Assembly: GCA_947040945.1 (NCBI GenBank)
Contig: CAMRCO010000003.1
Coordinates: 1 to 50,640, forward strand
Length of the DNA: 50,640 nt
Source of the DNA: an uncultured Spirochaetia bacterium
Lineage (GTDB): Bacteria; Spirochaetota; Brachyspiria; Brachyspirales; Brachyspiraceae
Direction: 5' to 3'
Notes under the pieces: generated by a model
Database searches by the model: none
The model's input: only the letters and a program-made list of their open reading frames with translations
What the model was told of the DNA's origin: nothing
Translations under genes and position numbers: made by a program
Shown: piece after piece, positions 1 to 50,640 of the stretch
Layout of the letters: every line of letters begins with the position of its first letter
Position numbering within the stretch: the stretch's first letter is position 1

Positions 1-507
1 AAACTTGATACATCTATTTTTATAGTATTAATAGTCTTTATAATTGTATATATATACGTAAGTAAAACAAGAGAAGGATACGAATTAAAAATAATGGGTA
101 AAAATTATATTTTTGCTAAAATTGGTGGATGCAAAACTGACATAAATTTTTACAAAGTAATGCTTTATAGTGGTGCACTTTCTGGGCTTGCAGGAGCTTT
201 ACTTATAATAGGTTCAGCACAACAAAATCGTTTTTTACCTAATCTTGGTGAAACATTTGCAAATGATGGACTTATGGTTTCTATCATTTCTAATAATAGT
301 GTACTAAGTCTATTATTTTATGCCCTGTTTTTTTCTGTTATACGTTCAGGAGCTACAGGTATGCAATTAGATACAGGAGTTCCATCTGAGTTTACCACAA
401 TGCTAATTGCAGTGATGGTTTTATCTGTTGTCGGATTTCGTTCTTATAGTTCTATATTTTTAAGTAAAATTCAAGCTATAAGAAAATCTAATAGTGTAAA
501 AAAGTAG
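1..507 (+). CDS. Nucleoside-type ABC transporter permease, 5' end outside window
   Basis: This is the C-terminal half of an inner-membrane permease of the BMP/Nup branch of ABC importers, which carry nucleosides or related solutes. The frame is open to base 1, so the first ATG at 94 is internal: the codons before it encode a hydrophobic helix followed by a TREGYELK-like cytoplasmic loop leading into GKN, as expected for this fold. Several further membrane segments follow, including a glycine/alanine-rich SGLAGALL stretch. The next gene starts 12 bases after the stop and encodes a second permease, the usual paired arrangement of these cassettes. The binding protein and ATPase would lie to the left. 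Substrate is inferred from the family only. Confidence 0.85.
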   Translation, partial: KLDTSIFIVLIVFIIVYIYVSKTREGYELKIMGKNYIFAKIGGCKTDINFYKVMLYSGALSGLAGALLIIGSAQQNRFLPNLGETFANDGLMVSIISNNSVLSLLFYALFFSVIRSGATGMQLDTGVPSEFTTMLIAVMVLSVVGFRSYSSIFLSKIQAIRKSNSVKK

Positions 508-519
508 TGAGGTTATAAA

Positions 520-1416
520 ATGAATTTGTTTATTGAAATTATTAGATCAACACTTCCAGCATCCATTCCTATTTTGCTTGCAGCATTAGGTGGATTGTTT
601 ACATGGCATGCTAATGTATTTAATATATCTATGGAAGGTATGCTTTTAGTTAGTGCTTTTGGTGCTGTTTGTGGCTCTTATATATTTGAATCTTGGGCTT
701 TAGGTGTAATGTTTGGTATATCTAGTAGTGTATTTATTTCTTTGTTATTTTATTTCTTTGTTATTAAGATGAAGGCAGGAGAGTTTATAACTGGAATAGC
801 CATAAATACTTTTGTATTAGGTGCAACAACGTATTTTTTAAGAGAATTCTTTGATGTTAAAGGGTCTTTAATAAGCCCAAAAATAGTGGCTATTCCTAAA
901 TTAAATATACCACTAATAGAAAATATACCTATATTAGACAGAGTGTTAAATGGGTATTCATTTCCTCTTTATATATCTATTTTTATTATAATACCGTTGG
1001 TTTTTATAATTATATACAAAACTCCATTTGGTTTAAGACTACGAGCAACAGGTCATGACAGTAAAGTAATTGATTCCGTGGGCATAAAATCTGACCGACT
1101 TAAATTGATTTCTATTTTAATATGCGGAGTACTTTGTGGAATCGGAGGTTCATTTCTCTCTCTTGGATATATGAGAATGTTTACTGAAAACATGTCTAAT
1201 GGTAGAGGTTGGATAAGTTTGGCGATTATAATATTGACCAAGGGAAATCCTTTAAAAACTTTATTTATATGTTTATTCTTTGGAATTACAGAAAGTTTAG
1301 GTTTATCCTTACAAATGTTTAAAATACCTAATCAATTTACAGATATGCTTCCGTATGTATCTGTGTTAATTGTTCTTTATTTTAGCTCAAGAAAAACAAG
1401 TAAAGCAATACTTTAA
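520..1416 (+). CDS. Nucleoside-type ABC transporter permease, second subunit
   Basis: A 298-residue polytopic inner-membrane protein, full length for the NupQ/YufQ-like partner of the upstream permease. The N-terminus (LPASIPILLAALGGLFTWHA, then NISMEGMLL) matches the conserved start of this family, which reads roughly 'tp.llaalGgl...agv.NIglEGmml'. The conserved cytoplasmic loop is visible as TPFGLRLRATGHD, and the GIGGSFLSLGY segment precedes the last helices. A GAGG ribosome binding site lies 7 bases before the ATG. It is probably co-transcribed with the preceding permease, and the pair would form the heterodimeric channel. It is followed by a convergent gene with only 28 bases between them and no clear terminator. 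Confidence 0.88.
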   Translation: MNLFIEIIRSTLPASIPILLAALGGLFTWHANVFNISMEGMLLVSAFGAVCGSYIFESWALGVMFGISSSVFISLLFYFFVIKMKAGEFITGIAINTFVLGATTYFLREFFDVKGSLISPKIVAIPKLNIPLIENIPILDRVLNGYSFPLYISIFIIIPLVFIIIYKTPFGLRLRATGHDSKVIDSVGIKSDRLKLISILICGVLCGIGGSFLSLGYMRMFTENMSNGRGWISLAIIILTKGNPLKTLFICLFFGITESLGLSLQMFKIPNQFTDMLPYVSVLIVLYFSSRKTSKAIL

Positions 1417-1444
1417 GAACTATCTATTTGACACCTATCTAGTC

Positions 1445-2833
1445 CTACAATAGTTTTTGAAGTATGTCCCTAGTTGCTATAATTCCCATAACAGCAGCCT
1501 GATTAAGCCCACTGCCATAACCTGAGCTGTCTCCTGCCACATATAAATTGTTTAGGGATGTCTCCATCTTATCATTTATTTTGACCCGCACACTTCTAAA
1601 CTTAATTTCAGGGAAGAACAAAAGAAGGTCGGATGAAGCAAACCCAGGTGTTATTTTGCCATGCACCTCGATGAACTCCATAATGTTATCTAATATCCTT
1701 TTAGGGCATGCTAAAGAAATATCTCCTGTAACAAAATCTTTCAATGTTGGCTTTATGTTAAGTCTTGAAAGTCTTTCACTTGTGGAGCGTCTGCCTACAC
1801 TTAAGTCGCCATACGATTGGCAAAGTATTTTGCCACCTGTAAGCATTGATGTCATTCTAGCAATAGACTTAGCATATTCAAATGGTTCATTAAATGGCTC
1901 TGTAAAGCTTTGTGTACAAAGTAGAGCAAGATTTGTGTTCACTGACTTTTTGCCTTTGTATGCATGTCCATTAGCTAAAACAATTCCGTCATCATATTTT
2001 TCTAAAGCCACAAATCCACTTGGGTTACTACAGAATGTTCTCATCTTATCTTTATAGTATTTTGTATAGTATACCATTTTTGCTTCATAAAAGTTTTCAT
2101 TAATGTCTTTCATAATAATATCAGGTATTTCAACCCTAACCCCAACATCAACGCCTCCATGAGCAAACTCAATGGAATATTTTTTAGCTATACTCTCCAT
2201 TTTAGATGCCCCACTACGTCCGATTGCTACAACAACATAAGAAGAATAAGCGTTTATTTCATTATTATCTTTTTTATATGTAACACCAATAATGCTATTA
2301 TTTTCTTTTATGATGTCGAGGAATTCAGACTCTGTTTCAAATACTACATTATAGTTATTAAAAAAGTCTATGAACTTAGTATATAATATTCTAGCACCAT
2401 CTGTACCCAGATGCATAGTTGCTGTGTCTACAAGTTGTACATGATTTTCGATACAAGACTTTTTAATATGATCAACCATAGGATTCATACTTGAATTCAT
2501 AGGTTCAACATCGCAACCAAGTTCTCTATATATATTAAGAGTTTCTTCAATTAACTCATCTACAATATCTTTACCTGTAACTATATGTATATCGCCACCC
2601 ACTCTATGGTCAAGATTAAATTTGCAATCAGAAAAAGCACCAGCTCCACCTACCCCATAAATTATTGGTGAAAGACCTTTAAAACTCTTAGAAGATACTG
2701 CCTCAATTCTTTCATTAAGCATTAAGCCTTTATCAATAAAAAGAATCTTTAACTTAGGATTTTCTTTTAGAGCAATATATGCTCCCATTATAGAAGACTG
2801 ACCTGTACCAACATAAATAATATCATAGTTCAT
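1445..2833 (-). CDS. FAD-dependent dehydrogenase, COG2509-like
   Basis: A 462-residue soluble flavoprotein. The N-terminus has a Rossmann-type dinucleotide motif variant (YVGTGQSSIMGA) followed by a beta strand ending in acidic D (LFIDKG). It then has the GVGGAGAFSDCKFN stretch typical of the uncharacterised COG2509 dehydrogenases, and a second dinucleotide-binding GRSGAS element. The C-terminus ends in the FAD-closing motif (NLYVAGDSSGYGSGLNQAAVMG). The first glycine of the usual GxGxxG is present, but the third is replaced by S, as in several relatives. The substrate is unknown. It has its own promoter (2865-2892) and a GAGAGGA ribosome binding site, so it may be expressed apart from pepT and the AbgT-family gene upstream. 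Confidence 0.8.
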   Translation of the reverse strand: MNYDIIYVGTGQSSIMGAYIALKENPKLKILFIDKGLMLNERIEAVSSKSFKGLSPIIYGVGGAGAFSDCKFNLDHRVGGDIHIVTGKDIVDELIEETLNIYRELGCDVEPMNSSMNPMVDHIKKSCIENHVQLVDTATMHLGTDGARILYTKFIDFFNNYNVVFETESEFLDIIKENNSIIGVTYKKDNNEINAYSSYVVVAIGRSGASKMESIAKKYSIEFAHGGVDVGVRVEIPDIIMKDINENFYEAKMVYYTKYYKDKMRTFCSNPSGFVALEKYDDGIVLANGHAYKGKKSVNTNLALLCTQSFTEPFNEPFEYAKSIARMTSMLTGGKILCQSYGDLSVGRRSTSERLSRLNIKPTLKDFVTGDISLACPKRILDNIMEFIEVHGKITPGFASSDLLLFFPEIKFRSVRVKINDKMETSLNNLYVAGDSSGYGSGLNQAAVMGIIATRDILQKLL

Positions 2834-2864
2834 AATAAAATCCTCTCTAAAAAATACAATATCT

Positions 2865-2892
2865 ATAATACTTTTTATAACAATAAAGTCAA
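2865..2892 (-). promoter_or_regulatory. Sigma70-type promoter for the FAD dehydrogenase gene
   Basis: On the minus strand TTGACT (2892-2887) is followed after 16 bases by TATTAT (2870-2865), about 30 bases before the start codon. The spacing is one base short of ideal and the -10 box is imperfect, so this is a moderate call. Confidence 0.45.
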
Positions 2893-2925
2893 CCTACTTC
2901 AAATAAAATTGACATCTAATTAAAA

Positions 2926-4164
2926 TTAACTCTTATTTAATACTATTTTTATTACTTCAAGTGTCATATCAAGACTTCTATTAAATGATGATATGGGTAA
3001 AAATTCATACATAGAATGAAAGTTTAGCGCCCCTGTAAAATAATTAGGTGTAATTAGCCCTTTAACTGATAATGCAGAGCCATCAGTACCGCCACGCATT
3101 GAAATAGTTTTAGGATTAATATTAAGATTTTTCATCGCAGTATAAAGAACATCTATTGCTGTTTTATCATCTTTTATAGAGTCAGATATATTTCCATAAA
3201 CATCATTTATACTATAATCTATTTTAGCCATAGGATTATCCTTTATAGCTTTTTCAATAACACTTTTTATTTTTTCTTTTTTCAAAGTATAAAGATTTTT
3301 ATCATGGTCTCTGATATTAAGATTAAGCTCAGCTGTTCTTTGATTTCCTTTAATACCTTGAATCCAAATATATCCTTCTTTCCCTTCTGTATACTCTGGT
3401 GTTTCTTTCCTATCAAAATTATTCGATATATCTATAGCTATAAGTATAGGGTTTACTAAAACACCTTTTGCACTCATCGGATGAGATGTTACACCTTCAA
3501 TGTTTATAGTAGCACTTCCTGCATTAAACGTTTCATATACAATTTCTCCAATTCCACAACAATCTACAGTATATGCGAAATCAGGAGAGAAAATATTTAA
3601 ATCAAGTTCTTTTGCACCTAGAAGACCTATCTCTTCATCTGGAACAAATGCAATATGTATATCTCCATGTTCTATATTATTATCTATTATGTGCTTCAGC
3701 ATACTCATAATTGTTGCTATAGCCGCTTTATTGTCAGCTCCGAGTACACTTGTTCCATCAGTAAAAATAATGTCATCATTTAAATAATCATTTATTTCAG
3801 GGTGTTCATTAACCTTAAACATTATATTTTCTTTTTCATTTAATAATACATCTTTACCTTCATACTTTATTATTTGTGGATTTACACTATCACTTAACCC
3901 AACATTAACTGTGTCAAGATGTGCTACAAAACCAATTGAGTGGGCATCACTTTTATTTCCTTTAAGTAATGCTGTAACAATAGAGTTATCATTTAAGACT
4001 ACATTTTGAAGCCCTAATTCTTTAAGTTCATTTGCAAGAACTTTTGCTAAGTTCATTTGCCCTTCAGAGCTTGGTAATGTTTTAGACGAAGCATTACTCT
4101 GGCTAGGTATATTCGCATATCTTAAAAAACACTTTAACTGAAAATCATAAATATCTTTATTCAT
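2926..4164 (-). CDS. pepT: Peptidase T (tripeptide aminopeptidase)
   Basis: A 412-residue cytosolic di-zinc M20 metallopeptidase that releases the N-terminal residue of tripeptides, with the usual length for PepT. Metal and catalytic motifs are in order: FVAHLDTVN (His ligand and catalytic Asp), LGADNKAA (bridging Asp), PDEEIGLLGA (catalytic Glu and Glu ligand), TVDCCG (Asp ligand) and NFHSMYEF (C-terminal His ligand). MRGGTDGSALS is the conserved dimerisation-domain loop. It starts 31 bases after the stop of the AbgT-family transporter, with AGGA 7 bases before the ATG. The pair looks like an operon for import and hydrolysis of small peptides or peptide-like compounds. Confidence 0.95.
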   Translation of the reverse strand: MNKDIYDFQLKCFLRYANIPSQSNASSKTLPSSEGQMNLAKVLANELKELGLQNVVLNDNSIVTALLKGNKSDAHSIGFVAHLDTVNVGLSDSVNPQIIKYEGKDVLLNEKENIMFKVNEHPEINDYLNDDIIFTDGTSVLGADNKAAIATIMSMLKHIIDNNIEHGDIHIAFVPDEEIGLLGAKELDLNIFSPDFAYTVDCCGIGEIVYETFNAGSATINIEGVTSHPMSAKGVLVNPILIAIDISNNFDRKETPEYTEGKEGYIWIQGIKGNQRTAELNLNIRDHDKNLYTLKKEKIKSVIEKAIKDNPMAKIDYSINDVYGNISDSIKDDKTAIDVLYTAMKNLNINPKTISMRGGTDGSALSVKGLITPNYFTGALNFHSMYEFLPISSFNRSLDMTLEVIKIVLNKS

Positions 4165-4195
4165 AAAAAATTCCTATTTTGTATATTATCTATTA

Positions 4196-5743
4196 TTAAA
4201 TTGTTGGAGGATATGTGTATCCACTTTCAAATCCCAAAGGTATATTAAGTCCCCAGAATAGGTATAACATAACCATAAGCACTATAAGTAGTCCAATACT
4301 GTATGGTAACATCATTGAAGACAATGTTCCAACACCTGTTTTTTTACAATACTTTTGGCAATATGATATTATAAGTGGGTAAAATGCAAACATAGGAGTT
4401 ACTACGTTTATAGATGAATCACTTACTCTAAAAGCCGCTTGTGTAAGCTCAGGTGATATTCCTACAGCCATAAGCATAGGCACGAATATAGGTGCTAATA
4501 TTGCCCATTTAGAAGATGCTGAAGTTATTAAAAGGTTTAAACAAGCTGTAAGCATGATTATTCCAAATATTGTAATTTGTGAAGGCATATTTAGTGAACG
4601 CAAGAAATCAGCTCCAGATATTGCTATTAATGTACCAGTATTTGATTTTCCAAATATATACAAAAATTGAGCACAGAAAAAAGAAAATGTTATAAAAGAA
4701 GCAAGAGCTTTGACACTACCTGACATAGACATACTAAAGTCTTTTGTTGTTTTAAATGTCTTAGTCATAACTCCATATATAGAGCCCGGTATAACCAAGA
4801 ATAAAAACAAAAGAGGAACTATGGCTTGCATAGCAGGAGATTTAGGGCTTGTAAGACTTCCATCTGGTGAACGCATTAAAGAGTTTTCAGGTACTAAAAG
4901 AAGAATTAATAATACTACCATAGAAATAAACACGGCTAAAGAAATCTTAAACGCCCTATTCTCTGTTGTTGTTGTTGATGAAGCACTTGTGTCTTCAGGT
5001 ACAATTCCTTCATCTAGTGGCATTGTTTTCCATAAAAACGGCTCTACAATTTTATCTGTAATAAACCAACATATTAAAATAACAGAGAAAGTAGAACCAA
5101 AGCTATAAAAATAATTACAAAGAACATTAACTGTGTAACTAGGATCTATAATTTGAGCAGCACTTTGTGTGAATCCTTGCATAATAGGATCTATAGTAGA
5201 CGGTGTATAGCTTGCGGCAAACCCACCAGCAAGACCCGCAAATGATGCGGCAATACCTGCTAAAGGATGACGACCTACAGCAAAAAACATTAAAGAAGCT
5301 ATAGGCATTAAAATTACATAAGCTGAATCTGAAACAATATGACTTAAAACAGATATAAATATTATAGCAGGAGCAATTCCCTTTTTAGGTATAATTGATA
5401 AAAGTTTTACTAATATTATTCTAACAAAACCACTACCTTCAGCGACACCAATACCAAGTGTTGCAACTATGGTAATTCCAAGTGGTGGAAATGTAATGAA
5501 GTTATGAGTCATAACTGTAATAAGCTTCACTAATTCTGTTGGAGCTAGCATATTAATTATTTTAATCTGTTCACCAGAAGTTGGGTGAAAATAGTTAAAT
5601 GTAAAAAATGAAAGAATATAAGAAATTATGAGCATTATAAAAAATGCGAACAAAAACAATATTGTTATATCTGGTAGTTTATTACCTACAACCTCTATAC
5701 CTTGCAAAAACTTTTCAAATGCCTTATCTTTCTTTTTTATCAT
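4196..5743 (-). CDS. AbgT-family transporter (p-aminobenzoyl-glutamate / peptide-like substrates)
   Basis: A 515-residue inner-membrane transporter with about eleven or more hydrophobic segments. Family signs are the N-terminal GNKLPDITILFLFAFF helix, the LSHIVSDSAYVILMPI stretch, the AGGFAASYTPSTIDPI loop, and the ASSKWAILAPIFVPM plus FRVSDSSINVVTPM segments near the C-terminus. An in-frame ATG lies 42 bases further upstream, but TTAAGGAGAA sits correctly spaced only before the ATG at 5743, so that start was chosen. E. coli AbgT imports p-aminobenzoyl-glutamate. Relatives also act as drug exporters, so the substrate here is open. The pepT gene downstream favours a peptide-like substrate. Confidence 0.9.
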   Translation of the reverse strand: MIKKKDKAFEKFLQGIEVVGNKLPDITILFLFAFFIMLIISYILSFFTFNYFHPTSGEQIKIINMLAPTELVKLITVMTHNFITFPPLGITIVATLGIGVAEGSGFVRIILVKLLSIIPKKGIAPAIIFISVLSHIVSDSAYVILMPIASLMFFAVGRHPLAGIAASFAGLAGGFAASYTPSTIDPIMQGFTQSAAQIIDPSYTVNVLCNYFYSFGSTFSVILICWFITDKIVEPFLWKTMPLDEGIVPEDTSASSTTTTENRAFKISLAVFISMVVLLILLLVPENSLMRSPDGSLTSPKSPAMQAIVPLLFLFLVIPGSIYGVMTKTFKTTKDFSMSMSGSVKALASFITFSFFCAQFLYIFGKSNTGTLIAISGADFLRSLNMPSQITIFGIIMLTACLNLLITSASSKWAILAPIFVPMLMAVGISPELTQAAFRVSDSSINVVTPMFAFYPLIISYCQKYCKKTGVGTLSSMMLPYSIGLLIVLMVMLYLFWGLNIPLGFESGYTYPPTI

Positions 5744-5907
5744 TGGACGCTTCTCCTTAAAAAATTGGAAATTATAATATAACATAATTTTTTATATTTG
5801 CAAGAAATTGATACATTCATAACCTAATATTTGATTTTATATGTCTAAATATGATTTTTTTATAATAGTTATGTCATAATAATAGCTAACTTAGTGGCTT
5901 AAAATGC

Positions 5908-5936
5908 TTGACAAAAGACATATATTAGACTACAAT
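5908..5936 (+). promoter_or_regulatory. Sigma70-type promoter of bioY
   Basis: TTGACA at 5908-5913, a 17-base spacer, then TACAAT at 5931-5936, 29 bases before the bioY ATG. The -35 box is a perfect consensus. Confidence 0.75.
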
Positions 5937-5964
5937 TAACAGGAATAAATTTTAAGGAGTTACT

Positions 5965-6540
5965 ATGAACTACGGAATTAGAACAATATCTAATATTAGA
6001 GAATGGATGCAAATAAATACTAAAATAGCATTTGCTATAAAAACTATAATTGGTTCAATTATTATGGCTTTGTCAGCACAAATTACAATCCCTACACCTT
6101 TTGTTCCTATTACAGGGCAAACTTTGGGACTTACAATTATAGCACTTTCATTAGGACGCTATGTCGCTTTAAGCTCAATTTTACTATATCTTGCAGAAGG
6201 CGTATCTGGACTGCCTGTTTTTTCAGGTGGAGCATTTAGCATAGTAGCTATTGTAGGGACTTCTGGTGGATATTTACTAGGTTTGGTACCAGCAGCATTT
6301 ATTATGGGTTTATTTTCTGACAAAGGTTGTCTGAACTCATTTACAAAAACAGCAATTGCTATTTTACTTGGGCATATTGCTTTATACTCATTTGGATTAT
6401 TACAATTATCTTTATATCTTCCTTTAGATAAAGTATTAACATTTGGTCTATTCCCATTTATTCTAGGTGATGCAATAAAAATTATGACAGCTATTTTAGT
6501 AGTACCTACTGCTTACAAGTTATTTTCAAAAATTAAGTAA
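5965..6540 (+). CDS. bioY: Biotin transporter BioY (ECF S-component)
   Basis: A 191-residue integral membrane protein with six predicted helices that binds and imports biotin. Family motifs are clear: IPTPFVPITGQTLG after the first helix, then YLAEGVSGLPVFSGG and GTSGGYLLG, the segment that shapes the biotin pocket. AAGGAG lies 7 bases before the start, and a strong terminator follows at once, so bioY is a single-gene unit. No BioM or BioN energising subunits are near it, so it may work alone or with a shared ECF module elsewhere. The imported biotin would be needed by the biotinylated OadA encoded at 27551-29365. Confidence 0.95.
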   Translation: MNYGIRTISNIREWMQINTKIAFAIKTIIGSIIMALSAQITIPTPFVPITGQTLGLTIIALSLGRYVALSSILLYLAEGVSGLPVFSGGAFSIVAIVGTSGGYLLGLVPAAFIMGLFSDKGCLNSFTKTAIAILLGHIALYSFGLLQLSLYLPLDKVLTFGLFPFILGDAIKIMTAILVVPTAYKLFSKIK

Positions 6541-6560
6541 AATATAACACTTAAATATAA

Positions 6561-6598
6561 AAAGCACTTCCTTTAATTTTAAGGAGGTGCTTTTTTTT
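6561..6598 (+). terminator. Rho-independent terminator of bioY
   Basis: A 13-pair stem (6561-6573 with 6581-6593, one G-T wobble, core GCACTTCCTT / AAGGAGGTGC) with a 7-base loop, followed by an uninterrupted T tract to 6598. Confidence 0.9.
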
Positions 6599-6635
6599 AT
6601 ATTTTTTGAACTCTAAACTTATTTAATTATTGCAA

Positions 6636-6670
6636 TAAAAAAGGTGAGCTTTATTAAAATAAAACCCACC
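6636..6670 (-). terminator. Rho-independent terminator of the ferredoxin gene
   Basis: Read on the minus strand, GGTGGGTTTTAT (6670-6659) pairs with ATAAAGCTCACC (6654-6643) through 12 positions including two wobble pairs. A run of T follows at 6642-6636. It lies just downstream of the ferredoxin stop. Confidence 0.78.
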
Positions 6671-6698
6671 ATTAGTATTTTTAATTTAAAAAACTAAT

Positions 6699-6866
6699 TT
6701 AAGCCTGATGTATAGCGTCGCTTGGACAAACTCCAACACAAGCAGCACAGTCAGTACAAGTTGCTGCATCTATTGCGTAAATGTCACCCTCACTAATAGC
6801 GTTAACAGGACACTCAGGTAAACAACTACCACAAGCAATACAATCATCGTTAATTTTATGAGCCAT
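6699..6866 (-). CDS. 2[4Fe-4S] ferredoxin, clostridial type
   Basis: A 55-residue electron carrier with two symmetric cluster motifs, CIACGSCLPECP and CTDCAACVGVCP, each CxxCxxCxxxCP. It has the length of small low-potential ferredoxins that serve pyruvate:ferredoxin oxidoreductase and hydrogenases in anaerobes. An upstream in-frame ATG at 6881 would add five residues. A GGAGG-containing site ends 7 bases before the ATG at 6866, giving the usual MAHKI start. The gene has its own promoter and terminator. Confidence 0.95.
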   Translation of the reverse strand: MAHKINDDCIACGSCLPECPVNAISEGDIYAIDAATCTDCAACVGVCPSDAIHQA

Positions 6867-6898
6867 ATTAAAAGCCTCCAATATTATAGTTACTTAGT

Positions 6899-6926
6899 AT
6901 TATATAATATAAACTATAATTATCAA
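6899..6926 (-). promoter_or_regulatory. Sigma70-type promoter of the ferredoxin gene
   Basis: Minus strand: TTGATA (6926-6921), a 16-base spacer, then a perfect TATAAT (6904-6899), about 30 bases before the chosen start. Confidence 0.62.
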
Positions 6927-6994
6927 GCTTAATTTTTATAGAAAACAAGTCGATAATACTTTAATCAATAATTTTTTAAGGTTTTAAGATTTTT

Positions 6995-7459
6995 ATGAAA
7001 CAAAAAAGTGTGAAATCAAACATTTTTTACAATATAGCTATTTTAATGATTGCATTTATAGTGTATCTATTTGTATTCAGCAATAAAGGTTTTGTTCAGA
7101 TTAAAGAAAAAACAGAATTACTCGAAAGCAAAAAAGAAACCTTAAAACTTCTAAAAATAGAAATAAATCAAATTTCAACGAATATTGAAAGACTTAAATC
7201 TGACAAAGAATATATATTGTCGTATGCTAAAACATTTGGATATATAGACAAAGCTAACAATGAAAAAATTATAAGAATAGTAAGAGATGAAAGGATAGTG
7301 AACGCTAATTCAGAAACAAAGCCTGTAAATATAGCAAGCCAGTCTACAGAAAATATAAGCATATTAAGTTTTATTATTTTAGCATCTATGATATCTTTTT
7401 GCTTTATATTTTATTTTATAGTTGTTACAAAAAAAAGCAATCAAAAACGATATGGATAG
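6995..7459 (+). CDS. FtsB/DivIC-like septum formation protein with an extra C-terminal helix
   Basis: A 154-residue bitopic-looking protein. Residues about 11-29 form a membrane helix, followed by a coiled coil (about 34-70) rich in L, K and E. A YILSYAKTFGYIDKANNEKI segment then matches the 'yiE..AReelGy...gE.vi' end of FtsB/DivIC proteins, which join FtsL and FtsQ in the divisome. Unusually, a low-complexity linker is followed by a second hydrophobic helix (about 124-147) and a basic tail, so the C-terminus would return to the cytoplasm. The ribosome binding site is weak. The end overlaps the convergent gene by 19 bases. The assignment rests on architecture and the short C-terminal motif. 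Confidence 0.55.
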   Translation: MKQKSVKSNIFYNIAILMIAFIVYLFVFSNKGFVQIKEKTELLESKKETLKLLKIEINQISTNIERLKSDKEYILSYAKTFGYIDKANNEKIIRIVRDERIVNANSETKPVNIASQSTENISILSFIILASMISFCFIFYFIVVTKKSNQKRYG

Positions 7460-8034
7460 CTTAAAGCAAATACAAATCCCGCATCTTCATTATACGCATC
7501 ATAATATGGAATAAAACTAAATGATAGTTCTGTTTTTTTCTTGCCATAATGACGCATATAACTGTCATAGGCGACTGCTGCCGCACAAACAAGCCCTGTA
7601 ACCACCTCAAATGTTAAAGTAGATATATTAAGCTCTTTATGTGGATTTCTTAAAGGGGTATCTATTACAGAGTTCTGCTCTAAATTTGATAAACCTAAAA
7701 CAGCGAAAGACGCATAAGTATAGGCAAATAATGCTGTTATCATAAATGTAACTTCAGTATGTCTAAATGCAGAAGTTTTGTAATCTGGTATTATATTAAC
7801 ATCTAACAAAGAAACGCCTTTCTGTTTTAAAATATTGTTATCATCAAATAGCAGAAAAGAATTAACATTATTTGTATTTACGAAATATTTCTCATTTATA
7901 TTTTCAGTTGGAAGTATAATTGGCACTCTAACTTTATTAGTATATTTATCTTGATTACCTGTAAACTCAATTGCAGGATAAAGCCCCATATTAAATAAAA
8001 ATAATAAACAAAAAACAATATAAACTCTAAACAT
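7441..8034 (-). CDS. Exported hypothetical protein, possible outer-membrane association
   Basis: A 197-residue protein of no recognised family. Residues 1-18 look like a signal peptide (MFRVYIVFCLLFLFNMGL). Two more hydrophobic stretches lie near residues 95-115 and 140-155, and the chain ends in alternating aromatic/polar residues with a terminal phenylalanine (FALSYPYRF), as in outer-membrane proteins recognised by BamA. It starts 10 bases downstream of the larger gene at 8045-9556 on the same strand, so the two are probably co-transcribed and may act together. The last 19 bases overlap the end of the convergent FtsB-like gene. Confidence 0.6.
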   Translation of the reverse strand: MFRVYIVFCLLFLFNMGLYPAIEFTGNQDKYTNKVRVPIILPTENINEKYFVNTNNVNSFLLFDDNNILKQKGVSLLDVNIIPDYKTSAFRHTEVTFMITALFAYTYASFAVLGLSNLEQNSVIDTPLRNPHKELNISTLTFEVVTGLVCAAAVAYDSYMRHYGKKKTELSFSFIPYYDAYNEDAGFVFALSYPYRF

Positions 8035-8044
8035 AAATTAAGCC

Positions 8045-9556
8045 TTAAAACATAAAGTTAATACTAACTATAACCTCTAATCCAGTTAAGTCAATAAGAT
8101 CAGGATTATTTTCAAGTATAAAATGAATATCGCCATAATAAGATGACGCATAAGTATTTATATTTAGCCTACTTGAATAAATTTTGTATCCTGCCCCTAA
8201 AGTCAAACCAAAATGGTCAGTAATATTAAACATAATACTACCAAGTATACCGCCTCCGAAAAAAATGTCATTAGAATGTATCTTAGCCCCACCCCTAATA
8301 TAGCCAAAAGAAGACTGAAAGTACTCCCCACCATCAACAATCCCTATTTCAGAAAACGTAGAAACAAAGCTAAAATATGGAATTATACTTATATTTATAA
8401 TATCATAGTAAACAGGTATCTTAACTTCAAGATTAATTCTTGTATCAATACCCCAAGTTTTATTAAATAAATCTCCAAATAAAAAACCAACACTTAATCC
8501 CGGTGCAAAATATTCTGTATCATAAGCAAACTTTAAATGAAGTCCAAAAGAATAATCTAAATTAAAATCTCTAGTATCTATATTCATTTTAGCAGAGCCT
8601 ATAAATGAAGGAATGCTCTCTTTATAGGGAATAACTTTATATGCACTATATGTTGTGAATATTCCAAGAGTAATATTGTTAAATATAATATGTTCTGCAA
8701 TGTCCCCTTCTTCTATACTAGCCCCTCGTAGTATTCTAGCCACAGAATAATCCTCATCACTAGACTTAATTTTAATAGTCCCTATAGGCTTGTAATCAGG
8801 CTCTATAATGCCTAATGAGTTTTCAGTAGTATAATCTTCTTTTCTATACACTCTAAAGCGTTGTCCTTTTTTCACTCCATATTCAGTACCCGAAAGCACT
8901 TGAACGCTCTTCTTGTTTGAAACATCCCCTATTTCTACAGTAAACTTAAATAATTTACTAAGTTTACGTTTAATATTTTTAGCAAGATCAGAGTAAGCAG
9001 AGGCAAGAATATAATTAAACGATATAAATCCATACTGAGTAGAAATCGACATGCTACTTATACCTGAAATATTAGCATAATCTTCAATTTCACCACTAGA
9101 AACATTTAGTACTTTAAGCTCTATTTTTATATAAGCTGAAGGCACATTATAGTATGACTCTCTTTGAAAAGTTTCGAAATAATAACGTCCCCCAACCATA
9201 TTATACCGAGAACCAATTTTTACTATATTACCAAAAATTATTTTGTCATATCCTAAAGTTCGTCCTATCTCTATAATATCATCATCTGTAAGACTTGTAA
9301 TATTAACATCTAGATCACTTAAGTATACATTAAGGTCGTAAACATTTACTGCTTCAATTCGTTTTAAATCTGAAAGCTCATTATTAATAATTTTTTGAAC
9401 TCTAATTCCGTCATCATAAAATAAATTAGCCTTATCTATAAATGGGAAAACAGCCACAACATCTTTTTTAGTTATTTCTTTTGTATCAATATTTGTAACT
9501 TCGGAAAAAACTGTTTGAGTAAACAGTGTTAGAATAATTAAATAAAGTATTTTCAT
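8045..9556 (-). CDS. CsgG/FlgT-like periplasmic domain joined to a predicted outer-membrane beta-barrel
   Basis: A 503-residue exported protein. Residues 1-18 are a signal peptide. Residues about 30-180 resemble the CsgG/TolB-N/FlgT fold: VVAVFPFID, an amphipathic helix with NNELSD, then IGRTLGYDKIIFGNIVKIG, which parallels 'lgk.lgadyilvG.i'. Residues about 205-285 resemble the FlgT/CsgG C-terminal SH3-like part (LSGTEYGVKKGQRFRVYR, then SVARILRG). From about 290 to the end there are repeated amphipathic strands with a C-terminal phenylalanine (VSINFMF), fitting an 8- to 12-strand barrel. I know no named family with this exact order. It leads a two-gene unit with the 197-residue protein. Confidence 0.55.
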   Translation of the reverse strand: MKILYLIILTLFTQTVFSEVTNIDTKEITKKDVVAVFPFIDKANLFYDDGIRVQKIINNELSDLKRIEAVNVYDLNVYLSDLDVNITSLTDDDIIEIGRTLGYDKIIFGNIVKIGSRYNMVGGRYYFETFQRESYYNVPSAYIKIELKVLNVSSGEIEDYANISGISSMSISTQYGFISFNYILASAYSDLAKNIKRKLSKLFKFTVEIGDVSNKKSVQVLSGTEYGVKKGQRFRVYRKEDYTTENSLGIIEPDYKPIGTIKIKSSDEDYSVARILRGASIEEGDIAEHIIFNNITLGIFTTYSAYKVIPYKESIPSFIGSAKMNIDTRDFNLDYSFGLHLKFAYDTEYFAPGLSVGFLFGDLFNKTWGIDTRINLEVKIPVYYDIINISIIPYFSFVSTFSEIGIVDGGEYFQSSFGYIRGGAKIHSNDIFFGGGILGSIMFNITDHFGLTLGAGYKIYSSRLNINTYASSYYGDIHFILENNPDLIDLTGLEVIVSINFMF

Positions 9557-9685
9557 TATATTGTTTAGAATAAATCCATACTAGCAATGTACAACAAAAG
9601 GTCAAAAAGTCAACTAAAAATATGATAAGTTAAATATAGTTCCACTAAAACCAATAATCTATTTGAAATATTTCACTAGATATAT

Positions 9686-9691
9686 TAGAAT
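9686..9691 (+). promoter_or_regulatory. -10 box of the ybaB-recR promoter
   Basis: TTGAAA at 9663-9668, a 17-base spacer and TAGAAT at 9686-9691 form a sigma70-type promoter 34 bases before the ybaB ATG. Confidence 0.6.
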
Positions 9692-9725
9692 TGAGTTAGT
9701 TAAAATATCAAGGAGAACAATATTT

Positions 9726-10166
9726 ATGGATGAAAACAAAAATAGTCAAACAATAAAACATAGCTCAGCAGGAAACTTAATAACACTCACTGTAAATAAA
9801 TATTATGATTTAGTAGACCTAACTATTCATGAATCTATGATAGATTTAAGCCAAAAAGACTTATTAGAAGAAATGATTTTATCTACAGTAAATGAAGCCA
9901 TAGATAAAATGATAGATATAAATGAAAAAAAAATAGACAGTGATAAAACAGAAACAACTCCATTTAATCTTGACCCAAATAAAATGCCTGACTTTAAGAA
10001 TATGAACATGAACAAAATGCTGGGCGACTTAAGCAAGTTCACATCAATTAAATATGAAAATGGTAAGCCTGTTCTAACTATGGCATTAGACGGTATCACA
10101 CCTGATATTTTAATGAATATGATGAACATGAAAAATAATACTGATGATGATGATGATACTAAATAG
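9726..10166 (+). CDS. YbaB/EbfC family nucleoid-associated protein
   Basis: A 146-residue DNA-binding protein of the YbaB/EbfC family, which form homodimers and bind DNA with little sequence preference. The diagnostic core is SAGNLITLTVNKYYDLVDLTI followed by LLEEMILSTVNEAIDKM. The protein is longer than the usual ~105 residues because of an inserted Asn/Met-rich segment (about residues 80-110) and an acidic tail of consecutive aspartates. An in-frame ATG at 9663 overlaps the promoter. AAGGAG at 9710-9715 selects the ATG at 9726. The recR gene starts 8 bases after the stop, the conserved ybaB-recR pairing, which strongly supports the assignment. Confidence 0.82.
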   Translation: MDENKNSQTIKHSSAGNLITLTVNKYYDLVDLTIHESMIDLSQKDLLEEMILSTVNEAIDKMIDINEKKIDSDKTETTPFNLDPNKMPDFKNMNMNKMLGDLSKFTSIKYENGKPVLTMALDGITPDILMNMMNMKNNTDDDDDTK

Positions 10167-10174
10167 GAATAAAA

Positions 10175-10780
10175 TTGAAAACATTAGACTCCATCGACAA
10201 ACTAGTTGAAATTATATCGAGATTACCTTCCATTGGAGAAAAGTCGGCTTTACGTTTAGCTATTTATTTATTTAATTCTGAAAAAGAATATTTGGACGAG
10301 TTTGCACACACTCTACAATCTTTACATCAAAATATTATGCTATGTAAAAACTGTTTTGCTTTAAGTGAAAAAGAAATATGCCCAATATGTGAAAATGATA
10401 AAAGAGATAAAAGCACAATATGTGTTACTGAAAATTATGTAGACATGCTCGCCATTGAACGCACTGATGAGTATAACGGGCTTTTTCATATTTTAGGCAA
10501 TCTTATATCCCCTCTTAAAGGCATTGGAATAAGTGATATAAAATTGCCCGAACTAATAGAGCGTAGTAAAAATAGCGATATAAAAGAAATTATAATGGCA
10601 TTCGCCGCTTCTCTTGAGGCAGACACAACTTCATCATTTATATATAGAAGGCTTCGTGATGCGGGGTTTACTGGAGAGATTACAAGAATAACTTATGGAC
10701 TTTCACTTGGTAGTGATATTGAAAATGCTGACACAAGAAGTCTTGCTAAAAGTATATCGAACAGAATAGAGATGAGCTAA
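10175..10780 (+). CDS. recR: Recombination mediator RecR
   Basis: A 201-residue DNA-repair protein that with RecF/RecO helps load RecA at gaps. Domains in order: helix-hairpin-helix (LPSIGEKSALRLAIYLF), the four-cysteine zinc finger (CKNC, then CPIC), and a Toprim domain starting at TICVTENYVDMLAIERTDEY with the conserved FHILGNLISPLKGIG loop. The C-terminus has the ITRITYGLSLGSDIENAD segment. The start codon is TTG, preceded by AGGA inside the ybaB stop region. Length and order are typical, and a terminator lies just beyond the stop. Confidence 0.95.
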   Translation: MKTLDSIDKLVEIISRLPSIGEKSALRLAIYLFNSEKEYLDEFAHTLQSLHQNIMLCKNCFALSEKEICPICENDKRDKSTICVTENYVDMLAIERTDEYNGLFHILGNLISPLKGIGISDIKLPELIERSKNSDIKEIIMAFAASLEADTTSSFIYRRLRDAGFTGEITRITYGLSLGSDIENADTRSLAKSISNRIEMS

Positions 10781-10784
10781 AAAT

Positions 10785-10821
10785 ATAAAAAAAGCCTGCT
10801 CTATAAAAATATAAAACAGGC
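10785..10821 (-). terminator. Rho-independent terminator of gap-pgk (may also serve recR)
   Basis: On the minus strand GCCTGTTTTATA pairs with TATAGAGCAGGC (12 pairs with wobbles, loop of four T), followed by seven T residues at 10793-10787. The recR stop is at 10778-10780 on the other strand, so a weaker plus-strand role is possible. Confidence 0.82.
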
Positions 10822-10843
10822 ATTAATTATTTATTTTTAATTA

Positions 10844-12043
10844 TTATTTAGATTCTAAAACAGCAATACCCGGAAGTTCTTTCCCTTCTAGGAACTCTAA
10901 AGCAGCTCCACCACCAGTAGAAATATGAGTCATTTTATCAGCAACACCTGATTGATTGACAGCCGCAACAGAATCGCCACCACCAATAACACTCACAGCA
11001 CCACTTTCTGCTATGTACTTAGCAACTTCAAATGTTCCATTAGAGAAGTTTTCCATTTCAAAAACACCCAAAGGGCCATTCCAAACAATAGTTTTAGCAG
11101 AGTCAATAATTTTCTTCATATCTTTTAATGTTTCAGGACCAACATCCATACCCATCCAGCCATCAGGTATTTCGTCATTAGGTATAGTTTTAATGTTAGC
11201 ATTATTATCAAACTTATCCGCTATCACATTATCTTCAGGCAGAAACAATGTTTTACCCATTTTTTCAGCTTTCGCCATAACTTCTTTTGCAGTATCAACA
11301 TAGCTTTCTTCAAACAAAGAATCACCTACAATATGTCCTTGTGCTTTCAAGAATGTGTAAGCCATTCCACCTACAATAGCCAAAGTATCAACTTTTTCAA
11401 GTAGGCTTTCTAAAACAGATATTTTACTAGAAACCTTAGCTCCACCAATAATCGCAACAAAAGGTCTTTCAGGATTTGCTACAGCATCACCCAAATACTT
11501 AATTTCTTTCTCCATTAATAAACCAGCAACAGCAGGCATATTTGCTTTCGCCTTAGCAATTCCTGCAGTTGATGCATGTGCTCTATGAGCTGCACCAAAT
11601 GCGTCATTAACATAAACATCAGCTAGGTTAGCAAGGCTTTTTGCAAAATTTGCGTCATTATTTTCTTCTTCAGCATGAAAACGTAAATTTTCAAGAAGTA
11701 GAACATCGCCCGCTTTAAGTGAGTCAGCAAGTTTTACAACTTCATCACCAATACAGTCATTAGCGAATAATACAGTAGTTCCGCTTAATTTTTTAGCCAA
11801 ATACTCATAAACAGGTTTAAGTGAGTATTTAGGATTAACTTTACCATCAGGACGACCTAAATGGCTCATCAATATTAATGAAGCTCCATTTGAAATAATA
11901 TAATTAATTGTATCCATTGCTGAATCTATTCTAGTTGTATCAGTTATTTTAGAATTAGTTTCTTTATCAAGTGGTACATTAAAGTCAATTCGCATTATAA
12001 CTTTTTTGCCTTTAATATCCACATCAGCTATCGTTTTTTTCAT
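10844..12043 (-). CDS. pgk: Phosphoglycerate kinase
   Basis: A 399-residue glycolytic enzyme that transfers phosphate from 1,3-bisphosphoglycerate to ADP. Conserved elements are MRIDFNVPLD (substrate loop), LILMSHLGRPDG, LLLENLRFHAEEE, the hinge FGAAHRAHAS, AIIGGAKVSSKI (nucleotide site), WNGPLGVFE and the ATP-phosphate loop VIGGGDSVAAV. Its length is that of a bacterial monofunctional PGK. AAGGA lies 8 bases before the ATG. It follows gap on the same strand, with 74 bases between the genes that contain a cUUCGg hairpin but no promoter as good as the one before gap, so it is probably read from the gap promoter. Confidence 0.97.
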   Translation of the reverse strand: MKKTIADVDIKGKKVIMRIDFNVPLDKETNSKITDTTRIDSAMDTINYIISNGASLILMSHLGRPDGKVNPKYSLKPVYEYLAKKLSGTTVLFANDCIGDEVVKLADSLKAGDVLLLENLRFHAEEENNDANFAKSLANLADVYVNDAFGAAHRAHASTAGIAKAKANMPAVAGLLMEKEIKYLGDAVANPERPFVAIIGGAKVSSKISVLESLLEKVDTLAIVGGMAYTFLKAQGHIVGDSLFEESYVDTAKEVMAKAEKMGKTLFLPEDNVIADKFDNNANIKTIPNDEIPDGWMGMDVGPETLKDMKKIIDSAKTIVWNGPLGVFEMENFSNGTFEVAKYIAESGAVSVIGGGDSVAAVNQSGVADKMTHISTGGGAALEFLEGKELPGIAVLESK

Positions 12044-12069
12044 TTTCTAAATCCTTTTAAATTATAATA

Positions 12070-12089
12070 GGGTTGCCCGAAGACAACCC
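12070..12089 (-). promoter_or_regulatory. Intercistronic cUUCGg hairpin between gap and pgk
   Basis: In the gap-pgk transcript GGGUUGUC (12089-12082), loop UUCG, and GGCAACCC (12077-12070) form an 8-pair stem with one wobble. No T tract follows, so it is unlikely to be a full terminator. It may be a processing or stability element. Confidence 0.7.
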
Positions 12090-12117
12090 CTAAAGTTTAT
12101 ACTGTTATGAATACAAA

Positions 12118-13188
<1,071 letters not shown>

Positions 13189-13210
13189 CTATTCGTGGAA
13201 CATATAATAC

Positions 13211-13223
13211 ATATTCTGAATAT
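13211..13223. promoter_or_regulatory. Candidate operator palindrome at the gap promoter
   Basis: ATATTC-T-GAATAT is a perfect 13-base palindrome that touches the downstream edge of the gap -10 box, covering the likely transcription start. This is the usual position for a repressor site, but AT-rich DNA makes such palindromes fairly common. Confidence 0.35.
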
Positions 13224-13250
13224 TATATCATTACAGCAAATAAAAGTCAA
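13222..13250 (-). promoter_or_regulatory. Strong sigma70-type promoter of gap-pgk
   Basis: Minus strand: TTGACT (13250-13245), a 17-base spacer, and perfect TATAAT (13227-13222). It is about 64 bases before the gap ATG. Confidence 0.8.
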
Positions 13251-13315
13251 CTAATTATATAAGAAGTATTTCTACATATTTAATTTATATAGATAAAAAA
13301 CCGATATTTTAATTT

Positions 13316-14209
13316 ATGAATATAGTTCATACACCAGTTATGCTTAATGAAGTTATAAGCTTTATGCCTAACACATTTGAAAATATTATTACTGTAGATG
13401 CGACACTTGGCGAAGGTGGGCATAGTGAAGTTTTGGCTCAAAAATCGAATACGCTTTATGCTATTGAAAGAGACAAAGAAATATTAACTATAGCAAAAAA
13501 TAGACTTTCTAAATATAGTAATATAAATTATATAAACACTACCTATGACAAAATTATAGATAACATTAAAGAAGAACATATAGGGCATGTTAATTTCATT
13601 TTATTTGACTTAGGAGTATCTCTTTTTCACTTTAAGAGTGCAAATCGTGGATTTTCTTTTAATGATGAGTCAAGTCTTGATATGCGTTTAGGGCTGAATG
13701 ACAAAACGGCATTTGATGTAATAAATAAATATTCAGAGAAAGACCTTGCTAATGTGCTTTATAATTATGGAGAGATTAAAAACTCAAGATATTTATCTGA
13801 ATGCATAGTAAATGCTAGAAAGACCAAAGAAATAAGCACAGCTAAAGAACTTGAAAATATAATATTTCATAGCACTAAAAAAGAAAAACGCTATGGCTCT
13901 ATTCATCCTGCGACATTAGTGTTTCAGGCAATCAGAATTGAGGTAAATGATGAGCTTAATATATTAAAAAAAGCACTCGAAAACTTGCCTAAAATATTAG
14001 ACTTTGGAGGCAGAGTTGTTTTCATGAGCTATCATTCACTTGAAGACAGAATTGTAAAGCAATATCTTAAAAGTAATGAAAAAACAAAAAATAGTGATGG
14101 AATATTTAAGCTTGTCAATAAGCATATAATAACTCCATCAGAAGCTGAAATAAAAAATAATCCACCCAGTAGAAGTGCTAAGGTACGTGTTGCGGAGAAA
14201 GTAGTATGA
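13316..14209 (+). CDS. rsmH: 16S rRNA (cytosine-1402-N4)-methyltransferase
   Basis: A 297-residue SAM-dependent methyltransferase (formerly MraW) that acts on C1402 of 16S rRNA. Signature blocks are HTPVMLNEVI at the N-terminus, VDATLGEGGHSE (SAM motif I), LFDLGVSLFHFKSANRGFSF, LDMRL, and SYHSLEDRIVK near the C-terminus. No clear Shine-Dalgarno precedes the ATG; the next in-frame ATG would remove HTPV, so this start is right. It opens the rsmH-ftsL-murE-murF cluster; mraZ is not adjacent upstream, where the gap gene diverges. The stop overlaps the ftsL start as ATGA. Confidence 0.96.
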   Translation: MNIVHTPVMLNEVISFMPNTFENIITVDATLGEGGHSEVLAQKSNTLYAIERDKEILTIAKNRLSKYSNINYINTTYDKIIDNIKEEHIGHVNFILFDLGVSLFHFKSANRGFSFNDESSLDMRLGLNDKTAFDVINKYSEKDLANVLYNYGEIKNSRYLSECIVNARKTKEISTAKELENIIFHSTKKEKRYGSIHPATLVFQAIRIEVNDELNILKKALENLPKILDFGGRVVFMSYHSLEDRIVKQYLKSNEKTKNSDGIFKLVNKHIITPSEAEIKNNPPSRSAKVRVAEKVV

Positions 14210-14523
14210 TTAAAAAAATATTGAATTATAAAAAAACGTTTAGTGTAGGATCCGTTTTCATCCTATTTATAGTTTTTATACTAACAATTATTATATTATT
14301 GTTTATTAGAAATATTAAAGCAGAGGGTGTTGTTTCTGAAATAATAGAAATAAGTAATGAAATAAAAAAATTACAAAAAGAAAAAAATGTACTAATTGCT
14401 GAAGAAAAAAAATATGGAGCTCCAAATAGGTTTATTGAAATAGGGATTCAAAGTGGACTGATAGAACCTAGAGGGGAGGACGATATCCTATATATAGAAA
14501 TAAATAATAAAAAAGCGAATTAA
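14206..14523 (+). CDS. FtsL-like cell division protein
   Basis: A 105-residue bitopic protein: a short basic N-terminus, one membrane helix (about residues 16-36), then a charged coiled coil (about 42-72) and a short extracytoplasmic tail. FtsL sequences are poorly conserved, so the call rests on size, topology and position. It overlaps rsmH by four bases and lies two bases before murE, the standard place of ftsL in dcw clusters. No ftsI (penicillin-binding protein) gene lies between it and murE, unlike the classic order, so the transpeptidase must be encoded elsewhere. Confidence 0.65.
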   Translation: MIKKILNYKKTFSVGSVFILFIVFILTIIILLFIRNIKAEGVVSEIIEISNEIKKLQKEKNVLIAEEKKYGAPNRFIEIGIQSGLIEPRGEDDILYIEINNKKAN

Positions 14524-14525
14524 AC

Positions 14526-16031
14526 ATGATAAAAAAATCACTTAAAGACTTTATTACAAACTCCTCAACTTATGAAAAGTTTTATAATCTAGAAATAGAA
14601 GGCATAGCATATAACTCGAAAAATGTTTTGGCAAACTATATATTTTTTGCTATTAAAGGAATTAAGTCAGATGGGCATAATTATATAGAAAATGCTATAG
14701 AAAATGGGGCTATTTGTATAGTTTATGAAAGCTCTTATAACGTAAACGAAATTATAAAAAAACATGGAAATATTTGCTTTATTAAAACAGATAATATAAG
14801 ACATTTACTAGCCGAGTTTTCATCCAAGTTTTTTGACGAGCCTACAAAAGATATTCAAACTGTAGGTATTACAGGAACAAATGGCAAAACAACCACAACA
14901 TATTTAATTAGAGAAATACTTAAACATCATGGTGAAAAATCAACATTAATTGGAACAATAACCAATATTGTGGGAGACACTGTTCTTGAAACAAAACTAA
15001 CAACACCTGAGTCTTTAGAAATGCAGAGTATTTTCTATACTTCTAAAAAAGAGAATGTACTACATGCCGTAATGGAGGCATCATCTCATGCATTAGAGTT
15101 TGGTCGATGCGACTTTATAAATTATGACGCTATAATTTTCACTAATATTACAGAAGATCATCTTGATTATCACAAGACTATAGAAAAATATTTAGACGCT
15201 AAACTAAAAGCATTCGACTTATTAAAAGAAAGCACTAAAGAGAAAAAAACAGTAATCATAAATAAGCATACAGACTATTATGAGAAAATATGTGAGTACG
15301 TAAAAAACTTAGGTATTAATATAGTAACCTATGGGCTAGACTCTGACTCTGACTATTATGCTGAAATAATATCGCTTGACATAAAAAGTATTCAATATAA
15401 ACTTCTTATTAGAGGCAATTTTATAAAAAATGTTTCTTTAAGGCTTTTAGGGGACTTTAATGTTTTGAACTCACTTTCTGCCCTAGCCTATGCAAATGAA
15501 TATGGGCTAGATATTAACACTTCAATTGAGGCTATAAAAAATATTCAAGTTTCAGGGCGATTTGAAATTGTTACAGAAAATGCTCATAACTTCATTGTAG
15601 CGGTTGATTATTCACACACACCCGACAGTCTTAAAAATATACTTAAAGCAGCAAGGGCTCTTAAACCGAATAAGGTATTAGTTGTTTTTGGATGTGGTGG
15701 AGATCGTGACAGACTTAAACGACCAATGATGGCGAGTATTGCTGCCACTTATAGCGACAAGGCTTACCTCACACTTGACAATCAGAGAACAGAGCAAGTA
15801 GAGCAAATAATGGATGACATTGAGAAAGGCTTTGAAGGAAAAAACTTTAACTATGTGAAAATAGAAGACAGAAAGTTAGCAATAGAAACGGCAATAAATG
15901 AAGCCACTGAAAACGACATTATTATTATCGCAGGCAAAGGGCATGAAACATATCAAATATTTCCTGACAAGACAATTCATTTTGACGACAGGGAAGAGGC
16001 AAGGATAGCATTATTGAAGCGTTTTTCATAA
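14526..16031 (+). CDS. murE: UDP-MurNAc-L-Ala-D-Glu:diamino acid ligase MurE
   Basis: A 501-residue cytoplasmic Mur ligase that adds the third (diamino) residue to the peptidoglycan stem. The N-terminal UDP-binding domain is followed by the P-loop TGITGTNGKTTT, then TTPESLEMQ, EASSHALEFGRC, FTNITEDHLDYHKT and the C-terminal GKGHETYQ and FDDREEA motifs. The substrate-selecting motif is DNQR at residues 418-421, where DAP-adding enzymes have DNPR. The arginine is kept but the proline is replaced by Q, so the diamino acid cannot be read safely. No good ribosome binding site precedes the ATG, which suggests coupling to ftsL. Confidence 0.94.
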   Translation: MIKKSLKDFITNSSTYEKFYNLEIEGIAYNSKNVLANYIFFAIKGIKSDGHNYIENAIENGAICIVYESSYNVNEIIKKHGNICFIKTDNIRHLLAEFSSKFFDEPTKDIQTVGITGTNGKTTTTYLIREILKHHGEKSTLIGTITNIVGDTVLETKLTTPESLEMQSIFYTSKKENVLHAVMEASSHALEFGRCDFINYDAIIFTNITEDHLDYHKTIEKYLDAKLKAFDLLKESTKEKKTVIINKHTDYYEKICEYVKNLGINIVTYGLDSDSDYYAEIISLDIKSIQYKLLIRGNFIKNVSLRLLGDFNVLNSLSALAYANEYGLDINTSIEAIKNIQVSGRFEIVTENAHNFIVAVDYSHTPDSLKNILKAARALKPNKVLVVFGCGGDRDRLKRPMMASIAATYSDKAYLTLDNQRTEQVEQIMDDIEKGFEGKNFNYVKIEDRKLAIETAINEATENDIIIIAGKGHETYQIFPDKTIHFDDREEARIALLKRFS

Positions 16032-17371
16032 AAGACATTATATCTGCCCTAAAAGATAATATTAAAAACCCTGAATGCTTTAATAATTACAAAGATTCAA
16101 ACAAAATAGTAAATAAAATATCAACCGACAGCAGAGAAGATTTTGACGAATCTACATTATTTGTAGCATTAAAGGGTGAAAAATATAATGGGCATGACTT
16201 TATAAATGAAGTATATGAAAAAGGATGTCGATTATTTGTTGTATCAGAAAATGTTCCGCTTAAAAGTGATGCTACTTTATTTTTATTTGATGACACCGTT
16301 CTCGCTCACCTCCTCATTGCACGAACTTATAGACTTAAATTTAGTATCCCTATAATTTCGATTACAGGAAGTGCAGGAAAAACTACAACAAAAGAGCTTA
16401 TTGCCCTATTTTTAAGCATTAAATATAATACTCTCAAAACAGAAGAAAACTTAAACAATGAAATAGGCGTTCCTAAAATGATTTTTAGGCTAACAAAAAG
16501 TCATCAAATAGCTGTCATTGAAGCTGGTATGAATCAGAAAAATGAAATTAAAAGAGAATCAATTTCTATAGTTTCCGACTTCGTTTTAATAAATAATATC
16601 GAACCACAGCATTTAGCATACTTGGGTTCTCTTGAAAATATTGCCTATGCAAAATCTGAGTTATTTTCTAATGTAAATAAAAATGCCACTGCACTAATTA
16701 ATAAAGACACAAACTTTGTTCATATATTAGAAAGTGAAGCAAAACGAAACGGAATAGAAAATATTTTATATTTCTCAAAAAGTAATATTTCAATTTCCCC
16801 TGACAATTCATTTATTTATAAAAATATATTATTTAGAAGTCCTTTAATTGGGGAGTTTAATGTTTACAATATTTTAGCTGCCATTAAAGTAGCTGAGTTT
16901 TATAATGTTCCTTTAGATGAATGTGCTAAAATACTTACAACATTTAAATCATTAAATAACCGTATGGAAGTATTTTATAAAAACGATGCTAAAATAATAA
17001 GCGACTGCTACAACTCTAACTATAAAGGGCTAATTGGAATGCTCGACTCTTTAAGTGCTGACGAGGCTGACACAAAAATTGCTGTTATTGGGGACATTCT
17101 TGAACTTGAAATGGAAGGAACACATTATCACAAAAATGTGGCAGAATATATTAATAAACTTGGAAACATCGACATAGTATTTACCTGTGGGAAGCATTCA
17201 AAAGATATATATAAAAATATAGAAGTTAAAGAAAAGCATCATTTTGAAAAGTCAGCTGAAATTTTTAATACTCTCAAAAGCTATATTAAAAGCGACACAA
17301 CTCTACTTATAAAAGCGTCCCTTGGCGTAAACTTTATTAGCCTAATTAACGAAATAAATCGCTCTATGTAA
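16013..17371 (+). CDS. murF: UDP-MurNAc-tripeptide:D-Ala-D-Ala ligase MurF, with non-standard start
   Basis: Adds D-Ala-D-Ala to the stem peptide. The frame is open from 15986 and contains no ATG, GTG or TTG before 16478, yet residues encoded upstream of 16478 are clearly MurF. They include a start-like FFIKDIISALKDN, STDSRED, LFVALKGEKYNGHDF, and the essential P-loop ISITGSAGKTTTKELI. Beyond 16478 are VIEAGMNQKNEI, NNRMEVF, SDCYNSNYKG and IGDILELEMEG. Starting at ATT (16013), 7 bases after AAGGA (16001-16005), gives 452 residues, the normal length; ATA at 16028, overlapping the murE stop, is the alternative. A start at 16478 would lack ATP binding. A base error in the sequence is the other explanation. 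Confidence 0.88.
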   Translation: MEAFFIKDIISALKDNIKNPECFNNYKDSNKIVNKISTDSREDFDESTLFVALKGEKYNGHDFINEVYEKGCRLFVVSENVPLKSDATLFLFDDTVLAHLLIARTYRLKFSIPIISITGSAGKTTTKELIALFLSIKYNTLKTEENLNNEIGVPKMIFRLTKSHQIAVIEAGMNQKNEIKRESISIVSDFVLINNIEPQHLAYLGSLENIAYAKSELFSNVNKNATALINKDTNFVHILESEAKRNGIENILYFSKSNISISPDNSFIYKNILFRSPLIGEFNVYNILAAIKVAEFYNVPLDECAKILTTFKSLNNRMEVFYKNDAKIISDCYNSNYKGLIGMLDSLSADEADTKIAVIGDILELEMEGTHYHKNVAEYINKLGNIDIVFTCGKHSKDIYKNIEVKEKHHFEKSAEIFNTLKSYIKSDTTLLIKASLGVNFISLINEINRSM

Positions 17372-17689
17372 TTATTCTACAGTATCATCGATAAGGCTTA
17401 TTAGCCTAGATGACCTCGATGCTATGACACTTCTTAATGTTTCTATTGAGTCTACATCTGATTTATTTTTAAGAGACTCTTTTTTAAGAGAGTCCGCAAT
17501 ATTTAAGCAGGTAAGTATCGCAACAATTAAATCAGACTTTTTTCCATTTTGTCGGTCTGAAATATCTTTCATAACACTATCTACAAAAGAAGCAATATCC
17601 TCTAAATATGAAACATTTTCATCTAAGCACTGTATTTCTAATGTATTACCTAGTATTGTTATCTCTAAACTTTTTTTATCTTCACTCAT
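17372..17689 (-). CDS. zapA: Cell division protein ZapA
   Basis: A 105-residue protein of the ZapA family, which bundles FtsZ filaments at the division ring. The N-terminal beta part (SLEITILGNTLEIQCL, then YLEDIASFVDSVMKDI) matches the 'v.i.g..y.l......e.yl...A..vd..m.ei' pattern. The middle has the ILTCLNIADSLKKE helix ('aaLniadel'), followed by a coiled-coil tail. Its stop codon directly abuts that of murF on the other strand with no base between. It lies 23 bases after an acidic coiled-coil gene on the same strand, and both probably share the promoter at 18407-18435. Confidence 0.82.
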   Translation of the reverse strand: MSEDKKSLEITILGNTLEIQCLDENVSYLEDIASFVDSVMKDISDRQNGKKSDLIVAILTCLNIADSLKKESLKNKSDVDSIETLRSVIASRSSRLISLIDDTVE

Positions 17690-17712
17690 ATAAGACCTTG
17701 AAATATTAGCTA

Positions 17713-18378
17713 TTATTTTTCGTTTTCTAAACCAAAGTGAAACTCATCATCTTCAGTATCAAGCATATACTCATCATCATAACTGTTCCCCTCTTCTGTT
17801 AAGACAGGCACGTCATCCTCTGTTAATGCAGGTACACTTTCTTCAGTTAATAGAGGCAGATTCTCTTCAATTGGTAGAGTAACTTTATCTTCTTCAATAG
17901 AATTATCCCAATCTTTGTCATTAGCTGATGTGAAAGGGTCTTCTTTTCTATCATTTAAATCAATTAAGTCCTCTTCTGTTGAAGGCGTAATTTCTAATTT
18001 TTGCTCTACATGTGTTTGAACAGGCTCATGTTTTTCTTCTTGAACAACATGAGAGTCATTATTTTGCACTATAGACGCTTCTTTTACTTCCGTTTCTTTT
18101 ATATTTTCAAGAGAACTGTGATCAAATGAGTCTAGTATTTTAGACACAGAATAAAGTTTGGCTTTTATATGCTCTTCTCTATCGTTTGCATCTTTAATAA
18201 GATTTTTAAGGTTCTCATTTTCTTTCTTAAGTGATTCTTGCTCTTCAATAAATAAATTAAGCTCAGCCTCTTTTTCTTGAAGCAACTTAAGATAATGGTC
18301 ATCTTTTCTTTTTAGTATCCCATACTCTTCAATAAGTCTCTGAACCTTTTGTTCCAAAGCCGAAAATTCTTCTAACAT
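17713..18378 (-). CDS. Acidic coiled-coil protein upstream of zapA
   Basis: A 221-residue cytoplasmic protein with no signal peptide. Residues 1-90 form a continuous heptad coiled coil (FSALEQKVQRLIEEYGILKR onward), similar in style to ZapB and other division-ring scaffolds. Residues about 100-221 are highly acidic and probably disordered, with three near-repeats of a P-[LA]-LTEE unit between about 170 and 200 (PLLTEES, PALTEDD, PVLTEEG). It precedes zapA in the same operon, which suggests a role as a ZapA partner. That is inference from context; I do not recognise a named family. GGAG lies 11 bases before the ATG. Confidence 0.7.
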   Translation of the reverse strand: MLEEFSALEQKVQRLIEEYGILKRKDDHYLKLLQEKEAELNLFIEEQESLKKENENLKNLIKDANDREEHIKAKLYSVSKILDSFDHSSLENIKETEVKEASIVQNNDSHVVQEEKHEPVQTHVEQKLEITPSTEEDLIDLNDRKEDPFTSANDKDWDNSIEEDKVTLPIEENLPLLTEESVPALTEDDVPVLTEEGNSYDDEYMLDTEDDEFHFGLENEK

Positions 18379-18406
18379 ATTTTTTTAATCTCCATACACT
18401 GAGCTA

Positions 18407-18435
18407 AATATACCATAAGATTAATTAATTGTCAA
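18407..18435 (-). promoter_or_regulatory. Sigma70-type promoter of the coiled-coil/zapA operon
   Basis: Minus strand: perfect TTGACA (18435-18430), a 17-base spacer, TATATT (18412-18407). The -35 box directly abuts the stop codon of the upstream outer-membrane gene. Confidence 0.7.
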
Positions 18436-18981
18436 TTAGAACCAAAATCTTAAACCAGTTTGTGCGGACAGTCTAAAAATATCCCCTTCAAAGAAGGTAG
18501 CTTCATACCTTGTTCCTGTTTGTAACATGTGAACACCGGGAGCCACTTCTAGATATATTTCGAAAACACCGAAAAAAGCTGAAATACCAAGAGGAAATCT
18601 AAAACCTAAGTCAAAATCGAAAGCAGTCCTATCTACTTCTCTTATATCAAAATTATAGTAAGCACCAAGACCCAAGTAAAAATGAAATGGGCCAACAAGT
18701 TCTAGGTCAAGAACCCACCAATCTGTAGTCGCATCAATTTCAATAAATATCTCAGTATCCTCATTAAGAGGCTTAGCGATGCCTAAACCAAACATTATAG
18801 GCACATCCTTAAACTTAAAATTGAATATACCACCAATATTATCTGAAAAAGTGCTATAAGCTGACAATCCTACAGAAGCATTCTCGCTATTCTTAGCGAA
18901 GGCATTTTTATGTGTTGTTAACGACAATATTAAAATTGATACAATAATGAGTGCATACTTTCTAATCATTCTTATGGACAT
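18436..18981 (-). CDS. Small outer-membrane beta-barrel protein
   Basis: A 181-residue exported protein. Residues 1-29 are a signal peptide ending at AFA. The mature part is a series of amphipathic strands rich in F, Y and W with glycine-containing turns, and it ends in GLRFWF with a C-terminal phenylalanine, as expected for an eight-stranded barrel. The FPLGISAFFGVFEIYLEVAPG stretch recalls the small spirochaetal barrel proteins grouped as DUF3996, but I cannot confirm membership. AAGGA lies 8 bases before the first ATG, which was preferred over an in-frame ATG four codons in. It has its own promoter. Confidence 0.68.
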   Translation of the reverse strand: MSIRMIRKYALIIVSILILSLTTHKNAFAKNSENASVGLSAYSTFSDNIGGIFNFKFKDVPIMFGLGIAKPLNEDTEIFIEIDATTDWWVLDLELVGPFHFYLGLGAYYNFDIREVDRTAFDFDLGFRFPLGISAFFGVFEIYLEVAPGVHMLQTGTRYEATFFEGDIFRLSAQTGLRFWF

Positions 18982-19016
18982 TAATAAATTCCTTAAATGT
19001 AAAACATTACTAATTA

Positions 19017-19044
19017 ATTATAGCATTTTAGCTATAAAAATCAA
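19017..19044 (-). promoter_or_regulatory. Sigma70-type promoter of the small outer-membrane gene
   Basis: Minus strand: TTGATT (19044-19039), a 16-base spacer, perfect TATAAT (19022-19017), about 36 bases before the ATG. Confidence 0.6.
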
Positions 19045-19130
19045 CGAAAACTTCCAGTTTATGGTCTAATTTTTAGCTATTAAAACAATATCGTAATTCA
19101 GCATAATAAATTATAGCTACAAACAAAACT

Positions 19131-19355
19131 CACAAATCCCGCTTTGTGTCCCATACTTCGAGTACATAGACGTGCAGAGAACACTTTTTACACTATATTT
19201 CTATCTGTAGTTGCTACACATAGAATAAAAATACTGCGTGTAGCATTTGTTAATTTAAGAACAATACTACACACAGTACCTATAATCTACCGTTCGCCCA
19301 CTTTGTTATGTCACTTTAATTTTAAGAAGTACTTAATATACTCTTAAAAATTAAA
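19131..19355. repeat. Cluster of inverted repeats, possible structured RNA
   Basis: Three structures follow each other. CACAAA/TTTGTG (19131-19136, 19143-19148) has a 6-base loop. TGCTACAC (19212-19219) can pair with GTGTAGCA (19238-19245). Alternatively TACTGCGTGTAG (19232-19243) can pair with CTACACACAGTA (19267-19278, one mismatch), with an inner TTGTT/AACAA stem. An imperfect 17-base arm pair spans 19315-19355. The two middle pairings exclude each other. Confidence 0.5.
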
Positions 19356-19460
19356 TACTTATCACAGTTACTAGGTGACACAGAATCATCCTTCATTACA
19401 AAATATAACTAATTAAAATATAAAAAGTAAATAAACATAGAAATCTATAGTATGGTTTAA

Positions 19461-19489
19461 TTGACATTTATTTTTATACAAGTTAAAAT
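19461..19489 (+). promoter_or_regulatory. Sigma70-type promoter of the OppA-like gene cluster
   Basis: Perfect TTGACA (19461-19466), a 17-base spacer, TAAAAT (19484-19489), 38 bases before the ATG at 19528. Confidence 0.7.
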
Positions 19490-19527
19490 CTAGTTTAAGT
19501 ACTGGTATTCTTTATAAGGAGTAAGTT

Positions 19528-21132
19528 ATGAAAAGTATTTTATTAAACTCTATTTTGTTTGCTCTATTATTTTTGTCATGTACAAACGATAAAAATGTTG
19601 AGAACATAGATACTGAAATTATTATTAATATGGGTGGAGAGCCAAGAAGCATGGACCCTACCCTAAACAATGAAAGTATAACAAGCACATATATATTTCA
19701 TTTATTTGAATCGCTTACAAGAAAAGATAAAGACAATAAATTAGCACCTGGGATGGCAGAAAGCTGGACAATAAGTGATGATGGCAAAACTTATACATTT
19801 AAGATAAGAGAAAATGCTATGTGGAGCGACGGTACACCACTTACTGCTAATGATTTTGTTTATAGTTTTAAAAGAGCTGTGAACCCTGAAACTGCCGCTG
19901 AATATGCCTATATGATGGAATATATAGAAAATGCTCGTGAAATAACAGCGGGTGACATGCCTGTTGATTCTTTAATGGTTAAGGCAATTGATGACTATAC
20001 ATTAGAATTGGTGCTTGAAAATCCTACTCCATATTTCTTAGAGTTTATGTCAGTTGTTGGCGTTTATGTTCCTTTAAGAGAAGACATCATTGAAGCGAAT
20101 CCTGATACTTGGACATTTAATCCTAAAACTTATATTGGTAATGGTGCTTATGTTATGAGTGAGCGAAATATTGATGAGAAAATTGTATTAAAGAAAAATG
20201 AAAACTATTGGGCTAAAGACGAGATTATAGCTCCTAGTCTAACATTTGTTTTAATGACTGATACTACAGCGGCTCTTGCTGCATTAAAAAATGATGACAT
20301 ACATTTTGCTTTGCCTCCAGTGGGTGAAATAGACAAGCTTAGAGAAGAAGGTTTTATAGTAGATAATCATGCTTATGGTGTAATTTATGTAGCATTAAAC
20401 ATGACAAACCCAAAACTTTCAAATGTAAAAGTTCGTCAGGCATTATCACTTGCTTTAGACAGAAATTATTTAATTAAAAATATAGTTAAAGGCGGTCAAT
20501 ACCCTGCTGGTGCTGTTGTGCCTAATCAAATTGCTGGATATAAAAAAACATTTAGAGAGGAATCAATCGACTATGTATCTGTAAAAGATGAAGATTATCT
20601 TAAAAATGTAGAAACTGCTAAAACATTATTAACTGAAGCAGGCTTCCCTAATGGAGAGGCATTTCCTATTTTAGAAATAAAAGTAACAGCTGGAATATAT
20701 ACACTTGTAGCTGAAGCAATGCAACAAATGTGGAAAGAAAACTTAGGAATAGATGTAGTTATTATTACAGAAGACTTTCCTATTACACTAGACAATTTAC
20801 GCAATAAGCAATATGAAATGGCAAGAATGGGCTGGACAGGGGATTATAATGACCCTATGACTATATTAGATATATTTTTAAGCACTAGTGCTATTAATTT
20901 TAGTGGTTTTAATAGTGTTGAATATGACACTCTTATTAATACTGCTAAGTCAACTGCTGATTCTAAAGTGAGAATGGATGCTCTACATAAGGCAGAGGCT
21001 ATGGTTATGGAAGCTATGCCTGTTATTCCTTTATATTACAGAGCAGATTCTATTATGGTAAGCCCTAAACTTAAAGGCTATGTATTAGACCCATTAGCAA
21101 GACATAAATTTGGTTATTCATATATAGAGTAA
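19528..21132 (+). CDS. OppA-like peptide-binding lipoprotein (copy 1)
   Basis: A 534-residue periplasmic solute-binding protein of ABC importer family SBP_bac_5. It has a lipoprotein signal peptide with lipobox LFLSC (Cys at about residue 18), so it is anchored in a membrane. Family motifs include GGEPRSMDPTLNNE, GMAESWTISDDGKTYTFKIR, WSDGTPLTANDFVYSFKR, YIGNGAYVMSE, and VRQALSLALDRNYLI. AAGGAG lies 7 bases before the ATG. No permease or ATPase genes are adjacent, so it is an orphan binding protein that must serve an Opp system elsewhere. The next gene is a close paralogue in tandem. Confidence 0.93.
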   Translation: MKSILLNSILFALLFLSCTNDKNVENIDTEIIINMGGEPRSMDPTLNNESITSTYIFHLFESLTRKDKDNKLAPGMAESWTISDDGKTYTFKIRENAMWSDGTPLTANDFVYSFKRAVNPETAAEYAYMMEYIENAREITAGDMPVDSLMVKAIDDYTLELVLENPTPYFLEFMSVVGVYVPLREDIIEANPDTWTFNPKTYIGNGAYVMSERNIDEKIVLKKNENYWAKDEIIAPSLTFVLMTDTTAALAALKNDDIHFALPPVGEIDKLREEGFIVDNHAYGVIYVALNMTNPKLSNVKVRQALSLALDRNYLIKNIVKGGQYPAGAVVPNQIAGYKKTFREESIDYVSVKDEDYLKNVETAKTLLTEAGFPNGEAFPILEIKVTAGIYTLVAEAMQQMWKENLGIDVVIITEDFPITLDNLRNKQYEMARMGWTGDYNDPMTILDIFLSTSAINFSGFNSVEYDTLINTAKSTADSKVRMDALHKAEAMVMEAMPVIPLYYRADSIMVSPKLKGYVLDPLARHKFGYSYIE

Positions 21133-21136
21133 TTTT

Positions 21137-21151
21137 TATATATATATATAT
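21137..21151 (+). repeat. (TA)7 dinucleotide tract between the OppA-like genes
   Basis: Seven TA units plus a T lie 37 bases before the second OppA-like gene, after the first gene's stop. Such a tract could vary in length by slippage. Confidence 0.8.
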
Positions 21152-21187
21152 TGTATGAGTAGATAAAAAATAGGAGATCAATATTTT

Positions 21188-22798
21188 ATGAAAAAAGTTA
21201 ACTTACTTGTAATTGTGGCATTTTTTGCCCTATTAGTGTCTTGTGGAGAAAAAAAATCAGCTGTTGGTTCTGCTGATATTGTTATAAATATGGGTGGAGA
21301 AGTTAGTACAATAGACCCACATTTAAACACAGCAAGTGCAGGATCAACATATATTCATCATGCATTTGAAGGGCTAACTAGAAAAGACAAAGACAATAAC
21401 ATAGTAGCAGGAATGGCTGAAAGTTGGGACATAAGTGATAACGGCATGACTTATACATTCAAAATAAGAAATGATGCTAAATGGAGCGATGGAACACCAC
21501 TTACTGCTAGTGATTTTGTATATAGCTTTAAGCGTGTTGTAGACCCTATTACAGGCACAAGATACTCTACTTTTATGGAACCTATTAAAAATGCGAAAAG
21601 TATTACAGCAGGCGAAATGGAGCTTGATTCTTTAGGTGTTAAGGCTATTGATGACTATACTCTTGAAATTGTTCTTGAAAACCCTACAGCATATTTTTTG
21701 GAGTTCATCGCAACAACAGGCGTTTATATGCCAGTGCGTGAAGACATTATAACTTCAAATGGTGATAAATGGGTGCTAACTCCTGAAACTTATATAGGAA
21801 ATGGTCCTTACAAAATGACTGAACGTGTTTTAGATCAAAAAATAGTTTTTGAAAAAAATACCAACTATTGGGCAAAAGATGAAATTATTGCTGAAAAAAT
21901 TACAGTTTTAATGATAGATGACCCTAACACTGCTTTAGCAGGAGTAAAAGAAGGTACTATTCATTTTTCTTCTGTTTTCCCAACATCAGACATAGAGAAG
22001 CTTAAAGAAGAAGGACTTATTGCTGCAAACAAGGCTTATGGCGTAACTTTTTTGGAGATTAACCTTACAAATAAAGCTTTTACAGACTCTCGTGTTCGCC
22101 GTGCTTTATCCTTAGCGATAGATAAAAATTATTTAGTTGAAAATGTCCTTAAAGGTGGGCAAGCTCCCGCTGGTGCTTTTGTGCCTGACATGATTAAAGG
22201 GTATAAAGATGACTTTAGAGTCGAAGGTCAAGATTATGTGTCGGTTAAAAAGGAAGATTATGAAAATAATATATTAATGGCTCAAGTTTTAATGGCTGAA
22301 GCAGGTTACCCTAATGGAGAAGGTTACCCTGTAATAGAAGTTATAGTTACAACTGGAACTAGACAACTTGAAGCTGAGGCAATACAACAAATGTGGAAAG
22401 AAAATCTTAATGTAGATTTAAGAATATCTGCTCAAGATTGGTCTGTTATGCTTCAAGCATTTAAAGACTTAAGCTATGAACTTATTAGTAGTGGCTGGAC
22501 AGGGGATTATAATGACCCGACAACAATGCTTTATCTTTATTTAAGCTATGCTCCAAATAATAATGCTGGATACATAAGTAAAGAATATGATGCTTTAATG
22601 GAAACAGCAATAAAGTCATCTGATCAAAAAGTTAGAATGGACGCTATGCATAAAGCTGAAGCTATACTTATGAATGATATGCCTATTATTCCATTATATT
22701 ATAGAACTTCATCTTTACTTGTTTCTACAAATTTGAAAGGTTATGTTTTAGACCCATTAGCAAAATATAGATTTCATTATTCTTATTTAGAAAATTAA
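21188..22798 (+). CDS. OppA-like peptide-binding lipoprotein (copy 2)
   Basis: A 536-residue tandem paralogue of the preceding gene, also SBP_bac_5, with lipobox LLVSC (Cys at about residue 19). The same blocks are present: GGEVSTIDPHLNTAS, GMAESWDISDNGMTYTFKIR, WSDGTPLTASDFVYSFKR, GNGPYKM, RRALSLAIDKNYLV. Many long stretches match copy 1, but the ligand-pocket part in the second half differs more (for example QDWSVMLQAFKDLSY against EDFPITLDNLRNKQY), so the copies may prefer different peptides. AGGAG lies 11 bases before the ATG. A 55-base gap with the TA tract separates the two genes, so read-through or a separate promoter are both possible. Confidence 0.93.
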   Translation: MKKVNLLVIVAFFALLVSCGEKKSAVGSADIVINMGGEVSTIDPHLNTASAGSTYIHHAFEGLTRKDKDNNIVAGMAESWDISDNGMTYTFKIRNDAKWSDGTPLTASDFVYSFKRVVDPITGTRYSTFMEPIKNAKSITAGEMELDSLGVKAIDDYTLEIVLENPTAYFLEFIATTGVYMPVREDIITSNGDKWVLTPETYIGNGPYKMTERVLDQKIVFEKNTNYWAKDEIIAEKITVLMIDDPNTALAGVKEGTIHFSSVFPTSDIEKLKEEGLIAANKAYGVTFLEINLTNKAFTDSRVRRALSLAIDKNYLVENVLKGGQAPAGAFVPDMIKGYKDDFRVEGQDYVSVKKEDYENNILMAQVLMAEAGYPNGEGYPVIEVIVTTGTRQLEAEAIQQMWKENLNVDLRISAQDWSVMLQAFKDLSYELISSGWTGDYNDPTTMLYLYLSYAPNNNAGYISKEYDALMETAIKSSDQKVRMDAMHKAEAILMNDMPIIPLYYRTSSLLVSTNLKGYVLDPLAKYRFHYSYLEN

Positions 22799-22824
22799 GT
22801 AAAAATATATTTAAGGATTATTTT

Positions 22825-23397
22825 ATGATAAGAAGTATCATGCTTTTTATTATTATTATAAATATTTTAGTTTCATGTGCTGAAAATAAAAAGAGTTCTG
22901 ATAATGTGATTATAGAGCAAAGCGATTTACTTTCAGCATTAAAAACACAATTTGAAAATGCTACCGTATATGAAAAGTATCAAAATGTTTATGCTCGTAA
23001 AGCCACAGAAGGCGAGAAAGTTAAGACTTATACATCTGATGGACTTGAAACTGAAAATGTTGCCAAGTCTTCTGACTTTGTTGTTAAAAATATGACAGAG
23101 TCAAAAGAAGAATATATTTTGTCAGATGAAAAATTTAATTCTCGCTATGAGCTTAAAACTGAAAATGTAGACGATGCACGGAGTCTTTATAAACCAACTG
23201 GAAAAGTGAAAACTATAAAAGTTGATAACAATATTTTAGATGTTTTTTCAATTGAAAATTCTGAGTTTTATATTATAGCAGCTTGGGATGAGGAAATGAT
23301 AGTTAAAGAAGGAGATTATTTAGTCTCACCTTTAGACTATACCGAGATTTACAGGATTGCTGAAAAAGAATTTTTTGAAACATATACAAACAAGTAA
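22825..23397 (+). CDS. Hypothetical lipoprotein downstream of the OppA pair
   Basis: A 190-residue protein with a hydrophobic signal and lipobox NILVSC (Cys at about residue 18), so predicted to be lipidated. The mature part is charged (K/E-rich), mixed alpha/beta, with no transmembrane helix and no family I recognise. It starts 26 bases after the second OppA-like gene, with AAGGA before the ATG, so it is likely in the same transcript and may be an accessory surface or periplasmic factor. Its stop is two bases from the stop of uvrC on the other strand. Confidence 0.7.
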   Translation: MIRSIMLFIIIINILVSCAENKKSSDNVIIEQSDLLSALKTQFENATVYEKYQNVYARKATEGEKVKTYTSDGLETENVAKSSDFVVKNMTESKEEYILSDEKFNSRYELKTENVDDARSLYKPTGKVKTIKVDNNILDVFSIENSEFYIIAAWDEEMIVKEGDYLVSPLDYTEIYRIAEKEFFETYTNK

Positions 23398-23399
23398 AA

Positions 23400-25211
23400 T
23401 TATTTTTTGTGAAAATACTCGTGTATAGCCTCAACTACACTATGCTTAATACCAGAAACTTTTTTAAGGTCGTCTAAACTAGCAGATTTTATACTGTCTA
23501 TTCCGTCAAAAACAATGTATAGCCTCTCTATAGTTTTACTACCTACCCCTTTAATATTTTCTAATTCGCTTTTAAGCATTTCTTTACTTCTTTTATTTCC
23601 ATGACTAGTGTTAATAAATCTATGCGTTTCATCCCGAACCTTTTGTAAGAATAATCTCCCAACATCATTGTCTTCAAGTATCAAAGGTATTTTTCTGTTA
23701 GGCAAATATATTTCTTCATTGCGTTTAGCAAGTGCTATAATTTTTAGCCCCTTAACTTCAAGCTCATTTAATGCTTCTATCGCTGAAGTAAGTTGTCCTT
23801 TACCTCCGTCAATAAGTATTAAGTCGGGCATTTTTATTTTTTCATCTCTTAATCTTTTATATCTTCTATAAACCGCCTCTTTAATTGAAGCAAAATCATC
23901 TATACCTGTAACTGTTTTTATATTAAAAAGTCTATAGCTTTTATTGTCAGGCAAGCCATTTACAAATCTAACCATACCTGCCATAGTATAAGTTCCTTGT
24001 ATATGTGCTATATCAAATGATTCTATTATTTTAGGAGGAGTTTCTAATTTAAATACATTTTGAAGTCTTATAATTGCTGGTGGAATTTCTTTTATCAAAT
24101 GCATTTCTCTATATGTGTGTTTTGCATTTTCATTTGCTATTTTTATAAGTCCTTCATTTTCTTTACTTACTGTTAATAAAATCTCTTCACTAGTTTTTTT
24201 ATTAATCCATTCAGTTAATATAGAAATTTCAGTAGGCTCTAAAGGCATAATAATTTCTTTTGGAGTAAGCTCATCTATAATATAGTATTGCATAAGAAAA
24301 GCTCTTAAAATATCAGCTAAATTACCTAGCCCCTCCATATTAAATGATTTTTTATCACTAAGTTTGCCGTTCCTTATATTTAATAAAACAATGGTGTAAT
24401 TAGTTCTTTCGCCATATATGCCTATTATATCTTTATCATTGCTTTCAGGTATATGTATGCTTTGTTCAACTGTTATAGTTTTAAGTATTTCAATTTCATC
24501 ACGTATAATTTTGGCATCTTCAAACTTAAGAGACTTAGCATAGTCTTTCATTTTGCATTCGAGTTTATCTATAAGCTTATCTACCTCTCCATCTAAAAGC
24601 ATCGATATATTTGAAATCATCTCACCATATTCTGCCTCTGTTTCGAGGTTAGCACAAGGGCCATTACATTTATTTATATGATAATACAAGCATGGTTTTG
24701 CTATATTTTTTAGGGGAAAATCTAGCTTGCAACGTCTAACCTTAAAATTATTTAATATAAACTTAATAATATTATCAACATGTTCAGCATCAACAAACGG
24801 CCCATAATATTTTTTATATCGTGAGTTAATTGTAGTGTCAGGTTTTATAACATTACGAGCCTTAATTATTTTAGGATACATTTCATTTGTAATAGCAATA
24901 AACGGAAATGATTTTTGATCTTTAAGCAATATATTGTAATGTGGTTTATGTTTTTGAACAAGCTCAGCTTCAAGTATTAAAGCCTCAACTTCATTGTCTG
25001 TTATAATATAATCAAAATCTGTGATATGTTTAAGTAAGGCTTCAGTTTTCACATCTTTTACGCCATCATTAAAATATGACGACACACGTTTTTTAATGGA
25101 TTTAGCTTTACCTATATATATTATACTGCCCGAAGTGTCTTTCATAAAATAAACACCGGGACTATCAGGTAGTATTTTAACTTTTGCAAATATATAATCG
25201 TTTTTTATCAT
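23400..25211 (-). CDS. uvrC: Excinuclease ABC subunit C
   Basis: A 603-residue nucleotide-excision-repair endonuclease that makes both cuts around a lesion held by UvrB. Domains in order: GIY-YIG nuclease (SPGVYFMKDTSGSIIYIGKA), a cysteine-rich segment (CKLDFPL, then CLYYHINKCNGPC), the UVR motif that binds UvrB (SLKFEDAKIIRDEIEIL), the RNase H-like nuclease (SFDIAHIQG and DLILIDGGKGQL), and a C-terminal helix-hairpin-helix (NIKGVGSKTIERL). It starts 12 bases after ruvA on the same strand, with no strong ribosome binding site, so translation may be coupled. Length is typical. Confidence 0.97.
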   Translation of the reverse strand: MIKNDYIFAKVKILPDSPGVYFMKDTSGSIIYIGKAKSIKKRVSSYFNDGVKDVKTEALLKHITDFDYIITDNEVEALILEAELVQKHKPHYNILLKDQKSFPFIAITNEMYPKIIKARNVIKPDTTINSRYKKYYGPFVDAEHVDNIIKFILNNFKVRRCKLDFPLKNIAKPCLYYHINKCNGPCANLETEAEYGEMISNISMLLDGEVDKLIDKLECKMKDYAKSLKFEDAKIIRDEIEILKTITVEQSIHIPESNDKDIIGIYGERTNYTIVLLNIRNGKLSDKKSFNMEGLGNLADILRAFLMQYYIIDELTPKEIIMPLEPTEISILTEWINKKTSEEILLTVSKENEGLIKIANENAKHTYREMHLIKEIPPAIIRLQNVFKLETPPKIIESFDIAHIQGTYTMAGMVRFVNGLPDNKSYRLFNIKTVTGIDDFASIKEAVYRRYKRLRDEKIKMPDLILIDGGKGQLTSAIEALNELEVKGLKIIALAKRNEEIYLPNRKIPLILEDNDVGRLFLQKVRDETHRFINTSHGNKRSKEMLKSELENIKGVGSKTIERLYIVFDGIDSIKSASLDDLKKVSGIKHSVVEAIHEYFHKK

Positions 25212-25223
25212 ACGCTTTAGTAA

Positions 25224-25802
25224 TTATATTTTACTTAAATGCCTCAAAGATTCTGAAATTAAGGACTCAACTGTAAGTTTATTTTTGTCTTCAATTTTTG
25301 CTATAGCATTTCCAGCTTCTATATTTGAAAAACCTAAAGACATTAAAGCCTTTAAGGCATCGCTTTCATTAGAATTATAACTATTTGGTTGTATATTTTT
25401 TATATCTATTTTTTCTATTTTATCTCTAAGTTCAAATAAAAGTTTTTCAGCTTTTTTAGCACCCATACCAGATATATTTTTTAGACGATTAATATCTTTT
25501 GTAAAAAGTATATCCATAATGTCAGCTACAGAATATGTAGAAAGTGTCTCCATAGCAAGCTTTGCACCAACTCCTTGAGCTTTAAGAAGCGTTGTAAACA
25601 TTGTTTTCTCTTCTCTATTTTCAAATCCATACAATGACATAGAGTCTTCTTTATGCACAAAATGCAAAAATAATGACACATCACTTTCATTTTCAATTCT
25701 CATTCTCTTATGAATATTTACTTCGTAACCAATACCATGTGTAAATACTATAAGACATGTATCAGAAAGTATTGTGGCAACACCCTTAATAAAAGCAAAC
25801 AC
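25224..25802 (-). CDS. ruvA: Holliday junction helicase subunit RuvA
   Basis: A 192-residue protein that as a tetramer binds four-way junctions and recruits RuvB. It has the N-terminal OB-fold (FAFIKGVATILS, then GIGYEVNIH and LSLYGF-like MSLYGFENREE), the two helix-hairpin-helix motifs (LKAQGVGAKLAMETL and LKNISGMGAKKAEKL) and the C-terminal domain III (DALKALMSLGFSNIEAGNAI) that contacts RuvB. The start is GTG; it shares one base with the TAG stop of the upstream HMA gene, with GAGG 10 bases before it. RuvB is not in the window. Confidence 0.95.
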   Translation of the reverse strand: MFAFIKGVATILSDTCLIVFTHGIGYEVNIHKRMRIENESDVSLFLHFVHKEDSMSLYGFENREEKTMFTTLLKAQGVGAKLAMETLSTYSVADIMDILFTKDINRLKNISGMGAKKAEKLLFELRDKIEKIDIKNIQPNSYNSNESDALKALMSLGFSNIEAGNAIAKIEDKNKLTVESLISESLRHLSKI

Positions 25803-26011
25803 TAAAAATAAGCCTCAAACTCAAGCTCTTTTATCGCCTCAATTATTTTTTCAGAATCAAGCTTACTCTCATCATATTCTATTTTTGCATTTTTCTCTTC
25901 AAGACTAACTGTAACACTCTCTATTCCTTCAAGTTCAGTAATAGCGTTTTTAACACTTGTAGAACAATGACTACAGTTCATGCCGTTTATATTTATAATA
26001 ATACTTTTCAT
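25802..26011 (-). CDS. HMA-domain metal chaperone, CopZ-like
   Basis: A 69-residue single-domain protein of the heavy-metal-associated fold. The metal-binding loop is GMNCSHCSTSV (GMxCxxC), followed by the usual VKNAITELEGIESVTVSLEEK and YDESKLDSEKIIEAI helices. Such proteins carry Cu(I) or other soft metals to P1B ATPases or sensors. A reading frame extends 23 codons upstream through the oadB terminator, but AAGGAG 7 bases before the ATG at 26011 fixes the start. Its position in front of ruvA-uvrC is unusual for a metal chaperone; the P1B ATPase at 33980-35914 lacks an HMA domain of its own. Confidence 0.88.
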   Translation of the reverse strand: MKSIIININGMNCSHCSTSVKNAITELEGIESVTVSLEEKNAKIEYDESKLDSEKIIEAIKELEFEAYF

Positions 26012-26040
26012 TAAAACACTCCTTAAATTTAAAAAATTAT

Positions 26041-26081
26041 AAAAAAAATGCAGACTATCATTATTATAAATAGTCTGCATT
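26041..26081 (-). terminator. Strong rho-independent terminator of oadGAB
   Basis: A perfect 12-pair stem (AATGCAGACTAT at 26047-26058 with ATAGTCTGCATT at 26070-26081) with an 11-base loop is followed on the minus strand by eight T residues (26048-26041). It separates oadB from the HMA-ruvA-uvrC group. Confidence 0.93.
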
Positions 26082-26112
26082 GTAAATTATTCTTCACACA
26101 AGAATATATTAT

Positions 26113-27519
26113 TTAACCTAATATAGCAAGTAAAACTCCAGCAGCAACAGCTGAACCTATTACACCAGAAACATTAGGCCCCATAGCATGCATAAGTAGG
26201 AAGTTTTGAGAATTACTTTCAAGCCCTACTTTATTTACCACTCGAGCAGCCATTGGTACAGCTGAAACTCCAGCCGCTCCAATTAAAGGATTAATTTTTT
26301 CTTTTGATAATGCATTCATTAACTTAGCAAGTAAAACTCCTCCAGCCGTTCCCATAGCAAATGCGACAAGTCCTAAGAGCAAAATACCTATAGTTTCAAA
26401 TCTTAAAAACTTATCAGCGGCAAGTTTACCACCAACAGCAAGACCTAAAAGTATGGTAACAATATTAATAAACTCATTTTGTGCAGTTTTTGACAGTCTA
26501 TCTGTAACTCCAGATTCCCTGATCAAATTACCAAACATTAAAGCACCAATTAAAGGAGCTGCATCTGGTAACAAAAATGCGACAAGCAATATAACTACTA
26601 GAGGAAATATAATTTTCTCTCTTTTACTTACAGGTCTAAGTTGCTTCATAACAATGTTACGCTCACTTTCAGTCGTGAGTGCTTTCATTATAGGCGGTTG
26701 TATTATAGGAACCAAAGCCATATATGAATACGCAGCAACAGCAATCGCTCCAAGTAATTCAGGGGCAAGCCTCGATGCTAAAAATATAGCAGTAGGCCCA
26801 TCAGCTCCTCCAATAATTCCAATTGAAGCCGCTTCGCTTAATGTAAAATCTATTACAGGAACAAACTTTGAAAGCAGAATAGCACCAAATACAGTGCCAA
26901 ATATACCTACTTGAGCCGCTGCTCCGAGTAAAGCTGTTTTAGGATTAGCAATTAAAGGCCCAAAATCAGTCATAGCTCCAACACCTATAAATATAAATAG
27001 TGGAAAAAGTCCTGACTCAACACCAAAGCTGTATATTTGCCCTAAAAAACCACCAGTTTCTGCTGTGAAAACTATTTGCTCTACAGCCAAAACTACTGGA
27101 GTAGCCGCAATATTAGCAATAGGTACATTAGCAAGTATTCCTCCAACACCAATAGGTATTAAAAGAAGTGGCTCAAATCCTTTTGATATAGCAAGCCATA
27201 CAAGTAAAAGACCTACTAATATCATTATTATATTCTGCCATAAAGGTGCTGGCACACTCTGTAACTCTTTAATTTTAGAATAATAAGTATTTTCTAATCT
27301 TTTATTTTTACTCATTTGTTCTTTAGCTATGTCTTCTTCAGTCTCTTTAATAAGACCACCAAATGCGGTGCTTTTTATTAATGACTTTATAGAATCTTTA
27401 AAGTTTAACGTTTCTCTTTCTTCTGTTGTTTGAGTAGTGTTTTGGTCCACATTTTGAGCAAGTATAGTCGTAGTAGATACGAACATAACTACAAACATTA
27501 TAAAGAATATTTTTCTCAT
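26113..27519 (-). CDS. oadB: Na+-pumping oxaloacetate decarboxylase, beta subunit
   Basis: A 468-residue inner-membrane protein that decarboxylates carboxybiotin and pumps Na+ outward. Conserved blocks include [39 protein letters not shown] (with the Na+-site region), and the C-terminal [19 protein letters not shown] and [18 protein letters not shown]. It has about 80 residues before the first conserved helix: a signal-like segment (about 1-21) and a charged linker, longer than in classic OadB. AAGGAG lies before the ATG. It is the last gene of the oadG-oadA-oadB operon and is followed by a strong terminator. Confidence 0.93.
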
Positions 27520-27550
27520 TTTTTTTATTTCTCCTTTATTATAATGTAGT

Positions 27551-29365
27551 TTAGCCTATTAAAGCAATTTCTTGCCCTGCTACTACTTGATCTCCTACTT
27601 TAACTTTTATCTCTTTAACAACACCAGAGGTAACTGCTTTAATTTCTACTTCCATTTTCATTGACTCTAAAACAATAATAGGAGTGCCATCATTAACGCT
27701 TGTTCCTTCTCCTGCTACAATTCTTAAAACAGTACCCGGAAGACCAGCCTCAATAGGTGTAAGTGATTTAGGAGCAGAGCCTGATGATTGTTGTGTTGTG
27801 CTTTCTGTTGTTACGCCATCTTTCACAGAATAATCGTAGCTTGATCCATTAACTACTGCCTTACCATTTTCAAGTTTTACACCATAGTCAGTGCCTGCTA
27901 TTGTAACAGTAACAGCATTTGATGAGCCTGATGCTTTAGCAGGAGCGTCAGCTTTATCAGGGTCATTTTTTCTAATACCAAGTTTAGCTTCACCTTTAAT
28001 AAACTGTATACCTTTATCTTTACAACATGCAGCAATAAATATATTTTCATCTGATAAATCTGTAACGCCCGCATCTTTAAGAGCTTTTTCAGCAGCAGCA
28101 CGTCCTTTTTTAGGGTCTTTATCATCTATATCCATAGCGATTTCAGTTGTAGGTTTAAGTCCTAATTGCTCGCTAGCTATTCTAATTATTTCAGCGTCAG
28201 GAGTAACAGGAGTTTTTCCAAAATAACCTAAAACCATTTTTCCATAACCTTCAGCTATTTTTACCCAATCTCCTTGCATAACATTATTAAATGCTTGTTG
28301 GAAATAGAACTGAGAAACAGGTGTAACTGATGTACCAAAACCACCCTTTTCTACAACCTCTGTCATAGCTTTTATAACTTCAGGAAATCTATTCATAACA
28401 TTAATATCACGCATCATTTGAGTGTTAGCAGTTAAAGCTCCACCCGGCATAGGTGCGAATGGAATAAGTGGCTCAACTGTTCTACTTTCAGGTGGCAAGA
28501 AATAATTCTTCATGCAATCCTTAAATACCTCTTCAGCTTCACGTATTTTATTAATATCAATACCTAAGTCATAATCAGTGCCACGTAAAGCATGCCACAT
28601 AACTATTAAATCAGTTTGACATGTTCCACCAGAAGCAGGTGCGAGTGACAAGTCAATGTAGTCAGCACCAGCGTCTAAAGCTGCCATATACTGTAATGCA
28701 CCAATTCCTGCAGTTTCATGGCTATGCATTTGAATACGCATATCATTTCCTACAAGTTTTCTAGCTTCTTTAATTGTATCATAAACTACTTTAGGTGTAG
28801 TTGTACCAGATGCATCCTTAAAACATATTGAGTCATAAGGAACTTTTTCTATAATTTGCTTTAATACCTTAATATAGAACTCAGCATCATGTGCCCCTTT
28901 ACATCCAGGAGGTAATGCCATCATTGAAACTACAACTTGGTGATTAAGTCCAGCTTCTTTAATACATGTTCCACTATATATAAGATTGTTTACGTCATTT
29001 AATGCGTCAAAGTTTCTTATAGTAGAGATTCCATGTTTCTTAAATAATTCAGCATGAAGTTTAATCATTTCTCTAGGCTGTGATTCAAGCCCTACAACAT
29101 TAACACCACGTGCCAAAGTTTGTAAGTCAGCATCTTTTCCTGCTATACGTCTAAATTGATCCATAACAGCAAATGCATCTTCATTATTGTAAAAATATGC
29201 ACTTTGAAATGCTGCCCCACCACCTGCTTCAAAATAAGTTATACCTGCGTCGACAAAAGCCTCTAATGCTGGTATATAATCTTTTGATAAAACACGTGCT
29301 CCATATACAGATTGAAATCCATCTCTAAAAGCCGTAATCATAAATTTTATTTGCTTTTTAGCCAT
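27551..29365 (-). CDS. oadA: Oxaloacetate decarboxylase alpha subunit (biotin-dependent carboxyltransferase)
   Basis: A 604-residue cytoplasmic subunit that moves CO2 from oxaloacetate to biotin. Residues about 1-300 form the carboxyltransferase TIM barrel ([13 protein letters not shown] at the N-terminus, [11 protein letters not shown] and [10 protein letters not shown]-like metal and substrate motifs). Residues about 310-460 are the conserved carboxylase domain. An A/S-rich linker leads to the C-terminal biotinyl domain, where ESMKMEVEI places the biotinylated lysine at residue 570. The start motif reads DGFQS rather than the common DAHQS. Adjacent beta and gamma subunits identify a Na+-pump decarboxylase rather than a soluble pyruvate carboxylase subunit. 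Biotin is probably supplied through BioY. Confidence 0.93.
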
Positions 29366-29395
29366 TTATTAACTCCTTTAAATATACAAAGACTA

Positions 29396-29623
29396 TTATT
29401 TATTATTTAAATGCGCTATCGCTATTGCAACAGCTAATTTAGTATTATCTACTTTTTGTGTCACTTGAGAACTACCTGTTTCTACAATCGGCATAATTCT
29501 ATCTATTACCGCAACTACTTTACTAACAAGTATCATTACAAAAACCAATATTACTAAAAATGATACTACAACACTCATACCAATAACCATTATTTGCAAG
29601 CCTTCTAGTAAGTTTGTATCCAT
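29396..29623 (-). CDS. oadG: Oxaloacetate decarboxylase gamma subunit
   Basis: A 75-residue small membrane subunit that holds the alpha and beta subunits together. It has a single membrane helix (about residues 12-35) following LLEGLQIMVIGMSVVVSFL, the conserved start of OadG, then a short hydrophilic tail. The tail lacks the obvious histidine/proline-rich Zn-binding end seen in Klebsiella OadG. A GTG three codons upstream overlaps the ribosome binding site; AAGGAG is 8 bases before the ATG at 29623. It is the first gene of the oad operon. A likely promoter is TTGCTT with TATAAT 16 bases on, around 29660-29682, but its match is only fair. Confidence 0.85.
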   Translation of the reverse strand: MDTNLLEGLQIMVIGMSVVVSFLVILVFVMILVSKVVAVIDRIMPIVETGSSQVTQKVDNTKLAVAIAIAHLNNK

Positions 29624-29806
29624 ATACAACACTCCTTAAATTTATATTGTATCAATTATATAACATTATACGATATAAGCAAGTCTTTCATGTCATAATT
29701 ATAGAAAATAAATATTTTACTTAAATCAGAATCATTTTTATATATAAGTATGTCGATAATTCAATAAAATGGTTTAATAGACTTTATTTAAAAATATGGA
29801 TTTATC

Positions 29807-31069
29807 GTGATTAAAAGATTAACACTTTCGAATGGTACTAGAGTTGTATTAGAAAAAATAAAATATTTAGATACTGTTTCAATGGGATTTTGGTTTTCTG
29901 TTGGCAGTGCTAGTGAGAGCAAAGAAGAGAATGGTTATACACATTTTGTAGAACACATGCTTTTCAAGGGTACAAAAAATTATGACGCTAAAGCTCTTAT
30001 AAAAGAAATTGAAGGAGTTGGCGGAGTTCTTAATGCTTTTACTTCAAGGCATTTTACTTCATTTTACGTTAGCATAACTTCAAAATATTTTACACGTGGA
30101 ATTAATGTTTTAATGGATATTATAAAGAATTCTGTTTTTGATGCAGAGGAAATTGAAAGAGAAAAACGAGTTATAATTGAAGAGATTAAAATGTCAAATG
30201 ATTTGCCTGAAGAGATAACAGGACAACAATTTTTCAAGAACGCCTATAAAGGCACTTCAATGACACTCCCTATTGCTGGCACAATATCTAATATTAAAAA
30301 AATAGAAAAAAAATCTATTCATTCATATTTCAAGAATAATCTTAATGCGAATAATTTAATAATTTCTATAGCAGGTAATTTCGACATTGATGAAGCTGAA
30401 AGACTATTGTCAAACTTTGATATGGAAGAAAACAAGAAAAACGAATGGTATGATATTCCATTTTACTATTCCACAAAGTCAACAGAAAAAAATGATTTAA
30501 ATCAAGTTTACTTTTCGCTTATAGCTCCTTCATTTAAGGCAGGTGACAAAAGAAATTATACTATCAGTGCTATTAATGATGCTTTTGGTGGAAGTTCTTA
30601 CTCAAGGCTTTTTCAAACAATAAGAGAGAAAAAAGGTTTATGTTATAATATATACAGTTATAATTCTGCATTTGCTAATGGTGGCACATTTGAAATACAT
30701 GGTTCTACAAGCTTAAAAAATTATGCCTACACTATCGAAAGTATACATAATGAAGTTGAAGGCTTTCTTAAAGAAAAAATAAGCGAAACTGAATTAACTG
30801 ATGCTAAAGAAATGTATAGAGGGTCAATTGCTTTTAATAAACTCAATCCTGAATTCTTAATGAATAAAAATGCTAAACATGAATATTATTATAATAGACA
30901 TGTTCCATTTAAAGAAATGTATAAATCAGTTGATAAAATCAATATGAAAGATTCTCACGCTATTATAGAAGAACTTTTAGGAAGTAAGAAATTTTTCCTA
31001 ACAGCAGTAGGCCCATTAGAAACTAATAAAAAGACAAAAGAGATATCAGAGAAGCTTAATCTCAATTAA
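29807..31069 (+). CDS. M16 family zinc peptidase
   Basis: A 420-residue peptidase of the pitrilysin/processing-peptidase family. The inverted zinc motif HFVEHMLFKGT (HxxEH) sits at about residues 46-56, and the distal zinc ligand is in the EREKRVIIEEI helix about 75 residues further. The C-terminal half (from about 220) is the second, inactive M16 domain with the SSYSRLFQTIREKKGLCYNIYS signature, so the fold is complete. The start is GTG. Bacterial relatives (YmxG, PqqL-like) act on small peptides or signal remnants; the substrate here is unknown. There is no signal peptide, so it is cytoplasmic. Confidence 0.92.
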   Translation: MIKRLTLSNGTRVVLEKIKYLDTVSMGFWFSVGSASESKEENGYTHFVEHMLFKGTKNYDAKALIKEIEGVGGVLNAFTSRHFTSFYVSITSKYFTRGINVLMDIIKNSVFDAEEIEREKRVIIEEIKMSNDLPEEITGQQFFKNAYKGTSMTLPIAGTISNIKKIEKKSIHSYFKNNLNANNLIISIAGNFDIDEAERLLSNFDMEENKKNEWYDIPFYYSTKSTEKNDLNQVYFSLIAPSFKAGDKRNYTISAINDAFGGSSYSRLFQTIREKKGLCYNIYSYNSAFANGGTFEIHGSTSLKNYAYTIESIHNEVEGFLKEKISETELTDAKEMYRGSIAFNKLNPEFLMNKNAKHEYYYNRHVPFKEMYKSVDKINMKDSHAIIEELLGSKKFFLTAVGPLETNKKTKEISEKLNLN

Positions 31070-31092
31070 CTTTTTTTTCATACATTGGTACC

Positions 31093-31121
31093 TTGAAAAA
31101 TATTGTATTATAAAATATAAT
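31093..31121 (+). promoter_or_regulatory. Sigma70-type promoter of the GH57 gene
   Basis: TTGAAA (31093-31098), a 17-base spacer and perfect TATAAT (31116-31121), only 8 bases before the ATG, so the leader would be very short or transcription would be nearly leaderless. No Shine-Dalgarno is visible before this ATG, which agrees with a short leader. Confidence 0.55.
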
Positions 31122-31129
31122 CATTTCTT

Positions 31130-33244
31130 ATGAAAAGTATAAATTTAATTTTAGGCAATCATAATCATCAGCCTGTAGGTAATTTTGATTTTGTAATAGA
31201 AGATACATATCAAAAAGCGTATAAACCATTTCTCGATTTACTCTCAAAATATCCAAATATAAAGTTTAATATGCATTATAGTGGTGCTCTTTTAGAATGG
31301 ATTGAGGCGAATCATTATGAACATATAGAAGAGCTTAAAAAACTTGTTTTAAGTAAGCAAGTTGAAATGCAAGGTGGTGGATTTTATGAGCCTATACTAC
31401 CCTCCATTCCTGACAGAGATAAAAATACTCAATTAGTAAAGCTAAATGAATACATAAAAAAAACTTTTGGTGTTAGCCCTAATGGTGCTTGGCTTACTGA
31501 ACGTGTTTGGGAACCTACACTTGTAAAACATTATGCTGATGCTAACTTAAAATATATAGTAATTGATGACTCTCAACTTTTGCTATCTTGTATTGATAAA
31601 AATAATATGCATGGATATTTTGCGACAGACGATGAGGACAAGTTGCTTAATATTTTTCCAATATCTGAAGACTTAAGATATTTAATACCATTTAAAGAGC
31701 CAGAAGAGGCAATAGAATATTTGGGTAGTATTGCTACAGAAGACGGTAATAGACTTGTAGTTTTACAAGATGATGGTGAAAAATATGGAAGTTGGCCTGG
31801 TACTTATGAGTGGGTATATAAAAATGAATGGCTTAAAAAGTTTTTTGACATTCTAACAAAAGAGAAAGCTTGGATTAAAACTGTAACATATAGCGAGTAT
31901 TTAAATAAACATAAACCAATTTCTAATATTTACTTACCTACAGGGTCATATAATGAAATGCTTATGTGGTCACTTCCTCCTAAAGAGCAGGCTGTTTTTC
32001 ATGAAACTACTAAAAAATTAAAAAAAGAAAATAATACAAATATATTACCTTTTATGCGTGCTGGATTTTGGAGAAATTATTTTTCTAAATATAGTGAAAG
32101 TAACAGAATGCATAAACGCATGATGCTTACATCTAACATGGTTGCTAGTATGAAAGAAAGCTCTAGCAAGAAAAAAGCTCTAAACTATTTGCTTAAAAGT
32201 CAATGTAACTGCCCCTATTGGCATGGAACATTTGGCGGACTTTATTTAAATAATTTACGTCATGGAACATACGCTAACATTATTAATGCCTCAAAAATTG
32301 CTGAAGCTGATGAACTTAAAAATAAAGATTTTATAGTAAAAGAAATAGATTATGACCTTGATACTAGAAATGAAGTTTATATAAGTTCAAAAAAAGAAAG
32401 TTTTATTTTACACAGCAAACATGGATCTATTATTGAATGGGATATAAAGTCAGGGTCTCCAACAAATTTAGTAGACACTATGAAAAGGCGTGAAGAGGCA
32501 TATCATATAGAAGCTTTATCAAATAAAAATGAAAATCAAAATAGTGAGCATGTGTCGATACATGACATAGTGAAAACTATAGATGATGACACACTTAAAT
32601 ATTTGGTATTTGACAAAAATGAAAAGGTTTTATGTGTAGATCATTTTTTAGCAAACTTCACAACCGCTTCTGACTTTTCTTTAATGAACTATAATGATAT
32701 TTACACGCTAAGCTCTGAGTATTACAATATAAAAAAGATAGAAGAAAAAACAGATAGAGTTCAAGTTAGTTTTGAAATTGATGGGTTTATTAATGATAAA
32801 AGTATCACACTTGAAAAAACTTATAGCATACTAAAAAAAGGTGGTTTAATATTAGATGTTTTAATAAAGAATAATTCAGACACTGATATTAGCTTTGTGT
32901 ATGCACTTGAAAATAATATAACACTGCTTGCAGGAAATGAAAAAGACAGATACTACACAAAAAGCAATTCGCTTGAACGCTCATCTGAAACTTTGTCTGA
33001 TTTTGGAGAATATGAAGGAGATACTTTTGGTATGCGTGATGAGGGGTATCTTAAACTTGACATAGTGTTTAAGTCTGATAAGAAAACTAAGTTTTTATAC
33101 ATGCCAAACTTTACTATAAGTGATGCTGTAGATAAACTAGAAATGAATTATCAAAACTCTACTATAGTCTCTTTGATAGAGTTTAATATAAAATCTAAAA
33201 AGAGTGAAAAATATAGTTTAGAAATTAGTAAAAAGGATTTGTAA
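31130..33244 (+). CDS. GH57 4-alpha-glucanotransferase / amylase
   Basis: A 704-residue glycoside hydrolase family 57 enzyme that rearranges or cleaves alpha-1,4-glucans. Family motifs in order: GNHNHQPVGNF (motif 1), GGGFYEPILP (motif 2), AWLTERVWEP with the catalytic Glu (motif 3), LQDDGEKYGSWP with the acid/base Asp (motif 4), and the SQCNCPYWHGTFGGLYL helix region (motif 5). Residues about 380-704 form the C-terminal beta-rich domains of the glucanotransferase subgroup (DUF1925/1926-type). There is no signal peptide, so it acts on cytoplasmic glycogen or maltodextrins. The next gene begins one base after the stop. Confidence 0.92.
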   Translation: MKSINLILGNHNHQPVGNFDFVIEDTYQKAYKPFLDLLSKYPNIKFNMHYSGALLEWIEANHYEHIEELKKLVLSKQVEMQGGGFYEPILPSIPDRDKNTQLVKLNEYIKKTFGVSPNGAWLTERVWEPTLVKHYADANLKYIVIDDSQLLLSCIDKNNMHGYFATDDEDKLLNIFPISEDLRYLIPFKEPEEAIEYLGSIATEDGNRLVVLQDDGEKYGSWPGTYEWVYKNEWLKKFFDILTKEKAWIKTVTYSEYLNKHKPISNIYLPTGSYNEMLMWSLPPKEQAVFHETTKKLKKENNTNILPFMRAGFWRNYFSKYSESNRMHKRMMLTSNMVASMKESSSKKKALNYLLKSQCNCPYWHGTFGGLYLNNLRHGTYANIINASKIAEADELKNKDFIVKEIDYDLDTRNEVYISSKKESFILHSKHGSIIEWDIKSGSPTNLVDTMKRREEAYHIEALSNKNENQNSEHVSIHDIVKTIDDDTLKYLVFDKNEKVLCVDHFLANFTTASDFSLMNYNDIYTLSSEYYNIKKIEEKTDRVQVSFEIDGFINDKSITLEKTYSILKKGGLILDVLIKNNSDTDISFVYALENNITLLAGNEKDRYYTKSNSLERSSETLSDFGEYEGDTFGMRDEGYLKLDIVFKSDKKTKFLYMPNFTISDAVDKLEMNYQNSTIVSLIEFNIKSKKSEKYSLEISKKDL

Positions 33245-33245
33245 A

Positions 33246-33923
33246 ATGAAGGCATTTTGTGTAATAAGCCCAAAAAAACAATCAGGAAAAACATATATAT
33301 CATCTATAGCAATATCTTCACTTATGAGTGTAAAGCGATCAGTTGCTTACTATAAACCTTTTATAATGAATGTTCTTGATAATAAACTGCCAGATATTGA
33401 TTATATAAAACGAACAACAAGTATGAATGTGTCAGATATTTATACATCTTTTGCATGCTCAGGAAATATTTCACCTATGCATAGTACAGATATAGCAATT
33501 GATCACAGAGACATTCTAGACCTATTTGAGGAAATATCTTATAAATATGATGTTATGGTGTTAGAAGCTTTAGGTTTATATGACCCTATAAGTGAGGGCT
33601 ATACTTTTTCTAATTTGATACTTGATATGCCAAAGTCAATTGAAACATCTGTTATAGCTGTTGTTGAATATAATGCTAACATTATAAGTCAAACACTAGG
33701 ACTGGTAGAGCAACTCCATTCTCGCAAACTAAAAACATCTATGATTATTATTAATCAAACAAAAGAACTTCTTATCGACTATAAAGTAATAGAATATCTA
33801 AGAGATCAGCTTGACCCTATTAACGTATTTAGTATGACATTTGAAAATAATGCAGGTACAGACAAAATACTTGCGGCTGATGAAAAATATAGTGATATAC
33901 TTGATGCTATTCTTCTAACTTAA
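33246..33923 (+). CDS. BioD-like P-loop protein
   Basis: A 225-residue soluble protein resembling dethiobiotin synthetase and the BioD-like N-terminal domain of some phosphotransacetylases. The P-loop reads SPKKQSGKTYIS, with proline where Walker A usually has G or A. It has AYYKPF, like the VAVYKPV strand of BioD, and VLEALGLYDPISEGYTFSNL, which parallels 'VEGAGGLlvPi......Dla'. SVIAVVEY and MIIINQ match the later strands. No other biotin-synthesis gene is near, and BioY suggests biotin is imported, so true BioD function is doubtful. It starts one base after the GH57 gene, so the two are translationally linked. Confidence 0.65.
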   Translation: MKAFCVISPKKQSGKTYISSIAISSLMSVKRSVAYYKPFIMNVLDNKLPDIDYIKRTTSMNVSDIYTSFACSGNISPMHSTDIAIDHRDILDLFEEISYKYDVMVLEALGLYDPISEGYTFSNLILDMPKSIETSVIAVVEYNANIISQTLGLVEQLHSRKLKTSMIIINQTKELLIDYKVIEYLRDQLDPINVFSMTFENNAGTDKILAADEKYSDILDAILLT

Positions 33924-33954
33924 AAAACCTCCATATATAGTATACAGAGGTTTT
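33924..33954. terminator. Bidirectional rho-independent terminator
   Basis: AAAACCTC (33924-33931) pairs with GAGGTTTT (33947-33954). Both outer flanks supply T tracts (TTTT on plus, TTTTTT on minus), so it can end both the BioD-like gene and the convergent P-type ATPase gene. Confidence 0.82.
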
Positions 33955-33979
33955 CTAAACTTTTATTTATTTATATTAT

Positions 33980-35914
33980 TTAATGATCACAATTACAAGC
34001 CCCTGAAATCTCTTTAGAATGTAAAGCATCTAAATGTTTATCATCTCTTTTCTCAAACATAGGATACAAAATACGCAAAGCATTAAATATAACTAGAACA
34101 GTAACCCCAGTGTCAGCAAGTATAGCCATCCACATAGTGGCAAGTCCAAAGAATCCTAGTATAATGACTACAAACTTAATTACAAAAGCGAGCATTATAT
34201 TTTGCCATACAATTATATTTGTCCTTTTGGCTAATTTAATAATAGCAGCGACTTTAGAAGGTTTGTCGTCCATAATAACAACATCAGCATTTTCAACTGC
34301 CGCATCAGAGCCTAAAGCACCCATAGCAATACCAACATCAGCACGTGCAAGAGACGGGGCATCGTTTATTCCATCGCCTACAAAAATACTTGCCTTAGCA
34401 TTTTTCATTAATTCCTCAAGTCTAACCACTTTGTCTTCAGGTAAACATGCACCAATAGCATAATCAATATTGTTCTCTTTAGCAAATATTTCAACACGTT
34501 CTTTTTTATCACCACTTAAAATGGCTGTTTTAATACCCATTTTTGAAAGCTTTACTATAGCCTCATGTGTATCTTCTTTCACACTGTCATCAATTATAAA
34601 ACCACCAGCATAAGTGTCATCAATCGCCACATAAACATTAATGTCTTTGTTTACATCAAGAGGAAGTTCTATATTATTCTCTCTCATAAGGCTCGCACCA
34701 CCAACCAACACATTTTTATTATCAATAGTTGTTATAACACCTCGTCCGCTAATGTCTTTATAGTTATCAACTAATAAACTATTTATTTTTTCATATTCTG
34801 TTTCATAATAATGAACAATTGATTTCGCTATAGGGTGTTTGCTCTGTGATTCAGCATACGATGTATATTTGACAAATGTTTTTTCATCTAATCCACTGTT
34901 GTTTATTATAGATTTTACAGAAAACTCACCTTTTGTAAGAGTACCTGTTTTATCAAATATTACAGCATTAACTTTTGAAAGCAAATCGAAGAATACCCCG
35001 CCTTTAACTATAACTCCAATTTTTGAAGCACGTCCAATGGCAGCGAAATATGTTAAAGGAATTCCCACAACAAAAGCACATGGGCATGAAATTACAAGCA
35101 GAGTAAGAGCACGTCTAAACCACTCTGTAAAAATACCGCCTCCAAAAATAAATGGTGGGATAATAATAAGTGCTAAAGCGAGTGCCACAACTATAGGAGT
35201 ATATATGCTTGCAAATCGGCTTATAAATTTCTCAATTTTTGCCTTTCTAGTTTGAGACTCTTCTACAAGCTTTAGTATTCTAGCAATTGAAGATTCATCA
35301 TACACCTTCAAAACTTGTGCTTTTATACTACTTTCTCCATTAATCATACCAGCAAGAATATTGTCGTCTTTCCCTACAGTTTTAGGCATACTCTCGCCTG
35401 TTAAAGCTTTAGTGTCAAGCCAAGTTTCGCCTTCTATTATGACAGAGTCAAGAGGTATTTTTTCAAATGGGTAAATGCTTATAGTGTCTCCAACTTTAAC
35501 ATCTTTTACATCAACTGTTTTAATTTCTCCTCCCACAAATAAATTGGCAGTATCAGCTCTTACTGACATAAGAGAAAGTATTGTGTTTCTCGATTTTGAT
35601 GTAGCTTTATCTTCAAAATACATTCCAATTCTGTAAAAAATTAATACAGCTAAAGCTTCAGGATATTCGTGAATCGCAATTGCACCCAATGTCGCTATTG
35701 TCATCAAGAAACTTTCCCTCATAAACTTTCCACGAACAAAGTCAAGGAAAGCATTCTTAAACACAGTATGCCCAAGTAAAATATAGAAAGTGAAAAATAC
35801 TATATTTTCAACTAACTTATTTCCTTCATCATGGAATTTAGTTATTATAAATAATGCAATACTACTCAAAATTAACTGAACTATAAAAATTATTAAGTTT
35901 TTATTCTTTAACAT
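33980..35914 (-). CDS. P1B-type heavy-metal ATPase, probably Zn/Cd exporter
   Basis: A 644-residue inner-membrane pump. It has the actuator TGES loop (ALTGESMP), the membrane metal site SCPCAF (CPC), the phosphorylation site IFDKTGTLTKG, the SKHPIAKSI nucleotide motif (HP) and the hinge GDGINDAPSLARADVGIAMG. It lacks an N-terminal HMA domain but ends in a short Cys/His tail (GACNCDH) that may bind metal. The CPC motif with a final helix containing DTGV points to the Zn/Cd subgroup. The first ATG (35920) overlaps the AGGAG site; the ATG at 35914 is correctly spaced. It overlaps the upstream arsR-type gene by 14 bases and is co-regulated with it. Confidence 0.92.
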   Translation of the reverse strand: MLKNKNLIIFIVQLILSSIALFIITKFHDEGNKLVENIVFFTFYILLGHTVFKNAFLDFVRGKFMRESFLMTIATLGAIAIHEYPEALAVLIFYRIGMYFEDKATSKSRNTILSLMSVRADTANLFVGGEIKTVDVKDVKVGDTISIYPFEKIPLDSVIIEGETWLDTKALTGESMPKTVGKDDNILAGMINGESSIKAQVLKVYDESSIARILKLVEESQTRKAKIEKFISRFASIYTPIVVALALALIIIPPFIFGGGIFTEWFRRALTLLVISCPCAFVVGIPLTYFAAIGRASKIGVIVKGGVFFDLLSKVNAVIFDKTGTLTKGEFSVKSIINNSGLDEKTFVKYTSYAESQSKHPIAKSIVHYYETEYEKINSLLVDNYKDISGRGVITTIDNKNVLVGGASLMRENNIELPLDVNKDINVYVAIDDTYAGGFIIDDSVKEDTHEAIVKLSKMGIKTAILSGDKKERVEIFAKENNIDYAIGACLPEDKVVRLEELMKNAKASIFVGDGINDAPSLARADVGIAMGALGSDAAVENADVVIMDDKPSKVAAIIKLAKRTNIIVWQNIMLAFVIKFVVIILGFFGLATMWMAILADTGVTVLVIFNALRILYPMFEKRDDKHLDALHSKEISGACNCDH

Positions 35915-36185
35915 GCGCATCTCCTAAATTATATATTTGTTTTATATGGTCATCATCAAGACTATAAAATACATGAAGCCCATCTTTTTTTCTTTTTATA
36001 ATTTTGCCCTGCCAAAGAGTTTTTAAGTGTTGTGAAATTGACGGTTGTTTAATTTTAAGTAAATTAGCAAGATCACATACACACATCTCTTTCTCACTTA
36101 GAGCATTAATTATTTTTAATCTCGTTGGGTCAGAAAAAAGTGAAAAAAATGTTGCAAGCATTTCTAATTCATTGTCTGTTGCCAT
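35901..36185 (-). CDS. ArsR/SmtB-family metal-responsive repressor, Zn type
   Basis: A 94-residue winged-helix dimeric repressor. The recognition region is LANLLKIKQPSISQHLKTLWQGKIIKRKKDG. Near the start is CVCDL, like the cysteine pair of the alpha-3 site of CadC/ArsR. The C-terminal helix contains the full alpha-5 zinc-site pattern D-x-H-x10-H-x2-E (DDHIKQ to DAHVKE), as in SmtB and CzrA. Both sites seem possible, so it could sense Zn or Cd. It is followed by the ATPase gene and preceded by a long inverted repeat over its promoter, which fits autoregulated metal-induced export. Confidence 0.92.
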   Translation of the reverse strand: MATDNELEMLATFFSLFSDPTRLKIINALSEKEMCVCDLANLLKIKQPSISQHLKTLWQGKIIKRKKDGLHVFYSLDDDHIKQIYNLGDAHVKE

Positions 36186-36197
36186 ATTTAATCCTTT

Positions 36198-36257
36198 ATA
36201 TTAGTATATTACTATATCAATATATAATAATATACTAATATAAACGAAATTTGTCAA
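36198..36257 (-). promoter_or_regulatory. Metal-regulated promoter and operator of the arsR-ATPase operon
   Basis: Minus strand promoter: perfect TTGACA (36257-36252), a 17-base spacer, TATATT (36234-36229). A perfect 14-base inverted repeat, ATATTAGTATATTA (36198-36211) and TAATATACTAATAT (36228-36241) with 16 bases between, has one arm over the -10 box and the other just downstream of the start. This is a textbook position for ArsR/SmtB repression. Confidence 0.82.
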
Positions 36258-36301
36258 TAGATTTTTTTAACTTTTTTATAAAAATATAGTATAGAGTTTA
36301 G

Positions 36302-38029
36302 TTAGATAAGTGTCTGTTTTATTTGTTCTACGATATTAGACATATCTCTGTGATAATTAGTAGAGTTTACTTCATTTTTACCTGAATATATTTCACTCAT
36401 AATTTTATCAGTTATATTTTTTGCATTAGAAATTATTTCTTTATCAATATTTTTCTCTTCCATTTTAATTAAAATATTTGATACTGATTTAGTTTTATCA
36501 ATACCTAGTATATTTGAAACAGAATTAATAAAAGTAATTTCAAGTTCTTTGCAATAATTTAGTCGGTCATTAGTTTCAAAATATTTTTTTGCTAAATCAA
36601 AACCATCAGTTTCTGAATCTATTTTTTTATTTTTTATCTTAAGTTTATAATTTTTACTTAACAAATAAAATATCAAAGATATTATTATACCTAAAAATAT
36701 ATAAGAATATAAAAACATATTACTAAAAATAATATCAAATATTTTATTACTTTTTGACATATTAGCTTTAATAGGCATTATGTATTTTTTGCCATTCTCA
36801 TTATTTAATTGTGTAATATTTTTACGGCTTTGGCTAATTGAAATATTAATAGGACTAGAATATATAGTTTTATATGACTTTTCATTAGGTGAAAAATAAG
36901 TAAACCCAATTTGATCATTTTTATAATTACCTGACTCTTTTGCAACCATCAAATATTCAACTTCTTTCTCTCCAAAAACTTTGCCTTCTAGAGTAAACCA
37001 ATTAGTGTCATAACTTTTAATAGGATATAAACTAAAGAACTCTGATATTTTTAAGTCATCAAGTTTGGGCATTCTTATTATAGATGTATTTCCTTCACCT
37101 CTAACTTTAAGTTTTATAGAAACGCTTTCTCCAATTTTAATTTTATTATTATCGACACTAAGATTAAAATCAAACTCCCCCACAGCTCCTGAAAAGTTTT
37201 TATTACTTGTTTTTGGAAGAGGTAATACATTAATATCATATAAAGCGAACCCTTTCTCTATTTGGTCAGAAAAAATACCCCCACTAGTTTGAAACAAAAA
37301 AGATGTAAGTTCTAATTCTTTTTTTCCAGCCCTTACAGGATAAATCGCCTCAAGTCTTAAAGGTTTAATGCTAAATCTTTTTCCATCAATGGTTTCATTT
37401 TTTGTATTATGTTCAGAATTATCTATTATAGTAAAGAAATTTTTACGACTTGGAGTACTTGACACGCCAAGCAAACGAACGGGAACTCTAGTGTATGCCA
37501 CTTGGCTTATATATATAGCTTCGTGTAAATACACTTCTGTTTTAGATACATTATTTTTTACATAAACCTCATCAACATCAAGTTTGTATAATTCTTTAAT
37601 AACGTCATCGCTATAATTGCCAGCACTATTTTTAGGGTTTCTTACAGACTCTGCGACAACATTTATTACTAATTTTTTTGTCCTATACACAGTTCCGTTA
37701 TTTTTAGCCTCAATGGGTCCTATATTATAAATGCCTTCTTTATTAGCCGTATAAACATAATTAAATGTTTGTATTGTTATTAGTCTCGCACCTGACAAAA
37801 TTATATTTTTAGATTCAGATGTTCCTTTAAGGTCAAAATCGTTTATATTATCAGGCATATTAATTTTAACATTGCCACCCTCTACAGTTACAGTAAGTGT
37901 AAAAGGTTCATTAACTCCTATAGTTTTATCTGAAAGACGAGCATTAATTTTAATATTTGGAAATAAAAAACTAGAGCATAAAAAACTCATAAGTAAAATA
38001 TATAAAGTAAGTTTACCAATCTTTTTCAA
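36302..38029 (-). CDS. BatD-like protein
   Basis: A 575-residue protein of the BatD (oxygen-tolerance/Bacteroides aerotolerance) family. A signal peptide (KKIGKLTLYILLMSFLCSS) is followed by beta-sandwich domains with INARLSDKTIGVNEPFTLTV, the typical BatD opening, and a repeat of the theme near residue 280 (VDNNKIKIGESVSIKLKV). One membrane helix lies at about residues 455-475, followed by a cytoplasmic helical tail. The frame continues upstream without a standard signal start. TTG at 38029, five bases after GGTGA, begins the signal peptide; GTG at 38038 is possible. It overlaps the end of the BatC-like gene by 17 bases. Confidence 0.8.
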   Translation of the reverse strand: MKKIGKLTLYILLMSFLCSSFLFPNIKINARLSDKTIGVNEPFTLTVTVEGGNVKINMPDNINDFDLKGTSESKNIILSGARLITIQTFNYVYTANKEGIYNIGPIEAKNNGTVYRTKKLVINVVAESVRNPKNSAGNYSDDVIKELYKLDVDEVYVKNNVSKTEVYLHEAIYISQVAYTRVPVRLLGVSSTPSRKNFFTIIDNSEHNTKNETIDGKRFSIKPLRLEAIYPVRAGKKELELTSFLFQTSGGIFSDQIEKGFALYDINVLPLPKTSNKNFSGAVGEFDFNLSVDNNKIKIGESVSIKLKVRGEGNTSIIRMPKLDDLKISEFFSLYPIKSYDTNWFTLEGKVFGEKEVEYLMVAKESGNYKNDQIGFTYFSPNEKSYKTIYSSPINISISQSRKNITQLNNENGKKYIMPIKANMSKSNKIFDIIFSNMFLYSYIFLGIIISLIFYLLSKNYKLKIKNKKIDSETDGFDLAKKYFETNDRLNYCKELEITFINSVSNILGIDKTKSVSNILIKMEEKNIDKEIISNAKNITDKIMSEIYSGKNEVNSTNYHRDMSNIVEQIKQTLI

Positions 38030-38648
38030 AACTCTCACCACTATAATATTCTTCTTTATTTTTGCTTTCTTTTCTAAGTCTTCTAAGAGACTCGAGGAGC
38101 TTATCAATATCATTTTTATCAATTTCTTCTTTGGTGTCGCTCAAGTCATTAGGAGAGCTGTTATTATCCAAGTCATCAGACTTATCGTCTCCCCCACGAT
38201 TTTCCTCGTCAATTTTATTACGAGCATACTCTAATGCCTCTCTAGATTTGTCATCATCTGGATTATAATAGAGTGAGTTTACAAGGTCAAGAACAGATTC
38301 TTTATATCTTTTTGCTTCAATTTTCGCTATTCCTGAATTATAATATACTGAGTTCTTTACATCATTTTTTGTATTTTTCTTTAATGTTTTCTTAGCAAGT
38401 TCAAATGTTTCAATTGCCGTATCTTTTTCACCTAAAGACAAAAGTGTTATTCCCATATTATTATATATTTCAGTGGAGTTTGTGTTAATATTAAGAGCTT
38501 CTCTATAAAGTTTTTCAGCTTCATCATAATTGCCTTCCAAAAGCATTTTAGAGGCTTTGTCTGATTTTAATTTTATAATAAAGTCATCATATATAGATGC
38601 TTCAACATTACAGTAGAGGCTAAAAAATAATAAAATTATAATTTTCAA
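38013..38648 (-). CDS. BatC-like TPR protein
   Basis: A 211-residue exported protein. A signal peptide (about 1-17) is followed by three or so TPR repeats (KASKMLLEGNYDEAEKLYRE; TEIYNNMGITLLSLGEKDTA; VYYNSGIAKIEAKRYKES), then an acidic Asp/Asn-rich linker. The short C-terminal block KLLESLRRLRKESK leads to the terminal EKDW that closes BatC proteins. The start is TTG with AAGGG 9 bases upstream. It starts 11 bases after the bifunctional nuclease gene and overlaps the BatD-like gene, so the three form an operon. BatA and BatB are not present on this side. Confidence 0.8.
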   Translation of the reverse strand: MKIIILLFFSLYCNVEASIYDDFIIKLKSDKASKMLLEGNYDEAEKLYREALNINTNSTEIYNNMGITLLSLGEKDTAIETFELAKKTLKKNTKNDVKNSVYYNSGIAKIEAKRYKESVLDLVNSLYYNPDDDKSREALEYARNKIDEENRGGDDKSDDLDNNSSPNDLSDTKEEIDKNDIDKLLESLRRLRKESKNKEEYYSGESFEKDW

Positions 38649-38659
38649 AAATATTACCC

Positions 38660-39343
38660 TTAATCTAAATCACCTAATTGTCTGAGCTCATCTCTATATT
38701 TAGCCGCATCCTCATATCTTTCTTCTTGTATGGCTAATCCTAATAAGGTTTTTATCTTCTCTATTTCATCCTGATTTGATGTAGGGAATTCTTCTTCTGA
38801 AGTACCGTTGACAGTATTAATATTATTTTCTTTTAGAGGAGTCGAATTTTCATTTTCATTTTTATTAACAGATCCCGATGAGTCTCTAGTAAACACTTGA
38901 TATGAAAACGGTATTTCTTCTTTTGAATCTGGATTAGTATCAGTTCCTTCTTCTAAAATAAATCCTAAACTATCAACTAGGTTTTCATCTATAAATATTG
39001 GAACCTTATATCCTAATGATACTGCTATAGCATCGGAAGGTCTTGAGTCTATTAAAAATGTTTTATTATTATGTTCAATTGCTATTTTAGAATAAAAAGT
39101 GTCCCCTTGAACAGAGTCTATAATTATATGGAGAACATGAGCCTCACAAATATCTAAAATATTTTTAATCAAGTCATGTGTAAGAGGTCTATTTTGATTA
39201 AAACCAAGAGCTGATGTCATAATAGCTTGTGCCTCAAGTGGAGCTATGAATATTGATAATACTTTATTTGATTTTAAAGGTTTAATTACAATAGCAAAAC
39301 CTTTGTCCGTAACCGCTAAATTAAATATTTTTGCTTCAAGCAT
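38660..39343 (-). CDS. Bifunctional nuclease family protein with C-terminal UVR motif
   Basis: A 227-residue cytoplasmic protein. Residues 1-135 are the DUF151/bifunctional nuclease (BFN) domain: APLEAQAIMTSALGFNQNRPLTHDLI, the beta-hairpin with GDTFYSKIAI, and the signature IDSRPSDAIAVSLGYKVPIFI. A low-complexity linker leads to a UVR motif at about residues 185-225 (LLGLAIQEERYEDAAKYRDEL), which in UvrB/UvrC mediates pairing. This BFN-UVR fusion is known in several phyla. AAGGAG 7 bases before the ATG at 39343 overrules an ATG six codons upstream. It has a perfect-consensus promoter and heads the operon with the BatC- and BatD-like genes. Confidence 0.9.
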   Translation of the reverse strand: MLEAKIFNLAVTDKGFAIVIKPLKSNKVLSIFIAPLEAQAIMTSALGFNQNRPLTHDLIKNILDICEAHVLHIIIDSVQGDTFYSKIAIEHNNKTFLIDSRPSDAIAVSLGYKVPIFIDENLVDSLGFILEEGTDTNPDSKEEIPFSYQVFTRDSSGSVNKNENENSTPLKENNINTVNGTSEEEFPTSNQDEIEKIKTLLGLAIQEERYEDAAKYRDELRQLGDLD

Positions 39344-39366
39344 TCTTATACTCCTTAACATAATTA

Positions 39367-39395
39367 ATTATATTACAGAGAGTAAAAATTGTCAA
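39367..39395 (-). promoter_or_regulatory. Consensus sigma70 promoter of the BFN-batC-batD operon
   Basis: Minus strand: TTGACA (39395-39390), a 17-base spacer, TATAAT (39372-39367). Both boxes and spacing are perfect, 23 bases before the ATG. Confidence 0.82.
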
Positions 39396-39506
39396 ACTGT
39401 TTAAAAATATTTATTATATCAATATTTATACTAGATATATAGCATAAATATTATATAATAAATTTACGATAATATTATATAAAAAAAGTTGGTATTAGGA
39501 GATTTA

Positions 39507-41264
39507 ATGGAGATTAATGATATAAAAAAACATAATCTAGATGCATTTATAAATATATTAAAAAAAATAAACTTAGGAAGTGATTTTGATAAAATTTTAT
39601 TTGATATTGTAGATGAAATAAAGACAGCAATTAATGTCGATTCTATAGTTGTTTTTGACATCGATAATGACTTCAATGAGCTCACTTATAATTTTGCTGT
39701 AGGTGACTTATCTTTAAATCTTAATAAAGTTCTAATTAATAATTTTAACCCATTATTTGCATCAATTTCAAAAGTAGCAACAGGAATGTATTCTAACAAT
39801 CCTAAAGAAGACGCAAACTTTAAGGTGTTTTATGATGTTCTAGAAGAAGAGTTAGAAAATATTATTTTTATGCCTATCAGAGCAAAAAGAAAAAATATTG
39901 GGGCTATTGCTTTGATAAATAAAAAAGATAGTAATTTCACTGAAGGTGATGCTAGTATTATTTCTAGTTTTACTAATTTCATATCAATTATAATTACAAA
40001 TAAGCAAATGTATCATGATTCTCAAGAAAAGGCATATGAAGTAAGTGCATTATACCAAATGACAGTGTCTGCTAACAAACTTGATACTATAGAAGAGGTC
40101 CTAAAAGAAAACATGAGCGTCATATGTGAGGCATTTGAAGTACATAGAGTATCTATTATACTTAAAAATGATGACAATATATTTAAGTTTAAGTGTGCAA
40201 TAGGTATTGATTCTGATGTAGTTGAAAATGGTGTTGTAACCTTAAAAAATAATGTACTTTCTAAAATACTAGAATCAGAATATCCCATATATTCTGTGAA
40301 TATGGATAATGACAATAGGTTTAAGATAAATAAAAAATTAAGATATAATACAAACAGTTTTCTATCAGCACCAATGATAATTAATGATGAGATTATAGGC
40401 TTTGTTTCTGCTACTGAAAGACAAAATAATAAACCATTTAGATTAAAAGACCTACACCTTTTCGATATGCTTGTGCAGCAAATTACTGAAAACTATAATC
40501 ATTTTAAATTACTTGAGGAATCTAGGATAAAAGAAAAATTATCAGCTGAGTTAGTATTTACTGGCAATTTACAGCAAAGCATTTTACCTATTAGTTTTCC
40601 TGCACATGATAAGTTTGACATAACCGCAAAAAGTATTCCTAGTGAAAATGTTGGTGGAGATTTTTATGACTTCATAGAATTAGAAGATAATAAGTATGCT
40701 ATTGTAGTTGCTGATGTTTCAGGAAAAGGGATTAGAGCTGGACTTTTTATGACTATGACTCGAAGTATTATTAGAGTTTACTGTTCAAAATATACTGATG
40801 TTGCTAATATATTAAAATATGCTAATAAACAGGTGTACAAAGATTCTAAGTCGGGCATGTTTGTCACTGTATTCCTACTTATAATAGACACTGAAAAAAA
40901 AGAAATAACATATTCAAATGCTGGGCACTTGACTCAATATTTGGTAAAAAAAGAAAATAATGAAATATTGGAATTACGCACAAATGGTAAACCTTTGGGT
41001 GTTATAGAAGATGCAGAGTATCAAAACTCTACAATAAATTATGAAGAAGGTGAAATTATTGTTTTATTTAGTGACGGCATAACAGAAACATTTAACACAG
41101 AAGACGAAGAATATGGTGAAGATAGAATAAAAAATATTCTAAAACAAAATATAGAAGCCTCATCAAAAGATATAGCCGCAGCTATTATAGACGACACAAT
41201 AGAATATAGAGGAGTGAGAAGTCAGTTTGATGATATTACGCTAATTGTAAATAAATTTTTATAA
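39507..41264 (+). CDS. GAF-GAF-PP2C (SpoIIE/RsbU-type) serine phosphatase
   Basis: A 585-residue cytoplasmic signalling protein. Residues about 15-165 and 185-335 form two GAF sensor domains (VVFDIDND...IGAIALINKKD; and a second with FLSAPMIINDEIIGFVSATE). A short coiled coil joins them to the PP2C phosphatase (about 350-585), with NVGGDFYDFIEL, VVADVSGKGIRAGLFM (metal Asp), ITYSNAGHLTQYL, LFSDGITETFN and QFDDITLI. RsbU/SpoIIE-type enzymes usually dephosphorylate anti-anti-sigma factors. No such factor is adjacent. TTAGGAG lies 5 bases before the ATG at 39507, so an upstream TTG in frame was rejected. It is a single-gene unit converging on tatD. Confidence 0.93.
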   Translation: MEINDIKKHNLDAFINILKKINLGSDFDKILFDIVDEIKTAINVDSIVVFDIDNDFNELTYNFAVGDLSLNLNKVLINNFNPLFASISKVATGMYSNNPKEDANFKVFYDVLEEELENIIFMPIRAKRKNIGAIALINKKDSNFTEGDASIISSFTNFISIIITNKQMYHDSQEKAYEVSALYQMTVSANKLDTIEEVLKENMSVICEAFEVHRVSIILKNDDNIFKFKCAIGIDSDVVENGVVTLKNNVLSKILESEYPIYSVNMDNDNRFKINKKLRYNTNSFLSAPMIINDEIIGFVSATERQNNKPFRLKDLHLFDMLVQQITENYNHFKLLEESRIKEKLSAELVFTGNLQQSILPISFPAHDKFDITAKSIPSENVGGDFYDFIELEDNKYAIVVADVSGKGIRAGLFMTMTRSIIRVYCSKYTDVANILKYANKQVYKDSKSGMFVTVFLLIIDTEKKEITYSNAGHLTQYLVKKENNEILELRTNGKPLGVIEDAEYQNSTINYEEGEIIVLFSDGITETFNTEDEEYGEDRIKNILKQNIEASSKDIAAAIIDDTIEYRGVRSQFDDITLIVNKFL

Positions 41265-41271
41265 ATAATAA

Positions 41272-42060
41272 CTAATCTATTAATGGGAAGTTCAGCACTC
41301 GCCTTGTGTTTTCTAATGCATTTTTCATAACAAAACTAGGGCTTTCTCCCCTACACTCAGCAATAACTTCAGCTATATAAGGAATGAATGCAGGCTCATT
41401 AGAACGCCCTCTAAGTTTTTGAGGTGTAAGATAAGGGCTGTCAGTTTCAATTGTATACATGTCACTTGGAACATATTGTGCAACTTCTCTTAAAAAATCA
41501 CTTTTACTATAGGTTACAATGCCCGAAAATGATATTATATATCCCAAATCTAATGCTTTTTTAGCTTCTTTAACATTTCCTGTAAAGCAATGAAGTATTC
41601 CTCTTTCAGGATGTTTTTCTTCTTTCAAAATATCAAATGTATCCTTGAACGCATCTCTTGTATGAATTACTATAGGTAAATTAACCTCACTTGCTACATT
41701 AATTAATTTAGCAAAGAATATTTTTTGATCTTTTTTGTTTAAATCATTATGATAATAATCAAGCCCAATTTCACCTACAGCATATAAATATTTTTTGTTT
41801 TCATTTGCTTTTTTTATTTTAAGTTTAAAAGCATCTAAATCGACATCAGTATAAAGGCTCGCATAATCAGGGTAATAGCCTGCTGTAAGATATACGCCTT
41901 CAGCATCTCTAAGTAATTCTAACCTAAACTCAATATCGTTTGGATTAACTCCTACATCAATAAAATAAAAAATGCCTTCTTTGTTTGCTCTTTTTAATAG
42001 AGCCTCTATTTCTTTAGCCTTCTTTGATATAATTGTCAAGTGACAATGACTATCTATCAT
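41272..42060 (-). CDS. TatD-family metal-dependent hydrolase/DNase
   Basis: A 262-residue TIM-barrel hydrolase. Metal ligands are seen in IDSHCHL (HxH), AVGEIGLDYYH (Glu), PIVIHTRDA (His), GILHCFTG (His) and TIETDSPYLTP (Asp). TatD-type enzymes degrade DNA 3'-5' and help with quality control of nucleic acids. Full length. AGGA lies 9 bases before the ATG. It is the last gene of the nrdJ-HIT-tatD group, 25 bases after the HIT gene, and its stop is 7 bases from that of the convergent phosphatase gene. Confidence 0.93.
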   Translation of the reverse strand: MIDSHCHLTIISKKAKEIEALLKRANKEGIFYFIDVGVNPNDIEFRLELLRDAEGVYLTAGYYPDYASLYTDVDLDAFKLKIKKANENKKYLYAVGEIGLDYYHNDLNKKDQKIFFAKLINVASEVNLPIVIHTRDAFKDTFDILKEEKHPERGILHCFTGNVKEAKKALDLGYIISFSGIVTYSKSDFLREVAQYVPSDMYTIETDSPYLTPQKLRGRSNEPAFIPYIAEVIAECRGESPSFVMKNALENTRRVLNFPLID

Positions 42061-42085
42061 AAATTATAATCCTAAATATGTTTTA

Positions 42086-42424
42086 TTAAAACTTAATACT
42101 ACCTGAAAGCAAATGAAAATGTACATGAAAAACAGATTGTCCCGCTTCTTTTCCACAATTATTTATTACTCTAAAACCTTTTTCATCTAAACCAAGTTCG
42201 CTTGCAATTTCTTTTATAGTCTCAAGAACTTTACACATATAAAAATCATCTAAGTACATAATGTCTTTCACATGTGTTTTTGGAACTATTAAAATATGTG
42301 TTTTTGCCTTAGGCGACACATCATTAAATGCTATGCAGTATTCATTTTCTTTTACTATAGCCGACTTTATTTCGCCTTTTATAATTTTACAAAAAATGCA
42401 TTCATCATCATAAATATGTTCCAT
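42086..42424 (-). CDS. HIT-family nucleotide-binding hydrolase
   Basis: A 112-residue histidine-triad protein of the Hint/PKCI-like branch, which hydrolyse phosphoramidates of AMP. The N-terminal CIFCKIIKGEI is the family start (two cysteines often bound to Zn), and ILIVPKTHV and the catalytic HVHFHLL triad are present. AGGAG lies before the ATG. It sits 32 bases after nrdJ and 25 before tatD on the same strand, a plausible nucleotide-metabolism operon. Confidence 0.94.
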   Translation of the reverse strand: MEHIYDDECIFCKIIKGEIKSAIVKENEYCIAFNDVSPKAKTHILIVPKTHVKDIMYLDDFYMCKVLETIKEIASELGLDEKGFRVINNCGKEAGQSVFHVHFHLLSGSIKF

Positions 42425-42456
42425 AAAAACTCCTAATTTTAATACTGAACTTTATT

Positions 42457-44718
42457 CTATGAACACTTAGAATATCCACAACTTCTACAAGTCATGCAAC
42501 CTTCCGACATATCAAGAGTTGATGAACATTCAGGGCATGTCTCACCTCCTCCTCCAGTATTATTATATGTTATGCTACTTCTTTTTGCTTTAACAATATT
42601 TTCTATATCAGAAACATTTCCTTTTTCTCTATTTTCTCTAATATCCATAGCCATTTCTAAGGCTCGTCCTATAGCATCAGGGCAAGAAAGTATTAGCTCG
42701 CCATCTTCCCAAATAGGAGATGTACAACGTATTCCTCTAAGTTGTTTTATTATAGGATAAACATCAAGCCCACTTCTTAAAGCAAGTGAAACAAGTCTCG
42801 ATATTCCTTCAGCTTGACTTGAAGCACATCCACCAGATTTACCAATTGTAGCAAACACTTCACATAGTCCATGATCATCTTCATTTATGGTTACATAAAG
42901 TTTACCACAAGCTGTATTAATTTTTATGGTGTAGCCAAAAGTAATTTTTGGTCTTATTCTAGGTTTAGCATGGCACTCTTCAGTTGCAGCAACATCTTTA
43001 TTAACAGTTCCTACAGTAAGAACCTGATTATCACGGCTACCATCACGATAAACTGTGCTACCTTTACAACCAAGCTCATAGGCAAGTAAATATCCATCAC
43101 GCACATCTTTCTCTGTAGCAGTATGTGGAAAATTAATTGTTTTTGACACCGCATTATCAACATATTTTTGAAACGCCGCTTGTATTCTTATATGCCATTC
43201 AGGCTTTATATCATGTGAAACCTTAAAAATACGTCTCCACTTTTCTGGTATACTTTCAATATTCTCCACACTTCCACTAGTTGCAACAAGCTCCATTAAC
43301 TCATCAGTATAAAAACCCTCTCTTTTTGCAATGTCAGAAAACGTTTTATTCACTTCAACTAATGTTTGATTATCCATAACATTTCTTTTAAATGCTAAGG
43401 CAAATATAGGCTCAATTCCACTCGAACAGTCAGCTATAATACTAATTGTACCTGTTGGTGCTATTGTTGTTGTTGTAGCATTTCTCATAGGTTTTTTGAA
43501 AATACTTTTATCATGGTATTCAAAATTACCTCGCTTAAGAGCTAACTTTTGGCTTGCCTCATGTGATTCTTTTTGTATAAAAGACATAACTTCATGAGCA
43601 AATGCCTCAGCCTCCTCACTGTCATAAGCCATTTCAAGTAAAAATAATGTGTCAGCAAAGCCCATTATTCCAAGACCTATTTTTCTGTTTCCACGAGCAA
43701 GACGGTCTATTTCAGGTATTGGGTAATTATTAACTTCTATAACGTTATCTAAAAAATGAATGCTGTTATGCACAACTTCTTTTAAATCATCATAATTAAA
43801 TTTACTACCCTCTACAAATTCTTTTAAGTTAATTGATCCAAGATTACAAGCCTCATAAGGAAGAAGTGGCTGTTCTCCACAAGGATTAGTCGATTCCATA
43901 TCTCCTAGTGCTGGAGTTGGGTTGTATTTATTAATTCGGTCAATAAAAACAATACCGGGCTCTCCATTTTTCCATGCTAACTTAACAATAGTATCAAATA
44001 CCATATTAGCATCAAGTTCTCCTACCTCAGTTCTATCTTTTCCTTTAACAGCATAGTCATGAGGACTATATAGTTTATATTTAGTCTTTTCTTTGAACGC
44101 CTCCATAAACTCTTTTGTTATGGCAACTGATATATTAAAATTATTAAGTTCAGTATTGTCAGACTTACAGTGTATAAACTCCATTATATCTGGATGATCA
44201 ACTCTAAGTATGCCCATATTAGCACCACGCCTAGTGCCACCTTGTTTTATAACCTCTGTGGCTGAGTTAAAAACTTTCATAAATGATACAGGACCACTTG
44301 AAACGCCAGAAGTTGATTTTACAGCACCATTTTTTTCTCTTAAGCGGGAAAAAGAGAAACCTGTTCCCCCACCCGACTTATGTATTAAAGCAGCATTTTT
44401 TACACTGTCAAATATCTCTTCCATGGAGTCTCCCACTGGAAGCACAAAACAAGCTGAAAGTTGTTGTAGGTCACGCCCTGCATTCATTAATGTTGGCGAG
44501 TTTGGAAAAAATTTATTACTCAACATCATATTCAAAAACATTTCTTCTGTTTTTGTTATGTCAGCATCTTCATCAAATATTTTATCCGCACTTGCAATAT
44601 TATTAGCCACTCTCTTAAACATATCTATAGGTTTTTCTGTTGGCTGTCCATTTGAGTCTTTTTTTAAGTAGCGTTTTTCTAAAACACGTACAGCATTATC
44701 AGAAAGATTAACATTCAT
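42457..44718 (-). CDS. nrdJ: Adenosylcobalamin-dependent ribonucleotide reductase (class II)
   Basis: A 753-residue enzyme that makes deoxyribonucleotides in an oxygen-independent way. The active-site cysteines are in QLSACFVLPVGDS and NPCGEQPLLPYEACNLGS, the latter including the radical cysteine and catalytic Glu. SGGGTGFSFSRLR and TRRGANMGILRVDHPDI are class II blocks, and ATTTTIAPTGTISIIADCSSG is the P-x-TGT loop. The C-terminus has the typical NrdJ tail with four CxxC cysteines (CPEC...CMTCRSCGYSKC). No N-terminal ATP cone is evident. AAGGA lies before the ATG. No B12 riboswitch was seen upstream. Confidence 0.95.
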   Translation of the reverse strand: MNVNLSDNAVRVLEKRYLKKDSNGQPTEKPIDMFKRVANNIASADKIFDEDADITKTEEMFLNMMLSNKFFPNSPTLMNAGRDLQQLSACFVLPVGDSMEEIFDSVKNAALIHKSGGGTGFSFSRLREKNGAVKSTSGVSSGPVSFMKVFNSATEVIKQGGTRRGANMGILRVDHPDIMEFIHCKSDNTELNNFNISVAITKEFMEAFKEKTKYKLYSPHDYAVKGKDRTEVGELDANMVFDTIVKLAWKNGEPGIVFIDRINKYNPTPALGDMESTNPCGEQPLLPYEACNLGSINLKEFVEGSKFNYDDLKEVVHNSIHFLDNVIEVNNYPIPEIDRLARGNRKIGLGIMGFADTLFLLEMAYDSEEAEAFAHEVMSFIQKESHEASQKLALKRGNFEYHDKSIFKKPMRNATTTTIAPTGTISIIADCSSGIEPIFALAFKRNVMDNQTLVEVNKTFSDIAKREGFYTDELMELVATSGSVENIESIPEKWRRIFKVSHDIKPEWHIRIQAAFQKYVDNAVSKTINFPHTATEKDVRDGYLLAYELGCKGSTVYRDGSRDNQVLTVGTVNKDVAATEECHAKPRIRPKITFGYTIKINTACGKLYVTINEDDHGLCEVFATIGKSGGCASSQAEGISRLVSLALRSGLDVYPIIKQLRGIRCTSPIWEDGELILSCPDAIGRALEMAMDIRENREKGNVSDIENIVKAKRSSITYNNTGGGGETCPECSSTLDMSEGCMTCRSCGYSKCS

Positions 44719-44749
44719 AATCTAGTATCCTTTTTATTTTACTCATATA

Positions 44750-44777
44750 TATATACAATATATTGTTATTATGTCAA
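44750..44777 (-). promoter_or_regulatory. Sigma70-type promoter of nrdJ
   Basis: Minus strand: perfect TTGACA (44777-44772), then TATATA at a 16-base spacing (44755-44750). The alternating TA makes 16, 17 or 18 equally readable. An 8-base inverted repeat (44796-44803, 44814-44821) lies just upstream. Confidence 0.6.
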
Positions 44778-44950
44778 TAGTTTTTTTTATAATATATCTA
44801 TTCAATAATAACAGAATAGATGCCTATAAATAACATTAATTGACATCTTACAAGTTATAATAACATTAACAACAAAATATTACTATAAGCAGTACTTGTA
44901 ATATACTGATATAAAAGAGGATTTTGATTTTATTTTTATAAATTTACTGC

Positions 44951-44979
44951 TTGCAAAAATAATATTGTTATGCTATAAT
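44951..44979 (+). promoter_or_regulatory. Promoter of the tRNA-Arg/tRNA-Ser pair
   Basis: TTGCAA (44951-44956), a 17-base spacer, perfect TATAAT (44974-44979), 8 bases before the mature tRNA-Arg 5' end. Confidence 0.7.
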
Positions 44980-44987
44980 AATATTAT

Positions 44988-45062
44988 GTGCCTGTAGCTC
45001 AGTTTGGATAGAGCGTTAGATTGCGGTTCTAAAGGCCGGAGGTTCGAATCCTCTCAGGCACA
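44988..45062 (+). tRNA. tRNA-Arg(GCG)
   Basis: A complete 75-base cloverleaf: acceptor GTGCCTG/CAGGCAC, D stem GCTC/GAGC, anticodon stem TTAGA/TCTAA around loop TTGCGGT (anticodon GCG, reading CGC and CGU), five-base variable loop, and T arm GGAGG-TTCGAAT-CCTCT. The discriminator is A, and CCA is not encoded. Most bacteria use ACG (inosine) for these codons, so the GCG anticodon is notable. Confidence 0.95.
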
Positions 45063-45071
45063 CATACACAT

Positions 45072-45156
45072 GGAGAGATGTCCGAGCACGGTTTAAGGAG
45101 CACGATTGGAAGTCGTGTGTACGTAAGTACCGTGGGTTCAAATCCCACTCTCTCCG
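45072..45156 (+). tRNA. tRNA-Ser(GGA)
   Basis: An 85-base class II tRNA: acceptor GGAGAGA/TCTCTCC, anticodon stem CACGA/TCGTG around TTGGAAG (anticodon GGA, codons UCC and UCU), a long variable arm (GTAC...GTAC), T stem GTGGG/CCCAC with TTCAAAT loop, and discriminator G. CCA is not encoded. It lies 9 bases after tRNA-Arg and is probably co-transcribed. Confidence 0.95.
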
Positions 45157-45200
45157 AACTAAAATAATTAAGGCAAAGTCATAAACTTCATTATCTACAT

Positions 45201-45781
45201 ATTGGTTCTTTGCAAATATATTGTGGAAAACCAACAAAGTCTATGGTGCAGAAAGATAAGTTTACAAAACGTATTGCTTTAGCAAATAAAAAAATTGCTG
45301 AAACTGGAGCAGAATAATTATTAGTTGCTTGTCAAAATTGTTTCACTATTTTTAATAAATATGGAATATTCATGTTACATCTTTATGGGAGATAATTTCT
45401 AAACTAGTAGTTCCTGATATTCAAAAAGAAATAGGATTAGAAAGTGATATTGTTTTTAATATTCACGACTCTTACCCCACAAGGAAAAATACTGAAATTC
45501 ACGAAAGTGTACGATTCATTATGAATCAGCTGGGTTATCAGTATGAAGAATTATCAAAATCTGGAATAAATAGCTCAACAACAGGGCATATACTTTCTTA
45601 TTGTGCAGCATGCCGTACTGCCATGGAAATTGGTGGAGCTAACTCCATACATTTAACTGATTTAATTTTTAAACAATGCTATAAATTAAGCAACATTGAA
45701 AAAAGAAATAAAAATGTTATAAAACAATCGAAATATCGCTATAAATCTAAAGTCTATTTAATAAATTATTTAAAAAAGTAA
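45201..45781 (+). pseudogene. Decayed (Fe-S)-binding protein with cysteine-rich (CCG-like) domain
   Basis: Remains of an iron-sulphur reductase-type protein. The first part (frame of 45243) reads IYCGKPTKSM, then KRIALANKKIAETGAE, a TAA stop at 45315-45317, and LLVACQNCFTIFNKY. Between about 45360 and 45368 the frame shifts by one. The second part continues with NIHVTSLWEIISKLVVP, DIVFNIHDSYPTRKNTEIHE, and SYCAACRTAM with HLTDLIF. The order matches one continuous gene of the cysteine-rich-domain family, but the CCGxGG element expected between the two parts of the end is missing. No start codon or promoter is convincing. An N-terminal part is lost. Confidence 0.78.
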
Positions 45782-45792
45782 TTAAATAGACT
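45751..45792. repeat. Perfect 12-base inverted repeat at the pseudogene end
   Basis: AGTCTATTTAAT (45751-45762) and ATTAAATAGACT (45781-45792) are separated by 18 bases and span the stop codon. There is no good T tract on either strand, so it is at best a weak terminator. Confidence 0.7.
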
Positions 45793-45835
45793 AGTAAAAA
45801 TCCTAAGAACTTTCTTCTAACTTAGAGATAATCTA

Positions 45836-45864
45836 TTGACAGAACTGAAAGAGTTTGTTAAAAT
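45836..45864 (+). promoter_or_regulatory. Promoter of the nucleoside hydrolase operon
   Basis: Perfect TTGACA (45836-45841), a 17-base spacer, TAAAAT (45859-45864), 65 bases before the chosen ATG. Confidence 0.68.
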
Positions 45865-45928
45865 GAAATTTGAATTACAGAGTATATTATATTTAAATAT
45901 GATAATAAATTGAATGAAGAGGCTCATT

Positions 45929-46846
45929 ATGAATTATTGGATTGATACTGATGCTGGAGTAGATGATGCTATAGCTTTAGCTTGGATTTTTAAGCAAAAA
46001 TTTAATATTATAGGTATAAGCACAGTATCAGGAAACCTCCCTATACACTCAGCTGTAAATAATATAAAAGCATTACTAGAACATTACAATATAAATATTC
46101 CTGTATATAAGGGAGCAAGCTACTCTTTTTTAGGACGCTCTATCAATGCTGGGCATATTCATGGTATTAATTTAGGTCCAATTGTATTAGAAAAAACATA
46201 TCCTGATAATGGGCATTTTTTAGAAGGTTTAATACAATATTTTAAGAATACAGAAGAAGATTTAACAATAATTACATTAGGTCCTCTAACAAATATCGCC
46301 ACTTTTCTTATTCACTATCCAGAATATAAAAATAGAATTTCTAGAATTTTAATTATGGGTGGTGGAACTTGTGGAAATATTGCTCCTTATGGAGAGTTTA
46401 ATATATATGTTGACCCCGAAGCTGCAGAAGTTGTATTTTCTTGCCAAATTCCTTTAGTATTAAGTGATATTGATATTACAGATACCTATGCTTATATTAC
46501 ATCTGAAGAACTTAAAGAATTTAATTCTAAACAGAAATTAGATGAATGGTGTTTATCACTTCTTGAGTTTCGTATTTCTAAAAGCCATGCTCCTCAAGCT
46601 GCAAGAATCTATGATGTATTACCTTTTATGTATATATTATATCCAGAATTATTTACTTTTGATTCTATTCCAGTCGAAGTACAATTAGAAGGAAAAATGC
46701 GTGGCTATACAGCTTATGACTACATAAATAATCGTGAAAATAATTATCTTTTCCCAGAAAAAAATGTACCTAAAGTAACTCGTTTACGTACAATTGATCG
46801 TCAAAAATATATCAGTTTATTATTATCAAGCTTAATAAAAAAATAA
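45929..46846 (+). CDS. Inosine/uridine-preferring nucleoside hydrolase
   Basis: A 305-residue enzyme that splits ribonucleosides into base and ribose. The N-terminal calcium site is intact (WIDTDAGVDDAIAL, pattern DTDxGxDD), with ISTVSGNLP, ITLGPLTNIA, ILIMGGG, NIYVDPEAAEVVF and the C-terminal acidic/His region IYDVLPFMY. Length is normal for the family. An ATG at 45914 would add five residues; GAGG placed 6 bases before the ATG at 45929 selects the latter. It heads an operon with a CNT-type permease (20 bases downstream) and a DMT permease, so imported nucleosides could be split directly. Confidence 0.93.
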   Translation: MNYWIDTDAGVDDAIALAWIFKQKFNIIGISTVSGNLPIHSAVNNIKALLEHYNINIPVYKGASYSFLGRSINAGHIHGINLGPIVLEKTYPDNGHFLEGLIQYFKNTEEDLTIITLGPLTNIATFLIHYPEYKNRISRILIMGGGTCGNIAPYGEFNIYVDPEAAEVVFSCQIPLVLSDIDITDTYAYITSEELKEFNSKQKLDEWCLSLLEFRISKSHAPQAARIYDVLPFMYILYPELFTFDSIPVEVQLEGKMRGYTAYDYINNRENNYLFPEKNVPKVTRLRTIDRQKYISLLLSSLIKK

Positions 46847-46866
46847 TATAGTTATAGGGGGGTAGT

Positions 46867-48501
46867 ATGAATTTTCAAGGACTAATAGGTGTTATAGTTT
46901 TTATAGTAATTGCCTATATATTTTCTCAGAACAGGAAAGCAATTGACTGGAAATTGGTGCTTTGGGGTGTTAGCATGCAATTTATTATTGCAGGAATGAT
47001 ATTAGGAACACCTCTTATTAGTTTAAGTTGTTTATTCTTATATATGTTTGCAATTGTTGCTTACAATATTAATATTATAAACCAAAAAAAGCCTTTATCT
47101 GGATTAATAATATTTTTTAGTGCTTTAATTATTATGCTAGGAGGAGCATTTATATTTAGTCTACTAAAAGATTATTCTCTTATCGCAAGAAATTTAATTT
47201 GGTATTTATTTATAGCTATTGGCTCTATTCGTTTAATACTAAAAGACAAAGTTAAAGTTAAAGTTAAGTTTCCAAAGTACTGGGCAAATATCACGGGAAT
47301 TTTAGTATGTATTTCTATATTTGGTAATCTTATAGCAACAAATATGACAGGAGCTGATTTCTTTAAAGAATTTGGAGATGGCATTACAAATATATTGTCT
47401 TATGCCAAAGATGGTGGAGCTTTCTATTTTGGAGGTTTATATACAGGTTCAGTAGGATGGGTTTTCGCTATTGATGTTACAGTGTCTGTTATCTTTTTTA
47501 CAGCAATTATTTCTGTCATTGATAGCTTAGGGTTTCTTAACCAAACAATTAGTAGTATTGCTCGATTTATTAATTGGAATATGTTGTCTTTAGGAATAAA
47601 ACCTCTTAGTGGAGCAGAAATTCTTGTAAGTATAGGAAGCATACCTTTAGGTGGTAATAATCTTCTTTTTGTAAAAAGCTATTTAGATGAGCTTACAGAT
47701 TCTGAAATTGTTGTTATGACTGCTGGTGTAATGGCTACTATTTCAGCAAGTCTATTTGCTGCATTCATTTCTATTGGTATCTCAGCAACTCATCTTCTAG
47801 CAGCTAGTGCTATGTCTGTACCTGCAGTAATCGCATTATCAAAAATTCTTGTACCTGAAACTAAAAAACCTTTAACACAAGGAGAGGATATTACAATTAT
47901 TGAAGGCTCTGACCATGGAAAACCACTTACTGCAGTTATGACTGGTATTTCTGAAGGAGTACAAATATCTCTTTTTATGGGAGGTGCTTTGATTGTATTT
48001 ATATCTGGAATAGCTATGATTAATGGTATGCTGGGAGCATTAGATGCTTATGTGGATGGAAATTTACTTTTGTCTATATTTAATGGTGCAAAAAACTCTA
48101 ATGGAGAATTTGCAGGAATAATACCAGGTAGTGTTAGAACAATATTTGGTACTATATTTGCTCCTCTAGCCTATGCTATGGGAACTCCTTTAGAAGATAT
48201 ATTTAAAATTGGTTATCTTATGGGAACAAAAATTTCTGTTAATGAATTTGTTGCTTTTACACAATTAGGAGAACTAATTAAAGATTCAAACTTACAACAA
48301 AAATCTATTGTTATCGCAAGTTTTGCTCTTTGTGGTTATGCAAACCCTGGAACAGTTGCTATTGTTTTAGGAACTGTATCGCCTTATGTCAAAAACAAAA
48401 AAGAAGTCTATGCTAGATATGGATTTATCTCTCTATTTTTAGGGGCAGGAGCTTCTTGGATGACTGCATCTGTAGCTAGCTTATTTTCAAATTTAATATA
48501 A
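46867..48501 (+). CDS. CNT-family (concentrative) nucleoside transporter, divergent
   Basis: A 544-residue inner-membrane permease. The second half matches the NupC/CNT family: GFLNQTISSIARFINW, EIVVMTAGVMATISASLFAAF, HLLAASAMSVPAVIALSKILVPET, then SEGVQISLFMGGALIVF and the NEFVAFTQLGEL and FALCGYANPGTVAIVLG blocks. Where nucleoside CNTs carry the base-contacting GQTEAP motif, this protein has PLGGNNLLFVKSYL, so its ligand may differ. The N-terminal third adds several helices, making it longer than NupC (~400). A G-rich ribosome binding site (GGGGGG) precedes the ATG. Its place next to a nucleoside hydrolase supports nucleoside import. Confidence 0.82.
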   Translation: MNFQGLIGVIVFIVIAYIFSQNRKAIDWKLVLWGVSMQFIIAGMILGTPLISLSCLFLYMFAIVAYNINIINQKKPLSGLIIFFSALIIMLGGAFIFSLLKDYSLIARNLIWYLFIAIGSIRLILKDKVKVKVKFPKYWANITGILVCISIFGNLIATNMTGADFFKEFGDGITNILSYAKDGGAFYFGGLYTGSVGWVFAIDVTVSVIFFTAIISVIDSLGFLNQTISSIARFINWNMLSLGIKPLSGAEILVSIGSIPLGGNNLLFVKSYLDELTDSEIVVMTAGVMATISASLFAAFISIGISATHLLAASAMSVPAVIALSKILVPETKKPLTQGEDITIIEGSDHGKPLTAVMTGISEGVQISLFMGGALIVFISGIAMINGMLGALDAYVDGNLLLSIFNGAKNSNGEFAGIIPGSVRTIFGTIFAPLAYAMGTPLEDIFKIGYLMGTKISVNEFVAFTQLGELIKDSNLQQKSIVIASFALCGYANPGTVAIVLGTVSPYVKNKKEVYARYGFISLFLGAGASWMTASVASLFSNLI

Positions 48502-48525
48502 AAATATTTAAGGAATTAGGAAGTT

Positions 48526-49371
48526 ATGTACTATTTAGTTATGCTTGCTGCTGCTAGTGTATTTGCAAGTAATATTTGGGTAATAAATGCCGCACAAAGT
48601 AATGGTTGGATTCCATTTTTCCTATCTTTTTGTAGTTATGGATTATCAAGTATTACTCTATTAAATTATGCCATCATTCGCAAGGTGCCATTTTTAACAA
48701 TATATATATGGTCTTATGCTGCAAAACCTGCTGTAATACTTTTACTTGCTAATTTCTTTTTAATACTTTCTGTAAAATGGTCTACTCCAGAGCGTATAGG
48801 GTTTATTGTTGGATTAACAGTTATTTTTGTGCCAATTCTACAATTTTTTCTCCAAAGAACAAAAATTCCTAAAGTGATTTATTTTAGTTTATTTTTAGCC
48901 TTACTTGGTAATACTATATTAAATTATGACCCAAAAGGAGTAATATTGTTTAATATAGGAGATATATTTGCTCTTCTTACAACACTATGTTACGCTTTAT
49001 CAATTATTTGGATTAAAGAATGCTCTGATAAAATTCCTGTAGTGTCATTCATACTGATTCAAAGTATAATAAGTTGTTTAGGGTATATACCAATTGTTGC
49101 ATTGACAGGTTCTTTTCAAAATATAACTGAGCTTCCTCTTTTTCCAATGTTTTTTATAGGATTCATATCTTTTGTAGTTGCTAATGCTTTACAATTTATA
49201 GCACAAAAAAATATTCCTTCAGAAATGGCTGCTATTATATTAGCATCTACATCAATTATAGGAATGTTTATAGGGGCTATTTTCTTTGGATTAAAACTAA
49301 CTTTAATTATGGTATTTGCTGCGATATTATTTTGTGCTGCGAGTATTATAGGTGCATTAAATTATGATTAA
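48526..49371 (+). CDS. DMT/EamA-superfamily permease
   Basis: A 281-residue inner-membrane protein with about ten helices arranged as two EamA repeats. The first repeat starts at residue 1 and the second near residue 145 (IGDIFALLTTLCYALSIIWIKE), with the conserved proline/glycine-rich helix ends (AIILASTSIIGMFIGAIFFG). Such proteins export or import metabolites such as amino acids, purines or sugars. It follows the CNT gene by 24 bases with AGGA before the ATG, so it is in the same transcript. A role in releasing a base or related product of nucleoside breakdown is conceivable but speculative. Confidence 0.85.
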   Translation: MYYLVMLAAASVFASNIWVINAAQSNGWIPFFLSFCSYGLSSITLLNYAIIRKVPFLTIYIWSYAAKPAVILLLANFFLILSVKWSTPERIGFIVGLTVIFVPILQFFLQRTKIPKVIYFSLFLALLGNTILNYDPKGVILFNIGDIFALLTTLCYALSIIWIKECSDKIPVVSFILIQSIISCLGYIPIVALTGSFQNITELPLFPMFFIGFISFVVANALQFIAQKNIPSEMAAIILASTSIIGMFIGAIFFGLKLTLIMVFAAILFCAASIIGALNYD

Positions 49372-49397
49372 TTATTCTATTTTACCATTTAAATAAA

Positions 49398-49440
49398 TTG
49401 ACTTATTATCAATATATTACTATACTATTCGTATCGAATA
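49398..49440 (+). promoter_or_regulatory. Promoter of the MalY/PatB-like gene with overlapping palindrome
   Basis: TTGACT (49398-49403), a 17-base spacer, TATACT (49421-49426). TATTCG-TAT-CGAATA (49426-49440) is a perfect inverted repeat starting at the last base of the -10 box, where a repressor would block initiation. Confidence 0.65.
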
Positions 49441-49462
49441 TAAGTAAAAAAAGGAAAGAAAT

Positions 49463-50640
49463 ATGGGAAAAATAGATTTTAATAAAGTTTATGATAGAAA
49501 AGGAACTAGTTCTTCAAAATGGGATTTTAATCAGACATTATTTGGAGCAGATGATCTCATTTCTATGTGGGTAGCAGATATGGATTTAGAAACACCACCT
49601 GAAGTTTTTGAAGCTATTACTGAAAGAATGAAACACCCCATACTTGGATACACGGGCTATATTCCAGAATTACTGTCTGAAATTGTAAAAAAAATGAAGA
49701 TAGATTTTAACTGGGATATTAAAGAAGAATCAATTTTACTTCATTATGATGTTTGCTCTGCTATTTCCTTAGCAATACAGTCATTCACGAAATCTGGAGA
49801 CGAATTAATTATACAGTCTCCTGTTTATTATCCTTTCTTCAGATTAATTAAAAATAATGGTTGCCAATTTGTTGATAATAAATTAAAATTTGAAAATAAT
49901 AAATATACTATGGATTTTGAGAATTTAGAAAAAGCATTTATTCAGTCTGATAAATTCGGTGGACACACTCACAAAATCAAAGGCTCAATTTTATGTAACC
50001 CTCATAATCCTGTGGGACGTAGTTGGACAAAAGAAGAGCTTACTCAATATGGTGAAATATGTCTTAAAAACAATATTACTATTATTTCTGATGAAATACA
50101 TTGTGATATTTTGTATAAGGGAAGAAAACATACCCCTATTGCCTCTTTATCTAAAGAGCTAGAACAAAACACTATTACATGTATGTCTGGAGGCAAAAGC
50201 TTTAATATGGGGGGCATGGCTATTTCATTTACTATTATTCCAAATACTCTATTAAGAGAAAGAATACAAAGTATAGAAGCCCCTAAAGTATCATTACTTA
50301 GCATGTACGGATTAGCTGCCGCCTTAAAAGCTGGTGGAGAATATTATCTTAAAGAATTAATTGAGCATTTAGACAGTAACCTTAATTATATGACAGATTA
50401 TATTAATACAAAAATTCCAAAACTTTCAGTCATAGAACCAGATGGAACTTATTTGGTATGGATTGACTTTAGAAAACTAAACTTATCAAGAGAAGAATTA
50501 TCCGCCTTCATGGTTAATGAAGCTAAAATTGCTGTAGATTATGGCTTTGTTTTTGGAGATAATGGAGATGGATTTATAAGATTTAATATAGCAACTTCTA
50601 GAACAACCTTAAATAAAGCTCTCTCACAATTAGAAAATGC
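49463..50640 (+). CDS. MalY/PatB-family PLP-dependent C-S lyase / aminotransferase, 3' end outside window
   Basis: At least 392 codons with no stop before the window end; the family is about 390-400 residues, so only a few codons are missing. It begins MGKIDFNKVYDRKG and SSKWDF, then ISMWVADMDLETPPEV, the typical MalY/PatB start. PLP-site motifs are CNPHNPVGR, IISDEIHCDILY (Asp and His of the family) and SGGKSFNMGGM with the Schiff-base lysine. The C-terminal GDGFIRFNIATSRTTL holds the carboxylate-binding arginine. These enzymes cleave cystathionine or cysteine to pyruvate, ammonia and thiol. AAGGA lies 7 bases before the ATG, and the gene has its own promoter. Confidence 0.9.
   Translation, partial: MGKIDFNKVYDRKGTSSSKWDFNQTLFGADDLISMWVADMDLETPPEVFEAITERMKHPILGYTGYIPELLSEIVKKMKIDFNWDIKEESILLHYDVCSAISLAIQSFTKSGDELIIQSPVYYPFFRLIKNNGCQFVDNKLKFENNKYTMDFENLEKAFIQSDKFGGHTHKIKGSILCNPHNPVGRSWTKEELTQYGEICLKNNITIISDEIHCDILYKGRKHTPIASLSKELEQNTITCMSGGKSFNMGGMAISFTIIPNTLLRERIQSIEAPKVSLLSMYGLAAALKAGGEYYLKELIEHLDSNLNYMTDYINTKIPKLSVIEPDGTYLVWIDFRKLNLSREELSAFMVNEAKIAVDYGFVFGDNGDGFIRFNIATSRTTLNKALSQLEN

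Follow-up and report, generated by a model that had tools for sequence, protein, structure and literature searches.

The murE-murF junction

We analysed a window of 50,640 nucleotides (the whole stretch of DNA, numbered from its first letter) from an uncultured Spirochaetia bacterium. The genome studied is labelled G000 below, and it was compared with a sister species of the same genus (G001) and with another genus of the same family (G028). The features of the murE-murF junction, by position in the window, are as follows.

14526..16031, plus strand: murE (NCBIfam TIGR01085, E 1.7e-143); the reading frame ends TCA TAA at 16031
16001..16005, plus strand: Shine-Dalgarno (SD) motif AAGGA within murE, formed from a rare Arg codon, AGG; spacing of 7 to ATT 16013
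16010..16012, plus strand: alternative ATT, one codon 5' of ATT 16013; its SD spacing of 4 is rare in G000
16013..16015, plus strand: proposed murF start codon ATT, aligned with ATG in Brachyspira and with ATC in G001 and G028
16013..17371, plus strand: murF coding sequence from the proposed ATT start, 452 codons plus stop (TIGR01143); start placed by homology, SD and alignment
16028..16030, plus strand: ATA overlapping the murE stop (ATAA), a disfavoured reinitiation alternative with no SD at working distance
16367..16396, plus strand: ATP-binding P-loop of MurF, GSAGKTTTKE, 5' of the first in-frame ATG
16478..16480, plus strand: first in-frame ATG, internal to MurF; a start there would lose the N-terminal domain and the P-loop

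The identity of MurF was established by an NCBIfam profile search (TIGR01143, E 2.4e-93, 313.4 bits against a cut-off of 288.6), in which the match covered profile positions 1-410 of 418 and began at residue 47 of the open frame, well 5' of 16478. The murF frame contains no stop codon between 15986 and 17368; its own stop lies at 17369-17371. The murE stop, TAA, lies at 16029-16031, so that with a start at 16013 murF would share 19 nt with the end of murE. Both the P-loop and the N-terminal domain are present in MurF, and the N-terminal residues align with those of Brachyspira and of distant MurF proteins. The MurF proteins of G000 and G001 are 59% identical across their full length, and the MurF of a Brachyspira contig, with an N-terminus as in genus g2, showed 53% identity. 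This contig is the basis for placing the genomes in the Brachyspiraceae. Only one other murF match was found in G000 (C34), and it was partial, at 30%. A GTDB contig scan for further members of the genus returned matches to one Brachyspira and to distant phyla only, so the murE-murF junction is known from three genomes.

Absence of a canonical start codon in murF

The preliminary description had stated that murF, in a frame open from 15986, has no ATG, GTG or TTG start. The results confirmed this, as none of these codons occurs in the frame from 15986 up to the ATG at 16478, which is the first NTG. The P-loop that it had placed before the first ATG was likewise found there, at 16367-16396, indicating that MurF made from 16478 would be inactive. 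As in other genes with AUU, AUC or AUA (AUH) starts, there is no canonical codon able to serve full-length MurF.

We calculated the chance of 155 codons without NTG to be about 0.002 (p), given NTG at 3.9% per codon, and internal gaps of that length free of NTG numbered 24 of 12,605. A long NTG-free run by itself is only moderately unusual in the AT-rich genome G000; the murF run is significant because the region of the start falls within it.

The start codon of murF

The in-frame codons proposed earlier (ATT 16010, ATT 16013 and ATA 16028) were all recovered, together with the AAGGA 7 bases 5' of ATT 16013 (16001-16005) and the ATAA overlap of ATA 16028 with the murE stop (TAA, 16029-16031). 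The SD spacing was 7 nt for ATT 16013, 4 nt for ATT 16010 and 22 nt for ATA 16028. In the SD histogram of G000, AAGGA stands before first ATGs at spacings of 5-11 with a mode of 8, and murF, like other genes with AUH starts, has its SD at a normal spacing (AAGGA, 7). The mRNA structure across the start site was ordinary.

We then used protein alignment to compare the candidate starts. ATT 16013 aligned without gaps with the initial Met of Brachyspira MurF (MGKTSLKDII versus IEAFFIKDII). Among 27 further MurF frames that could be parsed, all but one from distant bacteria and mostly from other phyla, the best-scoring start fell at the offset of ATT 16013 (-6) in 18 and one residue later (-5) in 4, and in none did it fall at the offset of ATA 16028 (-1). 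The alignment with solved structures of MurF begins only near profile residue 38, so structures do not decide the N-terminus. On homology and SD spacing, murF, an essential cell-wall gene, probably initiates at AUU 16013, inside murE. The preliminary description had offered either ATT or ATA as the start; its non-canonical AUN start stands, with ATT 16013 clearly the better codon, and ATA 16028 is disfavoured (SD at 22 nt, and N-terminal residues shared by other MurF proteins would be lost).

Conservation in relatives and the overlap with murE

We examined the murE-murF junction in relatives, a check suggested by the preliminary description. The results showed that the codon aligned to ATT 16013 is ATC in both G001 and G028, preceded within murE by GGAGG and GGAG, respectively. 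An AUH codon is kept across the three genomes (ATT, ATC and ATC in G000, G001 and G028), although murE coding confounds this in part, since the ATT ATY pair and the SD-like purines lie within murE and owe part of their conservation to MurE. The Arg codon of murE that bears the SD (AAGGA/AAGGGAGG) is AGG in both G000 and G001, where AGG accounts for 11% and 8.5% of Arg codons, giving a joint chance of about 1%. In eight sampled Brachyspira murE genes, where murF lies elsewhere, this residue is encoded by AGA wherever it is Arg. The choice of AGG argues against murE constraint alone as the source of SD conservation.

Candidate canonical alternatives exist in both relatives. In G001, a GTG occupies the column of ATA 16028, 2 nt past the murE stop and 19 nt from the SD. 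In G028, an ATG lies further upstream, where the conserved Arg of MurE is Trp (TGG), a replacement demanded by the ATG in the murF frame. At the proposed start itself, an ATG at 16013 in G000 would change a Leu codon of murE (TTG) to Trp, and an ATG at the same site in G001 would create a stop (TGA) within murE. These substitutions suggest that the overlap with murE is a concrete reason why the start may stay trapped as AUU or AUC, an ATG being costly to MurE.

Other proposed AUU, AUC and AUA starts in the lineage

Overall, about 1.31 of the 2.17 Mb of G000 was surveyed for similar starts. In a coding-potential survey of 944 kb, trmB and murF topped the list, with long coding sequence 5' of the canonical start, and were the only conserved genes to stand out. 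In a G000/G001 ortholog screen of 496 frame pairs, trmB, murF and an SbcD-like phosphoesterase had homology far 5' of the first NTG; the remaining matches were apparently antisense frames, judged by composition. A broad count of AUH codons with an SD was uninformative alone, because ATT or ATA directly 5' of ATG is common in AT-rich leaders. The further genes of G000 with such starts are as follows.

L173:27-662 (contig 11), minus strand: trmB; ATC after TAAGGAG, with no canonical start until almost the last codons
L243:2251-3318 (contig 42), minus strand: SbcD-like phosphoesterase; ATT, with AGGAG at a spacing of 7
L251:12670-13602 (contig 50), minus strand: solute-binding lipoprotein; signal peptide from an ATT directly after an in-frame stop

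In G001, trmB also starts at ATC, after TAAGG. Across 28 genomes of the family, the trmB start codon was TTG in 22, ATT in 3 (G004, G021 and G028), ATC in 2 (G000 and G001), ATA in 1 (G002) and ATG in 0; G028 has an extra TTG that lies six codons upstream and lacks an SD. The trmB start shifts between UUG, AUA, AUU and AUC and is never AUG, a pattern that might reflect selection for a weak start. The SbcD-like gene begins with ATT in G001 too (L132:17287), again with AGGAG, whereas the aligned codon in G028 is ATG. The ATT of the solute-binding lipoprotein overlaps the upstream stop as ATTAA, and its relative in G001 has a canonical start.

The starts of trmB, the SbcD-like gene and the lipoprotein make sequencing error a poor explanation, and the recurrence of AUU and AUC starts in these genomes seems to be a genuine trait of this lineage. 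We tentatively consider that the family may have relaxed third-base start selection, with AUU, AUC and AUA routine and, over evolution, exchangeable in a small share of its genes, some of them essential; this broader reading is possible and somewhat doubtful.

Several further frames were observed. A small lipoprotein-like frame in G000 (L239:597-1004, contig 38) has a signal peptide seemingly starting from ATC with AGGAG, and an ATG 11 codons further on, within the signal peptide. A membrane protein frame of 530 codons in G001 (L293:10862-12445, contig 30), with TAAGGA before ATT, is an AUU candidate, its first NTG lying 26 codons 3' of the ATT. In the Brachyspira-like genome G017 (L028/L031), a change of frame together with an in-frame TGA splits murF, and murE is split in G010 and G012; either the sequences contain errors here or these essential genes are truly broken.

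Alternative explanations

Under termination-reinitiation at ATA 16028, ribosomes reaching the end of murE would begin again on the spot, in the manner of ATGA junctions. The ATAA overlap has the classic geometry for this, and G001 carries its GTG at the aligned codon, just after the murE stop. However, the SD is too far away to serve (22 nt in G000 and 19 nt in G001), AUA by reinitiation alone would be very weak, and the protein would lose EAFFI, a stretch present in nearly all the MurF proteins compared (offset found in 0/27), so that we consider this route unlikely. The same codon might instead conceal a sequence error or a very recent mutation, the true 16028-16030 being ATG, one base from ATA. 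A single substitution at 16030 would yield an ATGA overlap with the murE stop retained, and the GTG of G001 fits such a start; the SD, the N-terminal length and the AUH starts found independently in trmB and in the SbcD-like gene would nevertheless be left unexplained, and an error at 16030 is very improbable. A single-base assembly error had been named in the preliminary description as the plain alternative. At 16013 this is unlikely, as G001 and G028 also have AUH codons there and an ATG would turn the murE Leu into Trp.

A MurE-MurF fusion would arise if ribosomes made a programmed -1 frameshift near the murE stop, since murF lies in the -1 frame. Natural MurE/MurF fusions are described by NCBIfam NF008896, and all three genomes have homopolymer runs at the end of murE with SD-like purines upstream. 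The run in G000 (CGT TTT TCA TAA), however, permits only poor single-tRNA slippage; no tandem-slip heptamer of the form X XXY YYZ is present in G000, and the other genomes have A-runs. The downstream structure is not strong (z -1.7), and trmB and the SbcD-like gene share the start problem without an overlapping upstream frame, which makes a frameshift improbable. The lack of a canonical start upstream of 16478 would also be expected of a decaying pseudogene or of a truncated protein made from ATG 16478 or later. Against this, the 452-codon frame is intact with conserved active-site motifs, coding bias extends 5' of 16478, the 59% identity to G001 spans the full length, and the other match in G000 (C34) is partial, at 30%; decay or truncation is hardly credible.

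Proposed mechanism of initiation

From the sequence, homology, SD and conservation observed here, we infer initiation at AUU 16013, its efficiency, its coupling to murE and the reason for its tolerance as follows. The AAGGA inside murE (16001-16005) would position the ribosome for murF, and the ordinary CAU initiator tRNA would read AUU 16013 with a third-position mismatch, assisted by the SD, giving a MurF that begins fMet-EAFFIKDII. Translation of murF would be tied to that of murE, whose ribosomes would keep the start site open, and the murF AUU would be one of several AUU, AUC or AUA starts tolerated in the family. Work in S. aureus showed that AUU or AUA combined with a strong SD supports translation in vivo, with reporters reaching about 10% of the AUG level and ccpN up to 30% in rich medium (PMC13009471). 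Given the weakness of starts of this kind, MurF output is probably limited by low efficiency.

We also examined the initiation machinery. In the 60% of the G000 genome covered, there is one initiator-type CAU tRNA with a GGG/CCC anticodon stem, and no unusual initiator tRNA with an Ile anticodon was seen in this part of G000 or in G001. A changed initiator tRNA was rejected as the cause on these grounds, for a partial genome. IF3 has its full length and shows no obvious loss when aligned with the E. coli protein, and an IF3 defect was likewise rejected. AUU with a CAU anticodon is disfavoured by IF3 in vitro (PMC10158994). With an ordinary CAU initiator and a normal-looking IF3, standard initiation with a third-position mismatch is expected. 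The infC frames of G000 and G028 have an ATG near the homologous start, and feedback of the infC type, through IF3 and an AUU start of infC, is not indicated by these sequences. By analogy, an infC-like weak start for murF is plausible.

Novelty and significance

AUU and AUA starts are already known from infC, pcnB, ccpN and cvfC1. What appears new is murF as an example of an AUU start and the recurrence of AUH starts in a Brachyspira-like family; a search of the open-access literature by those terms found no report of a murF AUU start or of non-AUG starts in spirochaetes. Common gene finders accept ATG, GTG and TTG only, so that MurF would be cut to a piece without the P-loop and nearly all of TrmB in G000 would be missed. 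Essential full-length proteins can appear absent or broken through annotation in this way. In annotated genomes, AUG has changed to AUU with extreme rarity (1 of 61,358 reconstructed AUG starts; PMC5622118), and such switches are concealed by annotation tools. Several AUH starts in one family offer a natural system for distinguishing weak starts selected for low output from a tolerant initiation machinery. The most interesting part, beyond murF itself, is the family-wide non-AUG start of trmB, with its exchange of UUG, AUA, AUU and AUC.

Comparison with known systems

The gene for IF3 in E. coli, infC, starts at AUU and is like murF here in being a conserved gene with such a start. According to the account in PMC13009471, E. 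coli infC is autoregulated by IF3. The present case differs in that the gene is murF and that infC of this organism carries an ATG at the N-terminus. For E. coli pcnB, another AUU-start gene as murF is here, we know of no feedback loop and, unlike murF, of no overlap with the frame of an upstream gene. The AUU start of pcnB limits its expression (Binns and Masters 2002, as summarised in PMC13009471).

Non-canonical starts in S. aureus include cvfC1 (AUU), ccpN (AUA) and citZ (AUA) (PMC13009471). They have good SDs, as murF does, and two of them are conserved across species; they are other genes in another phylum, and were established by ribosome profiling and reporters, whereas murF was studied by comparison only. 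In Streptomyces, sigR starts at GTC, and its repression through IF3 was shown experimentally (PMC5472188). An unusual start codon acting there as a translational brake may be likened to that of murF, but sigR is a regulator gene and its codon is GTC, not AUU. Finally, in the bifunctional MurE/MurF fusion (NCBIfam NF008896), murE and murF are physically linked, as they are here; the fusion is a single frame, whereas the present genes occupy two frames with a 19-nt overlap.
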